Assembly: GCA_028717785.1 (NCBI GenBank) | Contig: JAQUND010000004.1 | Coordinates: 1-64,000 of the forward strand | Direction: 5' to 3' | DNA from: Candidatus Nanoarchaeia archaeon | Lineage (GTDB): Archaea > Nanoarchaeota > Nanoarchaeia > SCGC-AAA011-G17 > JAFCDX01 | Length of the DNA: 64,000 nucleotides | Shown: one piece after another, positions 1 to 64,000 of the stretch | Layout: each line of letters opens with the position of its first letter | Numbering within the stretch: position 1 is the stretch's first letter | Made by a program: the position numbers and the translations under genes | The notes under the pieces: model-generated | Seen by the model: only the letters and a program-made list of their open reading frames with translations | Database searches by the model: none | Told to the model about the DNA's origin: nothing

Positions 1-236
1 CATGTCAATTTATTGAATTAGTTAAACAAATTAATCCAGCAAATGGAGAAACAATAAAAGATCATCCAGATATGTTAAAGAATGGAGATACAGCAATTGT
101 TAAACTAAGACCAACTAAACCAATGGTTATAGAAAAACAATCTGAAATTCCACATATGTCAAGATTTGCAATCAGAGATGCAGGTACAACTGTAGCAGCT
201 GGTATGTGTATTGATTACGTAAAAAAAACAGCTTAA
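1..236 (+). CDS. Translation elongation factor EF-1A, C-terminal end (partial)
   Basis: The reading frame enters from outside the window (first full codon at base 3) and stops with TAA at 234-236. The roughly 77 visible residues match the last beta-barrel domain of archaeal/eukaryotic EF-1A: a [17 protein letters not shown] stretch, then a segment ending [18 protein letters not shown], which is the family's C-terminal signature. EF-1A delivers aminoacyl-tRNA to the ribosome with GTP. EF-1A followed by S10 on the same strand is the common archaeal order, and S10 lies about 500 bases downstream here, with one small unknown gene between. A T-rich stretch follows the stop and could terminate transcription. 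Confidence 0.93.
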
Positions 237-364
237 TTTTTTTTAATTAAATTTTCTGATAATATTTTTTATATTTTAATTTTTATAAATTTATTTTATT
301 ATCTGTTACTATTTTAAAATAGAAATATTTAAATATATTATTATAATTTGAAATAAGATATAAA

Positions 365-667
365 ATGAGAGACTATACTGAAAGAACAATATATGTTGGT
401 GAAGGAGATTCAATTAAATTTATGGATGAAAATTTTAAATTAGAACCAACTATTGAAGTAAAACGTGTATCTAGAAATTTAAAAGGTCCTTCATCCGTTA
501 AGGCAACTATTTCATTATATCATGTTCCTAAATTTAATGTTATTATTCAACAATTGAATTATTATAGTAATAATCAGCCTTGGCAAAGTATAACTTTACA
601 TGGTTTTGTTAAGGAAGTTAGTCAAATTGAAAGAATTGTTCTTAAAAATATAAATGATTTTAATTAA
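365..667 (+). CDS. Hypothetical protein, 100 aa
   Basis: This is a small soluble-looking protein with no signal peptide or membrane segment and no family I recognise. It sits between EF-1A and S10 on the same strand. The ATG follows an A/T-rich run containing a TATA-like element, so it may be transcribed alone as a leaderless message. Its charge and composition match the neighbouring genes, and codon use looks native. The coding call rests on the open frame, its length and the clean fit between two conserved genes. No function can be assigned. Confidence 0.65.
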   Translation: MRDYTERTIYVGEGDSIKFMDENFKLEPTIEVKRVSRNLKGPSSVKATISLYHVPKFNVIIQQLNYYSNNQPWQSITLHGFVKEVSQIERIVLKNINDFN

Positions 668-747
668 TTTCTTTTCTGAAATTTTCTTCTTAAGAAAAGT
701 TCCTCGCTAAACATAATATTTATAAATAGAATAATTTCTAATTTCTC

Positions 748-1056
748 ATGCAAAAAGCACGTATTAACATAGCAAGTTCAGATATTGACAAAGTAAATGA
801 AATATGTAATTCAATTAAAGATATTGCTAAAAAAACTGGAACAAATATCAGTGGACCAATTCCATTACCAAGTAAAAAATTAAAATTAACTACAAGAAAA
901 TGTCCCTGTGGAAATGGTAAAGCTTCTTTTGATAATTTTGAAATGAGAATTCATAAAAGATTAATTGATCTTGGCGTTGATGAAAGAGCATTAAGATTAG
1001 TTATGCGTGTTCCTATTCCCGAAGGTGTTCAAATAGCTATAGAAATTCTTGAATAA
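748..1056 (+). CDS. rps10: Small ribosomal subunit protein uS10
   Basis: This is S10 of the 30S subunit, 102 aa, the usual archaeal length. It begins QKARINIASSD as in archaeal S10. It contains the PLPSKKLKLTTRKCPCGNGK loop, which reads like family sequences, and ends with the DERALRLVMRVPIPEGVQI segment. The position downstream of EF-1A fits the archaeal tuf-rps10 arrangement. The ATG lies just after a TATA-like element (AATATTTATAAAT near 715-727), so the message is probably leaderless and separately transcribed. Confidence 0.95.
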   Translation: MQKARINIASSDIDKVNEICNSIKDIAKKTGTNISGPIPLPSKKLKLTTRKCPCGNGKASFDNFEMRIHKRLIDLGVDERALRLVMRVPIPEGVQIAIEILE

Positions 1057-1069
1057 ATTTTAAAACAAT

Positions 1070-1342
1070 TTATTTTTTTAATTCTGGATGTAATGCAAGA
1101 ATATCACAAAGTGTTTTTTCTGCTTTTGTCCATTCTTTTCTATCTTTAGGTAACCATCCATCAGGTTTAGCACAAGATAATCTATTAGCATGAGGATTTA
1201 ATTGTCCATAAATATACCACTGATTCCCTAATTTTAATGCAGTTCCATATTCGGGTTTTTGACTTTCTTCTCCCCATACAGTACATACTATTTTATTTTC
1301 TGGGGCTGTTTCAGTTTCTCTATATTCCATTTTATATCCCAT
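1070..1342 (-). CDS. Hypothetical protein, 90 aa
   Basis: This small, acidic and tryptophan-containing protein has no recognised family. It contains a central KLGNQWYIYGQLNPHAN stretch and a C-terminal helix. It converges with the S10 gene, the two stops being 13 bases apart. Two ATGs lie close together (MGYKMEYRET); I kept the first because a weak GGT-type ribosome-binding sequence precedes it, but the second, four codons in, is possible. No function is proposed. Confidence 0.6.
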   Translation of the reverse strand: MGYKMEYRETETAPENKIVCTVWGEESQKPEYGTALKLGNQWYIYGQLNPHANRLSCAKPDGWLPKDRKEWTKAEKTLCDILALHPELKK

Positions 1343-1419
1343 TTTATTTACCTTCAGAACTCTTTTTTATTTTATAAATATATTAACTTTTTAAGTCTTT
1401 TGTTTTTATATAATTCAAT

Positions 1420-1803
1420 TTATCTTTTAAACCAATCAAAAAATTGTTCTTTTTCAACTTTATTAGTAAATACAAATAATTTTCTAGAAAGTAGATCTAA
1501 TTTATCATTTACATTATTATATTCTTCTATAGAAATATATTTTAAATCTTTAGCTAATAAAATTAAAACTTCTAATTCTCTTGCTGATCCATAAGCATAA
1601 TTTAAAAATTGTAAAAATGATTTTTTAGAAAATCTTGTACAACCTTCAGCAATATTTAATGGAATAGAAGTTGCAGCTCTTTTTGTTTGTGATATTAAAT
1701 TATCAGATTCGTGTTCAGGAAATTTTTTTAGTATTTTATAAATATCTAAAACTAATTCATACGATAAATTCCATATTTCTAAATTTTTATAATTTCTTGC
1801 CAT
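1420..1803 (-). CDS. Four-helix-bundle protein (S23 / 23S-rRNA intervening-sequence protein family)
   Basis: This 127-aa all-helical protein matches the TIGR02436-type four-helix-bundle family. It opens with NYKNLEIWNLSYELVLDIY, then has the family's SQTKRAATSIPLNIAEG segment, GSARELEVLILLAKDL and a final amphipathic helix. Members were first seen inside bacterial 23S rRNA genes; the Avd accessory factor of diversity-generating retroelements has the same fold. It lies just upstream of the rRNA operon on the opposite strand, divergent from eL41. A DGR lies about 10 kb away without an adjacent avd gene, so a role there is possible but unproven. Confidence 0.85.
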   Translation of the reverse strand: MARNYKNLEIWNLSYELVLDIYKILKKFPEHESDNLISQTKRAATSIPLNIAEGCTRFSKKSFLQFLNYAYGSARELEVLILLAKDLKYISIEEYNNVNDKLDLLSRKLFVFTNKVEKEQFFDWFKR

Positions 1804-1817
1804 TAGTTTAATACATC

Positions 1818-1833
1818 AGAAAGGTTTATAAAC
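1818..1833 (+). promoter_or_regulatory. BRE/TATA promoter of eL41
   Basis: AGAAAGG followed by TTTATAAA lies about 24 bases upstream of the eL41 ATG. This is the same BRE-TATA arrangement seen before many genes in the window. The spacing implies a leaderless or almost leaderless transcript. Confidence 0.7.
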
Positions 1834-1855
1834 TAAATTTTTTTTAGAAGTTAGT

Positions 1856-1957
1856 ATGAAAAGATCTAGTAGACGTTGGAAAAAAAAAGGTCAAATGCGT
1901 TGGAAGTGGCAACGTAAAAAAATAAAGAAAAAGAAGAGAAGTTTAAAAGCACGTTAA
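1856..1957 (+). CDS. rpl41e: Large ribosomal subunit protein eL41
   Basis: This tiny gene of 33 codons encodes a protein made almost entirely of Lys, Arg and Trp, with the motif MRWKWQRKKIKKKKRS followed by LKAR. That matches the helical peptide eL41 of archaeal/eukaryotic 50S subunits, which is usually 25-37 aa and ends in RxRS/RARS-like residues. The start is set by the TATA element about 25 bases upstream. It sits directly upstream of the rRNA operon on the same strand. It is easily missed because of its length. Confidence 0.85.
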   Translation: MKRSSRRWKKKGQMRWKWQRKKIKKKKRSLKAR

Positions 1958-1983
1958 TTTTATTTTTTCTAAATTTGTTTTGT

Positions 1984-2003
1984 AAGCAAAAGGTTTATAT
2001 ATC
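1984..2003 (+). promoter_or_regulatory. Probable promoter of the rRNA operon
   Basis: AAAAGG followed by TTTATATA (1994-2001) forms a BRE/TATA element about 165 bases upstream of mature 16S. The following leader carries inverted repeats that pair with sequences after 16S and after tRNA-Ala. No other TATA-like element of similar quality lies between here and 16S. Confidence 0.6.
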
Positions 2004-2120
2004 AGTTAAAAGTAAAAATTGCTATTCGATGAGGAAGATAATTTAATTATTTTCCAAAATTTCTTGATGTTCGATTTAGAACATTGATGAATACTTAAAA
2101 TTTATTTTAAGTATGAGCAT

Positions 2121-2137
2121 GAGCAATATTTAGTAGT
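2121..2137 (+). other. 16S pre-rRNA processing stem, 5' strand
   Basis: GAGCA (2121-2125) and TTTAGTAGT (2129-2137) are complementary to TGCTC (3665-3669) and ACTACTAAA (3648-3656) after the 16S 3' end. The paired blocks separated by unpaired bases resemble the archaeal 16S processing stem with a bulge-helix-bulge, cut by the same endonuclease that removes tRNA introns. A second 12-base repeat, 2061-2072, is a perfect complement of 3761-3772, just past tRNA-Ala. Confidence 0.6.
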
Positions 2138-2167
2138 GTGATTTTTATATTCAAAATCTTTGCGAAA

Positions 2168-3635
2168 ATTCCCGTTGATCCTGCGGGAGACTACTGCTAT
2201 TGGAATTCCAATTAGCCATGCAAGTCTGGGGTAGCAATACACCGGCATAAGGCTCAGTAACACGTCGATAATCTGCCCTTAGGTTGAGGATAATGTTGGG
2301 AAACTGACTTTAAAACTCAATAGATGATTAATACTGGAATGTTTTTTCATTTAAAAGCAATGCCTAAGGATGAGTTGGCGGCTGATTAGGTAGTTGGTGA
2401 GGTAAAGGCCCACCAAGCCTCAGATCAGTAGGGGTCGTGAGAGCGATAGCCCCGAGAAGGGCACTGAGATACTGGCCCTAGTCCTAAGGGATGCAGCAGG
2501 CTGGAAAACTTTACAATGCACGAAAGTGTGATAAGGGGAATCCAAGTGCTTATACTTTGTATAGGCTTTTGCTAAGGGTAAGAACCTTGGAGAATAAGTG
2601 GTGGGCAAGACTGGTGCCAGCCGCCGCGGTAACACCAGCGCCACAAGTAGTAGTCACGTTTATTTGGTCTAAAGCATTCGTAGTCGGTTTGAAAAGTCTT
2701 TTGTGAAATTGTTGGACTTAATCTAACAGCGTGCAAAAGATACTAACGAGCTAGAGGCCGGGAAGAGATAAGAGTACTTTAGGGGGAGCGGTAAAATGCT
2801 ATAATCCTTAAATGACTACCAATGGCGAAGGCACTTATCTAGAACGGGCCTGACGATGAGGGATGAAAGCTAGGGGAGCAAAACGGATTAGATACCCGAG
2901 TAGTCCTAGCTGTAAACACTGTAAGCTATGTGTTGCATATTCCTCGAGAATATGCAGTGCCTAAGTGAAGACGTTAAGCTTACCACCTGGGAAGTACGGT
3001 CGCAAGATTGAAACTTAAAGGAATTGGCGGGGGCTCACTACAACGAGTGCGGCGTGCGGTTCAATTGGATTCTACACCGGGAACCTTACCAGAATCGACG
3101 GCAGAATGAAGGTCAGATTGAAGGTTTTACCTAACAAGCCGAGAGGTGGTGCATGGCCGTCGTCAGCTCGTGTCGTAAGATGTCCAGTTAAGTCTGGTAA
3201 CGAGCAAGATCCACACTTACATTTGCTAACATTTTAATCTTAAAGAATGAGCACAACGTAAGGACTGCCTGTGAAAATAGGAGGAAGGCGTGGGCAACGA
3301 TAGGTCTGTATGCCCTTAATATTCTGGGCTACACGCGCGCAACAATGATAGAGACAATGGGTCGCAACTCTGAAAAGAGAAGCTAATCCTCTAACCTCTA
3401 CCTTAGTTTAGATTGAGGGCTGCAACTCGTCCTCATGACAACGGAATTCGTAGTAATCGTTTATCATCAGTAAACGGTGAATATGTCCCTGAGCCTTGCA
3501 CACACCGCCCGTCAAGCCATCCGAGTAGAATCTAAATGAGATTTGATTTTCGGGTTAACTCGAATTTAGGTCCAACAAGGAGGGCTAAGTCGTCACAAGG
3601 TAACCGTAGGGGAACCTGCGGTTGGATCACCTCCT
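2168..3635 (+). rRNA. rrs: 16S ribosomal RNA
   Basis: The 5' end reads ATTCCCGTTGATCCTGCGGG, and the 3' end GGTTGGATCACCTCCT carries the anti-Shine-Dalgarno sequence. Conserved landmarks occur in order: the GTGCCAGCCGCCGCGGTAA 530 loop, the GGATTAGATACCC 790 region, the AAACTTAAAGGAATTGGCGG 915 region, and TTGCACACACCGCCCGTC near the end. The length of about 1468 nt is normal for archaea and I see no intron. Ends are estimates from homology. It is the first gene of an operon with tRNA-Ala and 23S. Confidence 0.97.
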
Positions 3636-3681
3636 TATTTTTTTTATACTACTAAAGCTTAGAATGCTCAAATCGATTTTA

Positions 3682-3752
3682 GGGCCTGTAGTCTAATGGT
3701 AGAATTCGTCCTTTGCAAGGATGGGGTCTGGGTTCGATTCCCGGCAGGTCCA
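3682..3752 (+). tRNA. tRNA-Ala (anticodon TGC)
   Basis: Acceptor strands GGGCCTG and CAGGTCC pair, with A73 following. The anticodon stem CGTCC/GGATG encloses loop TTTGCAA, giving anticodon TGC, and the T arm reads CTGGGTTCGATTCCCGG. The third acceptor pair is G3-U70 (3684 with 3749), the main identity element for alanyl-tRNA synthetase. Its place between 16S and 23S is typical of archaeal rRNA operons. No intron is present, unlike the other four tRNAs in the window, and CCA is not encoded. Confidence 0.95.
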
Positions 3753-3837
3753 TTTAAATAGAACATCAAGAATGAATGCGGATCCATAACATAGATGTTA
3801 GGGTTTTAGGTTTAATGTTTATCATTAAACATGCATA

Positions 3838-6800
3838 GGTTAAGAAATAAATTTGCTTCAACCGTTAGGTGGAAGACTCAGCTTGAAAAGCGAAGAAGAG
3901 CGTGGCAAGCTACGATATGCCTCGGGGAGGTGCATGCAACCATAGAACCGAGGATGCTTGAATATGACTTCATTTCTTAGGAAAATCTGAGAAGATGGCG
4001 AACGTGGAAAATTGAAGCGTCTTAGTATCCACAGGAAAAGAAATCAATAGAGATGCTGTTATTATCAGCGAGAGAAAGCAGCAGAGAATAAACCGAATCT
4101 GTTATAGAAATATAATAGAAATGTGGTGTTATAAGACTCGTTTTTATTCCTCTTTATTATAAACAAAGTTTTCTGGAATGTAACACTATAGAGGGTGATA
4201 GTCCCGTAGTTTATATTTAAAAAGAAGTACGAGTATCTTGAGTATGATTCATTGGAATTTGAGTCAAAATTTGGGAGTCATCAACTCCTAATTCTAAATA
4301 TATTTCAAGTCTGATAGCGTAACAAGTACAGTGATGGAACGTTGAAAAGAACTTTTAACAAAGAGTTAAAAGATCCTGAAACCTAACGGTGATTGTATGA
4401 TGCTGTTCTACGGAATTGCATCGTACGTTTCGAATAACGGACCAGGGAGTTTATGTGAGTGGCGAGGATAATCTTTACAATGAGTATCCGAAGCGAAAGC
4501 GAAATTTCGCAGTTCACGAGGAAAGAGATATGAAAATGTCTTAAGTCACTCATGTATCACCCGAAACCAGTTGATCTAATCCTGAGCAAGGCGAAGTCTC
4601 TTTAAACTGAGATGGAGGCCTTAAGAGGTTCTGTGAGAAAGCGTTCTTCTGACTTGGGATTAGGGGCGAAATACCAATCGAAACTGGTGATAGCTGGTTC
4701 CTGCCGAATTAGATCTGAGTCTAGTCTTAAATGAGGTAGCTTAAAGGGTAGAGATACTGATTTAGGGTTTAGGACAGGAAACTGTTCGACTCTTCGTCAA
4801 ACTCAGAATATTTAAGCACCTAAGATTTTAGGAAACGGGGGCGCGGGGTAAACTTGCGTTCCGAAAGGGGAACAACCCAAGACTATAGTTAAGGTCCCAA
4901 AATACTAATTAAGTGTAAAAGGTGGAAAAGTGTATATAATCTTAGACAGCAGGGAGGTAGGCTTAGAAGCAGCCATCCTTTAAAGAAAGCGTAATAGCTC
5001 ACCTGTCAAGATTATGTGCCTTGAAAATGGACGGGGCTAAATTAGTTACCGATACTATAGATGTCTTAAAAGACAGTGGTAGGCAGGCGTTCTTTTTGGG
5101 TAGAACTTTTTTCGTAAGAAAGAAGGGACCGAGAAGAAATGAGAATCCTGGTAGTAGTAAGGAGCAAAACAAAGTGAGAATCTTTGGTACCGAAAGGGCA
5201 AGGGTTTCTCAGCAATGCAAATCAGCTGAGAGTAAGTCGATCCTAACTATAATCTAATTGAAAAAATGGGAAAGGGAAAAAGGTTAATATTCCTTTACTG
5301 ATTAGATACGTTTTGGCGACAAAAGATTAATTTCTGACACTTTTGGATAGACTGACATTTCTCGTCGGGAATGTTAATTATAATAAATCAAGGGAGTATT
5401 GTAATGATGAGAACTTGATTAAATTTAAGGAGCAAGCTTTAAGTTTGTTCAGTTGACACCAAGAGTCCATGAAAAAGGAATTAATAAGGAATCTAATCAA
5501 TCGTACCCAGAACCAGCACAGGTGCCCCTAGGTGAAAAACTTAAGGTATGAGGGAGTAATCGAGTTAAGGGAACTCGGCAAATTGGTCCCGTAACTTTGG
5601 AATAAGGGATTCCTGCGATTGTTTTTTTTAAAAGCGATTACAGGACGCAGTGACCAAGATGACCCAACTGTTTAACAAAAACGTAGCTTTCCGCAACCCT
5701 TAAAAGGTTAGTATGGAAGGTGAAGTCTGCCCAATGCTAGCATCCGAATATCCTTTTCAAGGGATTCAAGGACTAGTGAATGGCGGGAATAACTATAATT
5801 CTCTTAAGGTAAAATATTACGATTGCTTTAAGATCCAGTTAAATAGTTTAATTAAAGATGGAATAAAAATTTGGCTATATGCTGGAAAATCCGAGTATAT
5901 TTGAATACTTTTTAAAAAAGTAAAAATTTCAAATTGCGGACAATCAGCAGGAAAGACTTAAAAAATTTTAAATTTTTTTTAAGAATCTTCAGAGACTATA
6001 CGCCGAACATAATTTTTTATGAAGATATAGTCCGATCCTTGTAGCGATATAAGGAATTAACAAGAAATTGTTAATCGCCAATTAAAAATTGGTAAGTAAT
6101 TCTATAAAGAATGAAGTAACATAAATGAGCGTAATACCTTGTCGTTTTATTGACGACTTGCATGAATGGCTTAATGAGGTTGTCACTGTCCCTAACTTGA
6201 TCCCCCCGAACACACCATTCCGGTGCAAAGGCCGGAGTCCTCCAGTGGGAAGTAAAGACCCCGTGAAGCTTTACTGTAGTCTATTATTGTGGTATGAGTT
6301 TTGTTGTATAGCGTAGGTGGGAGCTGTCATGATTCAGACGCTAGTTTGAATATAGGCGAAATGTGTAACACCACTTTTCAGAACTCGTATTGCTTACTTT
6401 CGAAAGAAAGGACACTATTAGATGGACAGTTTGGCTGGGGCGGCACTCTGCTGAAAGTATATCAGCAGAGCCCAAAGGTCAGCTCATCAGGTTTAGAAAT
6501 CCTGAGTAGAGTGCAAGAGCAAAAGCTGGCTTGACTGTGTTATGACTAATAAATAACGCAGAAAGGAAACTTGGGTCTAGCGAACCCCTGTACCCCTTTG
6601 TTGGGGGTCAGGGCTGACAGAAAAGCTACTCCGGGGGTAACTGAGTTGTCGCGCCTAAGCGCCCACAGCGACGGCGCGGTTTGCTACGACGATGTCGGCT
6701 CGCCTTATCCTGGCCGTGCAGAAGCGGCCAAGGGTGGGGGTGTTCACCCATTAAAAAGGCTCGTGAGCTGGGTTCAATACGCTGTGAAGCAGTATGTTTA

Positions 6801-7083
6801 ATATCTAGCGGAGGTGTAGTGTGTCTGAGTGAAAGGAGCATTTAGTACGAGAGGAACGATGGTCCGGGACCTCTAGTGTATCTGTTGTCTGACAAGGCAG
6901 GCAGAGCAGCCACGTCCCAAAGGATAAGAGCTGAAAGCATCTAAGCTCGAAGCCTATCGCGAAAAGAGACACACACTTAAGACTCTTGTAAAATACGAGT
7001 TTGATAGGACTGAGATGTACGCATCAAGGCAACGAGATGTTCAGTCTGCAGTTACTAAAAGTCTAAAAAATTTATCTTAACCT
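3838..7083 (+). rRNA. rrl: 23S ribosomal RNA (interrupted by a group I intron)
   Basis: The ends were set by the terminal helix: CATGCATAGGTTAAG (3830-3844) pairs perfectly with CTTAACCTATGCATG (7076-7090), and GGTTAAG is the usual 23S 5' end. Landmarks include GATGGAGGCC near 4610, the H69 loop region near 5790-5810, GACCCCGTGAAGCTTTACTG near 6258, and the sarcin-ricin loop AGTACGAGAGGAAC near 6844. Removing the intron at 5811-6127 leaves about 2930 nt, normal for archaea. A hairpin (GTTTAATG/CATTAAAC, 3810-3829) precedes the 5' end. No 5S gene follows, so 5S is probably encoded elsewhere. Confidence 0.95.
5811..6127 (+). ncRNA. Group I intron in 23S rRNA after E. coli position U1931
   Basis: The insertion splits the universally conserved ...CTTAAGGT|AGCG... 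stretch after H69. P1 is clear: exon CTTAAGGT (5803-5810) pairs with internal guide GCTTTAAG (5825-5832), with the diagnostic U-G pair at the splice site (5810 with 5825). Core helices are visible: P3 TTTGGC (5870-5875) with GCCGAA (6002-6007), P4 TGCTG (5880-5884) with CAGCA (5945-5949), P5 TCCG with CGGA, and P7 GACTATA (5994-6000) with TATAGTC (6026-6032). The last base, G6127, is the expected terminal guanosine. At 317 nt it has no endonuclease gene. The open frame that crosses the 5' splice site is fortuitous. Confidence 0.9.
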
Positions 7084-7583
7084 ATGCATGTATTTTTTAT
7101 TTTTATAAAGAATTCTTGCAAATTTTTATCTCTAAAATCTGGAAAAGTATTTCTTAACACTATACAATTATTTTTATTAAAAAAGTAAGTTACATCAGCA
7201 TAGATTCCTTTTTGTAAATATATTCTATGAGGTCTTTCTTTTGCCGACGCTAAAACTAGTTTTTGTTTGTTTAAATATCCTGGATCTATGTTAATTAACC
7301 TATTATTATTTTTTGATAATTTATTTTCTAATTCATTTGTAAATAATTTTATATTAACTATTTTACTTGGATCTATTAATTTTTTGAATATTAAAATTCT
7401 TTTTTTTAAATTAGTTCCAAATTCTTTTTCATAATAATCAGTGTAAGTAAAATCATATTCGTATGAATCTTGAATTTCATTAAATTTTTTTGTTAGAATT
7501 GTTATAACTTGATCTAATAATTTTTTATCTTTATACATTACCCCAATGAATAATTTTACTTTCTTTGGTTTAGAAACTTGCAT
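7077..7583 (-). CDS. DUF4416 family protein
   Basis: This 168-aa protein matches DUF4416 throughout: KLFIGVMYKDKKLL at the start, the YDFTYTDYYEKEFG block, IDPSKIVNIKLFTNELE, the INIDPGYLNKQKLVLAS motif, and a C-terminal HRIYLQKGIYADVTY segment. The function of the family is unknown. The gene converges on the rRNA operon, and its last codons (NTCIG-stop) are read from the complement of the 23S terminal stem at 7076-7090, so sense and antisense transcripts overlap there. It diverges from PolX, leaving an 85-base shared promoter region. Confidence 0.88.
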   Translation of the reverse strand: MQVSKPKKVKLFIGVMYKDKKLLDQVITILTKKFNEIQDSYEYDFTYTDYYEKEFGTNLKKRILIFKKLIDPSKIVNIKLFTNELENKLSKNNNRLINIDPGYLNKQKLVLASAKERPHRIYLQKGIYADVTYFFNKNNCIVLRNTFPDFRDKNLQEFFIKIKNTCIG

Positions 7584-7668
7584 ATTATATTAAGAAGCAG
7601 GAGTATAAATATTTTATTAATTAAGAAAAGTATTTTAAATACATAAATTATTATAATATTGAAGGGGT

Positions 7669-9363
7669 ATGAATAATCAAGAACTTGCAAATATATTTTA
7701 TAAAATTGCAGATATTCTAGAATTAAAAAATGTAGAATGGAAACCTCAAGCTTATAGAAAAGCAGCTAGAGCAATTGAATCTTTAACTAATTCTTTAGAA
7801 GATATTTATAATAAAAAAGGAATTGAAGGTTTAGATAATATTCCTGGAATAGGTATTCATATTGCAAAAAAGATTGAAGAATATATTAAAATAGGAAAAA
7901 TTTTAGAATTTGAGAAATTACAAAAAGAAATTCCAAAAGGATTTTATGATTTAATGGAAATTTCTGGGTTAGGTCCAAAAAGTATAAGAAAATTATATGC
8001 AAAATTAAATATAAAAAGTATTTCTGATTTACAAAAAGCAATAAAAGAAAAAAGAATAGAAAATTTATTTGGTTTTGGAGAAAAAACTGAAGAAAAGTTT
8101 GAGCAAGGAATTGAATTATTTAATAAAAGAAAGAAAAGAATTTTATTAGGTATTGCTTATCCATTATCACAATCATTAATTTCTGAAATAAAAAATATAA
8201 AATACGTCGATAAAGTAGAAATTGCTGGTTCTTTAAGAAGAAGATTAGAAACTATAGGTGATTTTGATATTTTAATAACTTCAAAAAATCCAAATTATGT
8301 TGTTAGTGAATTTATTAAATTAAAAGATGTTAAAAAAATATTAGTAAAAGGAAATACAAAAGTAAGTGTATTATTAAAAAATGATGTTCAATGTGATTTA
8401 CGTATTATTTCTGAAGAAAAGTATGGATCTGCTTTATTATATTTTACAGGAAATAAAGATCATAATATTAATTTAAGAAAAATTGCAATTAAAAAAGGTT
8501 ACAAACTTTCTGAATATGGATTATTTAAAAATGATAAGGTAATTGCAAGTAGAACAGAAAAAGAAATTTATAATAAACTTGGTTTTCAATATATAGAACC
8601 AGAATTAAGAGAGAATAATGGTGAATTAAATAATAAATTACCAAATTTGATTTCTTATAATGATATTAAAGGGGATTTACATATTCATACTAATTATTCC
8701 GATGGTATAAATTCTATTTATGATATGATTAATGCAGCACAAAAAAGAAAATATCAATACATAGGAATAACAGACCATAGTAAAGCAAGAGCAATTGCTA
8801 ATGGATTAAATGAAGAAAGATTATTAAAACAAATTAATGAAATAAATAAATTACAAAATAAATTTGATATAAAAATATTAAAAGGAATGGAGATTGATAT
8901 TAAAGTTAATGGAGATATTGATTTAGAAGATAATTTATTAAAAAAATTAGATTATGGAATTGTATCTATACATTCATCATTTAATTTAGATAAACAAAAA
9001 ATGACTTCAAGAATTATTAGTGCTTTATCAAATGAAAAAATAAAAATATTTGGACATCCAACAACAAGATTAATTAATCAAAGAAATCCAATTAGTATTG
9101 ATTTTCCTAAATTGTTTAAATTTTGTTCTGAAAATAATAAATTTATAGAAATAAATTCTCAACCTGATAGATTAGATTTAAATGATATAAACATTAGAGA
9201 AGGATTAAGATATAAAGTAAAATTTGTTATTAATACTGATTCTCATAATGTTAATTCTTTTGATTATATTAAATATGGAATAGCTCAGGCTAGAAGAGGT
9301 TGGTGTGAAAAGAAAGATATAATTAACACTTTATCATTAAAAGAATTTTTGAAGAAATTTTAG
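7669..9363 (+). CDS. polX: Family X DNA polymerase with PHP phosphoesterase domain (PolX)
   Basis: A 564-aa repair polymerase with three parts. Residues about 1-150 carry the helix-hairpin-helix region, with IPGIGIHIAKKIEEY and ISGLGPKSIRKLY. The nucleotidyltransferase palm has AGSLRRRLETIGDFDILIT near 185-203, giving the GS and DxD metal ligands, and CDLRI near 240 supplies the third aspartate. From about 334 a PHP domain follows with GDLHIHTNYSDG, TDHSKA, GMEIDI, FGHPTT and NTDSHN metal-binding motifs, giving a predicted 3'-5' exonuclease or phosphatase. This is the usual bacterial/archaeal PolX architecture and length. It probably fills gaps in base-excision repair, and all catalytic residues appear intact. 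Confidence 0.96.
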   Translation: MNNQELANIFYKIADILELKNVEWKPQAYRKAARAIESLTNSLEDIYNKKGIEGLDNIPGIGIHIAKKIEEYIKIGKILEFEKLQKEIPKGFYDLMEISGLGPKSIRKLYAKLNIKSISDLQKAIKEKRIENLFGFGEKTEEKFEQGIELFNKRKKRILLGIAYPLSQSLISEIKNIKYVDKVEIAGSLRRRLETIGDFDILITSKNPNYVVSEFIKLKDVKKILVKGNTKVSVLLKNDVQCDLRIISEEKYGSALLYFTGNKDHNINLRKIAIKKGYKLSEYGLFKNDKVIASRTEKEIYNKLGFQYIEPELRENNGELNNKLPNLISYNDIKGDLHIHTNYSDGINSIYDMINAAQKRKYQYIGITDHSKARAIANGLNEERLLKQINEINKLQNKFDIKILKGMEIDIKVNGDIDLEDNLLKKLDYGIVSIHSSFNLDKQKMTSRIISALSNEKIKIFGHPTTRLINQRNPISIDFPKLFKFCSENNKFIEINSQPDRLDLNDINIREGLRYKVKFVINTDSHNVNSFDYIKYGIAQARRGWCEKKDIINTLSLKEFLKKF

Positions 9364-9530
9364 TATTTTTTTCTTAATTTTTCAGGAATTTCTTCTCTTA
9401 ATTTTTTTGTTAGTTCTTCAATATCATTAACATCTAAATGATTTAAAGAATTAGGTTTAGATTCCTCTTTTTCTTCAGACTTTTTAACCATTTGGTTAAC
9501 GAAATCCATATGTTTTGTTCTTGCATCCAT
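9360..9530 (-). CDS. Small hypothetical protein, 56 aa
   Basis: The reading frame begins MDARTKHMDFVNQMVKKSEE and ends in a charged helix EELTKKLREEIPEKLRKKY. It is highly charged and predicted helical. The ATG at 9528-9530 lies about 30 bases after a TATA-like ATATATAAAT on this strand, and the stop overlaps the PolX stop by three bases. Two further small genes follow upstream on the same strand. Coding is supported by the promoter placement and native codon use; the function is unknown. Confidence 0.55.
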   Translation of the reverse strand: MDARTKHMDFVNQMVKKSEEKEESKPNSLNHLDVNDIEELTKKLREEIPEKLRKKY

Positions 9531-9581
9531 AACTTTTAGTTATTTAACTGATTTATATATTTTTTGTAATTGAAGGATATA

Positions 9582-9878
9582 TTAACCTATAAATCTTAAA
9601 TAAGATAATTCTGGATCATGTTGATTAAAAGGATCCTCATAATAAGGGGCATTAATTATATTTGGATCTATTTTTTGTGTTTCGTCTTTTGAAAAATAAC
9701 CTTTTTTTAAACTTTCTACATGGGTTATAAATAAGAAAAAACTTTTATCTTTTATTCTTTTTGATCTTACATATTTATCTACTTCATCAAATTCTTCTTT
9801 ACTGTTAGTTGCTCTCAAAAGATTAGCAAATTCTTCTCTAGTTATTTCACTAATCTCTTTTACAATCATTTCTGTCAT
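9582..9878 (-). CDS. Hypothetical protein, 98 aa, paralog of the next gene
   Basis: It shares a layout with the 9933-10235 product: an N-terminal ISEITREEFANLLRATNSKE segment, a central SLKKGYFSKDETQKI motif, and a C-terminal LSYLRFIG. Both proteins lack membrane segments. The intergenic sequence before each gene is also similar (TATATTTTTTGTAATTGAA), so the pair looks like a tandem duplication including flanking DNA. I recognise no family. Confidence 0.7.
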   Translation of the reverse strand: MTEMIVKEISEITREEFANLLRATNSKEEFDEVDKYVRSKRIKDKSFFLFITHVESLKKGYFSKDETQKIDPNIINAPYYEDPFNQHDPELSYLRFIG

Positions 9879-9932
9879 ACAATTAATATATTCTTAGAAT
9901 TTATATATTTTTTGTAATTGAATAAGATATAT

Positions 9933-10235
9933 TTAACCTGTAAATCTCATAAGATCTATCATTGGATCAAAATATTGATTATTTGGATCAGGTGTTGCAT
10001 CAACTATTGCTGCTATTGGATCTGAGCCTTCATATTTAATTGTTTCATCTCTTGAAAAATAACCTTTTTGTAAAGAAACCATATACGCACCTAAATAAAA
10101 TCCTGAATTATTAATAAACAATTCTCCTTTTGCAATTTTTACTTGTCTAGCTAATTCCGATATTTCTTTTGGTGATTTAGATCTCATTAAAAGAGAATGG
10201 TATTCTTCCACCGTAATTTGACTTAAATCTGTCAT
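9933..10235 (-). CDS. Hypothetical protein, 100 aa, paralog of the previous gene
   Basis: It opens MTDLSQITVEEYHSLLMRSK, has the shared motif SLQKGYFSRDETIKYEG and ends DLMRFTG. It aligns along its length with the 98-aa neighbour. The arrangement is two tandem copies on the minus strand between PolX and tRNA-Ile, each with its own TATA-like element. No function is proposed. The conserved YFS(K/R)DET core would be the best search probe. Confidence 0.7.
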   Translation of the reverse strand: MTDLSQITVEEYHSLLMRSKSPKEISELARQVKIAKGELFINNSGFYLGAYMVSLQKGYFSRDETIKYEGSDPIAAIVDATPDPNNQYFDPMIDLMRFTG

Positions 10236-10277
10236 AAATTAATATATTTTTAGAATTTATAAATTTAATTAAAAAAA

Positions 10278-10377
10278 TGGTGGGCCCGATGAGATTTGAA
10301 CTCACGACCCTCGGCTTTCCTAGTTACCGAAAGTGGTCATATAAGACCGATGCGCTACCAGACTGCGCCACGGGCCC
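10278..10377 (-). tRNA. tRNA-Ile (anticodon TAT) with a 23-nt intron
   Basis: On the minus strand, acceptor strands GGGCCCG and CGGGCCC are followed by A73 and an encoded CCA (10278-10280). The D arm GCGCAGTCTGGTAGCGC and T arm GTGAGTTCAAATCTCAT are canonical. The anticodon stem is TCGGT/GCCGA. The intron is 10317-10339: central helix CTTA/TAGG flanked by 3-nt bulges TAT and AAA places the cuts at 37/38. The mature loop is CTTATAA, giving anticodon TAT for AUA. Archaea usually read AUA with a CAT anticodon modified to agmatidine; Nanoarchaeum equitans is a known exception. Confidence 0.88.
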
Positions 10378-10414
10378 ATTGTAATAAACGGATTAATGAT
10401 ATTTAAAAAACTTT

Positions 10415-11410
10415 CTAGTTTATAGGGTCTTTTTCAAAAATCCAAGGGTCATATGTTGGATATAGAATAACTTTAGAACCTTTTAATTTATGTTTTTTAG
10501 CTAATTCTTTTACATCTTTTAATGAACATTCTGCAAATTTATGTTTTTCATTATAAAATAATTTTAGTTTATTTGCTTCTTCTTTTGAACATTCTAAAAC
10601 ACCAAAAACTAACATTCCATTTTCATCTACTTTTTGCCATGGTTTTTTAATTATATTAGCACGTCTTTTATTTCTTGCAGTTAATTGACCATAATATTTA
10701 TTATGTAAAGAACAAAAATTTATTTTTACTTTTTTAGTATTTGCATATCTTATTATATCTAAAGCGAGTTTTTTTGAACCATCAACAGCATAACTATATT
10801 CAGGATGAGTAAAACCACGTTTTTCTAATTCATCTATGTTAGTATCTGAAAATTCAAATTCATTTAAGTTCATAAAAATATTATTTTTAGAACAAAAATC
10901 AACTAATTTTTTTAAATAATCTTTTTGATTAGGAATTACTGGAACTTCTATACCAACTTCCATTTTTGTTTTTAAAGCTAATTCAATATTGTTTAAAGAA
11001 TGGAATCTTATTTCATCTAATCCTGCTTCTTCAAGTAATTTTAAATCCTTTTCATTAACTTTGGTTCCATATGTGTATAAATGAGCTTGAAATTCTTTTC
11101 CAAATTTTTCTTTTAAGAATTTTAAGTATTCAACTACTAAAGGAATGTTGTTAAATGGTTCTCCTCCAGTTATTCCAACACCTTTTGCATTTGTATCTTT
11201 AACTTCTTGAATTAATTCTTCTTTATTTTTAATTGGTTTTTCATTTGCATAAACTATATCCTGATTTTTTCTTTCAAAAGAAATAGGACAATAAAAACAA
11301 TTAGAATCACATTTACCTGTAATGAATAAAACTAATTTAGCTCCTTCTAGACATAATTTACATCCATTTGATAAATATGTCCATTGTGCTCCGTTTTTGT
11401 TTTTTTCCAT
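10415..11410 (-). CDS. Radical SAM protein (PflA-like, COG2108-like)
   Basis: A 331-aa predicted Fe-S enzyme. The cluster motif is CDSNCFYC (CxxxCxxC) around residue 34, preceded by a GCKLC pair. It is followed by GVGITGGEPFNN, the SAM-binding GGEP motif of radical SAM barrels. A later NFCSLHNKYYGQ segment may add a ligand for a second cluster. The N-terminal GCKLCLEGAKLVLFITGKCD pattern matches uncharacterised archaeal proteins annotated as pyruvate formate-lyase activating enzyme-like. The substrate is unknown. The gene lies downstream of tRNA-Ile on the same strand. Its ATG is followed by a Lys/Asn-rich segment, and an upstream TATA is not obvious. Confidence 0.82.
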   Translation of the reverse strand: MEKNKNGAQWTYLSNGCKLCLEGAKLVLFITGKCDSNCFYCPISFERKNQDIVYANEKPIKNKEELIQEVKDTNAKGVGITGGEPFNNIPLVVEYLKFLKEKFGKEFQAHLYTYGTKVNEKDLKLLEEAGLDEIRFHSLNNIELALKTKMEVGIEVPVIPNQKDYLKKLVDFCSKNNIFMNLNEFEFSDTNIDELEKRGFTHPEYSYAVDGSKKLALDIIRYANTKKVKINFCSLHNKYYGQLTARNKRRANIIKKPWQKVDENGMLVFGVLECSKEEANKLKLFYNEKHKFAECSLKDVKELAKKHKLKGSKVILYPTYDPWIFEKDPIN

Positions 11411-11441
11411 TTTTTTATAGAATATTAAAATAAATAATTAT

Positions 11442-11717
11442 TTAAAATGGATTTTTATAAATTTCATCATGATGTTTGTAATTTTCAAAAGTAATTATTT
11501 TAGAAGATTCATCTACTGAAAAGACAAGTACAAAATGACCTATATGTACTCCCTTTAAATGTTGCAATGGACTTCTTAGATTTTTATAATGATCCGCGTT
11601 ATTAGAATTTTTAATTTCTTCAATTTTTTTAATTATTTGTTCATAATGGGTTTTATCTTTCTTTTCTAATTTATCTATAATTTTATCTAATTGTTCACTA
11701 ATTTTTATAGAATATAT
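11442..11717 (-). CDS. RelE-type toxin with apparent ATA start codon
   Basis: A 91-codon frame follows the antitoxin stop, beginning IYSIKISEQLDKIIDKL. Its core and end, HYKNLRSPLQHLKGVHIGHFV then SKIITFENYKHHDEIYK, match RelE/ParE-superfamily ribosome-dependent mRNA interferases: the basic strand, then the final strand and histidine-rich tail. There is no ATG, GTG or TTG at the right place. The frame is continuous with the antitoxin after its stop, and GGTGA (11723-11727, minus strand) lies six bases before an ATA at 11715-11717, fitting a Shine-Dalgarno. Either an ATA/ATT start is used or the start codon is mutated. Confidence 0.7.
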   Translation of the reverse strand: MYSIKISEQLDKIIDKLEKKDKTHYEQIIKKIEEIKNSNNADHYKNLRSPLQHLKGVHIGHFVLVFSVDESSKIITFENYKHHDEIYKNPF

Positions 11718-11723
11718 TTTAAA

Positions 11724-11966
11724 TCACCTTTTTTCATATCTTTTACGTAAATCTTCTATGCTTTTGAAACTAATAGATTTTTCTTTTTCAATTTTTTTCA
11801 TTTCTTCTATAAATTCAGGTCTTAATTCAGGTTCTAAAAATTCTTGTTCATATTCATTAATAATTAAATTTATAGCTTCGGATTTATTTTTTAATCCAAA
11901 TTTTCCTTTTACTATATTTAAAATTCTGTCTTCTTTTTCTTCTAGATTTATAATTGCTTGTACCAT
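11724..11966 (-). CDS. Antitoxin, DUF2683-like
   Basis: An 80-aa protein beginning MVQAIINLEEKEDRILNIVK, with KFGLKNKSEAINLIINEYEQ and a charged C-terminal extension FIEEMKKIEKEKSISFKSIE. This is the pattern of archaeal ribbon-helix-helix-type antitoxins (DUF2683), with an N-terminal DNA-binding half and a C-terminal toxin-wrapping tail. It precedes a RelE-type frame in the same operon with a 6-base gap. A TATA-like element (TTATAAAT) lies upstream on the minus strand, divergent from the DGR operon. Confidence 0.78.
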   Translation of the reverse strand: MVQAIINLEEKEDRILNIVKGKFGLKNKSEAINLIINEYEQEFLEPELRPEFIEEMKKIEKEKSISFKSIEDLRKRYEKR

Positions 11967-12075
11967 TTTAATAATATTTTATTATAAAATGTAATGTTTC
12001 ATTATTTATAAGCTTTTCTGTATTTAATTAAATATCTATTGATAATTATAATATATGTTACTATTTTTAAATAGG

Positions 12076-12100
12076 AACAAATGGAAAGATTTATATATTA
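12076..12100 (+). promoter_or_regulatory. BRE/TATA promoter of the DGR-MoxR-VWA operon
   Basis: AACAAATGGAAAGA followed by TTTATATA (12090-12097) matches the window-wide promoter motif. It lies about 50 bases upstream of the first DGR target gene, leaving room for a leader of roughly 25 bases. No promoter of this quality appears between the following genes up to 17541, so the six genes through target 3 are probably one transcript. Confidence 0.7.
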
Positions 12101-12145
12101 GTTCAATGCTACAAAGTAGTATAATTTACTATGATAGAGTAGAAA

Positions 12146-12859
12146 ATGAAACTAAAAATACCTGATAAAATATTTGGAGAACCTATAGAAGGAGCAATGG
12201 AAAGAAGATTTCCTAAGGATAATTCAACTAATCCAATAATTGATCCAGTAATAGTTCCAGATACAAATTCTAAAAATATAGATGGTTATATTTACATTCC
12301 TTCTATAAACTTATATGTTTCTAAAGAAAGAATATTACAAGGAAATAATTGGTATAATGCTCATAAAGAATTATTAAAAAATAATCAACAAATGTTAACA
12401 ATACCCCAATTTATAGAATTCTTAAAATATACAAAAACAAATAATCCAGAAATTTATAATGATATTATTGAAGTTAGAGATCCATGGAGAGCAGAATGGT
12501 TAGATGCAGATTTTAAAGTTAAAAATAAGAAATTATATATTAATTATAATCATATTCTAGATTCAAAAGGAAATTTAATACCTAAAAACTTAGAATTATT
12601 AGAAAACTGTTTAATGGAAGATAAAACCCCTGGAATAGATTTAGAATCATGGTTAAATAATTCTATAAAACAAGGATTACCTAAAAAAGATGTAAATTCA
12701 GGAAGTTTATATTATTATTGCCCTATGAAAGATAATAATTCTGTTGTGGGGTTCGTCGCTGGCTCTGGTGGGGCTAGCCTTGACTGCAGTGGGAATCCTC
12801 ATGATGCTAGTGTGGCGCTCGGGGTGCGTCCGGCAAAAATTTTTGAAGGTGTAAAATGA
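12146..12859 (+). CDS. DGR target protein 1 (C-type-lectin-like variable protein)
   Basis: A 237-aa protein. Residues 1-40 are the tag shared by all three targets (KIFGEPIEGAMERRFPKDNS). A middle scaffold follows, with TIPQFIEFLKY and a WLDADF segment, then GLPKKDVNSG and finally the variable region, residues 200-227. The C-terminal pattern of a glycine-rich strand, invariant Cys, NPH and ALGV resembles DGR C-type-lectin/FGE-type target domains. No signal peptide or membrane segment is seen, so it is probably cytoplasmic. Unlike targets 2 and 3, the sequence after its variable region lacks the GCGCC-GAA-GGCGC hairpin. Its stop overlaps the next start (ATGA). Confidence 0.85.
   Translation: MKLKIPDKIFGEPIEGAMERRFPKDNSTNPIIDPVIVPDTNSKNIDGYIYIPSINLYVSKERILQGNNWYNAHKELLKNNQQMLTIPQFIEFLKYTKTNNPEIYNDIIEVRDPWRAEWLDADFKVKNKKLYINYNHILDSKGNLIPKNLELLENCLMEDKTPGIDLESWLNNSIKQGLPKKDVNSGSLYYYCPMKDNNSVVGFVAGSGGASLDCSGNPHDASVALGVRPAKIFEGVK
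12743..12826 (+). repeat. DGR variable repeat VR1 (84 bp)
   Basis: It aligns without gaps to the template repeat at 17795-17878. By hand count 17 of the 25 template adenines are replaced (15 by G, 2 by T). Only one other position differs, C to T at position 5. It is in frame with target 1, residues 200-227. There is no downstream hairpin, so this copy may no longer be an efficient homing target. Confidence 0.9.
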
Positions 12860-13005
12860 AAATAAAAATAAGCATATCCATAGATGAAGAAAAAATAAAA
12901 TTATTAGAAAAATTAGTTTCTAATGGAAAATTTAGAAATAAATCTCATATTATAGAATTTAGTTTAGATAAAACATTGAAGGAGGAAATTAAAAATGGTT
13001 TATAA
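12856..13005 (+). CDS. Ribbon-helix-helix DNA-binding protein, 49 aa
   Basis: The small frame begins MKIKISISIDEEKIKLLEKL and continues GKFRNKSHIIEFSLDKTL. This is the classic CopG/Arc pattern: a beta strand KISISI, helix, turn and second helix with an N-K-S-H-I-I-E segment. It starts within the end of target 1 (ATGA overlap) and its stop lies inside the start of the ATPase gene. The overlap makes translational coupling likely. The protein could autoregulate the DGR operon. It would be missed by a length filter. Confidence 0.8.
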   Translation: MKIKISISIDEEKIKLLEKLVSNGKFRNKSHIIEFSLDKTLKEEIKNGL

Positions 13006-14167
13006 AAATTCAAATGAAGTTATGCAATTATCAGGAGTTCCTATCTATATGCAAGATATAGTTAGTGCTTGTCTAAAAGGAAAATTAAATTTATTTTTAC
13101 AAGGGGATACTGGATCAGGAAAAACACAATTAGCTGCAGATGCAATGTCTTATTTTCCTAATGAAAGTTTATTTGTTTTAGGAAGAAATGATATGGATAC
13201 AAGAGAATTATTCCAACAATTTAATTTAGATAAATTAAAGACAGCTAAATCAAGTTCAGAATTAAAAACAGTAAGTGATAAAATAGATACAAAATTAATA
13301 GTTGTTGATGAAATGCCTAACTGTGTTCCAGCAGTAAGAGCACAATTATTTAATTTATTTGATGGTTACATTGAATTAGATGGTAAAAAATATAATATTG
13401 GAAACGGATATTCTGTAGGTATAGCAACAGGGAATATTGGACAAAGATTTACAGAATCTTCTAATGAATTAGGAAGAGCACTAAAAGATAGAATGCATGT
13501 TATTCTAGATGTAGATTATTTTAGACCAACAGCTTCAGATACTTTAGAAATTTTAGCAAATGATACAAATCCAAGAGTTGAATTTAGTAATGGTTCTAGT
13601 GAATCTGAAAAAATAATACAAGCTTCAAAAGAATTAGAAAAAAAAGAAATTCCTTTTGATAAGTTAATTATTGCTAATTATTTAATACACGGATTAGATT
13701 ATTGTACTGTTGATGGTAATCCTGCAAGTAAGACTAAATTAAAAGAGGAATGGCCAAATTGTTTAGAAAATCATAGTGCTGGAAGTGATGAATCTTTAGT
13801 ATTGCCTGTTTCTGTTAGAGCTGCAAAATCAATAATTAGATTATCTCAAGCACTAGATGAGATTGTTGCTTCTCAAAATGGAAATGTTGATAATACTCAA
13901 TCTATGTTGCAAGCTTACAAACTTGTTTCTGCTTATTCAGGTGTTTTAAATGAAGCTGAAGTAAAAGCAAAATATCAAGGAGATAAATATGCAGCTATGG
14001 ATGCAATAATTGCTTCTACAAATACACAATTACAGCAAAAACAAGCTGATTTAGCTGCTGGTTTTGATATGATTAATTCTGGAAAATTAGATCAAAAAGT
14101 TTTAGATTTGTTTTGTGGAAGATGGAATTTTATGAAAAGCATTTTGGAGAGTTTTGTTAAAAAATGA
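12995..14167 (+). CDS. MoxR-type AAA+ ATPase
   Basis: A 390-aa ATPase. Walker A is GDTGSGKT (residues 37-44), Walker B is LIVVDEMPN (near 100-106), and sensor-1 and arginine-finger regions follow in GIATGN and ELGRALKDRM. The PAVRAQLFNLFDGYIEL insert after Walker B is the MoxR/CbbQ pattern. MoxR proteins usually work with a VWA-domain partner as a chaperone that remodels or activates a target; such a partner lies two genes downstream. GGAGG about ten bases before the ATG is one of the best Shine-Dalgarno sites in the window. The C-terminus overlaps the start of target 2 (ATGA). Confidence 0.92.
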   Translation: MVYKNSNEVMQLSGVPIYMQDIVSACLKGKLNLFLQGDTGSGKTQLAADAMSYFPNESLFVLGRNDMDTRELFQQFNLDKLKTAKSSSELKTVSDKIDTKLIVVDEMPNCVPAVRAQLFNLFDGYIELDGKKYNIGNGYSVGIATGNIGQRFTESSNELGRALKDRMHVILDVDYFRPTASDTLEILANDTNPRVEFSNGSSESEKIIQASKELEKKEIPFDKLIIANYLIHGLDYCTVDGNPASKTKLKEEWPNCLENHSAGSDESLVLPVSVRAAKSIIRLSQALDEIVASQNGNVDNTQSMLQAYKLVSAYSGVLNEAEVKAKYQGDKYAAMDAIIASTNTQLQQKQADLAAGFDMINSGKLDQKVLDLFCGRWNFMKSILESFVKK

Positions 14168-14928
14168 AACCAAGAATACCTGATAAAATATTTGGAGAAC
14201 CTATAGAAGGAGCAATGGAAAGAAGATTTCCTAAAGATAATTCAAATCCAGTAATTGATCCAGTAGTTCCAGATATAAATTCTAAAAATATAATTACAGA
14301 TCATCCAGATTTCTGGACAATACATAATATAAATTATAATAATCAATTATATTCAACACATTTATTAAAAACTTTATTAGATAATGGAAATTCAAAAACA
14401 CAAGAAGATTGGTCTATTTATACTAAAAATAATCAATTTGGAGTAGCAGATTTACCTTTTTATTTTGCTTTATTTAATACTTTATATCAAAATAAAAATA
14501 ATCCTTTAGCAGAACCAATTAAACAGTTCATAAATAAACAAATGTTAGAAAAATGGTTAATGACTTTAACAAGAATAGAATATAATTCAAATGGTAGTGA
14601 TAAAATAATTTATAATTATAATTTAACTAATCAATCTGAAAAACAATTAAATATAGTTGAACCAGATAATTTTATTTTACAATTAAATGAACCAAATACT
14701 TTAGAAGCATTGGTTGGTTGTAATAATATTCAAAATATAAATGATGTTTTTAAATGGATTACTGGAAAAAATACTTATTTATGGCGTGTAAATAATAAAC
14801 CAAGTAAAAAAAATATTCGTGTTGTGGGGTTCGGCGCTGGCTCTGGTAGGGCTTACCTTGGCTGCGATGGGGATCCTCGTGATGCTAGTGGGGCGCTCGG
14901 GGTGTATACGTGCGCCGAAGGCGCGTAA
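14164..14928 (+). CDS. DGR target protein 2 (C-type-lectin-like variable protein)
   Basis: A 254-aa protein starting inside the ATPase stop codon. The N-terminal tag (PDKIFGEPIEGAMERRFPKD) is nearly identical in DNA to that of targets 1 and 3. The middle (about residues 45-215) is the most divergent of the three, with FWTIHNINYN and LPFYFALFNTLYQ segments. The variable region is residues 220-247 and is followed by YTCAEGA, identical to target 3. No signal peptide is seen. The position between MoxR and its VWA partner strongly suggests that the three proteins act together. Confidence 0.85.
   Translation: MKPRIPDKIFGEPIEGAMERRFPKDNSNPVIDPVVPDINSKNIITDHPDFWTIHNINYNNQLYSTHLLKTLLDNGNSKTQEDWSIYTKNNQFGVADLPFYFALFNTLYQNKNNPLAEPIKQFINKQMLEKWLMTLTRIEYNSNGSDKIIYNYNLTNQSEKQLNIVEPDNFILQLNEPNTLEALVGCNNIQNINDVFKWITGKNTYLWRVNNKPSKKNIRVVGFGAGSGRAYLGCDGDPRDASGALGVYTCAEGA
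14821..14904 (+). repeat. DGR variable repeat VR2 (84 bp)
   Basis: Compared with the template, 19 of 25 adenines are replaced (18 by G, 1 by T). The only non-adenine change is the same C to T at position 5 as in VR1. It lies in frame with target 2 and is followed by the VR-associated hairpin. It is the most diversified of the three copies. Confidence 0.92.
14910..14926 (+). other. Hairpin downstream of VR2
   Basis: GCGCC (14912-14916) and GGCGC (14920-14924) form a 5-bp G/C stem with GAA loop, extendable by two G-U pairs. In a genome this A/T-rich such a stem is unusual. In phage BPP-1 a hairpin just after the variable repeat is needed for efficient retrohoming, so this is a plausible homing signal. 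Confidence 0.75.
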
Positions 14929-14948
14929 AAAAATTTAAGGAAATTAAA

Positions 14949-16715
14949 ATGAATTTACAAAAATTAAGACAAAAACTAAATTTACAAAAAAATAAAATAG
15001 GTTTAGTATGTGGAAATATAAACATTAAAGAGTATGATAATTCTAAAAATAATATTTCTGCTGGAATTAATCCAAATGGGTGGAATATTGAAATTTCTTT
15101 AAAAAAAGGTTTTGATCCAAAAAATGATAGTAGAGCAAGATTATATATGAAAAAGAAAAAAATTGAAGACGGATTAGAAAAACTTATTTCAGATGTTACA
15201 ACACATGAATTTGCACATTGGGAATTACCTTTAAATTCTAATTTAGGTTGTCCTTATAGTACTTATGAACATGATAAAATACTAGAAGCAGTAAAAGAAG
15301 AATTACCTGAAGATAAAAAACAGCATTCAAGTTATGTTGTAAATGCTTTTGAGGATATGATTATTAATCCAAGATGTAGAGAATACAATAAAGATTTTTC
15401 TGGACAAGTATTATTTTGGAATGATCAAGGTTTAAGTTGTAAAGGAAAATATACTCCTTTTTATGAAGCATTTATCAAATTAAATATGCATTTATTTGGA
15501 GATAGATGGGATAAAGCTTTATTAAAAAAATATTATACTAATGATAAGAAAGTTGATAATGCAGTTAAAAAAGTAATTCAAGAACTTAATTTACCAGAAA
15601 ATATCAAAGATAGTTCTATTTTATTTGATAAGAAAAAATGGCCTGAAATGTCTAAAATATTTGCAAGAAATTTATCTCCTTTATTAGATGTTAATCCTGA
15701 AGAAAGATTATCAGCTTATGATCAAGGTGATACTGGAAATGGAGAAAATGATAAAGAAGAACAAAAATCTGGAGATAATAAAAAAGAACAAGCAGGTAAT
15801 GGAATAGAAAAAAAATTAAAAACAAAAGATGGAAAAGAAGAAGTTTCTTATGGAAGATACTCTTCAAATGAACAAAAATCTAAAAATTTTACAAGTTTTG
15901 AACAATTAGATTCATTATATAAATTATTAGCAAGAGATATTCCTGTTAGGGTTGAAGCAATGACAAAAAGTAATGGTTTGAATATTTCTCCTTTAAATTA
16001 CAGACCATTTGATGAAGATACAGATGATTTTTCAAAAATAAAATTATCAAAATTATATGTAACTGAAAAAGGTTTAACTTTTGGTCATGTAAATCAACCA
16101 TTAACAATTAATGCAAAATCTAAAGTTCAAAGAAGAAGTTTTCCTTCTTTTAAAATGGTTATGATTGATAATTCTGGAAGTATGGAACAAGGAATTAATT
16201 CTAGTAATATAGGAAATACAAATTTTATTCCATGGGGAGATAATAGTAAATATCATCATGCTTTATTAGGATTTTATGGTATTGAAAATTATTTACAAAA
16301 ACAAGGAATAGCACAGTATATTGAACATGGTTTATCTTTATTTTCAAATTCAACTAGATTTAAACAATCCAATTTTTCAGGTATTGATGAAGTTAGAAAA
16401 CTTGCACTTGCACCTGAATTTGGCAATACTAAAATAAATTTAAATGTTCTTGAAACAGCCTTAAGTGGAAAACAAAGTTTTGTACTTTCTTTGTCAGATG
16501 GAGAAATTTCAGATTGGGATTCTCAAAAAAATAGATTTATGGATTTAGCTAAACAAAATTATTATGCCCATATACAAATTGGTAATTCAAGTCAGTTTAG
16601 CAATGATTTAGAATCTTCAGGAATTCCAGTTTTTTATGTAAATTCTGGAAATGATTTAAGTAAATTAATGGTTGATATCACTAAAAAAACTTATGGAGCT
16701 TTTGTAACAAATTAA
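14949..16715 (+). CDS. Metallopeptidase-VWA protein (DUF2201-like), MoxR partner
   Basis: A 588-aa protein using the ATG at 14949; a longer frame from a GTG at 14910 would overlap target 2 and lacks support. TTHEFAHWELPL carries an HExxH zinc motif at residues 86-90, followed by an FEDMIINPRCREYN segment, as in the putative metallopeptidase domain found with DUF2201. A low-complexity Lys/Glu/Gly linker lies near 255-300. The C-terminal VWA domain has the MIDAS motif DNSGSM (407-412) and SLSDGE. Family knowledge says VWA proteins of this kind work with MoxR ATPases. It ends two bases before target 3. Confidence 0.88.
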   Translation: MNLQKLRQKLNLQKNKIGLVCGNINIKEYDNSKNNISAGINPNGWNIEISLKKGFDPKNDSRARLYMKKKKIEDGLEKLISDVTTHEFAHWELPLNSNLGCPYSTYEHDKILEAVKEELPEDKKQHSSYVVNAFEDMIINPRCREYNKDFSGQVLFWNDQGLSCKGKYTPFYEAFIKLNMHLFGDRWDKALLKKYYTNDKKVDNAVKKVIQELNLPENIKDSSILFDKKKWPEMSKIFARNLSPLLDVNPEERLSAYDQGDTGNGENDKEEQKSGDNKKEQAGNGIEKKLKTKDGKEEVSYGRYSSNEQKSKNFTSFEQLDSLYKLLARDIPVRVEAMTKSNGLNISPLNYRPFDEDTDDFSKIKLSKLYVTEKGLTFGHVNQPLTINAKSKVQRRSFPSFKMVMIDNSGSMEQGINSSNIGNTNFIPWGDNSKYHHALLGFYGIENYLQKQGIAQYIEHGLSLFSNSTRFKQSNFSGIDEVRKLALAPEFGNTKINLNVLETALSGKQSFVLSLSDGEISDWDSQKNRFMDLAKQNYYAHIQIGNSSQFSNDLESSGIPVFYVNSGNDLSKLMVDITKKTYGAFVTN

Positions 16716-16716
16716 A

Positions 16717-17541
16717 ATGAAACTAAAAATACCTACAACAATATTTGGAGAACCTATAGAAGGAGCAATGGAAAGAAGATTTCCTAAAGATAATTCAAAT
16801 ACAATAATTGATCCAGTAGTTCCAGATATAAATAGATTACCAATGGAAGTTAATTCAAATATTAATCTTTCAGATTATGTTCAATTAGATATGTTTGGAT
16901 TATATGGTAAACAAGTTATTATATCTAAATTTGAAATACCCAAAGCAAATAATAAAAATTATGAAGATACTCATAGATTTGTTTTAGATCAAGGATTATA
17001 TATACCTACTCCAGTAATATTTATTAATTTTTTATCAAAAGTAATAGAAGCTTATAATAAAAAAATAGAATTATTTGATGGACAAGGAAATAAAATACAA
17101 GAAAAAGAAATAAATGATATGTATTTACATTTAACTAAAGATCATATTTCATCTTATAATGTTAAAGGTAAAGAAGGAGCATGGACTTGGCTAAATGCTC
17201 GCTTTATTAAGGGACAATTTAATGATTTAGATTTAGAAACTGTAATAGGAATAAATAATAATCAACTTCAAACAAAAAAAGAATCATTATCACGTTATTT
17301 AAATGAAACTTGTTATGTTGATTTAAATCCTCATTTTAATCATCAAGGATTGCCAAAACAAGAAGCAAAATCTTCTAATCAAGAATATAAACAAGGAAAA
17401 AATGTTTATTTTTGGAAACCTATAAAAGATCGTGTTGCGGGGTTCAACGCTTTCTCTGGTGGGGCTGACCTTTACTGCAATTGGAATCCTCATGGTACTG
17501 ATGTGGCGCTCGGGGTGTATACGTGCGCCGAAGGCGCGTAA
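16717..17541 (+). CDS. DGR target protein 3 (C-type-lectin-like variable protein)
   Basis: A 274-aa protein with the shared tag (IFGEPIEGAMERRFPKDNSN), a scaffold related to target 1 (compare AWTWLNARF with PWRAEWLDADF, and NHQGLPKQE with KQGLPKKD), and the variable region at residues 240-267. The tail YTCAEGA equals that of target 2. Its ATG follows the VWA stop by one base, giving tight coupling. It lies closest to the template repeat and RT, and its variable repeat is the least changed, suggesting the most recent copy from the template or the least selected one. Confidence 0.86.
   Translation: MKLKIPTTIFGEPIEGAMERRFPKDNSNTIIDPVVPDINRLPMEVNSNINLSDYVQLDMFGLYGKQVIISKFEIPKANNKNYEDTHRFVLDQGLYIPTPVIFINFLSKVIEAYNKKIELFDGQGNKIQEKEINDMYLHLTKDHISSYNVKGKEGAWTWLNARFIKGQFNDLDLETVIGINNNQLQTKKESLSRYLNETCYVDLNPHFNHQGLPKQEAKSSNQEYKQGKNVYFWKPIKDRVAGFNAFSGGADLYCNWNPHGTDVALGVYTCAEGA
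17434..17517 (+). repeat. DGR variable repeat VR3 (84 bp)
   Basis: Fourteen of 25 template adenines differ (9 to G, 5 to T) and no other base changes across 84 positions. Position 5 retains the template C, unlike VR1 and VR2. This is essentially perfect adenine-specific mutagenesis. It is followed by the GCGCC-GAA-GGCGC hairpin. Confidence 0.94.
17523..17539 (+). other. Hairpin downstream of VR3
   Basis: It is the same GCGCC/GGCGC stem and GAA loop as after VR2, at the same distance from the variable repeat, encoding the C-terminal CAEGA residues. The conservation of DNA here in two otherwise diverged genes supports a role in retrohoming rather than protein function alone. Confidence 0.75.
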
Positions 17542-17794
17542 AAAAATTTATGAAAAGATTTATTAATTTATTATTCTAAAATAATTTGTCTTAGCTTTAC
17601 TAATTTAAAACTTACCTAATAAGTTAATGAAAATAAGTAACTTAGACCACATGCATACTAATTATGACTAAATTCAAAAGATTGAGGTTATAAAATACAG
17701 TTATCTTAAAGAGTAATAATGAAGAAACCTTGGGAAAGTTTTTGAATGAAATTTATAATAGCCGTGAAAATTAGATTAGTATGCTACTTTAACT

Positions 17795-17878
17795 GTTGCG
17801 AGGTTCAACGCTAACTCTGATAGGGCTAACCTTAACTGCAATAGGAATCCTCATAATACTAATGAGGCGCTCGGAATG
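17795..17878 (+). repeat. DGR template repeat (TR)
   Basis: This 84-bp copy lies in the 360-base non-coding stretch 17542-17901 between target 3 and the RT. Read in the frame of the variable regions it is rich in AAC and AAT codons (FNANSDRANLNCNRNPHN), the codon type that adenine mutagenesis turns into many amino acids without stops. It has 25 adenines, and the three variable repeats differ from it almost only there. It is the donor, because it lies outside any target gene and directly upstream of RT. The rest of the 360 bases shows no gene, and probably forms the TR/spacer RNA needed for cDNA synthesis. Confidence 0.95.
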
Positions 17879-17901
17879 GTCTATGCTGCTAAGATTGTAA
17901 A

Positions 17902-18942
17902 ATGTATACTTATACTAATTTATATAATAAAATTTATTCTTATAACAATTTAGTTTTAGCGTGGAAAAAAGCAAGAAAAGGCAAAACAAAAAAAGAATAT
18001 GTAATTGAATTCGAAAGTAACTTAATCGATAATTTATTAAAATTACAAGAAGAATTAAAAAATGAAACTTATAATATTATAAAATTAAAAAGATTTGTTA
18101 TTAGAGATCCAAAAACAAGAGTTATACATATTTCTAATTTTAGAGATAGAATAGTTCATCATGCTTTATGTAATTTAATAGAACCAATTTTTAAAAAGAT
18201 GTTTATTTATGATTCATGTGCAAATCAAATTGGAAAAGGAAATTTATTTGCAATAAAAAGATTTGATTTATTTAAAAGAAAAATAACTAAAAATAATACA
18301 AAAAATGCATTTTGTCTTAAATCAGATATAAAACATTATTTTCAAGAAGTTAATAATAGTATTCTTATAAAAATAATAGAAAGAAAAATAGCTGACAAAC
18401 AAGTAATAAATTTAATTAAATTAATCTTAAAGAATGGGCAAGAAAAAGAAGGTATGGGAATGCCTCTAGGTAATTTAACAAGTCAATTTTTTGCTAATAT
18501 TTATTTAAATGAATTAGATTATTTTATAAAACATAAATTAAAAATAAAATATTATATAAGATATGTAGATGATTTCATTATTTTACATAATTCAAAAGAA
18601 CAATTAATTAAATGGGAAGAAGAAATTAATTATTTTTTAAATAAAGAGTTAAAATTAAATTTACATCCAGAAAAAACAAAAATAGTTTATTTATCAAGGG
18701 GTATAGATTTTGTAGGTTTTAGGAATTTTTATCATTATAGATTATTAAGGAAGAGAAATATAAAGAAAATATTTTATAAAATTGAAAGTTACAAAAATAA
18801 TGAGATTAGTAAAGAAAAGTTTTTAGAAAGTTATCAAGGTTGGCAAGCATATGCAAAATGGGCAAATACTTACAAATTAAGAAAAAATATACTAAGAAGA
18901 TTAAATAATATAATATCTATTATTTACAATAGTAAAGAATAA
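17902..18942 (+). CDS. DGR reverse transcriptase
   Basis: A 346-aa retroelement RT of the DGR clade. Motif A is KSDIKHYF (near 140), motif B is GMPLGNLTSQFFANIYL (near 187) with the SQ that is typical of DGR RTs, and the catalytic YVDDF is near 220. A thumb region with IDFVGFRNF follows. There is no maturase or endonuclease domain, as expected for DGRs. The start MYTYTNLYNKIYSYNNL matches DGR RT N-termini. It reverse-transcribes the template RNA with adenine errors, and the cDNA replaces variable repeats. No avd-like gene is adjacent. Confidence 0.95.
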   Translation: MYTYTNLYNKIYSYNNLVLAWKKARKGKTKKEYVIEFESNLIDNLLKLQEELKNETYNIIKLKRFVIRDPKTRVIHISNFRDRIVHHALCNLIEPIFKKMFIYDSCANQIGKGNLFAIKRFDLFKRKITKNNTKNAFCLKSDIKHYFQEVNNSILIKIIERKIADKQVINLIKLILKNGQEKEGMGMPLGNLTSQFFANIYLNELDYFIKHKLKIKYYIRYVDDFIILHNSKEQLIKWEEEINYFLNKELKLNLHPEKTKIVYLSRGIDFVGFRNFYHYRLLRKRNIKKIFYKIESYKNNEISKEKFLESYQGWQAYAKWANTYKLRKNILRRLNNIISIIYNSKE

Positions 18943-18973
18943 AGTATATAAATAAGTCTAACTTTAATAAAGT

Positions 18974-19156
18974 ATGGTACAAGAAACAGTATGTATAAAT
19001 AAAGAAGCAATAACCGACCTGATAAAATTAAAGGAAGAATTTGATATGGTAATTGAATCTATAGAATTAATGGGAAATAAAGAATTTATGAATTCTTATA
19101 ATAAATCAAAAGAACAAATTAAAAAAAGAGAGTTTGTGAATTGGAATGCCTTATAA
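18974..19156 (+). CDS. Small antitoxin partner of the RelE-type toxin, 60 aa
   Basis: A 60-aa, helical, charged protein (MVQETVCINKEAITDLIKLK ... SKEQIKKREF) that overlaps the following toxin gene by 11 bases. The size, order and overlap are those of a RelBE-type antitoxin, though I do not see a clear DNA-binding motif. A TATA-like sequence (AAGTATATAAATAAG) lies just after the RT stop, so the pair probably has its own promoter. Confidence 0.7.
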   Translation: MVQETVCINKEAITDLIKLKEEFDMVIESIELMGNKEFMNSYNKSKEQIKKREFVNWNAL

Positions 19157-19400
19157 TATTCTTCCAACAAAAGAGTTTTCTAATGATTTTAAAAAGTTAA
19201 ATGAATTTACACAAAAAAGGATTAAAAAGAAAGTAGAAGAAGTTAGTGAAAATCCTGAAAGATATAAACATCTACATTATGATTTAAAAGGAAGTAATAG
19301 GCTTTGGATTGGAAAATTAAGGGTTGTATTTTCTTATAATGAAGAATTAAAAGAGCTTTACTTGGAAAAAATTATATTTGGACATAAATATAACGAGTAA
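19146..19400 (+). CDS. RelE-type mRNA interferase toxin
   Basis: An 84-aa protein with the RelE pattern: ILPTKEFSNDFKKLNEFTQK, then VSENPERYKHLHYDLKGSNR, and LWIGKLRVVFSYNEELKELY with the family's final strand. RelE toxins cut mRNA in the ribosomal A site when the antitoxin is degraded. The length is typical. It is the second such pair in the window and sits just after the DGR, where stability modules often accompany mobile regions. Confidence 0.88.
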   Translation: MPYNILPTKEFSNDFKKLNEFTQKRIKKKVEEVSENPERYKHLHYDLKGSNRLWIGKLRVVFSYNEELKELYLEKIIFGHKYNE

Positions 19401-19505
19401 ATTGTATTTTTTAAAAAATGAGATCATAAAAAATATTAAAAAGGTTTTTATAACATTGCAAATTGATAATATTATGGTAATAAATATATTTTCAGGTGGT
19501 GGACG

Positions 19506-20700
19506 ATGTTAATCGGTTTATTTCGGCGGTCCTTCTAAAGGTAAATCAACCTTTTTCAGAGCTGCAACTCTAGCTGAAGCAGCAATAGCAGCATATCCTT
19601 TTACTACTTTGAAGTCGGCTGAGGCTGTGGCATACGTAAAAGTAGATTGTGTTGAAAAAGAATTTAATGTTAAATGTAATCCAAGATTTGGTTATTGTTT
19701 AAATGGAAAACGTTTTGTTCCAATAAGATTAATGGATGTTCCTGGATTAATACAAGGAAGTCATGAAGGGCTTGGAAGAGGAAACGCATTTTTAGATGAT
19801 TTAAGACAAGCAGATTTGTTAATTCATATTATTGATATTTCTGGTTCAACTAATGAAAATGGAGAAGCAGTTGATCCTTTAACTTATGATCCACTAAATG
19901 ATGTTATCTTACTAGAAAAAGAAATTGATCTTTGGTTTTTTGGAATTTTAAATAAAGAATGGGCTAAATTTGTTAAATTAGTTAGATCAGATAAAAATGA
20001 AATTGATAAATCTATAGCAAAACAATTTTCTGGCTTAGGTGTTAATGAAGATATTGTAAATGAAGCTTTTAGAAAATTAAATATGAAAAAAGAAGATTTT
20101 TTTAAATGGGATGAAAAAGATTTGAAAAATTTATGTATAGAATTAAGAAGATTATCTAAACCCATTATAATTGCAGCTAATAAAATTGATATTCCTGGAG
20201 CAGATAAGAATTTTGAAAGATTAAAAGAAAGATTTCCAAATTATATTGTAGTTCCTTGTTCTGCAGAATCTGAATTAGCTTTGAAAGAAGCAGCTAAACA
20301 TAAATTAATTAATTATGTTCCTGGGGATAATAAATTTGAAATTATAGGAACTTTAAGTGATCAACAAAGAAAAGCTTTACAATTTATTCAAGAAAATATG
20401 TTAGATAAATATGGAAGTACAGGAGTTCAAGATATTTTAGATAAAGCAATATTTGATTTATTAAAATATATAGCTATATTTCCTGGTGGTGTTAACAAAT
20501 TACAAGATTCTGAAGGGAGGTATATTCCCGATTGCTTTTTACTGCCACAGAATAGTACAGCATTAGACTTCGCATATAAAATCCATCAAGATTTAGGAGA
20601 TAATTTTGTTAGGGCCATAAATGTAAAAACGAAAATATCTTTAGGCAAAGATTACAAATTAAAACATAGAGATGTGATAGAGATTAAGACAAAGAATTAA
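19506..20700 (+). CDS. YchF/Obg-family GTPase with TGS domain; 5' frameshift and recoded 3' end
   Basis: This is the archaeal YchF-type NTPase: P-loop GGPSKGKST, DVPGLIQGSHEGLGRGNAFL (switch II), ANKIDIPG (G4), and a C-terminal TGS domain (FPGGVNKLQ ... LGDNFVRAIN). The natural start MLIGLF at 19506 is out of frame with the P-loop. One extra T in the TTT at 19521-19523 would explain it, giving either a sequencing indel or a real frameshift. The last 60 or so codons (from about 20515) use more G/C-rich codons (AGG, CCC, CTG, GCC) than the rest, and a second copy of the last codons lies at 22336. The 3' end therefore looks imported with the homing-endonuclease gene. Confidence 0.85.
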
Positions 20701-22207
20701 ACCAAGGTCTATCAGGAACAATCCATTCTTTATAATTATTATTAAATTCCAATAAATTTTTGTTAAAACTTTCAATTTCATTTATATTAATTTTGATATT
20801 TAATAATTTTTTAATTAATAACAATTTACTAATAGATAAACTAGATTTATTATTTTTCCAATTATAGTATGTAAATTGGCTTATTTTAAGTTTATTACAC
20901 ATTTCTTTAATAGAATATAACTTTTCTATTTTAGAAAATATAATATTATTTAATTTTTTTGATAATCTTAACTTAGCATCTTCGTTTTTTGAACTAATTA
21001 TTGGAAATATTTTTGGATGGTTTGTTTTTTTAATTATATTAGCCATCTTTAAAATATGTAAATAACATTGTAATGTACTAACTCCAATACCCAATTTTTT
21101 AGCTAGATAAAATTTATCGCAACATTGTACTTTTTTTAATGATTTTATTACATTTTCAAGATTAGTTACTTTATAATTATTGTTCTTAAAAACGAGGTTT
21201 AATCTTTTCATAGCTTCATTTTCATTATTTGTTTTGTACTTGAACCCATTCAGATAATCATTTATTTTGAACCATTTATCTGTATTTTTTTCAAAAAATT
21301 TCTTCCAAATTTGTAATTCTTTATTATTTAATATTCCTGTCCTGAAATGACTAAATAAATTAATATTTCTTTTTTTAAATGGAGCTGAATTAAAACGAAG
21401 AATTTCACAAATTTCATCTCTTAAATTTTCATTTTTTATTCCTAAAGATATATTTCTACTCATTTCTACACAACCTTCAAATGTCAAAAAACCAATTATA
21501 TATGATCTCTTTATTTCATTGCTAGAATTTTTTATAATTTTAGGTATAGAGTATAATATTTTATTGCCAGAAGGAAAATTAAAATATACTTCTAAATATC
21601 TCCCTAAAATCTTATTTCGTGCAGTTATTATCCAAGCATCAGTCCTATCCTTTTTTATTTTCAAATTTATTTTAAATGTCTTAAAAACCCATTTATTAAA
21701 TGCTATAAGATTGCTTTTATAATAATCAATTATCATAAATTTATAACTCGTTCCATTTCTTGTTTTTTCTTTTATTAAACAACCATCTGCTTGGTGAGCC
21801 CCAACAATTTTGGCTAAATTGATATCTATACCTTTTACTGCTTTAATTTTATTAGTATATTTAGAACCACAATATAAATATGTTATTTTGGATTGTATTT
21901 CTGTTTTTAAAGTTATATAATCTAAAGTTGATTTCTTGCATAAACATTTCCATTCATTTAGTAATTCTTCTAAAACTGCAATTGAGATATTATTTTTATT
22001 CCTTAACATTTTTAGAATAGTGTCTGGATGATATTTTAGTTTTATAGATAAACTTTTACAGAAAGGGGATATTTTATATCCATTACTGTTAATTTCTTTT
22101 AAAATAGTATTTATAATAGAATTTAATCCATTACCACTACAACTAATCTGTGATTTAGCACCTATATCTTCTCTAGGATTATATAATTTGAATAAATCTA
22201 ATTGCAT
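20684..22207 (-). CDS. LAGLIDADG-type homing endonuclease with helix-turn-helix regions
   Basis: A 507-aa protein from the ATG at 22205-22207; the frame extends to a TTG at 22264, but that would start inside a conserved promoter-like element. The two degenerate LAGLIDADG helices are NLAKIVGAHQADGCL and RSYIIGFLTFEGCV, each beginning a saddle half. The C-terminal third contains helix-turn-helix-like segments (KKLGIGVSTLQCYLHILK; CNKLKISQFTYYNWK). It lies antisense to YchF, overlaps its stop by 17 bases and separates the GTPase gene from its displaced original 3' end. Promoter TTTATAAA lies about 25 bases upstream. Confidence 0.85.
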   Translation of the reverse strand: MQLDLFKLYNPREDIGAKSQISCSGNGLNSIINTILKEINSNGYKISPFCKSLSIKLKYHPDTILKMLRNKNNISIAVLEELLNEWKCLCKKSTLDYITLKTEIQSKITYLYCGSKYTNKIKAVKGIDINLAKIVGAHQADGCLIKEKTRNGTSYKFMIIDYYKSNLIAFNKWVFKTFKINLKIKKDRTDAWIITARNKILGRYLEVYFNFPSGNKILYSIPKIIKNSSNEIKRSYIIGFLTFEGCVEMSRNISLGIKNENLRDEICEILRFNSAPFKKRNINLFSHFRTGILNNKELQIWKKFFEKNTDKWFKINDYLNGFKYKTNNENEAMKRLNLVFKNNNYKVTNLENVIKSLKKVQCCDKFYLAKKLGIGVSTLQCYLHILKMANIIKKTNHPKIFPIISSKNEDAKLRLSKKLNNIIFSKIEKLYSIKEMCNKLKISQFTYYNWKNNKSSLSISKLLLIKKLLNIKININEIESFNKNLLEFNNNYKEWIVPDRPWFNSLS

Positions 22208-22241
22208 ATTTTTTATGGATAATTTTTGTTTATAAACTCTC

Positions 22242-22290
22242 CGCGCACACCTTGCAAGTTGCAATTTACTAGAAAATATATATTGGAGTA
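22242..22290 (-). repeat. Conserved element upstream of the homing-endonuclease gene, copy 1
   Basis: A 29-bp block (22242-22270) is identical to 46767-46795 upstream of the second LAGLIDADG gene. Both contain TTGCAACTTGCAAGGTGTGC and end at the same distance from a TATA box and the ATG. Next to it is the 18-bp core AAAATATATATTGGAGTA (22273-22290), also present at 46753-46770. Relative to the 29-bp block, the core is inverted between the two copies. Confidence 0.85.
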
Positions 22291-22335
22291 TATAGATTAT
22301 ATATAAATAACCTTTTTAAAATATTTTTAAGTTAA

Positions 22336-22401
22336 ATGGTTGTTGGTAAAGATCATAAACTTAAAAATAGGGATGTTGTTGAGATAGTTTGTTCTAAATA
22401 A
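22336..22401 (+). pseudogene. Displaced original 3' end of the YchF gene
   Basis: The 21 codons from an in-frame ATG read VVGKDHKLKNRDVVEIVCSK, closely matching the end of the interrupted gene, LGKDYKLKHRDVIEIKTKN. Codons are the A/T-rich type native here. The two copies differ at most synonymous sites, so this is not a recent tandem duplication. It is best explained as the original gene end pushed about 1.7 kb downstream by an insertion that supplied its own replacement end. The rest of 22208-22456 holds only promoters. Confidence 0.85.
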
Positions 22402-22456
22402 ATCAAAATCTTTATAAATAGGCTATATCTATAATAAATAAAAAGAGGTTGTATTT

Positions 22457-23407
22457 ATGCCAGGATTTATAGAAGTAAAGAATATTACTAAAATATTTGG
22501 TAAACATATTGTTCTAGATGATTTAAACTTAGACATTCCTTATGGTAAAATTTTTGGTGTAATAGGAGAAAATGGTTCTGGTAAAACTACATTATTAAAT
22601 ACTTTAATTGGATTCTATAAACCTACAAGAGGAACAATTTATTTTCAAGGATTGGATATTTTCAAAGATATGCATGGAGTTGAAACAAGATTTGGTTTTG
22701 CAACTCAAGCAGGTTCTTTTTATCCAAAATTAACTGTCGAAGAAAATTTATGGTATTTTGGAAAATTATATGAAATTCCAAGACAAGAATTAAGAGAAAG
22801 AATTCATAAATTACTAGATTTAGTTGAATTAACTTATGCTAAAAAAACTTTGGGTGGAGAATTATCCACTGGAATGAAAAGAAGATTAGATATTGCTTGT
22901 GCTTTAATTCATAAACCAGCAGTATTAATTTTAGATGAACCAACTGAAGATCTTGATCCAATATTAAGAAAAGAATTAATTACATTAATAAAAAGAATTA
23001 ATGAAAATGGAGTTACTGTAATTATTACATCTCATTTATTAGAAGAAGTAGAAGAATTATGTGATGTTGTTGCTATTTTACATCGTGGAAAATTATTGAA
23101 AATGGGTTCTCCAAGTTCTATTGAACGTGAATATGGAAAGAATGAAATTGTAAAATTAGAACTTGAATCAAAGAATTATCAAACTTTTGTTAAAAAGTTA
23201 ATACAACATGGCGGAAAAGTAGAAGATGTTGATTATGAAGGACAAAAGATTTTAATTTATACCCCAAAAGGAGATAGATTATTAGGATTAGTAATGTCAA
23301 CTGCTAAATTAATGAAAGAAAAAGTAAATCATATTTCTGTTGATAAAATGTCATTAAATATAATTTTTGAATCAATTGTTAGAGGTGAAAAAGGTAAAAA
23401 TGGCTAA
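22457..23407 (+). CDS. ABC transporter ATP-binding protein (CcmA/DrrA type)
   Basis: A 316-aa ATPase: Walker A GENGSGKTT (about residues 37-45), Q-loop in FATQAGSFYPK, signature LGGELSTGMKRRLDIA, Walker B VLILDEPTEDLDP and the H-loop TSHLLEE. The C-terminal extension of about 90 residues is typical of ABC-2 exporter ATPases. It ends inside the start of the permease gene (overlap of eight bases), so the two form an exporter. AGAGGT before the ATG acts as a ribosome-binding site. The substrate cannot be inferred. Confidence 0.94.
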   Translation: MPGFIEVKNITKIFGKHIVLDDLNLDIPYGKIFGVIGENGSGKTTLLNTLIGFYKPTRGTIYFQGLDIFKDMHGVETRFGFATQAGSFYPKLTVEENLWYFGKLYEIPRQELRERIHKLLDLVELTYAKKTLGGELSTGMKRRLDIACALIHKPAVLILDEPTEDLDPILRKELITLIKRINENGVTVIITSHLLEEVEELCDVVAILHRGKLLKMGSPSSIEREYGKNEIVKLELESKNYQTFVKKLIQHGGKVEDVDYEGQKILIYTPKGDRLLGLVMSTAKLMKEKVNHISVDKMSLNIIFESIVRGEKGKNG

Positions 23408-24851
23408 TACTTGGAATATAATTATTAAGAATTTAAGATTATTAATTAGAGGTAAAAGTTCTTCTCTAGTTGTTATACTTGGTCCTTTATTATTAATATT
23501 TTTGGTTGGTATGGCTTTTAACACTTCAAGTTTATATGATTTAAGATTAGGTGTTTATACCCCTTCATATTCAGAATTAACAAATTCTTTAGTTGGAAAT
23601 TTAAAAACTGATTTTTTAGTTACAGAATTAGATAAACAAGAAGATTGTATTAATGGGGTTAAAACAGGAGAGTTTAATGTTTGTGCTGTTATTCCTGGAA
23701 ATTTAGAAATTACAACCAAAGAAAGTATTATATTTTATGTAGATTATTCAAGAGTAAATATTGTTTATAATATTATTTCTGTTGTATCAGAAGAATTAGC
23801 TTCTAAATCAACTCAATTAAGTACTGAATTAACTACGGATTTGTTAACAAGATTGAATAATGCTAAAATTTCTTTAGTGGATAGAAAAACAGATATTAAT
23901 TCACTTGCTTCAAATAATAATAAGGTTATTACAGATATAAGTGCTGTTCAAAATAATCTTAATAGTTTAAGTTTAAAAAGTAAATATCAAGTTGATGATA
24001 ACGCAACTGAAGCAGAAAAAGATTTAGCCAAAGAATTAAATAAAGTAGCTGATGCAGTTAATAGATCATTAAATCTTTTAGCGGGAATGATTAGTGCTTT
24101 AAACCAAAATAAAGATTCAATTAGTTCTGTAAGTAGTGCAGTAGATGGTGTAATTAATACTGTTTCAAGTTTGTCTGTAAATGAAGCAACAGATATAGTA
24201 AGTCCAATTAAAACTAAAATTGAACCTATAACAATAAAAGAATCTCATATTAATTATTTATTCCCAACTTTACTAGTTTTAGTTATTATGTTTGTTAGTA
24301 TATTATTAGCATCAACATTACTAATAAATGAAAAAGCTACATTTGCTTACTTTAGAAACTTTATAACTCCAACTTCAAGCTTTAAATTCTTAATTGGTAA
24401 TTTCTTAACTAATTGGTTAATTACAATATTTGAAGTATTAGTAATTATAATATTTTCAGCTATATTTATATTTACTGAAAATCCAATAATGACTTCAGTT
24501 TTATCATTATTGGTTTTAGCAATTGGTTCAATTGTATTTATTTTACTTGGAATGATAATTGGTTATTTATTTAGATCAGGAGAAACTGCAAATTTAGCTG
24601 CAATTTCAATATCTAGTTTGTTCTTATTTTTCTCAAATACAATTTTACCTTTAGAAACTTTACCAACTTACATAAAATCTATAGTATTATTTAATCCATT
24701 TGTAATTATAGAAGGAATGTTGAAAAAAATAATGTTATTTAATTCTACTTTGGCAGATCAAGGATGGAATTTCTTAATTTTACTAGCTTATATAATGGTA
24801 TTTGGATTAATAGCTTATATTGCTAATGAATCTACTAAAAGAAGATTATAA
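23400..24851 (+). CDS. ABC-2 type transporter permease
   Basis: A 483-aa membrane protein starting MANTWNIIIKNLRLLIRG at 23400; an earlier frame start at 23367 would extend into the ATPase gene and adds no family sequence. There is one N-terminal transmembrane segment (VVILGPLLLIFLVGMAF), a large extracellular region with coiled-coil character (about residues 140-270), and then five or six membrane segments from about residue 290 on. This is the ABC2_membrane_3 layout. It pairs with the upstream ATPase as a half-transporter dimer. The cargo may be a lipid, drug or small peptide; nothing nearby decides. Confidence 0.9.
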   Translation: MANTWNIIIKNLRLLIRGKSSSLVVILGPLLLIFLVGMAFNTSSLYDLRLGVYTPSYSELTNSLVGNLKTDFLVTELDKQEDCINGVKTGEFNVCAVIPGNLEITTKESIIFYVDYSRVNIVYNIISVVSEELASKSTQLSTELTTDLLTRLNNAKISLVDRKTDINSLASNNNKVITDISAVQNNLNSLSLKSKYQVDDNATEAEKDLAKELNKVADAVNRSLNLLAGMISALNQNKDSISSVSSAVDGVINTVSSLSVNEATDIVSPIKTKIEPITIKESHINYLFPTLLVLVIMFVSILLASTLLINEKATFAYFRNFITPTSSFKFLIGNFLTNWLITIFEVLVIIIFSAIFIFTENPIMTSVLSLLVLAIGSIVFILLGMIIGYLFRSGETANLAAISISSLFLFFSNTILPLETLPTYIKSIVLFNPFVIIEGMLKKIMLFNSTLADQGWNFLILLAYIMVFGLIAYIANESTKRRL

Positions 24852-24886
24852 AAACATTTAAATAATTACTAACTTTTTTAATTATT

Positions 24887-25948
24887 ATGAAAGAGGCAGT
24901 TCCTGAAGATAATAATAAATTAATAGAAGAATTTGGTGCACTTTTAATAGAAGAACTAAAAGAGGTTCCAGATTTTTATACATTTAAAACAGGCGTTCTT
25001 TATTCTCATAGAGATTTTGATAAATTTTTAAAAGAATTAAAAAATGGAGAAAAGTGTGCAATAGTTTCAGGGCTTAATGCTTCAGGATCTCTTCATTTAG
25101 GTCATAAAGCTGTTTTTGATACAAATTTATTTTTTCAAAAAAAGTATGGTATTCCTGTTTTTATTCCTATTTCTGATGATGAAAGTTATGTTTCTGGTAA
25201 AGTAGAAACTCAAAAAGAGGCATTAGAAAATTCTATGAGATTAGCAAAAGAACTTTTAGCATATGGTTTTGATCCTAAAAAAACTTATTTTATCATAGAT
25301 CAAATTTATACAAATATTTATAATTTAGCAATAAAACTTTCAAAAAAAGTTAATTTATCTGAAATTAAATCAACATATGCTTATAAAAATGAAGATAATA
25401 TAGGTTTACATTTTTATCCTGCAGTTCAATCAGCACATATAATATTACCACAAGAAAAAGAGATTAAAAATGTTTTAGTTCCGATAGGTCCTGATGAAGA
25501 TGCACATATTCGTATTTGTAGGGATATTGCTTCTAGATTAGGATATAAAAAACCAGCAATTCTTCATTCAAAATTTTTACCTGGAATTGATGGAGAAAAA
25601 ATGTCTAAATCAAAAGGAAATGCTATATTTTTAAATGATGATGAAAAAACAGTTAAGAAAAAAATAAATCTGGCTTTTTCTGGTGGTCAAGCAACTATAG
25701 AAGAACATAGAAAGAAAGGAGGAAATCCAGATATAGATGTTTCTTTTATTTATCTTAAAAATTTATTTTTAGATGATAAACAAATAGACAAATTATATAG
25801 AGATTATAAATCCGGCAAATTATTATCGGGGGAGTTAAAACAGATATTTTTTGAAGAAGTTATGAAATTTTTAAATAAATTCCAGGCAGATCTTAAAAAA
25901 GTTAATCAAAAAGATTTAGATAAGTCTATATTGAAAAATGAGATTTAA
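24887..25948 (+). CDS. trpS: Tryptophanyl-tRNA synthetase
   Basis: A 353-aa class Ic synthetase of archaeal/eukaryotic type. The HIGH-like motif is SGLNASGSLHLGH (near 62-72) and the KMSKS motif is GEKMSKSKGNAIFL (near 237). The block AFSGGQATIEEHRKKGGNPD and the following VSFIYLKNLFLDD match eukaryotic TrpRS closely, as does the late YKSGKLLSGELKQ. It charges tRNA-Trp, whose twice-interrupted gene lies at 33640. A TATA-like element (AACATTTAAATAATT) is positioned about 25 bases upstream, so the mRNA is probably leaderless. Confidence 0.95.
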   Translation: MKEAVPEDNNKLIEEFGALLIEELKEVPDFYTFKTGVLYSHRDFDKFLKELKNGEKCAIVSGLNASGSLHLGHKAVFDTNLFFQKKYGIPVFIPISDDESYVSGKVETQKEALENSMRLAKELLAYGFDPKKTYFIIDQIYTNIYNLAIKLSKKVNLSEIKSTYAYKNEDNIGLHFYPAVQSAHIILPQEKEIKNVLVPIGPDEDAHIRICRDIASRLGYKKPAILHSKFLPGIDGEKMSKSKGNAIFLNDDEKTVKKKINLAFSGGQATIEEHRKKGGNPDIDVSFIYLKNLFLDDKQIDKLYRDYKSGKLLSGELKQIFFEEVMKFLNKFQADLKKVNQKDLDKSILKNEI

Positions 25949-26002
25949 TTCTATATTTACCAAAACATTTATATAGTTCTAATATATAACATACGTTATA
26001 AA

Positions 26003-26569
26003 ATGAAACTAATAATTAATACTAATTACCCTAAATTATATGAAGAAGCAGCTAAAACAAAAGTTCTTGAAGTGTTATTCAAATATCCTGAAAAAGAATT
26101 TAGTTTAAGTGATCTTGCAGAAGAATCAAGTGTTGCAAAAGCAAATATAGGAAATATATTAGAAAAATTTAGAGAATCAAATTTAATAACTATTGAAAAA
26201 TTAAGCAAAATATGGAGAATAAAAGCAAATCAAACAAATGAATTATTTATTAAAAGCAAAATAATTTATAATTTAAATTTCATTTATAAAAGTAGTTTAA
26301 TCGAATTTCTTAAAGATTATTACAATAACCCTAAAGCAATTATTTTATTTGGAAGTTTTAGAAAAGGCGAAGATATTTCAAATTCAGATATAGATATAGC
26401 AATAGAATATGATAAAATCAAAGAACATAAGATTAATGAATTAAAAATAGATAAAATTGATAAAAAAATGCAGATACATTTATTTAATCGGGAAAGTATA
26501 GATATTAATTTATTCAATAATATTGCAAATGGCATTGTACTTTGGGGCTTTTTAGAAGTAAAAAAATGA
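26003..26569 (+). CDS. HTH-nucleotidyltransferase (MNT) antitoxin
   Basis: A 188-aa protein with an N-terminal winged-helix region (SLSDLAEESSVAKANIGNIL) and a C-terminal minimal nucleotidyltransferase domain, AIILFGSFRKGEDISNSDID, giving the GSFRxG and SDID metal ligands. In MNT-HEPN modules the MNT protein adds AMP to the HEPN toxin to neutralise it. The next gene overlaps by four bases (ATGA) and has a HEPN motif, fitting such a module. An upstream TATA (ACATTTATATAG) is present. Confidence 0.85.
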   Translation: MKLIINTNYPKLYEEAAKTKVLEVLFKYPEKEFSLSDLAEESSVAKANIGNILEKFRESNLITIEKLSKIWRIKANQTNELFIKSKIIYNLNFIYKSSLIEFLKDYYNNPKAIILFGSFRKGEDISNSDIDIAIEYDKIKEHKINELKIDKIDKKMQIHLFNRESIDINLFNNIANGIVLWGFLEVKK

Positions 26570-27015
26570 AAAAAGAATATATTGAATTATGGATTAAATC
26601 AGGTATAATAAGAAATAGACAAGTAGATTTAGAAAAAATTAAATCAATGATAAATTCTTCTGAAATTAATGCAAAAATTACAAAAACTATAAAGATTAAT
26701 GAAGATAGTGCAACTCTTATTTTTAGAGAAATTTATGAATCAATAAGACAATTATGGGATGCTAAATGGGGAATTCTTGGATTTGAACCTTTAAATCATG
26801 AAATAAGTTTAGAAATACTTAAAGAAATGGATATAAAAGAAAAATTAAAATTAAATTCCTTGGAGAGATTTAAATCAATAAGACACGATATAAACTATAG
26901 AGGATTTAGAGCAACTATTTCACAAGCAGAAGAAATTTTAGATTTTTGGAATAAATGTGGAGAAGAAATTATAAAGATAATACAAAAAGAATTAAATAAT
27001 AATAAAAATTCTTAA
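26566..27015 (+). CDS. HEPN-domain toxin
   Basis: A 149-aa helical protein from the ATG at 26566, which overlaps the MNT stop; an in-frame start eight codons earlier is less likely. It contains the catalytic HEPN pattern R-x5-H in ERFKSIRHDINY, near residue 105, and helices typical of the family. HEPN toxins are metal-independent RNases. The partner MNT gene immediately upstream supports the call. Among the TA-like loci here this is the only MNT-HEPN type. Confidence 0.82.
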   Translation: MKKEYIELWIKSGIIRNRQVDLEKIKSMINSSEINAKITKTIKINEDSATLIFREIYESIRQLWDAKWGILGFEPLNHEISLEILKEMDIKEKLKLNSLERFKSIRHDINYRGFRATISQAEEILDFWNKCGEEIIKIIQKELNNNKNS

Positions 27016-27036
27016 TTTTGTTACTTTTGCTTAAGA

Positions 27037-27063
27037 ATAACAGAATAGAAAGATTTATAAATA
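27037..27063 (+). promoter_or_regulatory. Promoter of the TrmB-like regulator gene
   Basis: AACAGAATAGAAAGA followed by TTTATAAA (27054-27061) is a close match to the window consensus. It lies 29 bases before the ATG at 27090 and therefore decides that start over a longer frame beginning at 27018. Confidence 0.75.
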
Positions 27064-27089
27064 ACTTGTTCTACTTAAAAGTGGTTAAA

Positions 27090-27875
27090 ATGATATTTGA
27101 TGAAACATTTTTGAAAAAGCTAAGAAGCGCATTTAATCTAAATATTTATGAAGTTAAAATTTGGACAGCTTTGCTATCTAAAGGAGTAGCTTCAGCTGGT
27201 GAATTATCAGATATTTCTAATGTTCCTAGATCAAGAAGTTATGATGTTTTAGAATCTCTTGAAAGAAGAGGTTTTGTTGTTATGAAACTTGGAAAACCTA
27301 TTAAGTATTTAGCAGTAAAACCAGAAGAAATTTTCGTAAGAGAAAAGAAAAGATTAATTGAAGGCGCAGAAACTCAAGTTAAACAATTAGATACTATAGA
27401 AAAAACAGATTTATTCAAGGAATTACAATTATTATTTAGTAATGGGGTTGAGCATGTAGAACCAGAAAAAATTTCAGGTTCAATCAAAGGAAGAACAAAT
27501 GTTTACAATCATTTAATATCAATGATCAATGATTCAAAAAAAACAATTAATATTGTTACAACTAGTTCAGGTTTATCAAGAAAATATGATAAATTAATAG
27601 AACCATTAAAGAAAGCAGCTAAAAAAGGTGTTGCAATAAGAGTAGTTACTTCAGTAACTCCAGAAAATAGAAATCTTGTTGATGAATTAGCTAAAATTGC
27701 AAAAATTAAAAATGCTCCTATTAGTTCAAGATTCTTTACAATAGATAATGAACAAGCTTTATTCATGACACATGATGATAAAACTGTTCATGAAGCATAT
27801 GATAATGCTATATGGATAAATTCTCCTTATTTTGTTAATTCTTTAAACAATATGTTTGCTAATTTGTGGAAGTGA
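27090..27875 (+). CDS. TrmB-family transcriptional regulator
   Basis: A 261-aa protein beginning MIFDETFLKKLRSAFNLNIY. The N-terminal winged helix (VKIWTALLSKGVASAGELSD, then SNVPRSRSYDVLESLERRGF) is the TrmB signature, followed by a coiled-coil segment and a C-terminal sensor half with a phospholipase-D-like fold (KTINIVTTSSGLS). TrmB proteins control sugar and energy genes in archaea; here the ligand and targets are unknown. The two following small genes are closely spaced (7 and 3 bases), suggesting co-transcription. Confidence 0.88.
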   Translation: MIFDETFLKKLRSAFNLNIYEVKIWTALLSKGVASAGELSDISNVPRSRSYDVLESLERRGFVVMKLGKPIKYLAVKPEEIFVREKKRLIEGAETQVKQLDTIEKTDLFKELQLLFSNGVEHVEPEKISGSIKGRTNVYNHLISMINDSKKTINIVTTSSGLSRKYDKLIEPLKKAAKKGVAIRVVTSVTPENRNLVDELAKIAKIKNAPISSRFFTIDNEQALFMTHDDKTVHEAYDNAIWINSPYFVNSLNNMFANLWK

Positions 27876-27882
27876 TTAAAAA

Positions 27883-28101
27883 ATGGGAATAGATTATAGA
27901 AGTACTGTATATTTTAACGGATTAATTACTGGATCTATGTTTTTAACTATGATGGGTGATTTTTATAAAGGAGATTATTTTTCAGCTGGGGCTATGGGTG
28001 TATGTGTTTTTGGAAATGCTTTAGCACTTAAAATGCTATTACCTGATATTGATAGTTTAGAACAAACAGTAGAAAAAGAAACTAAAAGTGAAAGTGATTA
28101 A
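27883..28101 (+). CDS. Small membrane protein, 72 aa
   Basis: Residues about 10-55 form two weak hydrophobic segments (YFNGLITGSMFLTMMG and SAGAMGVCVFGNALALKMLL), and the tail is acidic. No family is recognised. It lies seven bases after the TrmB stop and three bases before the next gene, so it is part of the same operon. Confidence 0.65.
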   Translation: MGIDYRSTVYFNGLITGSMFLTMMGDFYKGDYFSAGAMGVCVFGNALALKMLLPDIDSLEQTVEKETKSESD

Positions 28102-28104
28102 AAA

Positions 28105-28755
28105 ATGGATACTATAAGAATACCGAATGTAAAATATAGAAATAATATCTATCAAATAGAATTACAAACAGAAAAATCAGGTCCATTTACACCAGATCAG
28201 GCTATATCTTTTTATTCAAAAACAGATTTTAAATTACCTTCTTCAGATTTAGTGTATGCTATACTTAGGTCTGCAGTAGAATCAAAAGATAATGAATTAA
28301 TATATTCTTTAAGAAGATTTTTACATGAAAAAGGGTTATTAACTTCAACTAGACTAATAATTCCTACAGAAGGATTAGACACAATAATTCATGATTATAA
28401 AATGCCTAATGAATTAAAAGTACATGGAGATTTTGTTGGTCCTGATATTTATACTAAAGAATCTTTAGATCCAAGAGTAAAAGAAGAATTTTATAATGCA
28501 GAAAATCCATTAGATGAAACAGAATTAACTAAATTTTTTAGTGCTCTTTTAGGAACAAATAATTTAAAAGAGATACTTAATGTTTTTAAAAGAATTAATA
28601 ATACAAGCGTACTTAGAACAAATAGAAAACCAAAACAATTAGAAGAAAAGATTGTTACTATTAATGGGGGAATTGAAGATAATCGTTTTAATTTATGGTA
28701 TGGTCCAGATCATTATTATTGTACATTTGGGGTACGTATGGATAAATTAAAATAA
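28105..28755 (+). CDS. Hypothetical protein, 216 aa
   Basis: A soluble protein of mixed alpha/beta composition without signal peptide, starting MDTIRIPNVKYRNNIYQIEL and ending NLWYGPDHYYCTFGVRMDKL. I recognise no domain. It is the last gene of the TrmB operon; 77 bases then precede the ArvA-like gene, which has its own TATA (AGCTTATAAATTC). Codon use is native. Confidence 0.65.
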   Translation: MDTIRIPNVKYRNNIYQIELQTEKSGPFTPDQAISFYSKTDFKLPSSDLVYAILRSAVESKDNELIYSLRRFLHEKGLLTSTRLIIPTEGLDTIIHDYKMPNELKVHGDFVGPDIYTKESLDPRVKEEFYNAENPLDETELTKFFSALLGTNNLKEILNVFKRINNTSVLRTNRKPKQLEEKIVTINGGIEDNRFNLWYGPDHYYCTFGVRMDKLK

Positions 28756-28832
28756 TAAATAACCCTTCTCAATAAATATTACTGCTAAGTTCCATCAAAA
28801 AGCTTATAAATTCTTAATAAGTTGTTTATTTA

Positions 28833-29462
28833 ATGGCAGCAAATTTCATGGAATTTATTAATAGTATATTTTCTATGTTCAAAAAAAAGAAGGAGATAAA
28901 ATTAGGTCTTTACGGACCACCAAATTCTGGAAAATCAAGTTTAGCTAATAAAATTTGTGAAGATTGGATTGGAGAACCATTAAGTTCAGTTTCTGCAGTT
29001 CCTCATGAAACAAGAGAAGTAAAACTAAAAGAAAAAGTAACTATTAAATCTAATAAAAAAACTTTAACATTTAATATTGTGGATACTCCTGGAATTGCAA
29101 CTAAGATTGATTATACTGATTTTTTAAAATTTAAAATAAATCCTAAACAAGCTAAGAAAAGAGCAATGGAAGCAACTAAAGGTGTTATTGATTCAATAAA
29201 ATGGCTTGATGATATGGATGCAGTTGTTGTAGTTTTAGATTCTACAAAAAATCCTTATTCCCAAGTAAATCTTACAATTATAGGTAATTTAGCAGCAAGA
29301 AAAACACCAGTTTTAATTGTTGGTAATAAAATTGATTTGAGAAAAGCAGATCTTAAAAAAATAGAATCTTCATTCCCTCAATATAATGTTGTTGGAATCT
29401 CTGCATTAAAAGGAGATAATATGGAAGAATTTTATAAATCATTATTCAGGTTGGTGAAATAA
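28833..29462 (+). CDS. Era-like small GTPase (ArvA/OapA-like)
   Basis: A 209-aa GTPase: G1 GPPNSGKSS (near 27-35), G3 VDTPGIA, G4 VGNKIDLRK, G5 GISALKGD. The N-terminus MAANFMEFINSIFSMFKKKK could be an amphipathic membrane-binding helix. The next two genes are a DUF2073 protein and a zinc-ribbon protein. This three-gene set is conserved in archaea and corresponds to the ArvA-ArvB-ArvC system, in which the GTPase drives extracellular vesicle formation in Haloferax. The function here is inferred from that operon order. Confidence 0.88.
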   Translation: MAANFMEFINSIFSMFKKKKEIKLGLYGPPNSGKSSLANKICEDWIGEPLSSVSAVPHETREVKLKEKVTIKSNKKTLTFNIVDTPGIATKIDYTDFLKFKINPKQAKKRAMEATKGVIDSIKWLDDMDAVVVVLDSTKNPYSQVNLTIIGNLAARKTPVLIVGNKIDLRKADLKKIESSFPQYNVVGISALKGDNMEEFYKSLFRLVK

Positions 29463-29834
29463 ATGTTAACTTTACAATTTATCCCAAGTCATGAATTAAG
29501 TTCTTTAGATGAAGATCAAAAAATAAAAAAATTGCTTGGTTATATTAAATTAAATAATATTATTGTAATGGATGGAAAATTAAAAGCACAAGAAGAAGCC
29601 CATTTAATTAAATATACAATGGGTATGATAAATAATAAATTTAAGGGAATTGAAATAGCAACAGTAGATTCTAATGATAATCTTTTACAGGGGTTAAATA
29701 AATTGCGTGTAAATTTAGCAGGATTTTTACTTGGCAGATCACAGGGGTTAACAGTAATAGGTCCAGCAACAATAGTAAAAGAAATAAGGAAAGATCCTAA
29801 TAAAATAAGACTCTTCACAAAAGGGAGGAGATAA
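29463..29834 (+). CDS. DUF2073 protein (ArvB/OapB-like)
   Basis: A 123-aa protein matching DUF2073: MLTLQFIPSHELSSLDEDQK, IVMDGKLKAQEEAHLIKYTM, and a C-terminal GFLLGRSQGLTVIGPATIVK with a final basic segment. The ATG overlaps or directly abuts the GTPase stop (TAAATG). In archaea this gene is almost always next to the Era-like GTPase and the zinc-ribbon protein, which supports a functional complex. Its biochemical role is unknown. Confidence 0.88.
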   Translation: MLTLQFIPSHELSSLDEDQKIKKLLGYIKLNNIIVMDGKLKAQEEAHLIKYTMGMINNKFKGIEIATVDSNDNLLQGLNKLRVNLAGFLLGRSQGLTVIGPATIVKEIRKDPNKIRLFTKGRR

Positions 29835-30203
29835 ATGCCACATCAATGTACTAGGTGTGGTATGTTACATCAGGATGGTTCTGCAGAGATACTAAAAGGT
29901 TGTGCCTGCGGAAGTAGATTTTTCTTTTATATTCGAAAAGAATCTTTACAACAAACACAAGAAATTATTTCTAATTTAACAGTTGAACAAAAACAAGAAA
30001 TAGAGCAAGATATTGTTAAAGTTATAGGTAATAGAATTGAAGAAGATAAACCCATTGTTTTTGATTTAGAATCAATAAGAGTTAATGAACCTGGAATTTA
30101 TGAATTAGATTTAGTAAAATTATTCAAAAAAGAACCTTTAATCATTAGATTAGAAGAAGGAAAATACATAATTAATTTAGATTCTACTTTTTTAAAGAAA
30201 TAA
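29835..30203 (+). CDS. Zinc-ribbon protein (ArvC/OapC-like)
   Basis: A 122-aa protein with an N-terminal zinc ribbon CTRCGMLHQDG ... KGCACGSRFFFYIRK, giving four cysteines, followed by a helical region and a C-terminal beta segment (VNEPGIYELDLVKLF). This matches the OapC/ArvC family. It is immediately downstream of the DUF2073 gene (TAAATG junction). It completes the three-gene vesiculation-type operon. Confidence 0.88.
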   Translation: MPHQCTRCGMLHQDGSAEILKGCACGSRFFFYIRKESLQQTQEIISNLTVEQKQEIEQDIVKVIGNRIEEDKPIVFDLESIRVNEPGIYELDLVKLFKKEPLIIRLEEGKYIINLDSTFLKK

Positions 30204-30237
30204 TAATATTTATATATATCTTCATTTTTAATTTATT

Positions 30238-30621
30238 ATGTTTGGAAAAACCAAAGAAGATGTTAAAAAAGAACTTAGTCAAATGACTAAAGAGGATATT
30301 ATTAAATTAATTAGAGGCGCTAATGGAAATATAAGAATTCTTTTGTCTAAAGGATTAGATGCAAGACAAATAAAATCAAGAGGAATTAATTTAACAATTT
30401 TTATTCCTTCTGGATTTAGTGCTAAAAATTTAGTGGTTTTAGGATTTAATTTTACAGATTTAATGATAGCAGGATACACTCCTAAAGAAATAATGAACGC
30501 TGGATTAAAAGGATTAGAGAAATACTCTATTAAAGATTTTATAGACGAAGGATTTAGTGCTAAAGATTTAATTGAATCTGGTTTTTCTAGAAAAGATGTT
30601 ATAGCCGCATTTAGAAAATAA
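30238..30621 (+). CDS. Repeat protein with GFSAKDL-type units, 127 aa
   Basis: About eight tandem units of ten residues are visible, of the form G-(F/Y/L/I)-x-x-(K/R)-(D/E/N)-(L/I)-x-x-(A/S/E), for example GFSAKNLVVL, GYTPKEIMNA and GFSAKDLIES. Such units form short helices stacked in a solenoid and usually mediate protein binding. A TATA (ATATTTATATATATC) precedes it. It has no signal peptide, so it is probably cytoplasmic, and the function is unknown. Confidence 0.75.
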   Translation: MFGKTKEDVKKELSQMTKEDIIKLIRGANGNIRILLSKGLDARQIKSRGINLTIFIPSGFSAKNLVVLGFNFTDLMIAGYTPKEIMNAGLKGLEKYSIKDFIDEGFSAKDLIESGFSRKDVIAAFRK

Positions 30622-30666
30622 TTCTATATAAAAACCTTTAAAAATAATAACTTCTTTTAGTAATTA

Positions 30667-31230
30667 ATGGAAAAAGAGGAATATAGTAATATATTAAGAA
30701 TATTACAAAAAGCTTACAATGCTATTCTAAATAGAGATACTGCTTTACTAAGAGAATTAAGTAATCAAACTATACACACTTCAAGTATTTCTCAAAATGA
30801 AGATTCATTAAGTATTTCTATTATTATGTATAGTTTTTCTAAAATATTTGAAAGAAATTATTCAGAATATAAGGATTGGGATAAATTTTATGCAAGTATA
30901 AAAGATAATTTAAAAAAATCAATTCAAGCTCTAAATAAAAAAGATTTTGTTGGTTATGAAACTATTATTAAAAATATTTTTACTGATATAGATAGTTTAG
31001 ATAAGAAATTAAGAACTTATATACAAGAAGTTTTTGAAGTAGCTAAAATTCATAAAGCATCTAGAATACACGAACATGGAATTTCTGTAGGAAGAACAGC
31101 CCAATTATTAGGGGTTAGTGAATGGGAATTAATGGATTATGTAGGTAAAACTGGAATTTCAGATACTCCTTTATCTAAAACAATGGATATTTCTGTTAGA
31201 ATAAAAGTAGCGAGGAATTTATTCAAATGA
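30667..31230 (+). CDS. UPF0175/VapB-like HTH protein, probable antitoxin
   Basis: A 187-aa protein. The first 130 residues are helical, resembling a HEPN-like or four-helix bundle (NAILNRDTALLRELSNQTIH ...). The end carries a helix-turn-helix typical of UPF0175-type antitoxins (ISVGRTAQLLGVSEWELMDY). Its stop overlaps the start of a PIN-domain gene, fitting an antitoxin-toxin pair, though it is larger than usual antitoxins. An alternative is a regulator with its own effector domain. Confidence 0.7.
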   Translation: MEKEEYSNILRILQKAYNAILNRDTALLRELSNQTIHTSSISQNEDSLSISIIMYSFSKIFERNYSEYKDWDKFYASIKDNLKKSIQALNKKDFVGYETIIKNIFTDIDSLDKKLRTYIQEVFEVAKIHKASRIHEHGISVGRTAQLLGVSEWELMDYVGKTGISDTPLSKTMDISVRIKVARNLFK

Positions 31231-31919
31231 AAAATATTGTTTTTGATACTAGTTCAATTATAAGTTTATCAACAAATGATTTATTATGGGTTTTAAAACC
31301 TTTAAAAGATAAATTTAATGGAGATTTTTTAATTTCTGAAGGTGTAAGAAAAGAGTTAGTTGATAATCCTTTGCAGATAAAAAGATTTAAGTTTGAAGCT
31401 CTAATGATTTTAAATTTAATTAGTAATAAAGGGTTAAATGTTTATAATGATAAAGAAGTTGAAAAGAAAATAACTTATCTTAATAGTTTAGTTAATAATT
31501 TGTTTAAAGCAAAAGGAGAATATATTACTATAATGCAATCTGGTGAAATAGCTTCTTTAGCTGTTGCTATTATTCTTGGTTCAAGTGCTTATGTTGTAGA
31601 TGAAAGAACAACTAGGTTAGTAATAGAAGATCCTGAAAGATTAGTAAAAATTTTAAGAAATAAATTACATACTACAGTAAACATAAATAGAAATAATCTT
31701 GAATTAATTAAAAAAGAAATAAATGGTTTAAAGGTTATTAGATCAACAGAATTAGTTTTAATGGCATATGAAATGGGATTGTTTAAAGATTTTTTAAAAC
31801 TAACTATTTATTCAAAGAATATTAAAAAAGATTTAATTGATGGATTACTTTGGGGATTAAAATTAAGAGGATGTTCTATTTCTGAAGAAGAGATAGATGA
31901 AGCAATAAAGATTTACTAG
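31227..31919 (+). CDS. PIN-domain protein, probable RNase
   Basis: A 230-aa protein with PIN acidic residues: D in KNIVFDTSSIISLS, E in LISEGVRKELVDN, E in SGEIASLAVAII and D in AYVVDERTTRLVIED. The first 145 residues form the PIN fold; the rest is a helical extension ending in acidic residues. PIN toxins are Mg-dependent RNases. The overlap with the preceding HTH gene (ATGA) suggests a two-gene module of VapBC-like logic. Confidence 0.8.
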   Translation: MKNIVFDTSSIISLSTNDLLWVLKPLKDKFNGDFLISEGVRKELVDNPLQIKRFKFEALMILNLISNKGLNVYNDKEVEKKITYLNSLVNNLFKAKGEYITIMQSGEIASLAVAIILGSSAYVVDERTTRLVIEDPERLVKILRNKLHTTVNINRNNLELIKKEINGLKVIRSTELVLMAYEMGLFKDFLKLTIYSKNIKKDLIDGLLWGLKLRGCSISEEEIDEAIKIY

Positions 31920-31923
31920 CAAG

Positions 31924-31950
31924 TAGTAACAAATAGAAAGGTTTAAATAT
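31924..31950 (+). promoter_or_regulatory. Promoter of the 31972 gene pair
   Basis: GTAGTAACAAATAGAAAGG followed by TTTAAATA (31942-31949) is one of the clearest examples of the window's promoter consensus. It lies 30 bases before the ATG. Confidence 0.75.
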
Positions 31951-31971
31951 TAGTTAGAACTCTATTTCTGT

Positions 31972-32319
31972 ATGATACAAGACTTAAAAGGTTATGAAGT
32001 TCCATTTGATTGGAAAAAATTAATTGTAACTGGTATTACAGCTTTAGTAGCTGTAGGTGTTATTAGTTATTATGGTCATAAATATAATTCAGGAGATATG
32101 GAATATAAAGAAGGGTGTAATGGTATGGTTATTAATCGTAGTGATTATACTCAAGTTCATAAACCAGAACAATTTTTAGTTGGAGAATATATTAAACAAG
32201 GTAATAATGGATATTACGATAAGATTACAATAAGGGGAGAAGAAATACAAGATCCTGAAAGATTAGAAGTTTTAATTAAACAATTAGAGGAAGTAAGAAC
32301 TTGTAATACTTTAAAATGA
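31972..32319 (+). CDS. Single-pass membrane protein, 115 aa
   Basis: One transmembrane segment (LIVTGITALVAVGVISYY, residues about 18-35) is followed by a hydrophilic domain of about 75 residues containing two cysteines. No family is recognised. Its stop overlaps the start of the next membrane-protein gene (ATGA), so the two are co-translated and may form a complex. Confidence 0.65.
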   Translation: MIQDLKGYEVPFDWKKLIVTGITALVAVGVISYYGHKYNSGDMEYKEGCNGMVINRSDYTQVHKPEQFLVGEYIKQGNNGYYDKITIRGEEIQDPERLEVLIKQLEEVRTCNTLK

Positions 32320-32816
32320 AACAAGAAACATTAGTTAAATTATTATTTGCATTAACCTTTTTAATAGTTATTAATGGAATTTTATTATTAGTACTAGAAT
32401 CAAGTTTACCAATATTATTTTTTATTGTATTTGCTTTAGTTTATTCTTTAGTTATAGCTTTTATTGTTGCTTTTGATAATAAATGGTTATTGGCTAAAAT
32501 GTCAAGTTTATGGATGACTAATTTACAAGTTTCTAAACAAGATGATCCTTTTATAATTGATTTTAATAATAAATTTCATCAATTAAATTTAGAAACACAA
32601 AAAAATATAGATACAGCAATTAATATTTCTAGTCAATTACATTATTTAAAAGAAAATTTAAAAGTACATTTTGTTGGTGCTTTAACCACAAGAAAGTATC
32701 ACGATAAAAATTGTAGATTTGCAGGTCAAATTAAAGATTGTAATAAAGTAAATTTTAAGTTTGAAAGCGATGCAAGAAAACAAGGTTTTTCTAAGTGTAA
32801 ATGTTTAAAATTATAA
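32316..32816 (+). CDS. Membrane protein with Ada-like zinc-binding tail, 166 aa
   Basis: Two hydrophobic segments near the N-terminus (LLFALTFLIVINGILLLVL and ILFFIVFALVYSLVIAFIVA) are followed by a helical region. The C-terminal motif TRKYHDKNCRFAGQIKDCNK, then SDARKQGFSKCKCLKL, resembles the Ada-type metal-binding domain (a short Cys4 zinc site also found fused to nucleases and membrane proteins). The role is unknown. It converges with the transglycosylase gene, whose stop overlaps its own by six bases. Confidence 0.75.
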   Translation: MKQETLVKLLFALTFLIVINGILLLVLESSLPILFFIVFALVYSLVIAFIVAFDNKWLLAKMSSLWMTNLQVSKQDDPFIIDFNNKFHQLNLETQKNIDTAINISSQLHYLKENLKVHFVGALTTRKYHDKNCRFAGQIKDCNKVNFKFESDARKQGFSKCKCLKL

Positions 32817-33536
32817 ATTTTGTTTTTTATACATTTTATAATATTTATCAACTTTTTCAACAAAATATTCTGTTTCTCCATTATGTGGAATTCTACCATT
32901 TGTAACTGCTCCTTCTCCAGCATTATAAGCTGCAGCAACTAATTTAGGATTTCCATTATATTTTATTGATAAATCTTTTAAGTGTCTTACTCCAATATCA
33001 ATATTTACATTAGGATCAAATAAATCATTTCTATTTATATTTCTATTATATAATTTAGCAGTTGAAGGTTTTAATTGCATAACACCTACACATCCTGCTT
33101 CAGAAACAGCTCTAGAATTAAAAGTAGATTCAGCATGAGCTATAGCTAAAACATAATTATAATCTATTCTATGTTCTCTTGATTCTCTAAGGATTATTTG
33201 TTTAATTTGTTTAGTTTGATAATTATCTTGTTTTTTTGGTTTTTGTTGATTTTGTCTTTGATGGGCTTGTCTTTGTGGGCTTTGTCTTGGTGTATATCTT
33301 ACTGGTTCTCTTACTTTGTTTTCTAAATTATTTTTATTTGAATAAGTAATACAATCAGGATTAATAGCAACAGGTGGTGCCTTAGGATCTGTAATAATAA
33401 CATTAACAGGACAATTTGGTTTGTAATTTGTTTTTTCTTGAGAATATCTAGGATATAATGAATATATACCAATTAAAGCTGCAAGTCCAGCAGTATAAAT
33501 AAAATTTTTGAATTTCATCTTTTTTTGATTAATCAA
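32811..33536 (-). CDS. Lytic transglycosylase (SLT domain), membrane-anchored
   Basis: A 241-aa protein with an N-terminal membrane anchor (FIYTAGLAALIGIYSLYP), a Gln/Arg/Pro-rich linker (about residues 75-105), and a C-terminal goose-lysozyme-like SLT domain. The catalytic Glu lies in AIAHAESTFNSRAVSEAGC, followed by GVMQLKPSTA, DPNVNIDIGVRHL and AAYNAGEGAV, all SLT motifs. In bacteria these enzymes cut murein glycan. An archaeon lacks murein, so the substrate may belong to a bacterial partner, or the enzyme may act on another glycan. The fold assignment is secure; the role is open. Confidence 0.92.
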   Translation of the reverse strand: MINQKKMKFKNFIYTAGLAALIGIYSLYPRYSQEKTNYKPNCPVNVIITDPKAPPVAINPDCITYSNKNNLENKVREPVRYTPRQSPQRQAHQRQNQQKPKKQDNYQTKQIKQIILRESREHRIDYNYVLAIAHAESTFNSRAVSEAGCVGVMQLKPSTAKLYNRNINRNDLFDPNVNIDIGVRHLKDLSIKYNGNPKLVAAAYNAGEGAVTNGRIPHNGETEYFVEKVDKYYKMYKKQNL

Positions 33537-33639
33537 TTATATATAAATGTTTTGTTTGTTATCACTCTAGAAGAGATACTTTTTATATAAACTAAATCTA
33601 AGATAAATTTATATACTAAATTAAAATTATTAGATCTAA

Positions 33640-33803
33640 GGGGGCGTTGTATAACCTGGCTATTATTGCCGGCTCCAGTTATGGAGCGATGAACCTTAAA
33701 TGGTAATGATCTTAGGTAATGGTATTCGCTTCTCAAGAAGATACCGGCCGATTGGGGTTCAAATTAATCCATTAAAAAGATTATGACAATCCCCACGTCC
33801 CCA
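33640..33803 (+). tRNA. tRNA-Trp (anticodon CCA) with two introns
   Basis: Acceptor strands GGGGGCG and CGTCCCC pair, with A73 following. Anticodon stem GCCGG/CCGGC encloses C-T-CCA-G. Intron 1 (33679-33742, 64 nt) interrupts after position 37, with internal helix GGAGCG/CGCTTC and a relaxed bulge-helix-bulge. Intron 2 (33764-33789, 26 nt) splits the T loop at 59/60: T stem TGGGG/CCCCA, 3-nt bulges AAT and AAT, inner helix TAATC/GATTA; splicing restores TTCAAAT. Archaeal tRNA-Trp introns often carry a box C/D guide; here a GATGA is present but no clear CTGA. Confidence 0.88.
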
Positions 33804-33844
33804 CTTTTTATCTATTATTTGTGTTGTTACTTGGTTATAGTTAC

Positions 33845-33865
33845 AAATAGAAAGGTTTATAAATA
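33845..33865 (+). promoter_or_regulatory. Promoter of the 33889 gene
   Basis: AAATAGAAAGG followed by TTTATAAA (33856-33863) lies about 33 bases before the ATG, matching the common promoter motif. Confidence 0.72.
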
Positions 33866-33888
33866 AGTTGTTATAACTAAGTAGTAAA

Positions 33889-34749
33889 ATGATATTTTCA
33901 AGAAAGTGGTTTAGGGAATATGTAGATAAGGATAGAGTTACACCCTTTAATTTAATTGGTGCTTTTGTTAAAGAAAGAATTGCAGATATTTTATGGGGTA
34001 CTGCTTTTATTGTAGCTTTTTCTGCTATTAGTAATAAATATTACCAAAGATATAATAGTGAAATGAATCAAATTCAAAATCAAATAAACCAATATACTGT
34101 TTCAATTACGAATTCTAAGAATAAAGGAACTATAAGTGAACAAGATGCACAAAGAACTATAGATCAATTAAATAGAAAAAAACAAGAAATAAGTCCTGGA
34201 AGAGAAATTATTAATGGTATTTATTCTTTAGAACCTGGAAAAATAATGGCAGGAATAAAAGGTGTTATAAAAATGAATAGAGATCCAAATATAGCAAATG
34301 AACAATTAAATAATGTTGCTGTAGAATATAATGATACAATTAAAAAAAATAATAAATTTAGATCTTATTTAGAAGCAAGTTTAGATAATTATGGATCAAG
34401 TTGTTCTAGTCAAGCATTACAAAATTATCAAGTAGCATTAGCACAATTTAAACAATCAGGATTAGATTCAAATCAATATCAAACTAAATTTTTAACTTTA
34501 GAAAATGTATGTAAAGAAAGGGCTTATTTTGCTGATATTGAATCTAAAGTTTTAAAGAAAACTAAAGAATTAGAATATCAGGGAATTACTAAAGAGGCAA
34601 TTGCTGTTGAAATAGGTTATTATTTTAGTGATTTAACTGAAGGTAGTTCAACACAGCATAGAAATACTCTTAAAGAAAAAACTCCAATTCTTAGTCAAAA
34701 GGTTTCTAAAACATTAAATTATCATGTACAATTGGAGGATTATTTGTAA
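33889..34749 (+). CDS. Membrane-anchored coiled-coil protein, 286 aa
   Basis: An N-terminal hydrophobic stretch (ADILWGTAFIVAFSAIS, residues about 31-48) is followed by a long helical region with heptad-like pattern (QNQINQYTVSITNSKN ... QLNRKKQEIS) and a Gln/Asn/Ser-rich middle. Three cysteines lie in the last 120 residues. No family is recognised. It begins a run of same-strand surface genes, each with its own TATA element. Confidence 0.65.
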   Translation: MIFSRKWFREYVDKDRVTPFNLIGAFVKERIADILWGTAFIVAFSAISNKYYQRYNSEMNQIQNQINQYTVSITNSKNKGTISEQDAQRTIDQLNRKKQEISPGREIINGIYSLEPGKIMAGIKGVIKMNRDPNIANEQLNNVAVEYNDTIKKNNKFRSYLEASLDNYGSSCSSQALQNYQVALAQFKQSGLDSNQYQTKFLTLENVCKERAYFADIESKVLKKTKELEYQGITKEAIAVEIGYYFSDLTEGSSTQHRNTLKEKTPILSQKVSKTLNYHVQLEDYL

Positions 34750-34828
34750 CTACTGGTAAGAAACAATAAACCGAAAGGTTTATAAAGCTGTGATTACTTA
34801 AAAGTAGTATTATAAGAGGTTAAAAAAT

Positions 34829-36607
34829 ATGACATTAAACTCAATAAAACAAAAAATTCTGCCTTGTGCATTAAGTTTAGCTATTTTAGGCTCTACATTT
34901 ATGCCTTTTAATAATATTAAAGCATATGCGCAAAATACTCCAAAAACACAAATAGAACAAGTACAAACTGTAAATAATAATATTTATTTTAGAGCACCTG
35001 GAAATAGAACAATAAATGGTGGAACATATAATTATAAAAATATAGATGAAACTTATCCAGATCCAGAAATTAAAGGAAAAATACATTTTAACGAAGAAAA
35101 TTCAATCCTTGGTCCTATCACTTACTCTGATAATCAAGTTGGTTTTGGTGTAGGAAAAGCACCTATAACTTATGCGCAAAATAATGGATGCAGTCTTGGT
35201 TCAGTTTTATTAGAATACGAAGATATTAATAATGATTCTAAAAAAGAATTAAAAAGTTTTAGTACTGGTTCATTAAATGGCAATCGTACTTTAATCAATG
35301 TTCCAGAACAAGTTAATCCAAATAATGATTTGTTTGCAGGTGTTTATTGTACTTATTTAAATCAAGATAATACTCCAAATTATACAGAAGTTTTAGCTTC
35401 TTATCCTGTTAATGAATCAACAATTAGTTATGGAACTATTCCTAATAATATACCACAAGATAATACTCCAAGACAAAATTCAATTCCAAGAAATGTAAAA
35501 CCAAAAACTCAAGTGCCTAGAGTTACACAACCAATAGTTGTACAACCATCAACTAATTCAAATACTAATAATGAATATCATTTAAGAACTAGTTGTGGAG
35601 AAGTTTTAGCAATGCTTGGAAAATCTCCTGCAAAATTTGGTCAAGTTACTTTAGATAATCCAAAAGAATGTAATGTTTATTTAGATGAAAATAATAATAC
35701 AATTAATACATATCATATAGAACCAAGACAAAATGAAGGTAATGTATTAAACGCTTTAACTGTAGATAAAAAAACTATAAAATTAGATTTTAAAGCAGAT
35801 GGTACTTATAGTGTTGTTGTAGGAACTACTAATTATCCTAATGAAAAAGATATTTTACAATTTAATGTTAATAAAACAGTTAGTTTACCTGTAACACAAG
35901 GTACACAAAATGAACAAACTAATGTAAATCCAAATTTAATTAGTTGGTCAGATTTATATCCTGGAACTGATGGACTTAATGTAAAAGTTAGAGTTAAACC
36001 ATTTTTAAGACCGAGAGTAAATGCAACTGAAAATTCAGTTTACAAAGGACAAGTTAGTCTTAATGATATTTTAAAACAAACAGGAAATACAAGGGTTCCT
36101 TATATAACTGTACATCAAGGTAATAATTTAGAATTTATAGTTCAAGATTCAGATAATTTAACTTACGAACCAAAATTATTCCAAATAAAAAATATTGGAA
36201 AAGAAGGATTAAGTGTAGAAGAAGTTAAACTAAAAAAAGTTCTTGGAAGTACTTATAAAATAGATGAAAAAGGTTCTAATGAATCTGTAGATAATAAAAA
36301 AGTAGTATTTCCATATAATTTTAGACGTGTAGGATCTTATACTGAATTAGCAGGTAATGAATACTTATTAGTTTTAACTGGTTATGATGAAAATCATAAA
36401 AAGAAAGATTTAGATAGAATAATTATAGAAGTTAATAATAACCCTTATAGGGAACAATTAAAGGGATTTTTAGTTGGAGCAGGTCTTGGTTATGGACTTG
36501 GTGCAGTTGATGCAGTTAATGGTGGTGGATTATTTACAATAGGTCCAGAAAGTACTACAGATGTTATACTTGGTGGAACTAAAACTGGAGGCAATATTCC
36601 ACAATGA
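34829..36607 (+). CDS. Secreted/surface protein, 592 aa
   Basis: The N-terminus has a signal peptide (residues about 10-35, LPCALSLAILGSTFMPF, then AYAQN as a likely cleavage region). The rest is rich in Asn, Thr and Gln, with a Pro/Gln-rich linker near 210-255. An early segment (IYFRAPGNRTI ... KGKIHFNEENSILG) resembles a segment of the 1136-aa protein at 56598 (YAIRSPGIYGY ... EGKVHFAEEKGL), so the two may be distant paralogs. A hydrophobic Gly-rich stretch near the end (GFLVGAGLGYGLGAVDA) may anchor it. Promoter TTTATAAA lies at 34779-34786. The stop overlaps the next gene (ATGA). Confidence 0.75.
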   Translation: MTLNSIKQKILPCALSLAILGSTFMPFNNIKAYAQNTPKTQIEQVQTVNNNIYFRAPGNRTINGGTYNYKNIDETYPDPEIKGKIHFNEENSILGPITYSDNQVGFGVGKAPITYAQNNGCSLGSVLLEYEDINNDSKKELKSFSTGSLNGNRTLINVPEQVNPNNDLFAGVYCTYLNQDNTPNYTEVLASYPVNESTISYGTIPNNIPQDNTPRQNSIPRNVKPKTQVPRVTQPIVVQPSTNSNTNNEYHLRTSCGEVLAMLGKSPAKFGQVTLDNPKECNVYLDENNNTINTYHIEPRQNEGNVLNALTVDKKTIKLDFKADGTYSVVVGTTNYPNEKDILQFNVNKTVSLPVTQGTQNEQTNVNPNLISWSDLYPGTDGLNVKVRVKPFLRPRVNATENSVYKGQVSLNDILKQTGNTRVPYITVHQGNNLEFIVQDSDNLTYEPKLFQIKNIGKEGLSVEEVKLKKVLGSTYKIDEKGSNESVDNKKVVFPYNFRRVGSYTELAGNEYLLVLTGYDENHKKKDLDRIIIEVNNNPYREQLKGFLVGAGLGYGLGAVDAVNGGGLFTIGPESTTDVILGGTKTGGNIPQ

Positions 36608-38616
36608 AACTTTTTACTAAATTAATTTTTATGTTTTTATTAGTTTTATCTAGTGTATTTGCTGCAGGTTTTACAGATACGGTTAAAATGGATCAAAATA
36701 ATTTTGATGTTCAATTTTATAATTGTGGTTCTGATACAAGTTGTTTAAATCCAACTTTAGTAAAAGAAGCTCATGTTGATACAAATAAATATAGTTTTAA
36801 TTATAATACAAATGATTATTATGCTGAATATATTTTTAAGGAAGGTTATTTACCAAAAGGATTTATTGTTCATAAATTCAATGGAATAACTAGTTATACT
36901 TTTGATAAAAAATTAAATGGGGAAGCTCCAATTTTAGCTTTATCATTATCAGATTATAATCCTGTTCAAGGAGATAATGTTAGTGTTAGTGTAAGAGTTG
37001 GAAGTGCATTAAGTCAAGCTAATGCAGGAACTCCTGATTATAGACCTACTAATTATATAGATTATTTTAATTCAAATATAGAAGTTGTATTAGAATTAGT
37101 TCAAAATAATACAGTAATACAAAGATTTGTTCAAGAAACAAGTATATTTATGCAAGATTCTAATGAATTAAATTTTAATATTAATACAGATGGTTTATCT
37201 GGAAGTTATGCTATTAGAATAAAAACTAATATAACTGATGATATGTTTGATCAAAATACTTTAGTTCAAGATCAAGAATATGCAAATTTATTTGTTGTAA
37301 CTAGTGATGATTTAGAAACTCCAGTAGCAAATGCTGGTTCTGATAGAACAGTTTGTATAAATCAAAATGTTTTATTTGATGGATCTAATTCATATGATAA
37401 TGATGGAAATATTATATTTTATTCATGGCACTTTGGAGATGGAACTGGTTCAAATGATGAAATAGTAAATCATGCATTTTCAAGTGTTGGTGTATATAAT
37501 GTAATATTTACTGTAATAGATAATGATAATTTAATGGATCAGGATAATTTAGTAGTAACAGTAAATAATTGTACTGTTTTGAATCAAAATCCAGTAGCAA
37601 ATGCAGGTTCTGATAAAACAGCTAATATAAATCAAAATTTAGTATTTGATGGATCTAATTCATATGATTCTGATGGAAGTATCGTTAGTTATCAATGGAA
37701 TTTTGGAGATAATACTAGTATTTCAGGTTCAATTGCAAATCATGCTTATATTCAATTAGGAACTTATAATGTAGTATTAACAGTTACAGATAATAATGGA
37801 GCTATTGATACAGACAATTTAGTTGTAAATATAGTAAATAATACAGTTATTTTACCATTAACATTAGATATACATGCAGATCCAGAAGAAGGTAATTTAC
37901 CATTAGAAGTAACTTTTAATTCAACAGTTAGTGGAAATAATCCATTTAATTATTATTGGAATTTTGATGATGGAAGTCATTCACATCAAGCAAATCCGGT
38001 TCATACATTTACACAAAAAGGAATTTATCATGTAACTTTGAATGTTACAGATTATTATAATAATACAATTAGTGATAGTATTAGAATAGATGTAACTAAT
38101 AGTACAAATAGTAATGGAACTGACAATAATTATGGTTCAAATGGTGGAGATAGACATAGATTAACTATTGGAAATGTTTTACTTGATAAAGAAGAATATT
38201 TACCTGGAGATATTATGGATATCAGTTCTGAAGTGATTAATAATGGTAATTATAGAGAAAATTATGTAACATTTAATGCTTTAATAGAAGAATTAGGAAT
38301 ATCAAGTACACCTGTAACTATTACTCTTTCAAAAGGTACTACTAATTGGGAACATTTAAATTTAGTTTTACCTGAAGACATACAACCTGGATTATACAGT
38401 ATTAAATTAACTTTAGGAAATAATTACTTTACAGATACAGTTTATAAAGTAGTTACAGTAAAAGCAAAAGATAATTTAAAAGTTTTACTTACAGAAGATG
38501 ATAAAAATAATTTTGATTATTTAGTTATAGTTGAAATTGTATTTATTTCACTATTAATTTTATTAGCGATAGTAGGAATTTTATTATTAGTTAGGGAAAT
38601 CAAACGAATTAAGTAA
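36604..38616 (+). CDS. PKD-domain surface protein, 670 aa
   Basis: It has a signal peptide (LIFMFLLVLSSVFAAGF), an N-terminal domain of about 220 residues, two adjacent PKD domains (PVANAGSDRTVCIN ... WHFGDGTG; PVANAGSDKTANIN ... WNFGDNTS), a third PKD (YYWNFDDGSHSHQANPVHTF), a CARDB-like domain (DKEEYLPGDIMDISSEVINN), and a C-terminal transmembrane helix near 645-665 with a short basic tail. This is a type I cell-surface adhesin-like layout. Many N-x-S/T sites suggest glycosylation. It is translationally coupled to the previous gene by an ATGA overlap. Confidence 0.87.
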   Translation: MKLFTKLIFMFLLVLSSVFAAGFTDTVKMDQNNFDVQFYNCGSDTSCLNPTLVKEAHVDTNKYSFNYNTNDYYAEYIFKEGYLPKGFIVHKFNGITSYTFDKKLNGEAPILALSLSDYNPVQGDNVSVSVRVGSALSQANAGTPDYRPTNYIDYFNSNIEVVLELVQNNTVIQRFVQETSIFMQDSNELNFNINTDGLSGSYAIRIKTNITDDMFDQNTLVQDQEYANLFVVTSDDLETPVANAGSDRTVCINQNVLFDGSNSYDNDGNIIFYSWHFGDGTGSNDEIVNHAFSSVGVYNVIFTVIDNDNLMDQDNLVVTVNNCTVLNQNPVANAGSDKTANINQNLVFDGSNSYDSDGSIVSYQWNFGDNTSISGSIANHAYIQLGTYNVVLTVTDNNGAIDTDNLVVNIVNNTVILPLTLDIHADPEEGNLPLEVTFNSTVSGNNPFNYYWNFDDGSHSHQANPVHTFTQKGIYHVTLNVTDYYNNTISDSIRIDVTNSTNSNGTDNNYGSNGGDRHRLTIGNVLLDKEEYLPGDIMDISSEVINNGNYRENYVTFNALIEELGISSTPVTITLSKGTTNWEHLNLVLPEDIQPGLYSIKLTLGNNYFTDTVYKVVTVKAKDNLKVLLTEDDKNNFDYLVIVEIVFISLLILLAIVGILLLVREIKRIK

Positions 38617-38640
38617 AATTAAGCTCATTTAGTCACTACC

Positions 38641-38656
38641 GTAAAGTTTAAATATA
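38641..38656 (+). promoter_or_regulatory. Promoter of the probable S-layer gene
   Basis: GTAAAG followed by TTTAAATA (38647-38654) lies about 50 bases before the ATG. GGGGGGTTAG at 38687-38696 sits seven bases before the start, so unlike most genes here this one has an untranslated leader with a purine-rich ribosome-binding site, as expected for a highly expressed gene. Confidence 0.65.
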
Positions 38657-38702
38657 GGTAGTAACTATAAAATGATTACATATTATGGGGGGTTAGTTTA
38701 AT

Positions 38703-40007
38703 ATGAAAAATATAACAAAAATGTTTAGCATTTTTATAATGCTTGTATTCAGTATAGTAGTTTTTGCTAATGCAGCAAACGCATTGACTATACAAGAAGT
38801 AAAAGTAAATGATGTAGAACTAGCATCAGATTCTCAAGTAGTTCATGCCGACAGAGGCGACAATTTAGATGTTTCCGTTCAATTAAAAGGCGGCTCTAGT
38901 GATGAAAATAGTATAAGAGTTAAAGCATGGATTGGTGGTTACAAATACGATCAAGTTGAAGATGTAACTAGTCAATTTAAAGTTTTAGCAGATACAACTT
39001 ATGCAAAGAATTTGGAATTACAACTTCCAGATGATATGGATTCAACACAAGATTATACATTACATGTAGAAGCTTATGGTCCTACTGGTGATGCAGTTGA
39101 ATATACTCCATTAGTATTTACACTAAGAGTTACACCTGTTCAAGATTTGTTAGATGTACAAGATGTAATGTTTAACCCTGGACTAACTGTTCAAGCTGGA
39201 AACCCATTATATGCTAATGTAAGAGTAGAAAACATGGGAGATAATAATCAAAAAGATATTAGAGTATCTTTAAGTATCCCAGCATTAGGTATATCTACAA
39301 GAAATTACATTGATGAATTAGTATCAAAAGATATTTGTGATACAACTGAATGTGATAGTGATAAAGTTACATCAGCTAACTCAAATGATTTGATGATAAA
39401 AATTCCAGAAAATACAAAAGCAGGAACATATGATTTAGTAGTAAATGTTGATTATGATAGATTACATGAATCTACACAAAAAACATATTTGTTAACTGTT
39501 GAAAATAATCAAGTAGTTTCTGAAGATAATGCAGATGTTAGCAGAATAATTAATGTTGACACACAAACTAAAGAAGTTGATCAAGGTAAAGGTATAATCT
39601 ATAGATTAACACTTGCAAACCTTGGTAGTAAAACTGAAACATACAATGTTGAAGTTAATGGTGTAGAATCTTGGGGAACTTCAAGAGTTGACCCAGCTTA
39701 TGTAACACTAGCTTCTGATAGTACTGGTGAAACATTCGTTTACGTATCAGCAAACGAAGATGCAGCTGCTGGTTTACACATATTTAATGTAAAAGTTAAA
39801 TCTGGAGACACAGTTGTTAAAGAATTCAATTTAAACGCAGATGTTAAAGAAGTTGCAAAAAATAACTTTAGCTTAACATCCATGTTATGGATTGTATTCG
39901 GATTATTAGTAATAGTAGTTCTTGTATTAGGCGCAATCTTACTTGTGAAAAGATCCAAGAAAGAAGATGCAGAAGAACCTAATGCAGAAGCTCAAACTTA
40001 TTACTAA
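38703..40007 (+). CDS. Probable S-layer / major surface protein, 434 aa
   Basis: It has a signal peptide (residues 1-27, SIFIMLVFSIVVFANAANA), several immunoglobulin-like beta domains (VQAGNPLYANVRVENMGDN is CARDB-like; YRLTLANLGSKTETYNVEVN is NEW3-like), a C-terminal transmembrane helix (MLWIVFGLLVIVVLVLGAIL) and an acidic cytoplasmic tail. Codons are visibly different from neighbours: more GAC, TTC, AAC and CTA/GGC, a bias typical of very highly expressed genes. With its leader and strong ribosome-binding site this suggests the major cell-wall protein. DPANN genomes often have such short S-layer candidates. Confidence 0.72.
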   Translation: MKNITKMFSIFIMLVFSIVVFANAANALTIQEVKVNDVELASDSQVVHADRGDNLDVSVQLKGGSSDENSIRVKAWIGGYKYDQVEDVTSQFKVLADTTYAKNLELQLPDDMDSTQDYTLHVEAYGPTGDAVEYTPLVFTLRVTPVQDLLDVQDVMFNPGLTVQAGNPLYANVRVENMGDNNQKDIRVSLSIPALGISTRNYIDELVSKDICDTTECDSDKVTSANSNDLMIKIPENTKAGTYDLVVNVDYDRLHESTQKTYLLTVENNQVVSEDNADVSRIINVDTQTKEVDQGKGIIYRLTLANLGSKTETYNVEVNGVESWGTSRVDPAYVTLASDSTGETFVYVSANEDAAAGLHIFNVKVKSGDTVVKEFNLNADVKEVAKNNFSLTSMLWIVFGLLVIVVLVLGAILLVKRSKKEDAEEPNAEAQTYY

Positions 40008-40058
40008 TTTTTTTTATTTTTTATTTATATTTTTAATATTAAATAGTGGGAGAATAAA

Positions 40059-40691
40059 ATGAAAACATTAACAAAATTAAAATTAGGAATTGCAGGATTA
40101 GGATTAGTTGGTTTATTAGGATTAAATGATTGTATATCAAAAGAACAACCAGTTGAAACTCCAACTTTAACTTATGTTCAAAATTCAAAATGTAAGTATG
40201 GTAGAGATTTAACAAGAAAAATTAATGAAGCAATTGAATTACAAAAATTATTACCCCTTTCCAATTCCCAAGTAACATTAAATTTTGATGGAAAGTTCAT
40301 AAAAGTAGATTTTCTTAATATTCATGATGATACATATTTAGAGTTTAGAGAACATTGTACTGGTGAATTTAATGATGATTATATTACAGCTACTAGTCTT
40401 CAATTCCGTCCATATACAATAAAATATACTTTTAAAAATAAAAATGAAAATATTGGAGTACAATTAATTCCAGATAAATGTATTTTAAAAGATACATCTA
40501 AGGTTTTTTTGAATTTTAAAGAAAATGAATCTTTAGAAGATCAAATGTTTGTGGAAAATTTAAGTTTTGAAACTAGCCAAGAATTATACAATTTTCACTT
40601 AAAAGTATTGAATGCTTTAATTAGATACGAACAAGAAAAAATATTAAAAGAAGATGAAGTAAAAGTAAAAAAAGCTTTTAGTGCAGAATAA
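40059..40691 (+). CDS. Putative lipoprotein, 210 aa
   Basis: The N-terminus KLKLGIAGLGLVGLLGLNDC has a basic start, hydrophobic core and a cysteine in a lipobox-like position (GLND-C, Cys about 25). The mature region contains three further cysteines (SKCKYG, HCTGEF, DKCILK) and no recognised domain. It lies 51 bases after the S-layer stop and may be co-transcribed with it; GTGGGAG before the ATG is a possible ribosome-binding site. Confidence 0.7.
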   Translation: MKTLTKLKLGIAGLGLVGLLGLNDCISKEQPVETPTLTYVQNSKCKYGRDLTRKINEAIELQKLLPLSNSQVTLNFDGKFIKVDFLNIHDDTYLEFREHCTGEFNDDYITATSLQFRPYTIKYTFKNKNENIGVQLIPDKCILKDTSKVFLNFKENESLEDQMFVENLSFETSQELYNFHLKVLNALIRYEQEKILKEDEVKVKKAFSAE

Positions 40692-40795
40692 TTCTATTTT
40701 CTTTTTTTAATTTCTATTTTCCAATATATAGTTTTCTATTAAAAAATATTTATAAAGAGTGTTCTGTCTTTTTAATTGTAAATTAAAGAGATAAA

Positions 40796-43219
40796 ATGAA
40801 TTATAATAAAATAGGTGTTTTAATTTTAGTATTTTTATTAGTAATAGTAAATGTAAAAGCATTTCAATTAACTTCTACAGAAGATTCTGTTTCTTTATGT
40901 CCAAGAAACACACAATTATTTATTGATTTAGTAAAGAATGATGGACAACAAGAACAAACATTTGATGTTAAAATTGCAGGTAGTTCTGCAGTTTGGGCAA
41001 CTTCCATCCCAACTGGATTTGTCTTAGCTCCCGGAGAAGAACGTATTGTTTATACTTATTTAACTCCAATGTCAAATACTCTTGCAGCAAATTATGATTT
41101 AGATGTTAAAGTAAGTACAACTGATTCTTCTAAAATTGCTCATCATACTATTATTGTTAAAGATTGTCATGCACTAAAAACAAGTGCTGATTTAGAAAAA
41201 GAAACTTGTGCTAAAACAAAAGTAGATTATGAAATTACAGTTAGCAATCTTGGAGAATTTCAAGAAATTTATAATTTGAATGTTGAAGGAGAAATTGTTG
41301 ATTCAGTTTCTCTAAGTGAAACTAATATTAAATTAAATCCTGGAGAAACAAAAAAAATTATTGCTTATCTTGAATCACCAGAAGAAACTGGAGATTATAC
41401 CTTTAGTGTAATAACAAAATCTCAATCAGGTTCAGTATCTGAAACAAAATTAAGATTAGTTGTTAACTCTTGTTATGATTATAATATTATAGCCGATAAA
41501 GAATTTTTAGAATTTTGTGATCAATCTAAAGAAAATGTTGTATTATCATTAACTAATAATGGAAATTTAATTAATCAATATGATTTATCTGTTGAAGGGG
41601 CATTATGGGCTTCTCTAGATAATAAACAATTAATACTAAATCCAAAAGAAACAAGAAAAGTAAATTTAATTTTAACTCCTGATTATTCTGTTAAGGGAAA
41701 TTTTGAAATTAAAGTTAAAACTTTGCCTGATAAAGGAACTAGTAAGGCTCAAACTATAATAAAAACAAATATTAAAGATTGTAATTCTGTTTTTGTTAAT
41801 ATTCTTGGTTCTCAAGATGAAATTTGTAATTCTTTAACAACTAGCTACGATGTTGTTGTTAAAAATAATGGATTAACTGCTAATACATTTTTAGCAAAAT
41901 TAGATGGACCTAAATGGATTAAATTAGATGATGATAAATCTTTTAATTTAAAACCTGAAGAAGAAAAGAAATTAAAATTAATTATAAGTCCTGGATTTGA
42001 TGTTAAATCTGATGATTACAAAGTTAATTTAAAGATAATTGCAGCAAATGAACCTGGAATTAATTATGAAGATTCTATTACAATAAAAACTTTATCTAAA
42101 GAGGATTGTTACAAAGTTGAAGTAAAACCTCAAAAAGATAGTGTTGAAGTAAAATATGATGGTTCTGCTACAGTTCCAATAAATATTGTTAATTTAGGAA
42201 AATCTCAATCAATTTATGAATTAAGTTTATCTGATAGTGCTGCATCATTTACACAATTAAATCCAAGTATTGTAACAATAAATGCAGGAGATTCAGAAGT
42301 TGTATATGCTTACATAGCTCCTAGTGCACAAATTAAATCTGGAGATTACAAAGCATTAGTATCTGCTAAATTAAAAGGAAGTAATATTTTAGCTTCAGGT
42401 TCTTTTAATGTAAAAGTATCTGATTCACTAGTTGTTATTCAAAAAGAATCTATATTTACAAAAGTTAAAAATTATGTTGGTGGATTTTTTGTTAAAAAAG
42501 TAACTAATGAAACTAAAGTTGAAGTAAAATCAGTTATAATAAAAAATGAAACTAAGAAACCTGTAGTTATTGAAAATAAAACTAAAGTAGAACCAATTGT
42601 AATTAGAAATGAAACTAAACCAATAATTAATGTAACCAAAGTAGAAGTTAAAAATGAAACAAAAACAGTTGTAATTAAAAATGAGACTAAAGTTGTAGAA
42701 CCAAAAGTAACTGGAAATGTTGTTTCAGGAAATGTTCTTTCTTTAGATAAAAAAGTAAATCAATTAATGTCAAAAAGTAATTCATTCAGTTTAAAGATAA
42801 GTAACGAAACACATACAGTAACTTTAGAAGAAACAACTAATGAAACTGTATTTATTAGTATTAGATCTAATTTAAATTATGTTTTATTAAAGAAAGGAGA
42901 AACTAAATCAATAGATTCAAATGGAGATAATAAATTAGATTTAAAAGTTACATTTAATGGATTTAAAGATGGAAAAGCAGATGTTACATTTGAAAAATAT
43001 ACTGTTACTAAACCAGGATTTATAACAAATACAATAAATAAAATAAAATCATTTTCCTTTTGGAATACATTAACTAAATATAAAGCAATTATAATAATCG
43101 CTGTAGTTGTTTTAGTTATTTTGATAATAATACTAAAAACAAAATTCCATAAAAAAGCAGCAAATTTCTTTGAAGAAGAACCAGAACAAAAACCGGAAAT
43201 AGAACAAAAAATAAATTAA
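40796..43219 (+). CDS. NEW3/CARDB-repeat surface protein, 807 aa
   Basis: It has a signal peptide (VLILVFLLVIVNVKA) and then at least five tandem beta-sandwich units of about 105 residues with a recurring pattern: a Cys near the start, NLG/NNG turn, W or Y, and a (L/I)xPGE(T/E)K(K/R) loop, as in NEW3/alpha-galactosidase-associated domains. Near residues 565-640 lies a linker of repeated KNETK-type units, each a potential N-glycosylation site. The end holds a transmembrane helix (IIIIAVVVLVILIIIL) and acidic tail. Its stop overlaps that of smc by four bases (convergent). Confidence 0.82.
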   Translation: MNYNKIGVLILVFLLVIVNVKAFQLTSTEDSVSLCPRNTQLFIDLVKNDGQQEQTFDVKIAGSSAVWATSIPTGFVLAPGEERIVYTYLTPMSNTLAANYDLDVKVSTTDSSKIAHHTIIVKDCHALKTSADLEKETCAKTKVDYEITVSNLGEFQEIYNLNVEGEIVDSVSLSETNIKLNPGETKKIIAYLESPEETGDYTFSVITKSQSGSVSETKLRLVVNSCYDYNIIADKEFLEFCDQSKENVVLSLTNNGNLINQYDLSVEGALWASLDNKQLILNPKETRKVNLILTPDYSVKGNFEIKVKTLPDKGTSKAQTIIKTNIKDCNSVFVNILGSQDEICNSLTTSYDVVVKNNGLTANTFLAKLDGPKWIKLDDDKSFNLKPEEEKKLKLIISPGFDVKSDDYKVNLKIIAANEPGINYEDSITIKTLSKEDCYKVEVKPQKDSVEVKYDGSATVPINIVNLGKSQSIYELSLSDSAASFTQLNPSIVTINAGDSEVVYAYIAPSAQIKSGDYKALVSAKLKGSNILASGSFNVKVSDSLVVIQKESIFTKVKNYVGGFFVKKVTNETKVEVKSVIIKNETKKPVVIENKTKVEPIVIRNETKPIINVTKVEVKNETKTVVIKNETKVVEPKVTGNVVSGNVLSLDKKVNQLMSKSNSFSLKISNETHTVTLEETTNETVFISIRSNLNYVLLKKGETKSIDSNGDNKLDLKVTFNGFKDGKADVTFEKYTVTKPGFITNTINKIKSFSFWNTLTKYKAIIIIAVVVLVILIIILKTKFHKKAANFFEEEPEQKPEIEQKIN

Positions 43220-45981
43220 ACTTTTAAACTTACTATTTTAGAAACTCCTTCTTGCATTGTTATACCATAAATTTGATCTGCTTTTGAAATCATATTATCA
43301 TTATGAGATATTAATATATATTGTGCTTTAGAACTATATTTACTAATTAATTCGGATAATAAACTTGAATTAGTTTTATCTAATGCAGCATCAACTTCAT
43401 CTAATAAATAGAAAGAAGCAGGTTTGAATTCTTGTATTGAAAATATAAATGCTAGTGCAGTTAGTGTTTTTTCCCCACCAGATAAAGATTTAATATCAAT
43501 AAATTTATTACCAATAATTTTAACTTTAATATCAACTCCTGATGTTAATGGATTTTCTGGATCTTCTAATTCTAAATGAGCACTTCCTTTTGTACTTAAA
43601 CTTGAAAATATTTCTTTGAAATGGCTATTAACTGCATTAAATGATTCCATAAATAATCCTGTTTTTTTCTGTTCTATTTCATTAATCATTTTCATAACAT
43701 CTTCTTTTTCTTCTTTTAGTTTATCTTTTTTAGTTAGTAATTCATTGTATTCTTTTTCTATATTTTCATATATTTCAAGAGCACGTAAGTTAACATTGCC
43801 TATTTTTGTTAATTCACGTTCATCTTCTCTAATTCTTAGAGTTAATTCATCTATAGAAATTGTTTTTTTAATTACTCCATCTTTGAATTCTTCAAATTCT
43901 TTTTCTAATCCTTCTAATTCTCCAATAATTTTAGCTTTATTTATATTATAAACATTAATTGAATTTTCTATTGCTCTTACTCTTTCATCCTCTTTTATTA
44001 TTTTAGTTTCTACAACTTGTATTTGTTCACTAAACTTACCTCTCTTTGTTCCTAAATCTTTAAAATTATTATGGAATTTATTTTCTTTATCTATAAATTC
44101 TTTTAAACTAATTTTATTAGAATTTAACATATCTTGTAATTCTTTTAATTCTTTAGTAAATTGTTCTTTTTCTTTATCTTGTTCTTTAAGGATTTTTTCT
44201 GATTTATTAGTCTCTGGCATAAACATATTTTCTATTTGTAAATTAATATTTCTTATTTCAGCTCTTAATTCAAACATTCTAGATTCATTTTGTCTATGTT
44301 CTGCTTCTAGTGCATCAACATCAACAGTTTCTTTTACAGATGCTTTTGTTTTACCTAGATTACCTGCTACTCTATAACCACCAATCATTGCTCCACTTGT
44401 TTCAACTAAATCTCCTTCAATAGTTGCCATTCTTACAGAACCAATTCCAATCTTTCTTGCTTGTTCTATATCTTCAACTATTACAGTTGATCCAAATACA
44501 TATGAAAAAATATTTTTGAATTTTGAATCGTATTTAACTAAATCTATTGCAAGGCCATTTGTTTTTTTTGACAGTTCACGAACTTCAGTACCAATTGCAA
44601 CAGGATGTATTTTATTTAATGGTAAGAATGTAACAGTTCCTATTTTTTTTTCTTTTAAGGCTCTAATGTATTTTGCTGCTGTTTGATCGTCTTCTACTAC
44701 TATACTTTTTATTCTATTTCCAGCTGCTACTTCTATTGCTAGGGCATATTCAGGATCTACAGTTGTCAAATCTCCTACAGTTCCATAAACATTTTTATCA
44801 TTATGTTCAATAACAAAATTAATTGATCTATCCATAAAGAAAGTTCCAGGATTAATTTTTGATTTAGAAGTATTAATTTGTCTTGCTAAAGTTGCATTTT
44901 TATCTGCTAAAGTTACAATATTCTTTTCAATATTTATTTTTTCTTCTTTTAAATCTTTTATTTTTTTACCAGTTTCTTGACTATCTGATTTAATTTGTTT
45001 ACTTCTTGCATTTAATTTTTCTAATTCATTTTTACAAATATTAATTCTTTCTTCTGTTCTTGCTATATTTGTTTTTAGATCTTCAATATTTCTTCTTATT
45101 TCTAATTGTTCTTTTTCCCCTTTAACTTCCATTTCTGAAGTTATTTCTTTAATATCATTTTTTATTTTTGTTATTTCAGTTCTATGTTCATTTATTTTTT
45201 CTTGTATTTTTTTAATTTCATCTTCTTCTTTTGTTATTTTTTCTTCTAATTCATTTTTTTTAGAATTTCTATTTTCTATTTGTAAATGGATTAAACTAGC
45301 TTTATTATTTTTAATATCTTGTCCTAATTGTTTATATTTAATTGCTTGATCTCGATCTTTTTTTAATTCTCTTAAGTTTGCTGATCTTTCAGTTAGGATT
45401 ATTTCAGCTTCATTTAGTTTTAATTCTACTTTATCTAATTCTCTTAATGATTTTTCTTTTTTATCTTCATATACTGAAATTCCTGCTATATCTTCAATTA
45501 TTTTTCTTCTATCATCTGTTTTCATTTCAGCGAATCTGATAATATCCCCTTGTAAAATAATATTATGTCCGTCTGGATCAATAAAAGCAGAATTTAGTAA
45601 ATCAACAATTTGTTGTCTTGTTACAACTTTATCATTCAATTTGTATATACTTTGACCACTAGGTCTTACAACTCTTGTTACTTTTACATTTTCTTCTTTA
45701 ATTGGAAATTCATTGTTTTTATTATCAAAATAAATATCAACTAGTGCTTCTTTAGCAGGATTACTATTTTTTCCTCCATTATAAATCAAATTAGCTGTTT
45801 TTTCTGCTCTTAATTCTTTAGCTGAACTTTTACCAAGAACAAAACAAATTGAATCACAAATATTAGATTTACCAGAACCATTAGAACCAATTATACAACT
45901 ATATCCTTTAGGGAATACCACCTCAGTTAGCTTTGCAAAGGATTTGAAGCCTTGCATACGCATTTTTTGTATTGTAGTCAT
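43216..45981 (-). CDS. smc: Chromosome segregation ATPase SMC (short form)
   Basis: A 921-aa SMC protein. Walker A is GSNGSGKSNICDSICFVLG (near 32-50), two coiled-coil arms flank a hinge at about 385-540 (GTVGDLTTVDPEYALAIEVA ... ATIEGDLVETSGAMIGG), signature is LSGGEKTLTALAFIF and Walker B FYLLDEVDAALD. It is shorter than the usual 1150-1200 residues, because both coiled-coil arms are reduced. SMC compacts and segregates chromosomes with kleisin ScpA, which is not encoded in the window. The gene precedes none on its strand; rnhB lies upstream in the same direction. Confidence 0.95.
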   Translation of the reverse strand: MTTIQKMRMQGFKSFAKLTEVVFPKGYSCIIGSNGSGKSNICDSICFVLGKSSAKELRAEKTANLIYNGGKNSNPAKEALVDIYFDNKNNEFPIKEENVKVTRVVRPSGQSIYKLNDKVVTRQQIVDLLNSAFIDPDGHNIILQGDIIRFAEMKTDDRRKIIEDIAGISVYEDKKEKSLRELDKVELKLNEAEIILTERSANLRELKKDRDQAIKYKQLGQDIKNNKASLIHLQIENRNSKKNELEEKITKEEDEIKKIQEKINEHRTEITKIKNDIKEITSEMEVKGEKEQLEIRRNIEDLKTNIARTEERINICKNELEKLNARSKQIKSDSQETGKKIKDLKEEKINIEKNIVTLADKNATLARQINTSKSKINPGTFFMDRSINFVIEHNDKNVYGTVGDLTTVDPEYALAIEVAAGNRIKSIVVEDDQTAAKYIRALKEKKIGTVTFLPLNKIHPVAIGTEVRELSKKTNGLAIDLVKYDSKFKNIFSYVFGSTVIVEDIEQARKIGIGSVRMATIEGDLVETSGAMIGGYRVAGNLGKTKASVKETVDVDALEAEHRQNESRMFELRAEIRNINLQIENMFMPETNKSEKILKEQDKEKEQFTKELKELQDMLNSNKISLKEFIDKENKFHNNFKDLGTKRGKFSEQIQVVETKIIKEDERVRAIENSINVYNINKAKIIGELEGLEKEFEEFKDGVIKKTISIDELTLRIREDERELTKIGNVNLRALEIYENIEKEYNELLTKKDKLKEEKEDVMKMINEIEQKKTGLFMESFNAVNSHFKEIFSSLSTKGSAHLELEDPENPLTSGVDIKVKIIGNKFIDIKSLSGGEKTLTALAFIFSIQEFKPASFYLLDEVDAALDKTNSSLLSELISKYSSKAQYILISHNDNMISKADQIYGITMQEGVSKIVSLKV

Positions 45982-46050
45982 TGTGATTTTTTGTATTAGT
46001 TTATTTAAATATTTATTGATGCTAAATAGTATAATTTATTATTGATAAAA

Positions 46051-46707
46051 TTAAGAAAATTCAGATAGATTTTTTTGTTTATTTACATGATTTTTAAAAG
46101 GTAACCAAGATTTTCTGAATATCTTATGTAATTCTTCTTTGTGAAAGTTTTCTTCTAAGAATTTTTGTGTTTTTGGATCAGACATATATCCAGAACCAAA
46201 ATCAATATTATACTGTTTTTTTATTTTTTCTACTTCTTCTTCTCTAATTACTTTGGCGATTATTGAAGCTGCAGAACATTCTGGATGATTTACGTCCGCT
46301 TTATGTTCTATTATTAATTCAGGTTTTTCTTTTAAATAAACTTTAATTTCTTCAGTATATTTTTTAATATTTGGAGATGGACAATCTATAATTGCTTTAT
46401 CAGGTTTTAAATAATTAATAATTTGGGCTGTTTTTATCATTTCTAATTTGTTTAAATTAGATATTTGTGAATCAACAGAACTATCAATTTCTTCTGGGTA
46501 TATAATAAAAATTTTAAAATCTTTGACTATTTCATTTATTTTTTCATATAATTCAATTCTTTTTTTATGGGTTAATAATTTAGAATCTTTTACTTTTATT
46601 TTTTTTAATTTAGGAACCTCTTCTTCTTCAATTGAAATACCACACATAACCATTGGGCCTATAATAGGACCACGTCCAGCTTCATCAATACCACAAATTA
46701 AAGTCAT
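46051..46707 (-). CDS. rnhB: Ribonuclease HII
   Basis: A 218-aa RNase HII that cuts RNA in RNA-DNA hybrids and removes misincorporated ribonucleotides. MTLICGIDEAGRGPIIGPMV carries the catalytic DE and GRG; KAIIDCPSP supplies the third acidic residue; HKADVNHPECSAASIIAKVI is the conserved fourth motif, and SGYMSDPKTQKFLEE follows. Residue order is that of archaeal RNase HII. The gene diverges from the second homing-endonuclease gene. Upstream AATTATAAATGG is a TATA element, 20-30 bases before the ATG. Confidence 0.95.
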   Translation of the reverse strand: MTLICGIDEAGRGPIIGPMVMCGISIEEEEVPKLKKIKVKDSKLLTHKKRIELYEKINEIVKDFKIFIIYPEEIDSSVDSQISNLNKLEMIKTAQIINYLKPDKAIIDCPSPNIKKYTEEIKVYLKEKPELIIEHKADVNHPECSAASIIAKVIREEEVEKIKKQYNIDFGSGYMSDPKTQKFLEENFHKEELHKIFRKSWLPFKNHVNKQKNLSEFS

Positions 46708-46752
46708 AATTAATTAAATTATAAATGGATTATAAATTTATCTATATACTGT

Positions 46753-46795
46753 AAAATATATATTGGAGTAAATTGCAACTTGCAAGGTGTGCGCG
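46753..46795 (+). repeat. Conserved element upstream of the homing-endonuclease gene, copy 2
   Basis: The core AAAATATATATTGGAGTA (46753-46770) and the 29-bp block 46767-46795 repeat the element at 22242-22290. Relative to the 29-bp block, the core is reversed between the copies: both lie between TACT and AGTA, a short inverted repeat that would permit inversion. TTTATAAA (46801-46808) follows at the same distance as in copy 1. Confidence 0.85.
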
Positions 46796-46829
46796 CCAGA
46801 TTTATAAATAAAAATTGTTTATTCTATTT

Positions 46830-47570
46830 ATGAAAATAGATATTTCAAAAATTAAATTTAGTAAGCAGGATTTACAAAAAGATTTAAAATTACCTAATAA
46901 ATTATCAAATGAATTGGCTTATCTTTGTGGAGTTTTAGCTGGAGATGGGCATATATCTAAAAATTATGGTGGAAAGTGTAGAAATGATATATATTGTAGT
47001 GGAAATCCAAAAGATGAAGTAGAATATTATAATCAAATAATAATTCCTTTATTTTTTAAATTATTTAATATAAAATTGAAGGCTAGATATTTTACACATA
47101 AAACTTATGGCGTATTCTTTGGTTCTAAGGCAATATATGATTTTTTAACTCAAATAGTTGGTCTTTCAAAAGGTAAAAAATATACAAATCTTAAAATTCC
47201 AAAATTATTTTTAAAAGATAAAAAATTAATAAATTTCTTTATTTGTGGTGTTTTTGATACAGATGGTGGTTTTAGTCTTAAGAAAAGATACAAAGGTTAT
47301 AGTTACTATCCTGTAATTTGTTTTGTTTCTAAAAGTAAAAAATTTATAGATGAAATATATAAACAAATATTTTATTTTGGAATTCAACCAACTAAACCTT
47401 ATAGAATTAAATTAATAGATAAAAGAATGAAAAAAGGTTTTACAATAGTTTATAGATTTGAAATTAATGGGCATTCTAATCTTATAAAATGGTATAAAAT
47501 ATTTAATTTTAGACATCCAAAACACATAATAAAATTTACTAATTGGAAGAATTTAAATAATATAAATTAG
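46830..47570 (+). CDS. LAGLIDADG homing endonuclease
   Basis: A 246-aa protein from the ATG at 46830, with both LAGLIDADG helices intact: LAYLCGVLAGDGHIS (near 31) and FFICGVFDTDGGFS (near 138), each with its catalytic aspartate. Each is followed by the saddle strands typical of archaeal intron- or tRNA-type monomeric enzymes. The TTG at 46815 would add five residues and is less likely given the TATA at 46801-46808. It is free-standing: the stop codon overlaps the last bases of the initiator tRNA gene on the other strand. Confidence 0.92.
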   Translation: MKIDISKIKFSKQDLQKDLKLPNKLSNELAYLCGVLAGDGHISKNYGGKCRNDIYCSGNPKDEVEYYNQIIIPLFFKLFNIKLKARYFTHKTYGVFFGSKAIYDFLTQIVGLSKGKKYTNLKIPKLFLKDKKLINFFICGVFDTDGGFSLKKRYKGYSYYPVICFVSKSKKFIDEIYKQIFYFGIQPTKPYRIKLIDKRMKKGFTIVYRFEINGHSNLIKWYKIFNFRHPKHIIKFTNWKNLNNIN

Positions 47571-47683
47571 CGGGAGATGGATTTGAATTCGACGGTATTT
47601 AATACCTCCATCGACCTCAGGGTTATGGGCCCTGCGAGCACTCCTAATTGAGCATATCTTTTGATATTCTGCTCCACCCCGCT
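47568..47683 (-). tRNA. Initiator tRNA-Met (CAT) with two introns
   Basis: On the minus strand AGCGGGG pairs with TCCCGCT, including the archaeal initiator A1-U72 pair; A73 follows. Anticodon stem CAGGG/CCCTG has the initiator's three G-C pairs, and loop CCCATAA has C33 instead of U33. A D-loop intron (47648-47668, 21 nt) has central helix GAGC/GCTC, bulges AGA and AAT, and inner helix ATATC/GATAT. A second (47588-47607, 20 nt) lies between 53 and 54, with central CGAT/GTCG, bulges GGA and AAT, inner GGTAT/ATACC. Removing both restores GAGCAGTTAGGAGTGCTC and T loop TTCAAAT. Confidence 0.9.
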
Positions 47684-47797
47684 AAGAATTACATAATTCT
47701 GGCTATTTAAAAAGGTTTTTATAAGGTTAAAAGAAATTTCTTAAGGAAAATTACAAAATAACCCATATTTTATATATAAGTTTTATTATATTTAATT

Positions 47798-48097
47798 ATG
47801 AACCAAAATATTACAAAAGCTGTATTATCTTTTGATGTAGAATTAAGAAATTATATTGAAGAGGTTAAAAAACAAATTCAAGCAGATATTATAAAAGCAA
47901 TCGGTCCTGTTTTAGAACATGAAGGTGTAGAACTACGTATGAACCATTTAATGGAAGAAGCTATTAAAAAAAAGAAATTAAACCTTAATTTGTATATATC
48001 AAAAATAAAAAAAGATATTCCTATTGAACCCTATCAAACAATGGTATTTCAAAAGTTAATGAAAGAACTTGAATTTTATCAACTTATTTTAAAATAA
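47798..48097 (+). CDS. Hypothetical protein, 99 aa
   Basis: A helical, basic protein (FDVELRNYIEEVKKQIQADI ... MNHLMEEAIKKKKLNLNLYI) without membrane segments. No family is recognised. The upstream TATA (TTTTATATATAAG) is 20-30 bases before the ATG. It converges on the small gene at 48103 with a gap of five bases. Confidence 0.62.
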   Translation: MNQNITKAVLSFDVELRNYIEEVKKQIQADIIKAIGPVLEHEGVELRMNHLMEEAIKKKKLNLNLYISKIKKDIPIEPYQTMVFQKLMKELEFYQLILK

Positions 48098-48102
48098 TAA
48101 AT

Positions 48103-48279
48103 TTATAATTCGCCTACTTCTTCTGCAATTTCTTGGAGTTTGTCTTTCAATTCTTCAACAACATCATCACTTATTATTTTGTTGTTATCTTCTAATTCTT
48201 CTAAATTCCAGACTTCTATCCAATTAATTACATCTCTAATTTTATTTTCAATTTTTTGGACTTTTTTTGGATCTGCCAT
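48103..48279 (-). CDS. Small hypothetical protein, 58 aa
   Basis: The frame begins MADPKKVQKIENKIRDVINW and ends in an acidic helix KDKLQEIAEEVGEL. The ATG (48277-48279) is preceded by GGGGTGG, a near-perfect Shine-Dalgarno for the anti-SD in the 16S end, and further upstream by a TATA (ATTTATAAA). The strong start signals argue that it is real despite its size. The function is unknown. Confidence 0.68.
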   Translation of the reverse strand: MADPKKVQKIENKIRDVINWIEVWNLEELEDNNKIISDDVVEELKDKLQEIAEEVGEL

Positions 48280-48390
48280 TTATACCACCCCTTTATTTAA
48301 TTATTATATATTTATTTTATTTATAAATCTTTTTGAATAACTTTTTAATTAAAACAAAGATTTAATAATCTATAATTTATATTAATCTAT

Positions 48391-49176
48391 ATGAAATATA
48401 ATTTCAAGGTGATGAGCTTAATAATAGCTTTATTTTTTATTGCTCAATTAATTGGTTTATTTGTTATAAATAATTATTTATCAAAAGATTTGCCTTATAA
48501 TATTGAAAGACCACAATTTGAAGAAGCAACTTCTTATATTCCAATTACACTAATGATTTTAGTTGCTACAGGAATTGCAATTTTATTAATTAAATTTAAA
48601 GCAAATAATTTATGGAAGATTTGGTTTTTTATTGGTATTACAATTGCATTGTTAATTGCTTTTAGTACTTTTATTCCAGAAATATATGCATTAATTTTAG
48701 CTTTAGTATTAGCCTTTATTAAAATATTTAAACCAAATTATATAATTCATAATTTATCTGAGATTTTTATGTATGGTGGTTTAGCGGCAATCTTTGTACC
48801 AATACTTTCTTTACAATCTATTATAATATTATTATTCATAATTTCAATTTATGATATAATTGCAGTTTGGAAAACAAAACATATGATTAAATTAGCAAAA
48901 TATCAATCTAAAATGAAAATATTTGCAGGATTATTAATTCCATATTCAAAAGATAAAATGGCTATTTTAGGTGGAGGAGATATTGGATTTCCTTTATTTT
49001 TTGCAGGGACAATAATGAAAACATATTCTATTTTTAATGCATTAATTGTAATTGTATTCACAACTATTGCTTTATCATTATTATTGTATTATGCTCAAAA
49101 GAATAAATTTTATCCTGCTATGCCCTTTTTAACAACTGGTTGTATAATTGGATTTTTAATTAGTTTAATTATATAG
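48391..49176 (+). CDS. Presenilin/signal-peptide-peptidase-like aspartyl protease
   Basis: A 261-aa multi-pass membrane protein with eight or nine hydrophobic segments. The two catalytic aspartates are in the family's pair of motifs: YD in IISIYDIIAVWKTKHM and GxGD in AILGGGDIGFPLFFAG. The third conserved region is the PAMP-like YPAMPFLT near the end. It is a predicted intramembrane protease of the archaeal presenilin homologue family. There is no obvious functional partner nearby. Confidence 0.92.
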   Translation: MKYNFKVMSLIIALFFIAQLIGLFVINNYLSKDLPYNIERPQFEEATSYIPITLMILVATGIAILLIKFKANNLWKIWFFIGITIALLIAFSTFIPEIYALILALVLAFIKIFKPNYIIHNLSEIFMYGGLAAIFVPILSLQSIIILLFIISIYDIIAVWKTKHMIKLAKYQSKMKIFAGLLIPYSKDKMAILGGGDIGFPLFFAGTIMKTYSIFNALIVIVFTTIALSLLLYYAQKNKFYPAMPFLTTGCIIGFLISLII

Positions 49177-49210
49177 AAAAGTTTATATATCAATTGATAT
49201 ATGATAAAAT

Positions 49211-49489
49211 ATGCAATTATTACTTAAAAAAAATCCTTTAGTAAGATCTCCTACCTTAGATACTGTATTAATGGTAGAGAAATTTATAGAAGAGAATAGT
49301 GGAGAATTTAATAGAACCGAATTATGGAAAAGATTACCAAAAAAAGTAATGTGGCAAACTTATTTAGTAATTTTAGATTATTTACAATATATTAATAAAA
49401 TTGCTATAGATAAAGAAGGAAAAATTGGTTATATTTGGAATCCTGTTTTAGCTAAAAAACTTTTGCATAGAAAGGAGATTAAAATATGA
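49211..49489 (+). CDS. Antitoxin-like winged-helix protein, 92 aa
   Basis: MQLLLKKNPLVRSPTLDTVL opens a small winged-helix-like fold, with EFNRTELWKRLPKKVMWQTY and YLQYINKIAIDKEGKIGYIW. The layout (helix, helix, wing) and the four-base overlap with the RelE-like gene suggest an antitoxin. TTTATATA (49182-49189) provides its promoter. Confidence 0.75.
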   Translation: MQLLLKKNPLVRSPTLDTVLMVEKFIEENSGEFNRTELWKRLPKKVMWQTYLVILDYLQYINKIAIDKEGKIGYIWNPVLAKKLLHRKEIKI

Positions 49490-49812
49490 TTAAACCTTCT
49501 AAAGTTGTATTTATTTCAGATGAATTAGAAAATACTTTTAATTCTCTTCCAGCTGAAGATTTTATTAAAAAATCAATAATAAAAGCCGTACAAGATTTAA
49601 AAAATAATGCTTTTGCTGGGATTCATATTCCAAAAAGACTTTTTCCAGATGAATATGTTAAGAAGTATGGAATTAAAAATTTATGGAAATATGATTTACC
49701 TCGGGGATGGAGATTAGTATATACAATTACTTCTGAAAACGAAATTGATTTAATTTCAGCCATATTAGAATGGACAGATCATAAAGAATATGAACGTAGA
49801 TTTAATTATTAA
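49486..49812 (+). CDS. RelE-superfamily toxin, archaeal type, 108 aa
   Basis: It contains a helical hairpin (FNSLPAEDFIKKSIIKAVQD) and the beta sheet with YGIKNLWKYDLPRGWRLVYT and a final EWTDHKEYERRF, matching archaeal RelE-like toxins that pair with small winged-helix antitoxins. The basic and histidine residues in the last strand are those expected in the active site. It is the third RelE-type locus in the window. Confidence 0.83.
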   Translation: MIKPSKVVFISDELENTFNSLPAEDFIKKSIIKAVQDLKNNAFAGIHIPKRLFPDEYVKKYGIKNLWKYDLPRGWRLVYTITSENEIDLISAILEWTDHKEYERRFNY

Positions 49813-49854
49813 TTATATAGAAAGCTTTTTATGCATTTAACATTTAATTTTTGT

Positions 49855-51042
49855 ATGGATGTTTTAAAATTAGCTAAACCCACAAAAAGAGAACAAATTA
49901 GAACACAAAAGATTGTTGATAAATTTTTAAATAAATTAAATAGAAGATTAGTTGGAGCTACGGCCATTGTTGGTGGGTCTTTTGCAAAAAATACATGGTT
50001 ATCAGGAGATCATGATATTGATATTTTTGTATTATTTAGTAAAAAACATGATAATGAAAAGATTTCTTCAGTATTAGAAAATACACTAAGACAAGTATTT
50101 TTATTTATTAAAAAAATTGCAGGTTCAAGAGATTATTTCCAAATTAAGTATAAAGGATGTTTATTTGAAGTAATTCCTGTATTAAAGATAGATAATCCTG
50201 AAGAAGCAAAAAATATTATGGATATTTCTCCTATGCATGTTACTTGGGTTAAAGAACATATAAATGGTAAAGAAGACGATGTTAGAAAATTAAAATTATT
50301 TTTAAAGGCAAATCATTGTTATGGAGCAGAATCTTATATTAAAGGATTTTCTGGATATGTTGCTGAAATACTAACAATATATTATGGTTCTTTTGATAGA
50401 GTTATAGAAAGTGCAGTTGATTGGCAAGAATTTGATATTATAGATACTAAAAAAAGAAAAATTATGTTAAGAAATGTTGATAAGTCAAAAATAAGCCCAT
50501 TAGTTGTAATAGATCCGATACAAAAAGAAAGAAATGCAGCAGCTGCTTTATCAAAAGAAAAATTTAATTTGTTCATTAAAGCATGTAATGAATATGTAAA
50601 GAGTTATTCTCAAGAATTTTTTATTAAAAAATATAAAATTCCAGAAAATGCAATTGTATTACAAGCAAAACCATTGAAAGGAAGAAAGGATATTGTTGGA
50701 GTTAAATTATTGAAAGCTTATGAATATATTAAAGATAAATTAGATGAAGATTTTGGTGTAGAAGATAGTTCTTGGTACTGGAATAAAAAAGCAATATTTT
50801 GGTATGTTACTGAAGATAAAGAAATTTCAGAATTTAAGAAACATTATGGACCTCATATAAGTGATGAGTATAATCTTGAAAAGTTTAGAGAAAAATGGAA
50901 AGATGAAAAGATAATGGCTGAATCTGGAAGAGTTTTTATTAATGTTAAGAGAAAACATACAAAAGTAAGATCTTATTTACAAGAATTATTAAAAGATAAT
51001 GAAGTTAAAGATAAAGTAAAATCTATAAAAATTATTAAGTAA
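49855..51042 (+). CDS. cca: CCA-adding enzyme, archaeal class I
   Basis: A 395-aa tRNA nucleotidyltransferase. The catalytic motif is GGSFAKNTWLSGDHDIDIFV (near 40-60), with the GS and DxD metal ligands of class I. Later regions (LKANHCYGAESYIKGFSGYV; EKFREKWKDEKIM) match archaeal CCA enzymes. I chose the ATG at 49855 because the promoter element (GAAAGCTTTTTATG, near 49820) lies about 30 bases upstream; the ATG at 49831 is too close. CCA is absent from tRNA-Ala here but encoded in tRNA-Ile, so the enzyme is needed. Confidence 0.93.
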   Translation: MDVLKLAKPTKREQIRTQKIVDKFLNKLNRRLVGATAIVGGSFAKNTWLSGDHDIDIFVLFSKKHDNEKISSVLENTLRQVFLFIKKIAGSRDYFQIKYKGCLFEVIPVLKIDNPEEAKNIMDISPMHVTWVKEHINGKEDDVRKLKLFLKANHCYGAESYIKGFSGYVAEILTIYYGSFDRVIESAVDWQEFDIIDTKKRKIMLRNVDKSKISPLVVIDPIQKERNAAAALSKEKFNLFIKACNEYVKSYSQEFFIKKYKIPENAIVLQAKPLKGRKDIVGVKLLKAYEYIKDKLDEDFGVEDSSWYWNKKAIFWYVTEDKEISEFKKHYGPHISDEYNLEKFREKWKDEKIMAESGRVFINVKRKHTKVRSYLQELLKDNEVKDKVKSIKIIK

Positions 51043-51106
51043 GTGTTACTTCTATAGAATAATAACAAATAGAAAGCTTTATATATTACTCATTTCTTAT
51101 AAAACT

Positions 51107-51778
51107 ATGGCAAATTTAATAATGGATTTAAATAAGGAAGGAATAAAATCAACTTTGTTACAATTACCTTTTGATCAAGGAAAACAATTGTTAGAAATGT
51201 ATGGATTTAGAATTACTTCTTTAGAAGATATGGCTAAATTAAGAATTGAAGAAGGATTAAATTCTAAAATTTCACAATTTGGAAATTTGGTTACAGAAGG
51301 ATGTTTATATTTACCTGATGGTATATTTATTACAAAAAATTCACCAATTATGTTAGCCCCTATAAAAGCAACAAATCATTTTAGGAAAAATCCTTCAAGT
51401 CAAGTACAAGGAACAAATTTTGAGATGATTAGAGAAAAAAAATATTATTTAAGTGAAAGAGATGTAGAATTTGCTTTAATTAATTCAATTAAATTACCAG
51501 ATAATAATATTTCTATTCCTGTTAATACATTTAATGATTGTAATATAACTAGATTTATTTTTGGTCCTTATGCAAAAGATTATGGAAAATTTTTGGAAAA
51601 AGCAGGAATTGATAAAATGTCTATTTATACTGCTGGTTTAGAAAAAGAGCCATTTGTAGTACAGATGTGGTTTTCTGGAGTTAATAATAATTCTAGAGCA
51701 AAATCTAGTATTCATGGAATAAATAATGATTTATCTATTTGTAATACTTTACGTGGAATATCTTCTTTATATTATTAG
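51107..51778 (+). CDS. Hypothetical protein, 223 aa
   Basis: A soluble protein with mixed secondary structure (MANLIMDLNKEGIKSTLLQL ... GCLYLPDGIFITKNSPIMLA). There is no membrane segment or signal peptide and I recognise no family. Its promoter (TTTATATA at 51078-51085, after AACAAATAGAAAGC) is a good match to the consensus. Codon use is native. Confidence 0.66.
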   Translation: MANLIMDLNKEGIKSTLLQLPFDQGKQLLEMYGFRITSLEDMAKLRIEEGLNSKISQFGNLVTEGCLYLPDGIFITKNSPIMLAPIKATNHFRKNPSSQVQGTNFEMIREKKYYLSERDVEFALINSIKLPDNNISIPVNTFNDCNITRFIFGPYAKDYGKFLEKAGIDKMSIYTAGLEKEPFVVQMWFSGVNNNSRAKSSIHGINNDLSICNTLRGISSLYY

Positions 51779-51845
51779 TTTTATAAAATTATTAAATAGA
51801 AACATTTATAAATGGACTAAACACATTAAAATAACTGATTCTAAA

Positions 51846-52499
51846 ATGAAAGAAGAGAATAACGATACGTTAAAAACAGGAACAACAACAGTTGGTATTG
51901 TATGTAGCGATGGTATTATACTTGCTGCAGATAAGAGAGTAACTCTTGGTGGTGGTTACATTGTTAATCAAGATATTGAAAAAGTAATTATTCTAAATGA
52001 TAATATTGCAGTTACTATGGCAGGAAATGTTTCTGATGTTCAATTATTATTAAAAATGTTAAAAGCAGAAATTCAAATTAAGAAAATGAGAAGAGAAAAG
52101 GAAGGCTCAGTAAAAGAAGCAGCTAATTTACTAGCAAGAATGGTATATAATAATATAAGAAAAATGTCAATGTTACCAGGAGTTTCACACTTTATACTAG
52201 CTGGAAAAGATGATTCAGGGTTACATTTATATGATATTTATCCAGATGGAAGTATTAATGAAGTAAAAACTTTTGTAGCTTCAGGTTCTGGAAGTGTTTA
52301 TGGTGCTTATTCAGTTTTAGATACTTTATACAAAGAAGGAATGACTATTAATGACGGTATTAAATTAGTTGGTAAAGCAATTAGTGCAGCAATGCAAAGA
52401 GATACTGCTTCTGGTGGTGGTATTGATGTTGTTACTATAACTGATAAAGGAATTAAAAAAGTTTTAGCAAAATTAATGAATACAAAGTTAGAGATTTAA
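51846..52499 (+). CDS. psmB: Proteasome beta subunit
   Basis: A 217-aa Ntn hydrolase: a short propeptide (MKEENNDTLKTG), then the catalytic threonine in TTTVGIVCSDGIILAADKRV, cleaved between Gly12 and Thr13. The DKRV lysine and GSGSVYGAY segment complete the active site. The upstream TTTATAAA (51805-51812) sets the ATG; an in-frame extension to 51726 runs into the previous gene and is not used. It assembles with alpha subunits as the 20S proteasome. Confidence 0.95.
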   Translation: MKEENNDTLKTGTTTVGIVCSDGIILAADKRVTLGGGYIVNQDIEKVIILNDNIAVTMAGNVSDVQLLLKMLKAEIQIKKMRREKEGSVKEAANLLARMVYNNIRKMSMLPGVSHFILAGKDDSGLHLYDIYPDGSINEVKTFVASGSGSVYGAYSVLDTLYKEGMTINDGIKLVGKAISAAMQRDTASGGGIDVVTITDKGIKKVLAKLMNTKLEI

Positions 52500-52526
52500 T
52501 TTTATGTTTATTCTATAAATAAAAAA

Positions 52527-54431
52527 ATGGCAAATATATTAGATGAAATAATGAAACTTCTTTCTGATAAAGATAGAACTAATATTAGTGAATCTTATTT
52601 TGAAGGAGCAAATATAGTACTTTATACTAAAGATAGAAACTTTTTCTTAGATAATAATGGAGCAATAAAAGATATTGTTGATAAAATTAAAAAAAGAGTT
52701 GAATTGAGAGCAGATCCTTCTATATTATTAGATCAAGATAATTCAAGAAAAATTATTGAAAAATTACTTCCAGAGGAAACTGGAATTGGTAATGTTATTT
52801 TTGATACTCAAAGATCTGTTGTTATAATTGAAGTTAAAAAACCTGGGTTAGCAATAGGAAAATCAGGAGCATTATTAAAAGAAATTAAAAAACAAATTTT
52901 TTGGATTCCAATAATTAAAAGAACTCCATCATTAAAATCAACTATAATTGAAAATATAAGAAATGTTTTATATGAAAATAATGATTACAGAAAAAAATTC
53001 TTAAATAAAGTTGGAAAGAGAGTTTATGAAGGTTATACTAGAGAAAGAAAACGTGAATGGGTAAGAGTTAGTTTTTTAGGTGGAGCAAGAGAGGTTGGAA
53101 GATCATGTTTATTATTACAAACTCAAGAATCAAGAATTTTAATGGATTGTGGAATTAACGTTGCTGCTCCTGAAAGTGATGCATATCCTTTCTTAGATGC
53201 ACCTGAATTTAAATTAGAAGATATAGATGCAATTATTGTAACTCACGCTCATATTGATCATATTGCTATGGTTCCTTTATTGTATAAATATGGATACACA
53301 GGACCAACTTATGTTACAGAACCAGTAAGAGATATTATGGCTTTGTTATGTCTTGATTATATTGAAATTGCTCAAAAAGATGCAAAAAAAGCACCTTATT
53401 CAAGTACAGATATAAAAAATATGGTTAAACATACTATTTGTTTAGATTATGAAGAGGTTACTGATATTACTCCTGATGTTAGATTAACATTGTATAATTC
53501 AGGACACGCAATTGGAGCTGCAATGGCTCATTTACATATTGGAGAAGGATTACATAATTTATTGTATACTGGGGATATGAATTATGAAACTACAAATTTA
53601 CTTGCACCAGCTGAAACAAGATTCCCAAGATTAGAAACTTGTATTATTGAAGGAACTTATGGTGGTTCAGATGATAAAACAACAACAAGAGATGAATCTG
53701 AAGAAAAATTAATTCAAGTTATTAAAGAAACTGTTGCTAAAAATGGAAAAATATTAATGCCTATTTTAGGAGTAGGAAGATCACAAGAAATAATGTTAAT
53801 AATTGAAAGAATTATAAGAGAAAATAAAATAGAAAAATTACCTATATATATACAAGGAATGGTTTGGGATGTTACAGCAATTCATACTGCATATCCTGAT
53901 TTTTTTAATATGAAAGTTAAGAAACAAATTTTCCATCAAGATAATAATCCATTCTTATCTGAAGTTTTCAAAAGAGTTGGATCACAAAAAGAAATGGAAC
54001 AAGTTATGAACGATTCTGGTCCTTGTATAATCATGGCAACTTCTGGTATGATGACTGGTGGAGCATCAGTTGAATATTTTAAAAAATTTGCAGATAATCC
54101 AAATCATGCTTTAGTATTTACTTGTTATCAAGGTGAAGGTTCATTAGGAAGAAAATTAGAACACGGAGAAAAACAAGTTAATTTAGGTGGAATGGATAGA
54201 CCTGAAATTTATAATGTAAAAATGGCAGTTCATTCTATTAAGGGATTTTCTGGACATTCAAATAGAGAACAATTACTTAATTTTATTTCTAGATTAGAAC
54301 CTAGACCAAAAAAAGTTATTGTTGTTCATGGAGAAAGTTCTAAATGTTTAGATCTTGCAAGTTCTATACATAAATTAAATAGAATTGAAACTAATGCACC
54401 TAAGAATTTAGAAGTTATAAGATTAAGGTAA
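52527..54431 (+). CDS. aCPSF1/FttA transcription-termination ribonuclease
   Basis: A 634-aa protein. Two N-terminal KH domains occupy about 1-150 (KKPGLAIGKSGALLKEIKKQ has the GxxG loop), followed by a metallo-beta-lactamase domain with THAHIDHIAM (near 239) and a beta-CASP region. Later metal ligands are SGHAIGAAM, YTGDMNYE, GFSGHSNREQL and VIVVHGE. In archaea this protein cuts and terminates transcripts, as FttA. Its length and motif order are those of the family. It follows psmB after 27 bases, probably with its own leaderless start. Confidence 0.95.
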   Translation: MANILDEIMKLLSDKDRTNISESYFEGANIVLYTKDRNFFLDNNGAIKDIVDKIKKRVELRADPSILLDQDNSRKIIEKLLPEETGIGNVIFDTQRSVVIIEVKKPGLAIGKSGALLKEIKKQIFWIPIIKRTPSLKSTIIENIRNVLYENNDYRKKFLNKVGKRVYEGYTRERKREWVRVSFLGGAREVGRSCLLLQTQESRILMDCGINVAAPESDAYPFLDAPEFKLEDIDAIIVTHAHIDHIAMVPLLYKYGYTGPTYVTEPVRDIMALLCLDYIEIAQKDAKKAPYSSTDIKNMVKHTICLDYEEVTDITPDVRLTLYNSGHAIGAAMAHLHIGEGLHNLLYTGDMNYETTNLLAPAETRFPRLETCIIEGTYGGSDDKTTTRDESEEKLIQVIKETVAKNGKILMPILGVGRSQEIMLIIERIIRENKIEKLPIYIQGMVWDVTAIHTAYPDFFNMKVKKQIFHQDNNPFLSEVFKRVGSQKEMEQVMNDSGPCIIMATSGMMTGGASVEYFKKFADNPNHALVFTCYQGEGSLGRKLEHGEKQVNLGGMDRPEIYNVKMAVHSIKGFSGHSNREQLLNFISRLEPRPKKVIVVHGESSKCLDLASSIHKLNRIETNAPKNLEVIRLR

Positions 54432-54465
54432 TGTTTATATATTAAAAATAGTTCTTTTTATTAAT

Positions 54466-54652
54466 GCCGAGGTCGCATAACCTGGTATTGCGCGAGATTG
54501 CTATGAAAGCATATACTGATTCAATGCGTAAGCTAAATATGATGTTATATTCTCCGCAATTATCTCGTGTCCTCACGGATGTGGGGGTTCAAAAGAGCTT
54601 TTCTTAGAAGAAAAGTTCGCAAAAGAAAACTCTGAAAGTCCCCCCCTCGGCG
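54466..54652 (+). tRNA. tRNA-Ser (anticodon GCT) with two introns
   Basis: Acceptor GCCGAGG/CCTCGGC with G73, the serine discriminator. Anticodon stem CGAGA/TCTCG encloses TT-GCT-A. A long variable arm (GTCC TCAC GGAT) makes it class II. Intron 1 (54504-54561, 58 nt) follows position 37: central helix TTGC/GCAA with bulges TAT and TTA. Intron 2 (54594-54638, 45 nt) lies at 59/60: T stem GGGGG/CCCCC, central TTCA/TGAA, bulges AAA and AGT, inner GAG/CTC; splicing restores TTCAAAT. Both are bulge-helix-bulge type. Confidence 0.92.
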
Positions 54653-54676
54653 TTTATTTATTAATTCTTTTATAGT

Positions 54677-54702
54677 AGTAACAAATGGAAAGGTTTAAAT
54701 AA
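54677..54702 (+). promoter_or_regulatory. Promoter of the 54738 gene
   Basis: GTAACAAATGGAAAGG followed by TTTAAATA (54694-54701) is a strong match to the window consensus. It lies 44 bases before the ATG, after the end of tRNA-Ser. Confidence 0.72.
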
Positions 54703-54737
54703 TTATATATTGTGACTATTTCGGAGATATATTTAAA

Positions 54738-55499
54738 ATGCCTGTTACAATAATTATGAGGGATAAGAAAGGAAAATGTGTTGGCAATCCTATTTCAGAT
54801 AAGGATCAAAATTGGAAAGGTTTAGAATCTACTATAGTCACACTTCATAATCTTCCTATAGATAAAAGACATTGTAGTATCGAAATAACTTCAGAAGAAA
54901 TAGAAGGTGACCTACTTTTGAATTATTTCAAAGTTTTAAACCCAGCTAACTTTCAGGGTATTAAAGTAAAAGGATCTTTTTCTAATCACTCAGGTAATTT
55001 TATTGGGGGGATTTATTTAGATAATGCCCAGATAAATAAAATGTATTTAGGCAGTATAATTGGATACGAAGGTTATACTGAATATGCTGAAAGTATTATT
55101 AATGAATCAAATGCAGTCTTAACAGGAACAAAGTGTAATGAACTTCATATTCTAGGTCAAATTCGTGTTTTTGGTGATCTTAAATTGAATAATATGGATA
55201 TTGGGTTATGTAGAATAGGTAATTATGATACAAAAAATAATGTAGATTTACCGATTATTTATAATAGTGTTGATTTTAGTGGAACACATATAGATAATCT
55301 CCAATGGAAAAATGGAGTAGGAATAAAGGGAGGGAAGTTAAATCTTAATGGTACGATTATTGAAAACTGTATTTTTGAAAATATGAATTTTTTCACAGAT
55401 AGAGGATTTAAACCTATCCAATACCAAATTAATGAAGAAACAAAATTACCTGATTCATTTAAGTATTACTTAGATAAGCATGCAATATTAAGTCAATAA
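54738..55499 (+). CDS. Beta-helix/pentapeptide-like protein, 253 aa
   Basis: A protein with spaced hydrophobic-Asn/Asp steps (FQGIKVKGSFSNHSGNFIGG; IYLDNAQINKMYLGSIIG; LQWKNGVGIKGGKLNLNGTI) that resemble a right-handed beta-helix or pentapeptide-repeat solenoid, though not strictly periodic. There is no signal peptide. Codons are slightly less A/T-biased than neighbours. No family is recognised. Confidence 0.65.
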   Translation: MPVTIIMRDKKGKCVGNPISDKDQNWKGLESTIVTLHNLPIDKRHCSIEITSEEIEGDLLLNYFKVLNPANFQGIKVKGSFSNHSGNFIGGIYLDNAQINKMYLGSIIGYEGYTEYAESIINESNAVLTGTKCNELHILGQIRVFGDLKLNNMDIGLCRIGNYDTKNNVDLPIIYNSVDFSGTHIDNLQWKNGVGIKGGKLNLNGTIIENCIFENMNFFTDRGFKPIQYQINEETKLPDSFKYYLDKHAILSQ

Positions 55500-55577
55500 A
55501 AGTGAACTTTTTTTAGTTAATTAAAATAATATAATTAAGCGATACTCTATTGTTTATATTATTTTCCCTAGGCGTAT

Positions 55578-56465
55578 TTAATTTCTTAAATAAGCATCTA
55601 TAGGTTCAAAAATAGTTTGTTTTATTTCAATAGGTTGATTTGGATTAGAATTTGTTTTATAGTACGCATATTCTTCTGCAAATCCTTCTTGTTCATTTGA
55701 ATAAGCATAATTACTTGACAATAAATTATTTTCTTTTAGTAAATTATAATCATATTGCCATATTTCTAAATTACTTGGATTATTAGCAAAGAAATTTTTA
55801 TAAATAATATGACCAATTTCATGATAGATAACATTTACATTTTCGGTTCCATTGTAAATAATAATGTAATCATATAATGTATAATATTCTCCAAGTATTT
55901 GTTTTTCTTCATTTGTTAAAATAGTTTCATCTTTAAAATAAAAAAATGGAATTCCTAATTTTGAATAATCTTCCTGATCATCTGCAATTTGAGAGAATAA
56001 AGGTTTCATTTTAGCATAAACAATTTCATTTTTGTAAAGAACTAAAGTTCCTTTGTAAGTTTCTTGTATTATTTTATTATTTTGAACAGTTTGTAAAGAA
56101 TTAATTAATTGATTTAATTGTTGATCTTTATATTTAGTTTCTTCTTGTAATTTTGTTATTTCTTTAGTTGCGCTTATTAAAACATTATTTTTCTCTTGTA
56201 TTTCTTGTCTATAATTAGTTACTTCTTTAGTTAAATTAGAAATTTTAGATTCTTTTTCTGTTAATGTAGAATTAAGATAATCAATATGTTCTAATGAATT
56301 AGACAATTGTCCTGTAATAATATTAATTTGATTTCTTGCATTTTCTAATTCTATTCGTTGCTGATCTATTAGATTACTTTTTATAGAATTATCATAAATT
56401 AAGTATGAAGTTAAAACTGTTAATAACATCAAAGTTGAAATAGCGAGGATATGTTTATTTTCCAT
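55578..56465 (-). CDS. Membrane-anchored coiled-coil zinc protease-like protein, 295 aa
   Basis: An N-terminal transmembrane segment (residues 5-23, ILAISTLMLLTVLTSYLIY) is followed by a coiled coil (about 30-135) and then a C-terminal domain with HExxH in VNVIYHEIGHIIYKNF. A glutamate-rich downstream motif, EGFAEEYAYYK, could provide the third zinc ligand, as in gluzincin-like proteases. It would act outside the membrane near the surface proteins encoded next to it. Its gene diverges from the 1136-aa surface protein. Confidence 0.75.
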   Translation of the reverse strand: MENKHILAISTLMLLTVLTSYLIYDNSIKSNLIDQQRIELENARNQINIITGQLSNSLEHIDYLNSTLTEKESKISNLTKEVTNYRQEIQEKNNVLISATKEITKLQEETKYKDQQLNQLINSLQTVQNNKIIQETYKGTLVLYKNEIVYAKMKPLFSQIADDQEDYSKLGIPFFYFKDETILTNEEKQILGEYYTLYDYIIIYNGTENVNVIYHEIGHIIYKNFFANNPSNLEIWQYDYNLLKENNLLSSNYAYSNEQEGFAEEYAYYKTNSNPNQPIEIKQTIFEPIDAYLRN

Positions 56466-56597
56466 AAGTTTATATATTTAAATTTATTTTTAAATCTTAC
56501 TTAAATTTTTATTACTATGAGTTTCAATAGGTTATAGAAAGCTTTATATATTAAATGTGATACTATTTGTTAATGATAAATCAGTGGTGAATTATAA

Positions 56598-59500
56598 ATG
56601 GCTGAAGAAAACAAAAAAAAATCAAACCCTGAACCTAGTTTAGATCCAAAAAGTAAACCAAAAACACATAGATTAAAAAATACTTTAATAGGTCTTTTAG
56701 CAGCAGGGATGTTATTTAGTGGAGGATTTGGTACTTATCAATATAATATTAATAAATGCGATATTAAAAAAGGATTAATGGATACAATTGGTTGTATTTC
56801 TTCTGGTTTAATTTCAGGAAAACAAACTAATTCTAATACAAGTCTTTATGATGGATCTACAGACGGATTATATAATGATTCTTCAATTTCAGATGGATAT
56901 ACTTTAAAAAAACCAAATGCAAAAATTAATCCAATAGCAAAAGCAATTGCTGATGGAGATAGTGTTAGTATTGATTCAAAAGGAAAAGTAACTATTATAC
57001 CAAAACATAATTCAAATTCAACAACTAAACATAATTCAATTTCAATGGAAGGATATGCAATAAGATCACCAGGTATATATGGATATACAGAAGATAATGC
57101 AACACCAGGAACTGAAAATTATAAAGATAAAGAAGGAAAAGTTCATTTTGCAGAAGAAAAAGGATTAGCTTACCAAGTGGATGGAAATACAATTCAGATT
57201 TTAGCAAATCAAATAGATGTTAATTATGGTAGTATTAATAGTGGTGGTCATTTAGTTAATGGTAATATTGTTAATGGTGGTTTAGAAGCAGTTATTTTTG
57301 ATGAAGATGGAAAAACACTTAAAATTCCTTTAGATCAAAATGGATTTGGTTCTGGACAATTAGATGATAATAATTATAGATTAGTTACAATTACTTCTCC
57401 ACAAGCTCCAAAAGCTTCAGAAGAATATGCAAAAGAATTAATAATTGCATCAGCACCATTTAATGAAAATATGAAAAATGTTAAAATTGAAAAAATGATT
57501 CAAAATGGTTATGTTTCACAAAATAATCAAACTAATGAAACAGCAAGTACTCAATCAGGTTCAACATCAAGTGGAGAAATTTTATCAACATTGGAAGGTT
57601 CATCTTCAGAACCAACTACTTCAAATGGATCTAGTGTTACAAGTACTCAATCAGGTTCAACAACTGAACCAACTATTGCAAATGTAATTGAAGGTTCAAC
57701 TGAATATAATCCAACTATAGCAAATGGATCAACAACAAGTTCAGAACAATATGTTGCTCCAGTAGCACAATCAGGTTCAACTAGTGCACCAGAAGTTGCA
57801 CCAGGTTCAACTTCAATAGAATATCAAGGTGCTCAATCAAATACTATTCAAAATTTAGCTCCAAGAATGTTACCTGGTTTTACAGGAACAGTACAAAAAG
57901 ATCTACCAATTAAAGTACAATTAAGTGGTGAAGATCCAGAAGGAAATTTAATTAATTTTATTTTACTTCCTAATCAAGAAGATGAAGCAAATTTAAAAAA
58001 ATATATGGATGATTATGGATTAAGTTTAGAACAACCAACTGCAACTGAAGGAAATATATCAAGATTAAAATTAACTACACAAAAACCAGTACAACAAAAT
58101 CTAGAAGTAAGAATTTGTGCTTGCGATCCAGACCATCAATTAAGTAATGTTAATTTTTCAGTACAAGATCAATGTGGTCATTTTACAATTGGTCCAATTA
58201 ATGATTATACTATATTACCTGAAACTATGGCAGGTTCAACTGTTCAATCAGGACAAATACAAGAAGAAACAATAGTTGAAAATAATCCTTATACTTTATC
58301 TATAAGACATAAAGATAGTTCAAATTTATTAGATTTAGAAAATTCAGAAAGTAATCCAAATGATTTAAGAAGATTTTATATGAATCATGATACTTTTAAT
58401 GGAGATTATATTATCCATGTAGATCCTACTGTAACAGATAATACACAATCTGCAAATGGTTTATCTTTAGAATCTATAAATACTAAAATGCCTGAAATTT
58501 TAGAATTAACTGCTTTTACTGCAAATGGTTTATCTATAGAAGATAAATTAAAAGTTGAAAATGGAGAAGCAAGATTAAAAAGAAAAAATCTTAATGATGA
58601 ATATGTTTCAATTATAATTAAAGATCCAGTTAGTCGTGATAAATTAGTTATTAAAACTGGAACCGATGCTCCTGCTTATTTATTATATAATATGGATGGT
58701 GAATTAGTTGATCTTAAAAGAGTTGGTGGAGATGTAAATGATAATTCATTACCAGAAGGAAGATATCAAGTAGTAAGAAATCCTGCTGAAATTCCATTAC
58801 ATGATACATTTAAAATTACAGTTAAACAAAATGGACAAGAAATTAAATTAGAAAATGATTCAACTTTTAAATTTACTCCAGGAAGTAATTTTGAAATTTT
58901 ATCCGAAGCGCATTCTGCTGAAGCAGATTTAGATAGATTTTATATAGAAGTACCAAAACAAGATCAAAACAATCAAAATAGTAATAGTCAAAATTCTAAT
59001 TCACAAAACAGTAATTCACAAAGTAATCAACAAAATAATAATTCATCTTCACAAAATTCTAATCAATCAAGTTCACAAAGTAATAATCAACCAAATACAC
59101 AAACAAATAGCAAACCAAATACAAATGCTAATTTAGTATCAAGAATTGATTTAGCTGCAGAAGCAGGTATAGGAAAATTACATTCAACTTATGATTTCCC
59201 AACTTCAGAAATGAGATTAAATGGAAATGAATTATTTACAAATATTGATGGAACTTATAGTTTTAATGATAAAAATAGAATTGGTGGAACAGTTGGATTT
59301 GCAAATTCAAATGTAGATATAGAAGATAATATTGGAAATTCAAAATCAAATGCATATAATATAGGAGCATATACAATTAATCAATTCCCTGTAGGTGCAT
59401 TAGATGTAGAAACTTATGGGGGCTATAATAGAACATTTTCAGATATAAATACAGAAGTTTATCATACAAAAGTAGATCAGTCTTTAACTAGAGATAGAAT

Positions 59501-60008
59501 AATTGGGGATGCTTTAATTGGTCATGATAATTTAGGTTTAAATGTTGGTGGAGTTTATGATTTAAACAGTTTAGAACAAAAAGATCCACATTACGATGCT
59601 CATGGAACTGATTCAATGGTTTACATTGGTCCTTATATAGAAATTGATCCTTTAATGATAGAAACATATTTCGAACAATATTCAAAATATAATGCAGAAT
59701 TAGAAAAAAATTTAGTTGGTAATTCAGCTGGATTTTATTTAAGTTACGATTATCCAAAATTTACAACTACAGTTTATGGTGAATTTCCAATATCAAATGA
59801 TGATTTAAGAGTTAAAGATTTTGGTGTTGGAGTTTCTATACCAGTAATTAAAAATGAATTATACCTTAATGCAAATGGTGGATATATGCAAGAATCATAT
59901 AACGAAGGCAGAAATGACATTGATAATGAAGAAACATATGGTGCACTTGGATTAAGCACTGCAAAATATAATAACTTTAGACCAAATATGGTAAAAACAT
60001 TACACTAA
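56598..60008 (+). CDS. Surface protein with Ser/Thr/Gly repeats and beta-barrel-like C-terminus, 1136 aa
   Basis: An N-terminal cytoplasmic tail and transmembrane segment (LKNTLIGLLAAGMLFSGGFG, near 26-45). A domain near 150-290 resembles the surface protein at 34829. Linkers carry repeated (T/S)QSGST units (near 315-410) and a low-complexity Gln/Asn/Ser run (near 790-840). The last 280 residues show alternating hydrophobic/polar strands with aromatic ends, for example NRIGGTVGFANSNVDI, LDVETYGGYNRTFSD and DFGVGVSIPVIKNELYLNAN, looking like an autotransporter or outer-membrane beta-barrel. That is unexpected in an archaeon. TATA TTTATATA lies at 56543-56550. Confidence 0.78.
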   Translation: MAEENKKKSNPEPSLDPKSKPKTHRLKNTLIGLLAAGMLFSGGFGTYQYNINKCDIKKGLMDTIGCISSGLISGKQTNSNTSLYDGSTDGLYNDSSISDGYTLKKPNAKINPIAKAIADGDSVSIDSKGKVTIIPKHNSNSTTKHNSISMEGYAIRSPGIYGYTEDNATPGTENYKDKEGKVHFAEEKGLAYQVDGNTIQILANQIDVNYGSINSGGHLVNGNIVNGGLEAVIFDEDGKTLKIPLDQNGFGSGQLDDNNYRLVTITSPQAPKASEEYAKELIIASAPFNENMKNVKIEKMIQNGYVSQNNQTNETASTQSGSTSSGEILSTLEGSSSEPTTSNGSSVTSTQSGSTTEPTIANVIEGSTEYNPTIANGSTTSSEQYVAPVAQSGSTSAPEVAPGSTSIEYQGAQSNTIQNLAPRMLPGFTGTVQKDLPIKVQLSGEDPEGNLINFILLPNQEDEANLKKYMDDYGLSLEQPTATEGNISRLKLTTQKPVQQNLEVRICACDPDHQLSNVNFSVQDQCGHFTIGPINDYTILPETMAGSTVQSGQIQEETIVENNPYTLSIRHKDSSNLLDLENSESNPNDLRRFYMNHDTFNGDYIIHVDPTVTDNTQSANGLSLESINTKMPEILELTAFTANGLSIEDKLKVENGEARLKRKNLNDEYVSIIIKDPVSRDKLVIKTGTDAPAYLLYNMDGELVDLKRVGGDVNDNSLPEGRYQVVRNPAEIPLHDTFKITVKQNGQEIKLENDSTFKFTPGSNFEILSEAHSAEADLDRFYIEVPKQDQNNQNSNSQNSNSQNSNSQSNQQNNNSSSQNSNQSSSQSNNQPNTQTNSKPNTNANLVSRIDLAAEAGIGKLHSTYDFPTSEMRLNGNELFTNIDGTYSFNDKNRIGGTVGFANSNVDIEDNIGNSKSNAYNIGAYTINQFPVGALDVETYGGYNRTFSDINTEVYHTKVDQSLTRDRIIGDALIGHDNLGLNVGGVYDLNSLEQKDPHYDAHGTDSMVYIGPYIEIDPLMIETYFEQYSKYNAELEKNLVGNSAGFYLSYDYPKFTTTVYGEFPISNDDLRVKDFGVGVSIPVIKNELYLNANGGYMQESYNEGRNDIDNEETYGALGLSTAKYNNFRPNMVKTLH
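57545..57790 (+). repeat. Imperfect Ser/Thr/Gly-rich repeat region
   Basis: Recurring units around AGTACTCAATCAGGTTCAAC and related CAGGTTCAAC cores encode (ST)QSGST-type residues within the 1136-aa protein. They form a flexible linker likely to be O-glycosylated. Copy number may vary between strains. Confidence 0.7.
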
Positions 60009-60031
60009 TAGTAAGTCAATAGAAAGGTAAA

Positions 60032-63000
60032 ATGAAATTTAGTTGGGGGTTAGTAGGAGTAATAGTATTCGCTTTTTTAATAGTTTTAGCTCCAGTATTT
60101 TCAGCTGCTTCTGTTACAATTAATCCAGCAAATCCAACTGATAATGATGCTTTAACTTGTTTAATAAATAATAATACAAAAAATTTTAATGCTCATTGGA
60201 AAGGTTCTGGGGTTACAAAACAAAATATTATTGCAAATCCATTACCTGCTTCAAAAACAAAAATAGGTAAAGTAACTTGTGAAGCTTATGTTCCTAATCC
60301 AATAACTAAAGTTCCTGTTTTAGTTGGAAGTGCTTCTGTAAATATTTTAAATGGTCCTTCTTGTACAAATAATACTAATCCAGTATTTAATTTAACTAAT
60401 TATAATATAAATCAAAATACTAGAGAAATGGTTAATTTGCAAAATTATCTTTTTGATCTAGAAAATAATAATGTTTCTTTAAGTGTTGTTAATGATACTA
60501 ATGTAGATTGTTCAATTTCAAATAATATTTTAACAATACAATCAAATAATTATTATGGAAATGCTTCTTGTACAATTAGAGCAGCTGATTCATGTAATTA
60601 TACTGATTATGTATTAAATGTGAATGTTAATTTTGTTGATACTACAGCACCAATTGTCTCTTTAATAGATCATGTTATTTTTGATGAAGATACAAATGCA
60701 ACTTTAGATTTGAATAATTATGTTAATGATGTAGATAATAATAAATCAGAATTAACTTGGAATTATACAAACAATCATAATATACAAATTAATATAATAA
60801 ATAATGTTGTTACTTTTACTGCAGCAGCAAATTGGTCTGGACAAGAAGATATTACATTCACTGCTTATGATCCAGCTGGAAATTATGGACAAGATAATGT
60901 TAGAGTTATTGTTAATCCAGTTAACGATATGCCTTGGATTAATCCTGTTATTCCAGATCAAACAGCAACAGAAGATGGTGCTCAATGGACTTTAGATTTA
61001 AAAAATTATCAACATGATGTTGAAGTTGGTCCATTAACTTGGTTAGTTTCAAATGTAGACAATTCATTATTAAATATTATAATTGATAGTAATAATATAG
61101 CTGTATTTAATTTAGTTCCAAATAAACATGGAAATAATACAATAACATTTACTTTAAGAGATGCTTATGGTGCAAATGTTTCTCAAAATGTTTTAGTAAC
61201 TGTAGATCATTTAAATCATGTTCCAGTTATAAATACATTCAGTCCAATTTTGAATTATTCTTTAAATGAAGGTAGTTCACAATTATTTACAATTACAGCA
61301 TCAGATATAGATAGTGATAATTTAACATATTCATGGTTATTAGATGGAGTAGAAGTTTCTACTTTAAACAATTATACTTTTAATGCATTAAATGGACCAG
61401 AAACACATTCATTAATTGCAAATGTTTCAGATGGAATTTTATCTGCAAATATTAAATGGACAATAAATGTTTTAAATGTTGTTCCAGTAATTAATGCTTC
61501 AGCAAATATAGTAAATGAATCACAAGCTACAATTGTAACAGCAACTGCAACTGATGCAGGTCTAAATGATACTATAAGATATTCATTTGATTTTAATAAC
61601 GATGGTTCTTATGAAGTTTTAAATTCATTAAATAATATTGCAAATTATACTTGGAATGACAATGGAAATTATCAAGTTAAAGTTGTTGCAGATGATCAAG
61701 ATGGTGGAGTTGCTTCAATTATAATTAATGTACAAGTTCTTGATTTAAAACCAACTGCAGTAATAACTGCTGATCCATTAGTACAAAATGAAGGAAGTTC
61801 ATTAACATTCTATGGAAATAATTCATATTCATTTCCAGATACAATAAGTACATATGAATGGGATTGGAATTACAATGGAATTAATTTCGTAGCACAAGAT
61901 ACAGGAATTAGTTCCAGTCATATTTGGATGGATAATGGAATCTATAATGTTGGATTGAGAGTAATCGATGAAGATGGATCAACTAATATTAGTAATATAA
62001 CTGTAACAATTAATGATTTAACACCAAGTGTAAATTTCAAATTTTCAAGTAATAATAGTTTTATAGAACCAAGTACCGTTTCATTTATTGATAATAGTAC
62101 TTCATTCCCAGATACAATTGTTTCATGGTCTTGGGATTTTAATAATGATTTAGTAGAAGATTCAAATATACAATATCCAACACATGATTTTATACAAAAT
62201 GGAATTTATCCAGTAACTTTAACGGTTACAGATGAAGATGGTTCAAATAATTCAACAACAATGAATGTTGTAATTAATGATACTCATCCATTAATAACAA
62301 GTTTATCTGGAAATTTAAATATTTTAGAAGGAACTGAAGCAACATTTAATTCTTTAATAAAAAGTTATGATGGAATTGTTAATTATGAATGGAATTTCAA
62401 TGATGGAAATGTAACTAATACTAATTTAGGAAATATAAATCATTTATTTGTACAAAATGGAACTTATAATGTTGTATTAACTGTTTATGAAACAGATGGA
62501 GATTATAATACTTCAACTTGGAATATAACTGTTCAAGATACTTTACCACAAGTATTTATTAATTCAAATGGAACATTTGTTGATGAAGGACAACCTTTAC
62601 AATTTTATGGAAATAATTCAAATGCTTATGATGGAATACAATCTTACTTATGGAATTTTTCAGATGGTTCAACAAGTAACTTAGTAAATCCAGTTCATGT
62701 ATTTGTAAATGATGGAGTTTATGATGTTTATTTAACAATAACAGATAATGATAATAGTATTAATGTAACAAGATTAAGTATTGCTGTTATGGATGTAAAT
62801 CCACTTGCTAATTTTACATTTAATCCAGTAAATCCAATTGAAACAGATTTAGTTTCATTTAGTGATTTATCATATACATATGATAATATAACTAATTATT
62901 CATGGAATTTTGGAGATGGAAATACAACTTATTCAGTACAAAATCCAAGCCATAATTATGAATCAGGTAATTATAATATTACTTTAACTGTTTATGAAAA

Positions 63001-64000
63001 AGATGGAGATTCAAGTTCAATTACTAAAAATATAATTGTTAATGATACTAAACCAGTTGCAAGTTTTAGTTATTTACCAAATCCAGCTTCTGAATGGGAT
63101 AATATAACATTTACAAGTACAAGTACTTATATTCATGATCCAATTGTTTCATGGTTATGGAACTTTGGAGATTCAAATGCATTAAATGGACAAATAGTAA
63201 ATCATATTTATAATTCAAATGGAACTTATAATGTTTCTTTAACTGTAACTGATATCGATGGAAGTGTTTCACAAACTTCACAATTAATTAATATTTTAAA
63301 TGTTCCAGTTGTAGTTAGTTTAAATGCAAATCCATTAAATGGAAATGAACCATTAAATGTTTCATTTACATGTACTGCAACTGGAAATGCACCATTCACA
63401 TATTCATTTAATTTCTTAACTGGAAGTATTATGACAAATAGTTCAAGCTTTACTGTAAATACAATATATAATAATGGAACTTATAATGCAATTTGTAATG
63501 TAGTTGATGCTGATGGAGATAATAGTTATACAAATCAAACAATAACAGTAAATGATTTATCACCAAGTACAGCATTTTATTTTGTTCCAATAAGTCCAAT
63601 TGAAAATGAAACTATTAATTTTACAGATAATTCAACTTATGTTGTAGATCCAATTGTTTCTTATTTATGGAATTTCGGAGATGGAAATACAAATATTTCA
63701 AAAAATCCTAGTCATAATTATTTACAAAATGGAATTTATTTAGTAACTTTAACAACTAAAGATTTAGATGGATCAACTAATTCAACTACAAATCAAATTG
63801 TTGTTGGTAGTAGTGCTTTAACTGCATCAATAGTTGCTAATAATGTAGAAAAAGAAGGAGTTAATGTTCAATTTACAGGATTTGGAACTGGTTATGATCA
63901 ACCATTAACATATTCATGGAACTTTGGAGATTCTTTAAATGCTACTTTTGGAAATGGACAAATTGTAAATCACGTTTATACACAAAACGGAACTTATACT
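60032..64000 (+). CDS. Giant PKD-repeat surface protein (partial, runs off the end)
   Basis: It starts with ATG at 60032, 24 bases after the previous stop, with a signal peptide (LVGVIVFAFLIVLAPVFSA). The frame stays open through 64000, giving 1323 codons so far. The first part (to about residue 470) has cadherin/Ig-like repeats (IFDEDTNATLDLNNYVND; NPVIPDQTATEDGAQWTLDL). From about residue 470 on there are many PKD domains with NFGDGNT, WNFGDS and YxWNF motifs and VTLTVTDxDGS ends. N-x-S/T sites are dense, so heavy N-glycosylation is likely. It is probably an adhesin or S-layer-associated filament. Confidence 0.9.
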   Translation, partial: MKFSWGLVGVIVFAFLIVLAPVFSAASVTINPANPTDNDALTCLINNNTKNFNAHWKGSGVTKQNIIANPLPASKTKIGKVTCEAYVPNPITKVPVLVGSASVNILNGPSCTNNTNPVFNLTNYNINQNTREMVNLQNYLFDLENNNVSLSVVNDTNVDCSISNNILTIQSNNYYGNASCTIRAADSCNYTDYVLNVNVNFVDTTAPIVSLIDHVIFDEDTNATLDLNNYVNDVDNNKSELTWNYTNNHNIQINIINNVVTFTAAANWSGQEDITFTAYDPAGNYGQDNVRVIVNPVNDMPWINPVIPDQTATEDGAQWTLDLKNYQHDVEVGPLTWLVSNVDNSLLNIIIDSNNIAVFNLVPNKHGNNTITFTLRDAYGANVSQNVLVTVDHLNHVPVINTFSPILNYSLNEGSSQLFTITASDIDSDNLTYSWLLDGVEVSTLNNYTFNALNGPETHSLIANVSDGILSANIKWTINVLNVVPVINASANIVNESQATIVTATATDAGLNDTIRYSFDFNNDGSYEVLNSLNNIANYTWNDNGNYQVKVVADDQDGGVASIIINVQVLDLKPTAVITADPLVQNEGSSLTFYGNNSYSFPDTISTYEWDWNYNGINFVAQDTGISSSHIWMDNGIYNVGLRVIDEDGSTNISNITVTINDLTPSVNFKFSSNNSFIEPSTVSFIDNSTSFPDTIVSWSWDFNNDLVEDSNIQYPTHDFIQNGIYPVTLTVTDEDGSNNSTTMNVVINDTHPLITSLSGNLNILEGTEATFNSLIKSYDGIVNYEWNFNDGNVTNTNLGNINHLFVQNGTYNVVLTVYETDGDYNTSTWNITVQDTLPQVFINSNGTFVDEGQPLQFYGNNSNAYDGIQSYLWNFSDGSTSNLVNPVHVFVNDGVYDVYLTITDNDNSINVTRLSIAVMDVNPLANFTFNPVNPIETDLVSFSDLSYTYDNITNYSWNFGDGNTTYSVQNPSHNYESGNYNITLTVYEKDGDSSSITKNIIVNDTKPVASFSYLPNPASEWDNITFTSTSTYIHDPIVSWLWNFGDSNALNGQIVNHIYNSNGTYNVSLTVTDIDGSVSQTSQLINILNVPVVVSLNANPLNGNEPLNVSFTCTATGNAPFTYSFNFLTGSIMTNSSSFTVNTIYNNGTYNAICNVVDADGDNSYTNQTITVNDLSPSTAFYFVPISPIENETINFTDNSTYVVDPIVSYLWNFGDGNTNISKNPSHNYLQNGIYLVTLTTKDLDGSTNSTTNQIVVGSSALTASIVANNVEKEGVNVQFTGFGTGYDQPLTYSWNFGDSLNATFGNGQIVNHVYTQNGTYT

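Follow-up and report, generated by a model that had tools for sequence, protein, structure and literature searches.

Closest described systems and the archaeal locus

NorQ–NorD and related MoxR–VWA co-chaperone pairs serve fixed substrates. Bacterial MoxR–vWA systems with DGR-diversified proteins have already been published (Kaur et al. 2020, PMC7159879; Dore et al. 2024, PMC10907252). Among them, the VMAP ternary conflict systems bring a MoxR ATPase, a vWA protein and a DGR-diversified CLec/FGS protein together in one neighbourhood, and NTP-dependent sensing is proposed in the parts of these papers drawn on here. Such systems are bacterial, the vWA is usually fused to the lectin, and VMAP is a third component. 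In the DGR 8/clade 5A loci of Dore et al., MoxR sits immediately upstream of a DGR target, and the N-terminal extensions of such targets are left without an assigned role; these targets have no vWA domain, and N-termini common to the targets go unmentioned in the portion of that account consulted (PMC10907252). The nanoarchaeal DGRs of Paul et al. (2015, PMC4372165) and the archaeal clade 5 targets of Roux et al. (2021, PMC8144416) come from the same kind of host as our locus. Their targets are without known domains or membrane helices, and the terms MoxR and ATPase are absent from the main text of both papers. The role of cellular DGRs is described as open, above all in DPANN with domain-less targets, in the parts of Roux et al. 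and Dore et al. that treat them. Since the relevant part of Dore et al. reports clade 5F CPR/DPANN DGRs without conflict-system domains (PMC10907252), the cassette described below looks like a new archaeal variant of the MoxR–vWA–DGR systems. An earlier note on this DNA had called the alternation of DGR and MoxR–VWA genes undescribed; for bacteria the combination was already in print, while the archaeal form does look new.

The window, a stretch of 64,000 nucleotides from a Candidatus Nanoarchaeia archaeon, also contains archaeal rRNA genes. Between positions 12146 and 18942, all on the forward strand, three DGR targets alternate with genes for a ribbon-helix-helix-like protein, a MoxR-type AAA+ ATPase and an HExxH–VWA protein. 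Target 1 (T1, 237 aa; 12146..12859), an ORF whose body has homologues in relatives, consists of an N-terminal tag (codons 1–27; 12146..12226), a linker and a body with a C-terminal variable repeat (VR1; 12743..12826). The ribbon-helix-helix-like protein (49 aa; 12856..13005), a probable regulator with homologues in L001, L002, L008 and L015, and the ATPase (390 aa; 12995..14167; AAA_5 E 3.2e-11; Walker A GDTGSGKT) follow. Target 2 (T2, 254 aa; 14164..14928), recognized by its ORF, tag (14164..14244) and VR2 (14821..14904), precedes the HExxH–VWA protein (588 aa; 14949..16715), which bears the putative metal-peptidase motif HEFAH, zincin-like (15204..15218), and, in its VWA domain, the MIDAS motif DNSGS (16167..16181). 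Target 3 (T3, 274 aa; 16717..17541) has its tag at 16717..16797 and VR3 at 17434..17517. Downstream of it lie, in order, an RT-16 RNA (RF03019; 17615..17792; 54.8 bits, gathering threshold 50), the template repeat (TR; 17795..17878), which this RNA abuts on the upstream side, and a DGR-type reverse transcriptase (RT, 346 aa; 17902..18942).

Compared with TR, the repeats are changed at 17 (VR1), 19 (VR2) and 14 (VR3) of 25 A sites each and at one, one and none of the 59 others, giving 50/75 A sites against 2/177 non-A sites, an adenine-specific pattern. The RT matches RVT_1 (E 1.8e-22), phrog_1423, named reverse transcriptase (E 4.5e-117), and PDB 8ub7 (E 2e-47), which we take to be a DGR RT. 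T3 is predicted to adopt a CLec-type fold, with a best E of 0.67 by Foldseek alone on the model. The locus thus has a DGR-type RT, a TR/VR pair with A-specific differences and a VR in a target that models as C-type-lectin-like. ORFs, repeats, RT and domain matches together confirm that a complete DGR with three targets is interleaved with the MoxR and HExxH–VWA genes, as the earlier note had proposed.

The features of a MoxR–VWA co-chaperone pair are all present in the window: Walker A and B, MIDAS and, in the predicted model, the VWA fold. Unlike NorQ–NorD pairs, the machine here has an HExxH motif and would serve more than one tagged, exchangeable client. It shares with VMAP systems a MoxR ATPase and a vWA protein in one operon, but it is archaeal, its vWA chain bears the HExxH motif, its lectins are separate genes, the vWA protein carries no fused effector or FGS domain, and there are 2 to 4 VRs per locus together with a common N-terminal tag. 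With E values up to 1 admitted, none of the operon's proteins matched a Pfam profile for a VMAP, iSTAND or FtsH third component, bpMoxR scored 14.5 bits on the ATPase (cut-off 27), and membership of the VMAP systems is rejected for want of a VMAP match. Searches of PDB sequences with the VWA protein, T3 and MoxR gave no matches, and the clients matched PADLOC, PHROGs and NCBIfam only weakly; all non-RT matches to PADLOC were weak (DolB, 24 bits on MoxR; CARF4-PDDEXK, 15 bits on T2).

DUF2201 is a metallopeptidase–VWA protein that adjoins MoxR. Its profile, PF13203, matched none of 22 members of the VWA family at E up to 1 and nothing in four genomes, and a distant kinship may still exist. The MoxR alignment of 16 loci conserves GxGKTQ and DE. 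HExxH is present in 21 of 23 loci; in the other two (L013, L014) it reads HGxxH, losing the catalytic Glu, and both His residues are kept in 23/23. By simple motif patterns, MIDAS goes undetected in one relative, L009, and Walker A in two others, L055 and L060. The HExxH part of the modeled protein is without a fold match because the matches listed cover the VWA part only, which is no evidence of absence.

Linkage among relatives

The genome contigs searched contained 22 VWA loci, all labelled as DPANN except L007 ('archaeon'). In the 11 closest (54–59% identity) the RT is in the locus in 11/11, MoxR is present in all nine whose contig reaches upstream, and targets stand on both sides of the VWA gene in all ten with both flanks, the eleventh having one downstream. 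Loss of the targets or the ATPase in most relatives would have told against the earlier note; the closest loci keep both. Because RT, targets and, where the contig reaches, MoxR are retained in these loci, the linkage of DGR and MoxR/VWA is not accidental. A chance neighbourhood is rejected by the conserved gene order, by the RT tree and by the blind tag count given below.

The RT tree was built from the 48 of 53 loci considered that gave at least 240 residues, without reference RTs of published clades. Well-supported branches force at least five changes between coupled and free RTs, and a single coupled clade is rejected (p-AU 2e-84). RT lineages have been coupled to or uncoupled from MoxR–VWA repeatedly. 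The machine occurs in a genome without such an RT in 7 of 21 relatives' genomes as assembled, and L099 has MoxR, a client and an RT with no VWA gene within the stretch covered. With the VWA gene found in 27 of 371 genomes of a phylum sample, it is not housekeeping. A viral cassette was considered and rejected: one scan of IMG/VR gave 60 pattern matches, none of them a relative of the VWA protein.

The N-terminal tag and its interpretation

The feature new to the present analysis is a short N-terminal tag that, at most loci, is common to the genes on either side of VWA, is private to the locus and sits on differing bodies. The tagged bodies are DGR lectins and, in RT-less genomes, β-helix and other bodies. 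Eight divergent VWA loci show no visible tag (L054, L057, L058, L059, L061, L064, L065, L067). Among 66 hand-listed clients from 23 loci, the best tag match was a sibling for 64 and the best body match a sibling for 32, a tag result reached by 0 of 5000 label shuffles; these clients were picked by eye once tags had been spotted, and the blind count comes out lower. Each start was set at the ATG closest to where an upstream gene ends; for one client of L005 this picked the wrong start. A cruder version, using the first 80 residues from the longest ORF start, gave siblings for 53/66 N-terminal parts and 32/66 bodies. The hand list omits L008, L012, L020, L056, L063 and L068 (a single client each, whole or truncated), the later finds L075, L087 and L091, and the eight loci where no tag is visible; most of these omitted loci are included in the blind count.

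The blind set comprised same-strand ORFs of at least 150 aa within 2.5 kb of the VWA gene, minus VWA, MoxR and RT. An N-terminal score of at least 60 to a sibling was reached by 67/105 of these ORFs (25/33 loci), against 2/74 ORFs lying more than 4.5 kb away; the alike pair in L057 is two P-loop paralogues. A sibling was the best N-terminal match for 59/105 and the best body match for 32/105, compared with 6/74 and 1/74 for the far ORFs. Tag similarity tracks the locus and the relatedness of the VWA proteins rather than the class of the body. Its median is 0.59 between siblings of different body class (36 pairs), 0.25 between loci with VWA at least 45% identical, for same and different body class alike (259 and 210 pairs), and 0.11 below 45% for both (231 and 1365 pairs). 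Tag queries on 12 genomes placed every match inside the operon in seven (25/25), gave matches also on other short contigs in G017 and G018, and none in G009, G021 and G040. A tag private to its locus, a feature that the earlier note does not mention, points to a physical or genetic link between the targets and MoxR–VWA. The note's interpretation is supported in part.

We put at roughly 55% the reading that the cassette encodes a modular machine for recognition inside the cells of DPANN archaea, in which MoxR/VWA serves tagged, interchangeable, DGR-diversified clients. The MoxR AAA+ ring would act jointly with the VWA co-chaperone and its HExxH domain on clients whose genes lie between and beside theirs. 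A client would consist of a short tag matched to its own locus's machine, a flexible linker and an exchangeable body. In the window and its closest relatives the bodies would be C-type-lectin-like DGR targets whose binding face the adjacent RT rewrites at adenines. The tag may dock on the VWA domain, through MIDAS, or on MoxR; a ligand on the diversified face would then trigger ATP-driven remodelling, perhaps with the HExxH domain, acting on client or ligand. Defence against invading elements is the purpose, and a role in cellular conflict the function, that we infer for the cassette. The computed basis of this reading is gene order and its conservation, the DGR signature, the shared tags, their tracking of locus and VWA kinship and the restriction of tag matches to the operon in 7 of 12 genomes, and its structural basis is the predicted VWA fold of the partner and predicted CLec-type fold of T3. 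A more specific version is tentative: one MoxR/VWA-peptidase machine, programmed by a locus-private tag, would take DGR lectins, β-helices and other folds as swappable plug-ins and pass ligands caught by rewritable intracellular binders to an unfoldase-peptidase.

The conserved MoxR/VWA partner and the private tag offer DPANN DGR targets a concrete candidate partner and docking site, and suggest an explanation for why nanoarchaeal and clade 5 targets are without membrane parts. With them, the DGR–MoxR–vWA linkage known from bacteria reaches into DPANN archaea, and the DGR lectin becomes one of several bodies that a single platform would use. Should the tag prove to be a docking signal that can be transferred, it could bring chosen binders to an AAA+ machine.

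DPANN archaea probably spend their lives attached to host cells. MoxR/VWA might use the tag to assemble hypervariable lectins or move them to the surface, where they would bind host cells or partners, with the HExxH domain trimming the tag. Host attachment is suggested for DPANN DGRs in the relevant parts of Dore et al. (PMC10907252) and of a Shark Bay study (PMC7495880), and MoxR–VWA pairs assemble complexes according to the section of PMC7159879 used here. We nonetheless consider this alternative unlikely. By a simple KD window, which is not a signal-peptide predictor, the VWA protein has no hydrophobic segment, and values above 1.6 occur in 1 of 66 clients and never within the first 60 residues; no secretion gene was recognized among the neighbours, as annotated by comparison with the window's genes.

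Quality control appears less probable again. In this alternative the tag marks hypervariable proteins as substrates, and those whose diversified face misfolds would be unfolded by the machine or cleared away, in keeping with tagged clients beside an AAA+ ATPase and a peptidase-like motif. It sits poorly with the tagged clients of six genomes, possibly incomplete, that have no RT match (L013, L016, L018, L019, L021, L022), and with the β-helix bodies of L018 (PMP repeats, E 1.4e-9) and L019, which has the same body class.

Near-identical tag DNA among siblings in the window, L002, L010, L014 and L016 indicates that recent copying or gene conversion contributes. Mantel tests against VWA identity (rho 0.50 for tag, 0.49 for body) and MoxR identity (0.58 and 0.61) do not separate tag from body. 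Codon differences within tags are mostly synonymous in L017 (25 to 2 others) and L055 (36 to 3); over all sibling pairs they number 369 synonymous and 555 other, so the strong excess is peculiar to those two loci. That the targets merely multiplied beside a MoxR/VWA pair with another job, their tags alike only through recent duplication and gene conversion, would fit the near-identical DNA and the similar correlation of bodies with VWA identity, but it is the least probable account given the synonymous excess in L017 and L055, the indifference of tag similarity between loci to body class, the repeated coupling of distinct RT lineages and the rarity of the VWA gene in the phylum sample.

Repeat number and hairpins

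Coupled DGRs have 2–4 VRs in 14 of 16 loci; among 38 other RT loci a VR was found in 18, and 16 of those 18 have a single one. Directly 3' of VR2 lies a short GC hairpin with a GAA loop, a possible target-site hairpin (14912..14924), and another GC hairpin follows VR3 (17525..17537). Each has a z of −1.1; these 5-bp hairpins are not significant alone, and none of at least 6 bp follows the window's own VRs. Across the loci, hairpins of at least 6 bp, some of them A+T-only, occur 3' of VRs in 9 of 21 cases, against 1.3 expected from shuffling.

Shared N-terminal tags of the clients

The first 27 residues of the three DGR targets in the window are nearly identical, and the bodies that follow them are different. 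Relatives are built likewise: their clients, the proteins encoded around the HExxH-VWA gene (VWA), have a common N-terminal tag on differing bodies. One tag is common to six clients of five body classes in locus L022, and one to seven clients in L053. Client bodies of L018 and L019 are beta-helix-like (the scanned L018 protein has PMP repeats), and no RT was matched in the genomes of L018, L019 or L022.

Of 66 clients picked by eye across 23 loci, 64 have a sibling (a client of the same locus) as best tag match and 32 have one as best body match. A blind count, taking every same-strand ORF of at least 150 aa near VWA, found the N-terminus alike in a sibling for 67/105 of these ORFs versus 2/74 farther ORFs; 25 of the 33 loci contribute, L057 only via two P-loop paralogues. 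Median tag similarity is as high as 0.59 for siblings of different body class, 0.25 between loci with VWA proteins at least 45% alike and 0.11 (background) between the remaining, more distant loci. Between loci, it is independent of body class. When 12 genomes were searched with tag peptides, all 25 matches in G001, G002, G005, G007, G016, G077 and G101 lay in operon genes; the queries used found no match in G009, G021 and G040, and G017 and G018 had additional matches on other short contigs. However, the Mantel correlation with VWA identity is about equal for tag and body, which counts against a tag-specific signal.

Two DNA-level processes are visible in the tags. Tag DNA is near-identical among clients in the window and some other loci, and a strong synonymous excess marks the tag codons of L017 (25 synonymous versus 2 other differences) and L055 (36 versus 3). 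Over all loci together, tag codons show 369 synonymous versus 555 other differences.

The earlier note had called the tight alternation of DGR and MoxR/VWA genes undescribed. For bacteria this does not hold, as the available sections of Kaur et al. 2020 (PMC7159879) report ternary MoxR-vWA systems and connect them with DGRs. For archaea, a full-text literature search on MoxR together with DPANN, Woesearchaeota or DGRs of archaea, with subscription literature mostly outside its reach, brought up no paper describing the arrangement, and further papers among its results that were checked do not mention MoxR. According to Dore et al. 2024 (PMC10907252), clade 5F DGRs of CPR/DPANN lack conflict-system domains. 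The shared tag is therefore a new principle of the archaeal cassette, while the DGR–MoxR-vWA link itself is known from bacteria. In their available sections, Roux et al. 2021 (PMC8144416) report archaeal clade 5 targets without recognisable domains, leaving the reason open, and Paul et al. 2015 (PMC4372165) term nanoarchaeal DGR targets orphans.

In known MoxR-vWA pairs, as described in the available sections of PMC7159879, the vWA MIDAS site captures a substrate peptide and the MoxR ATPase remodels the substrate. A private tag on bodies that otherwise differ is most simply read as this captured peptide, or part of one. The bodies would supply recognition, which at DGR loci would be rewritten, and the HExxH domain, its motif intact in 21/23 loci, could cut client or ligand. 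A simple KD hydropathy window showed no hydrophobic N-terminus in the clients, which makes intracellular action likelier than adhesion. From the resemblance of the cassette to bacterial MoxR-vWA systems we infer a putative defence role.

Linkage of the DGR with MoxR and VWA

A profile of the VWA protein identified 22 VWA loci in the species genome collection, DPANN by title except for one titled only archaeon; the same profile found no relatives in viral contigs. A gene-order check across loci bears out the earlier note's view of targets woven into a MoxR/VWA operon, as the closest relatives keep both targets and ATPase. RT is present in 11/11 of the loci closest to the window (as two broken pieces in L006, and incomplete, close to a contig end, in L005), MoxR in 9/9 whose contig extends to its position, and targets flank VWA on both sides in 10/10 with both flanks available.

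Of 371 genomes sampled from the phylum, 27 carry the VWA gene and 117 an RT like that of the window. When both tables are compared, RT is also present in 13 of the 27 genomes with VWA (independence would predict 8.5), and in 10 of these 13 the RT lies within about 6 kb. Such RTs are therefore common, and a minority is at MoxR/VWA.

The RT tree (n=48) holds 19 coupled RTs, located at MoxR/VWA loci, and 14 free RTs, located elsewhere and flanked on either side by 2.5 kb or more of sequence; the other 15 lie nearer an end and were left uncounted. L084 and L088, initially free, were counted as coupled because MoxR or a client adjoins the RT. Placing the label on the tree takes 8 changes, of which well-supported branches force 5 or more, and clustering is only mild (34/500 shuffles equally low). 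One single coupled clade was rejected (p-AU 2e-84). MoxR/VWA loci have thus repeatedly gained, swapped or lost RT lineages.

The layout also recurs beyond easily detected relationship. L075, in the genome of L015, encodes an AAA_5 ATPase carrying an AAA lid, a client, a 560-aa protein, a second client and, in divergent orientation, a DGR RT with two variable repeats (VRs). The 560-aa protein, with HELTH and DNSPS motifs and a weak VWA_2 match (E 0.036), was missed by our VWA profile; the two clients have identical first 19 residues and similar bodies. L099 combines MoxR, DGR RT and a single client whose start is tag-like; its available stretch contains no VWA gene. L016 client bodies resemble RT-adjacent proteins of L106 (54% identity) and L111 (50%), which adjoin a conserved 529-536-aa gene; the L016 genome gave no RT match. 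L058, L064 and L067 form a further MoxR-VWA subtype, with a conserved gene, starting like RIGELFY, between MoxR and VWA and no evident shared tag.

Variable repeats, RT-16 RNA and neighbouring genes

Two to four VRs occur in 14/16 coupled loci, none being found in L006 and L068. VRs were found in 18/38 other RT loci, a group that includes L075, L088 and L099, themselves at MoxR loci; two of the 18 have two VRs. The mutation spectrum is lopsided across these 32 DGR loci (A>G 283, A>T 127, A>C 17 in the 14 coupled; A>G 166, A>T 67, A>C 11 in the 18 others), counting only those pairs of template repeat (TR) and VR that had no more than one non-A mismatch in 60 bases.

RT-16 RNA (Rfam) was found in the window, then in 8/9 and 5/9 further loci scanned. 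It adjoins RT in the window, L001-L003, L005, L007-L011, L017, L055 and L068, and lies directly upstream of TR in the window, L002, L003, L008, L009, L010, L017 and L055. The exception is L006, where RT-16 RNA follows the last client and is 5 kb away from the RT pieces. RT-16 RNA is probably part of the TR RNA.

After the RT, a small gene pair (18974-19400), the second gene ParE-like (E 9e-5), may be a toxin-antitoxin pair beside the cassette; weakly similar ORFs (25-26% identity) occur in the L002 and L017 loci. A group I intron (5831-6054, 61.5 bits) lies within the archaeal LSU rRNA gene. In a YGR210-like GTPase gene (19460-20700) the first codons and the P-loop region are seemingly in different frames, a frameshift or an assembly error. 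Its end is overlapped by a 526-aa minus-strand ORF (20684-22264) with a C-terminal HTH (E 4e-6).
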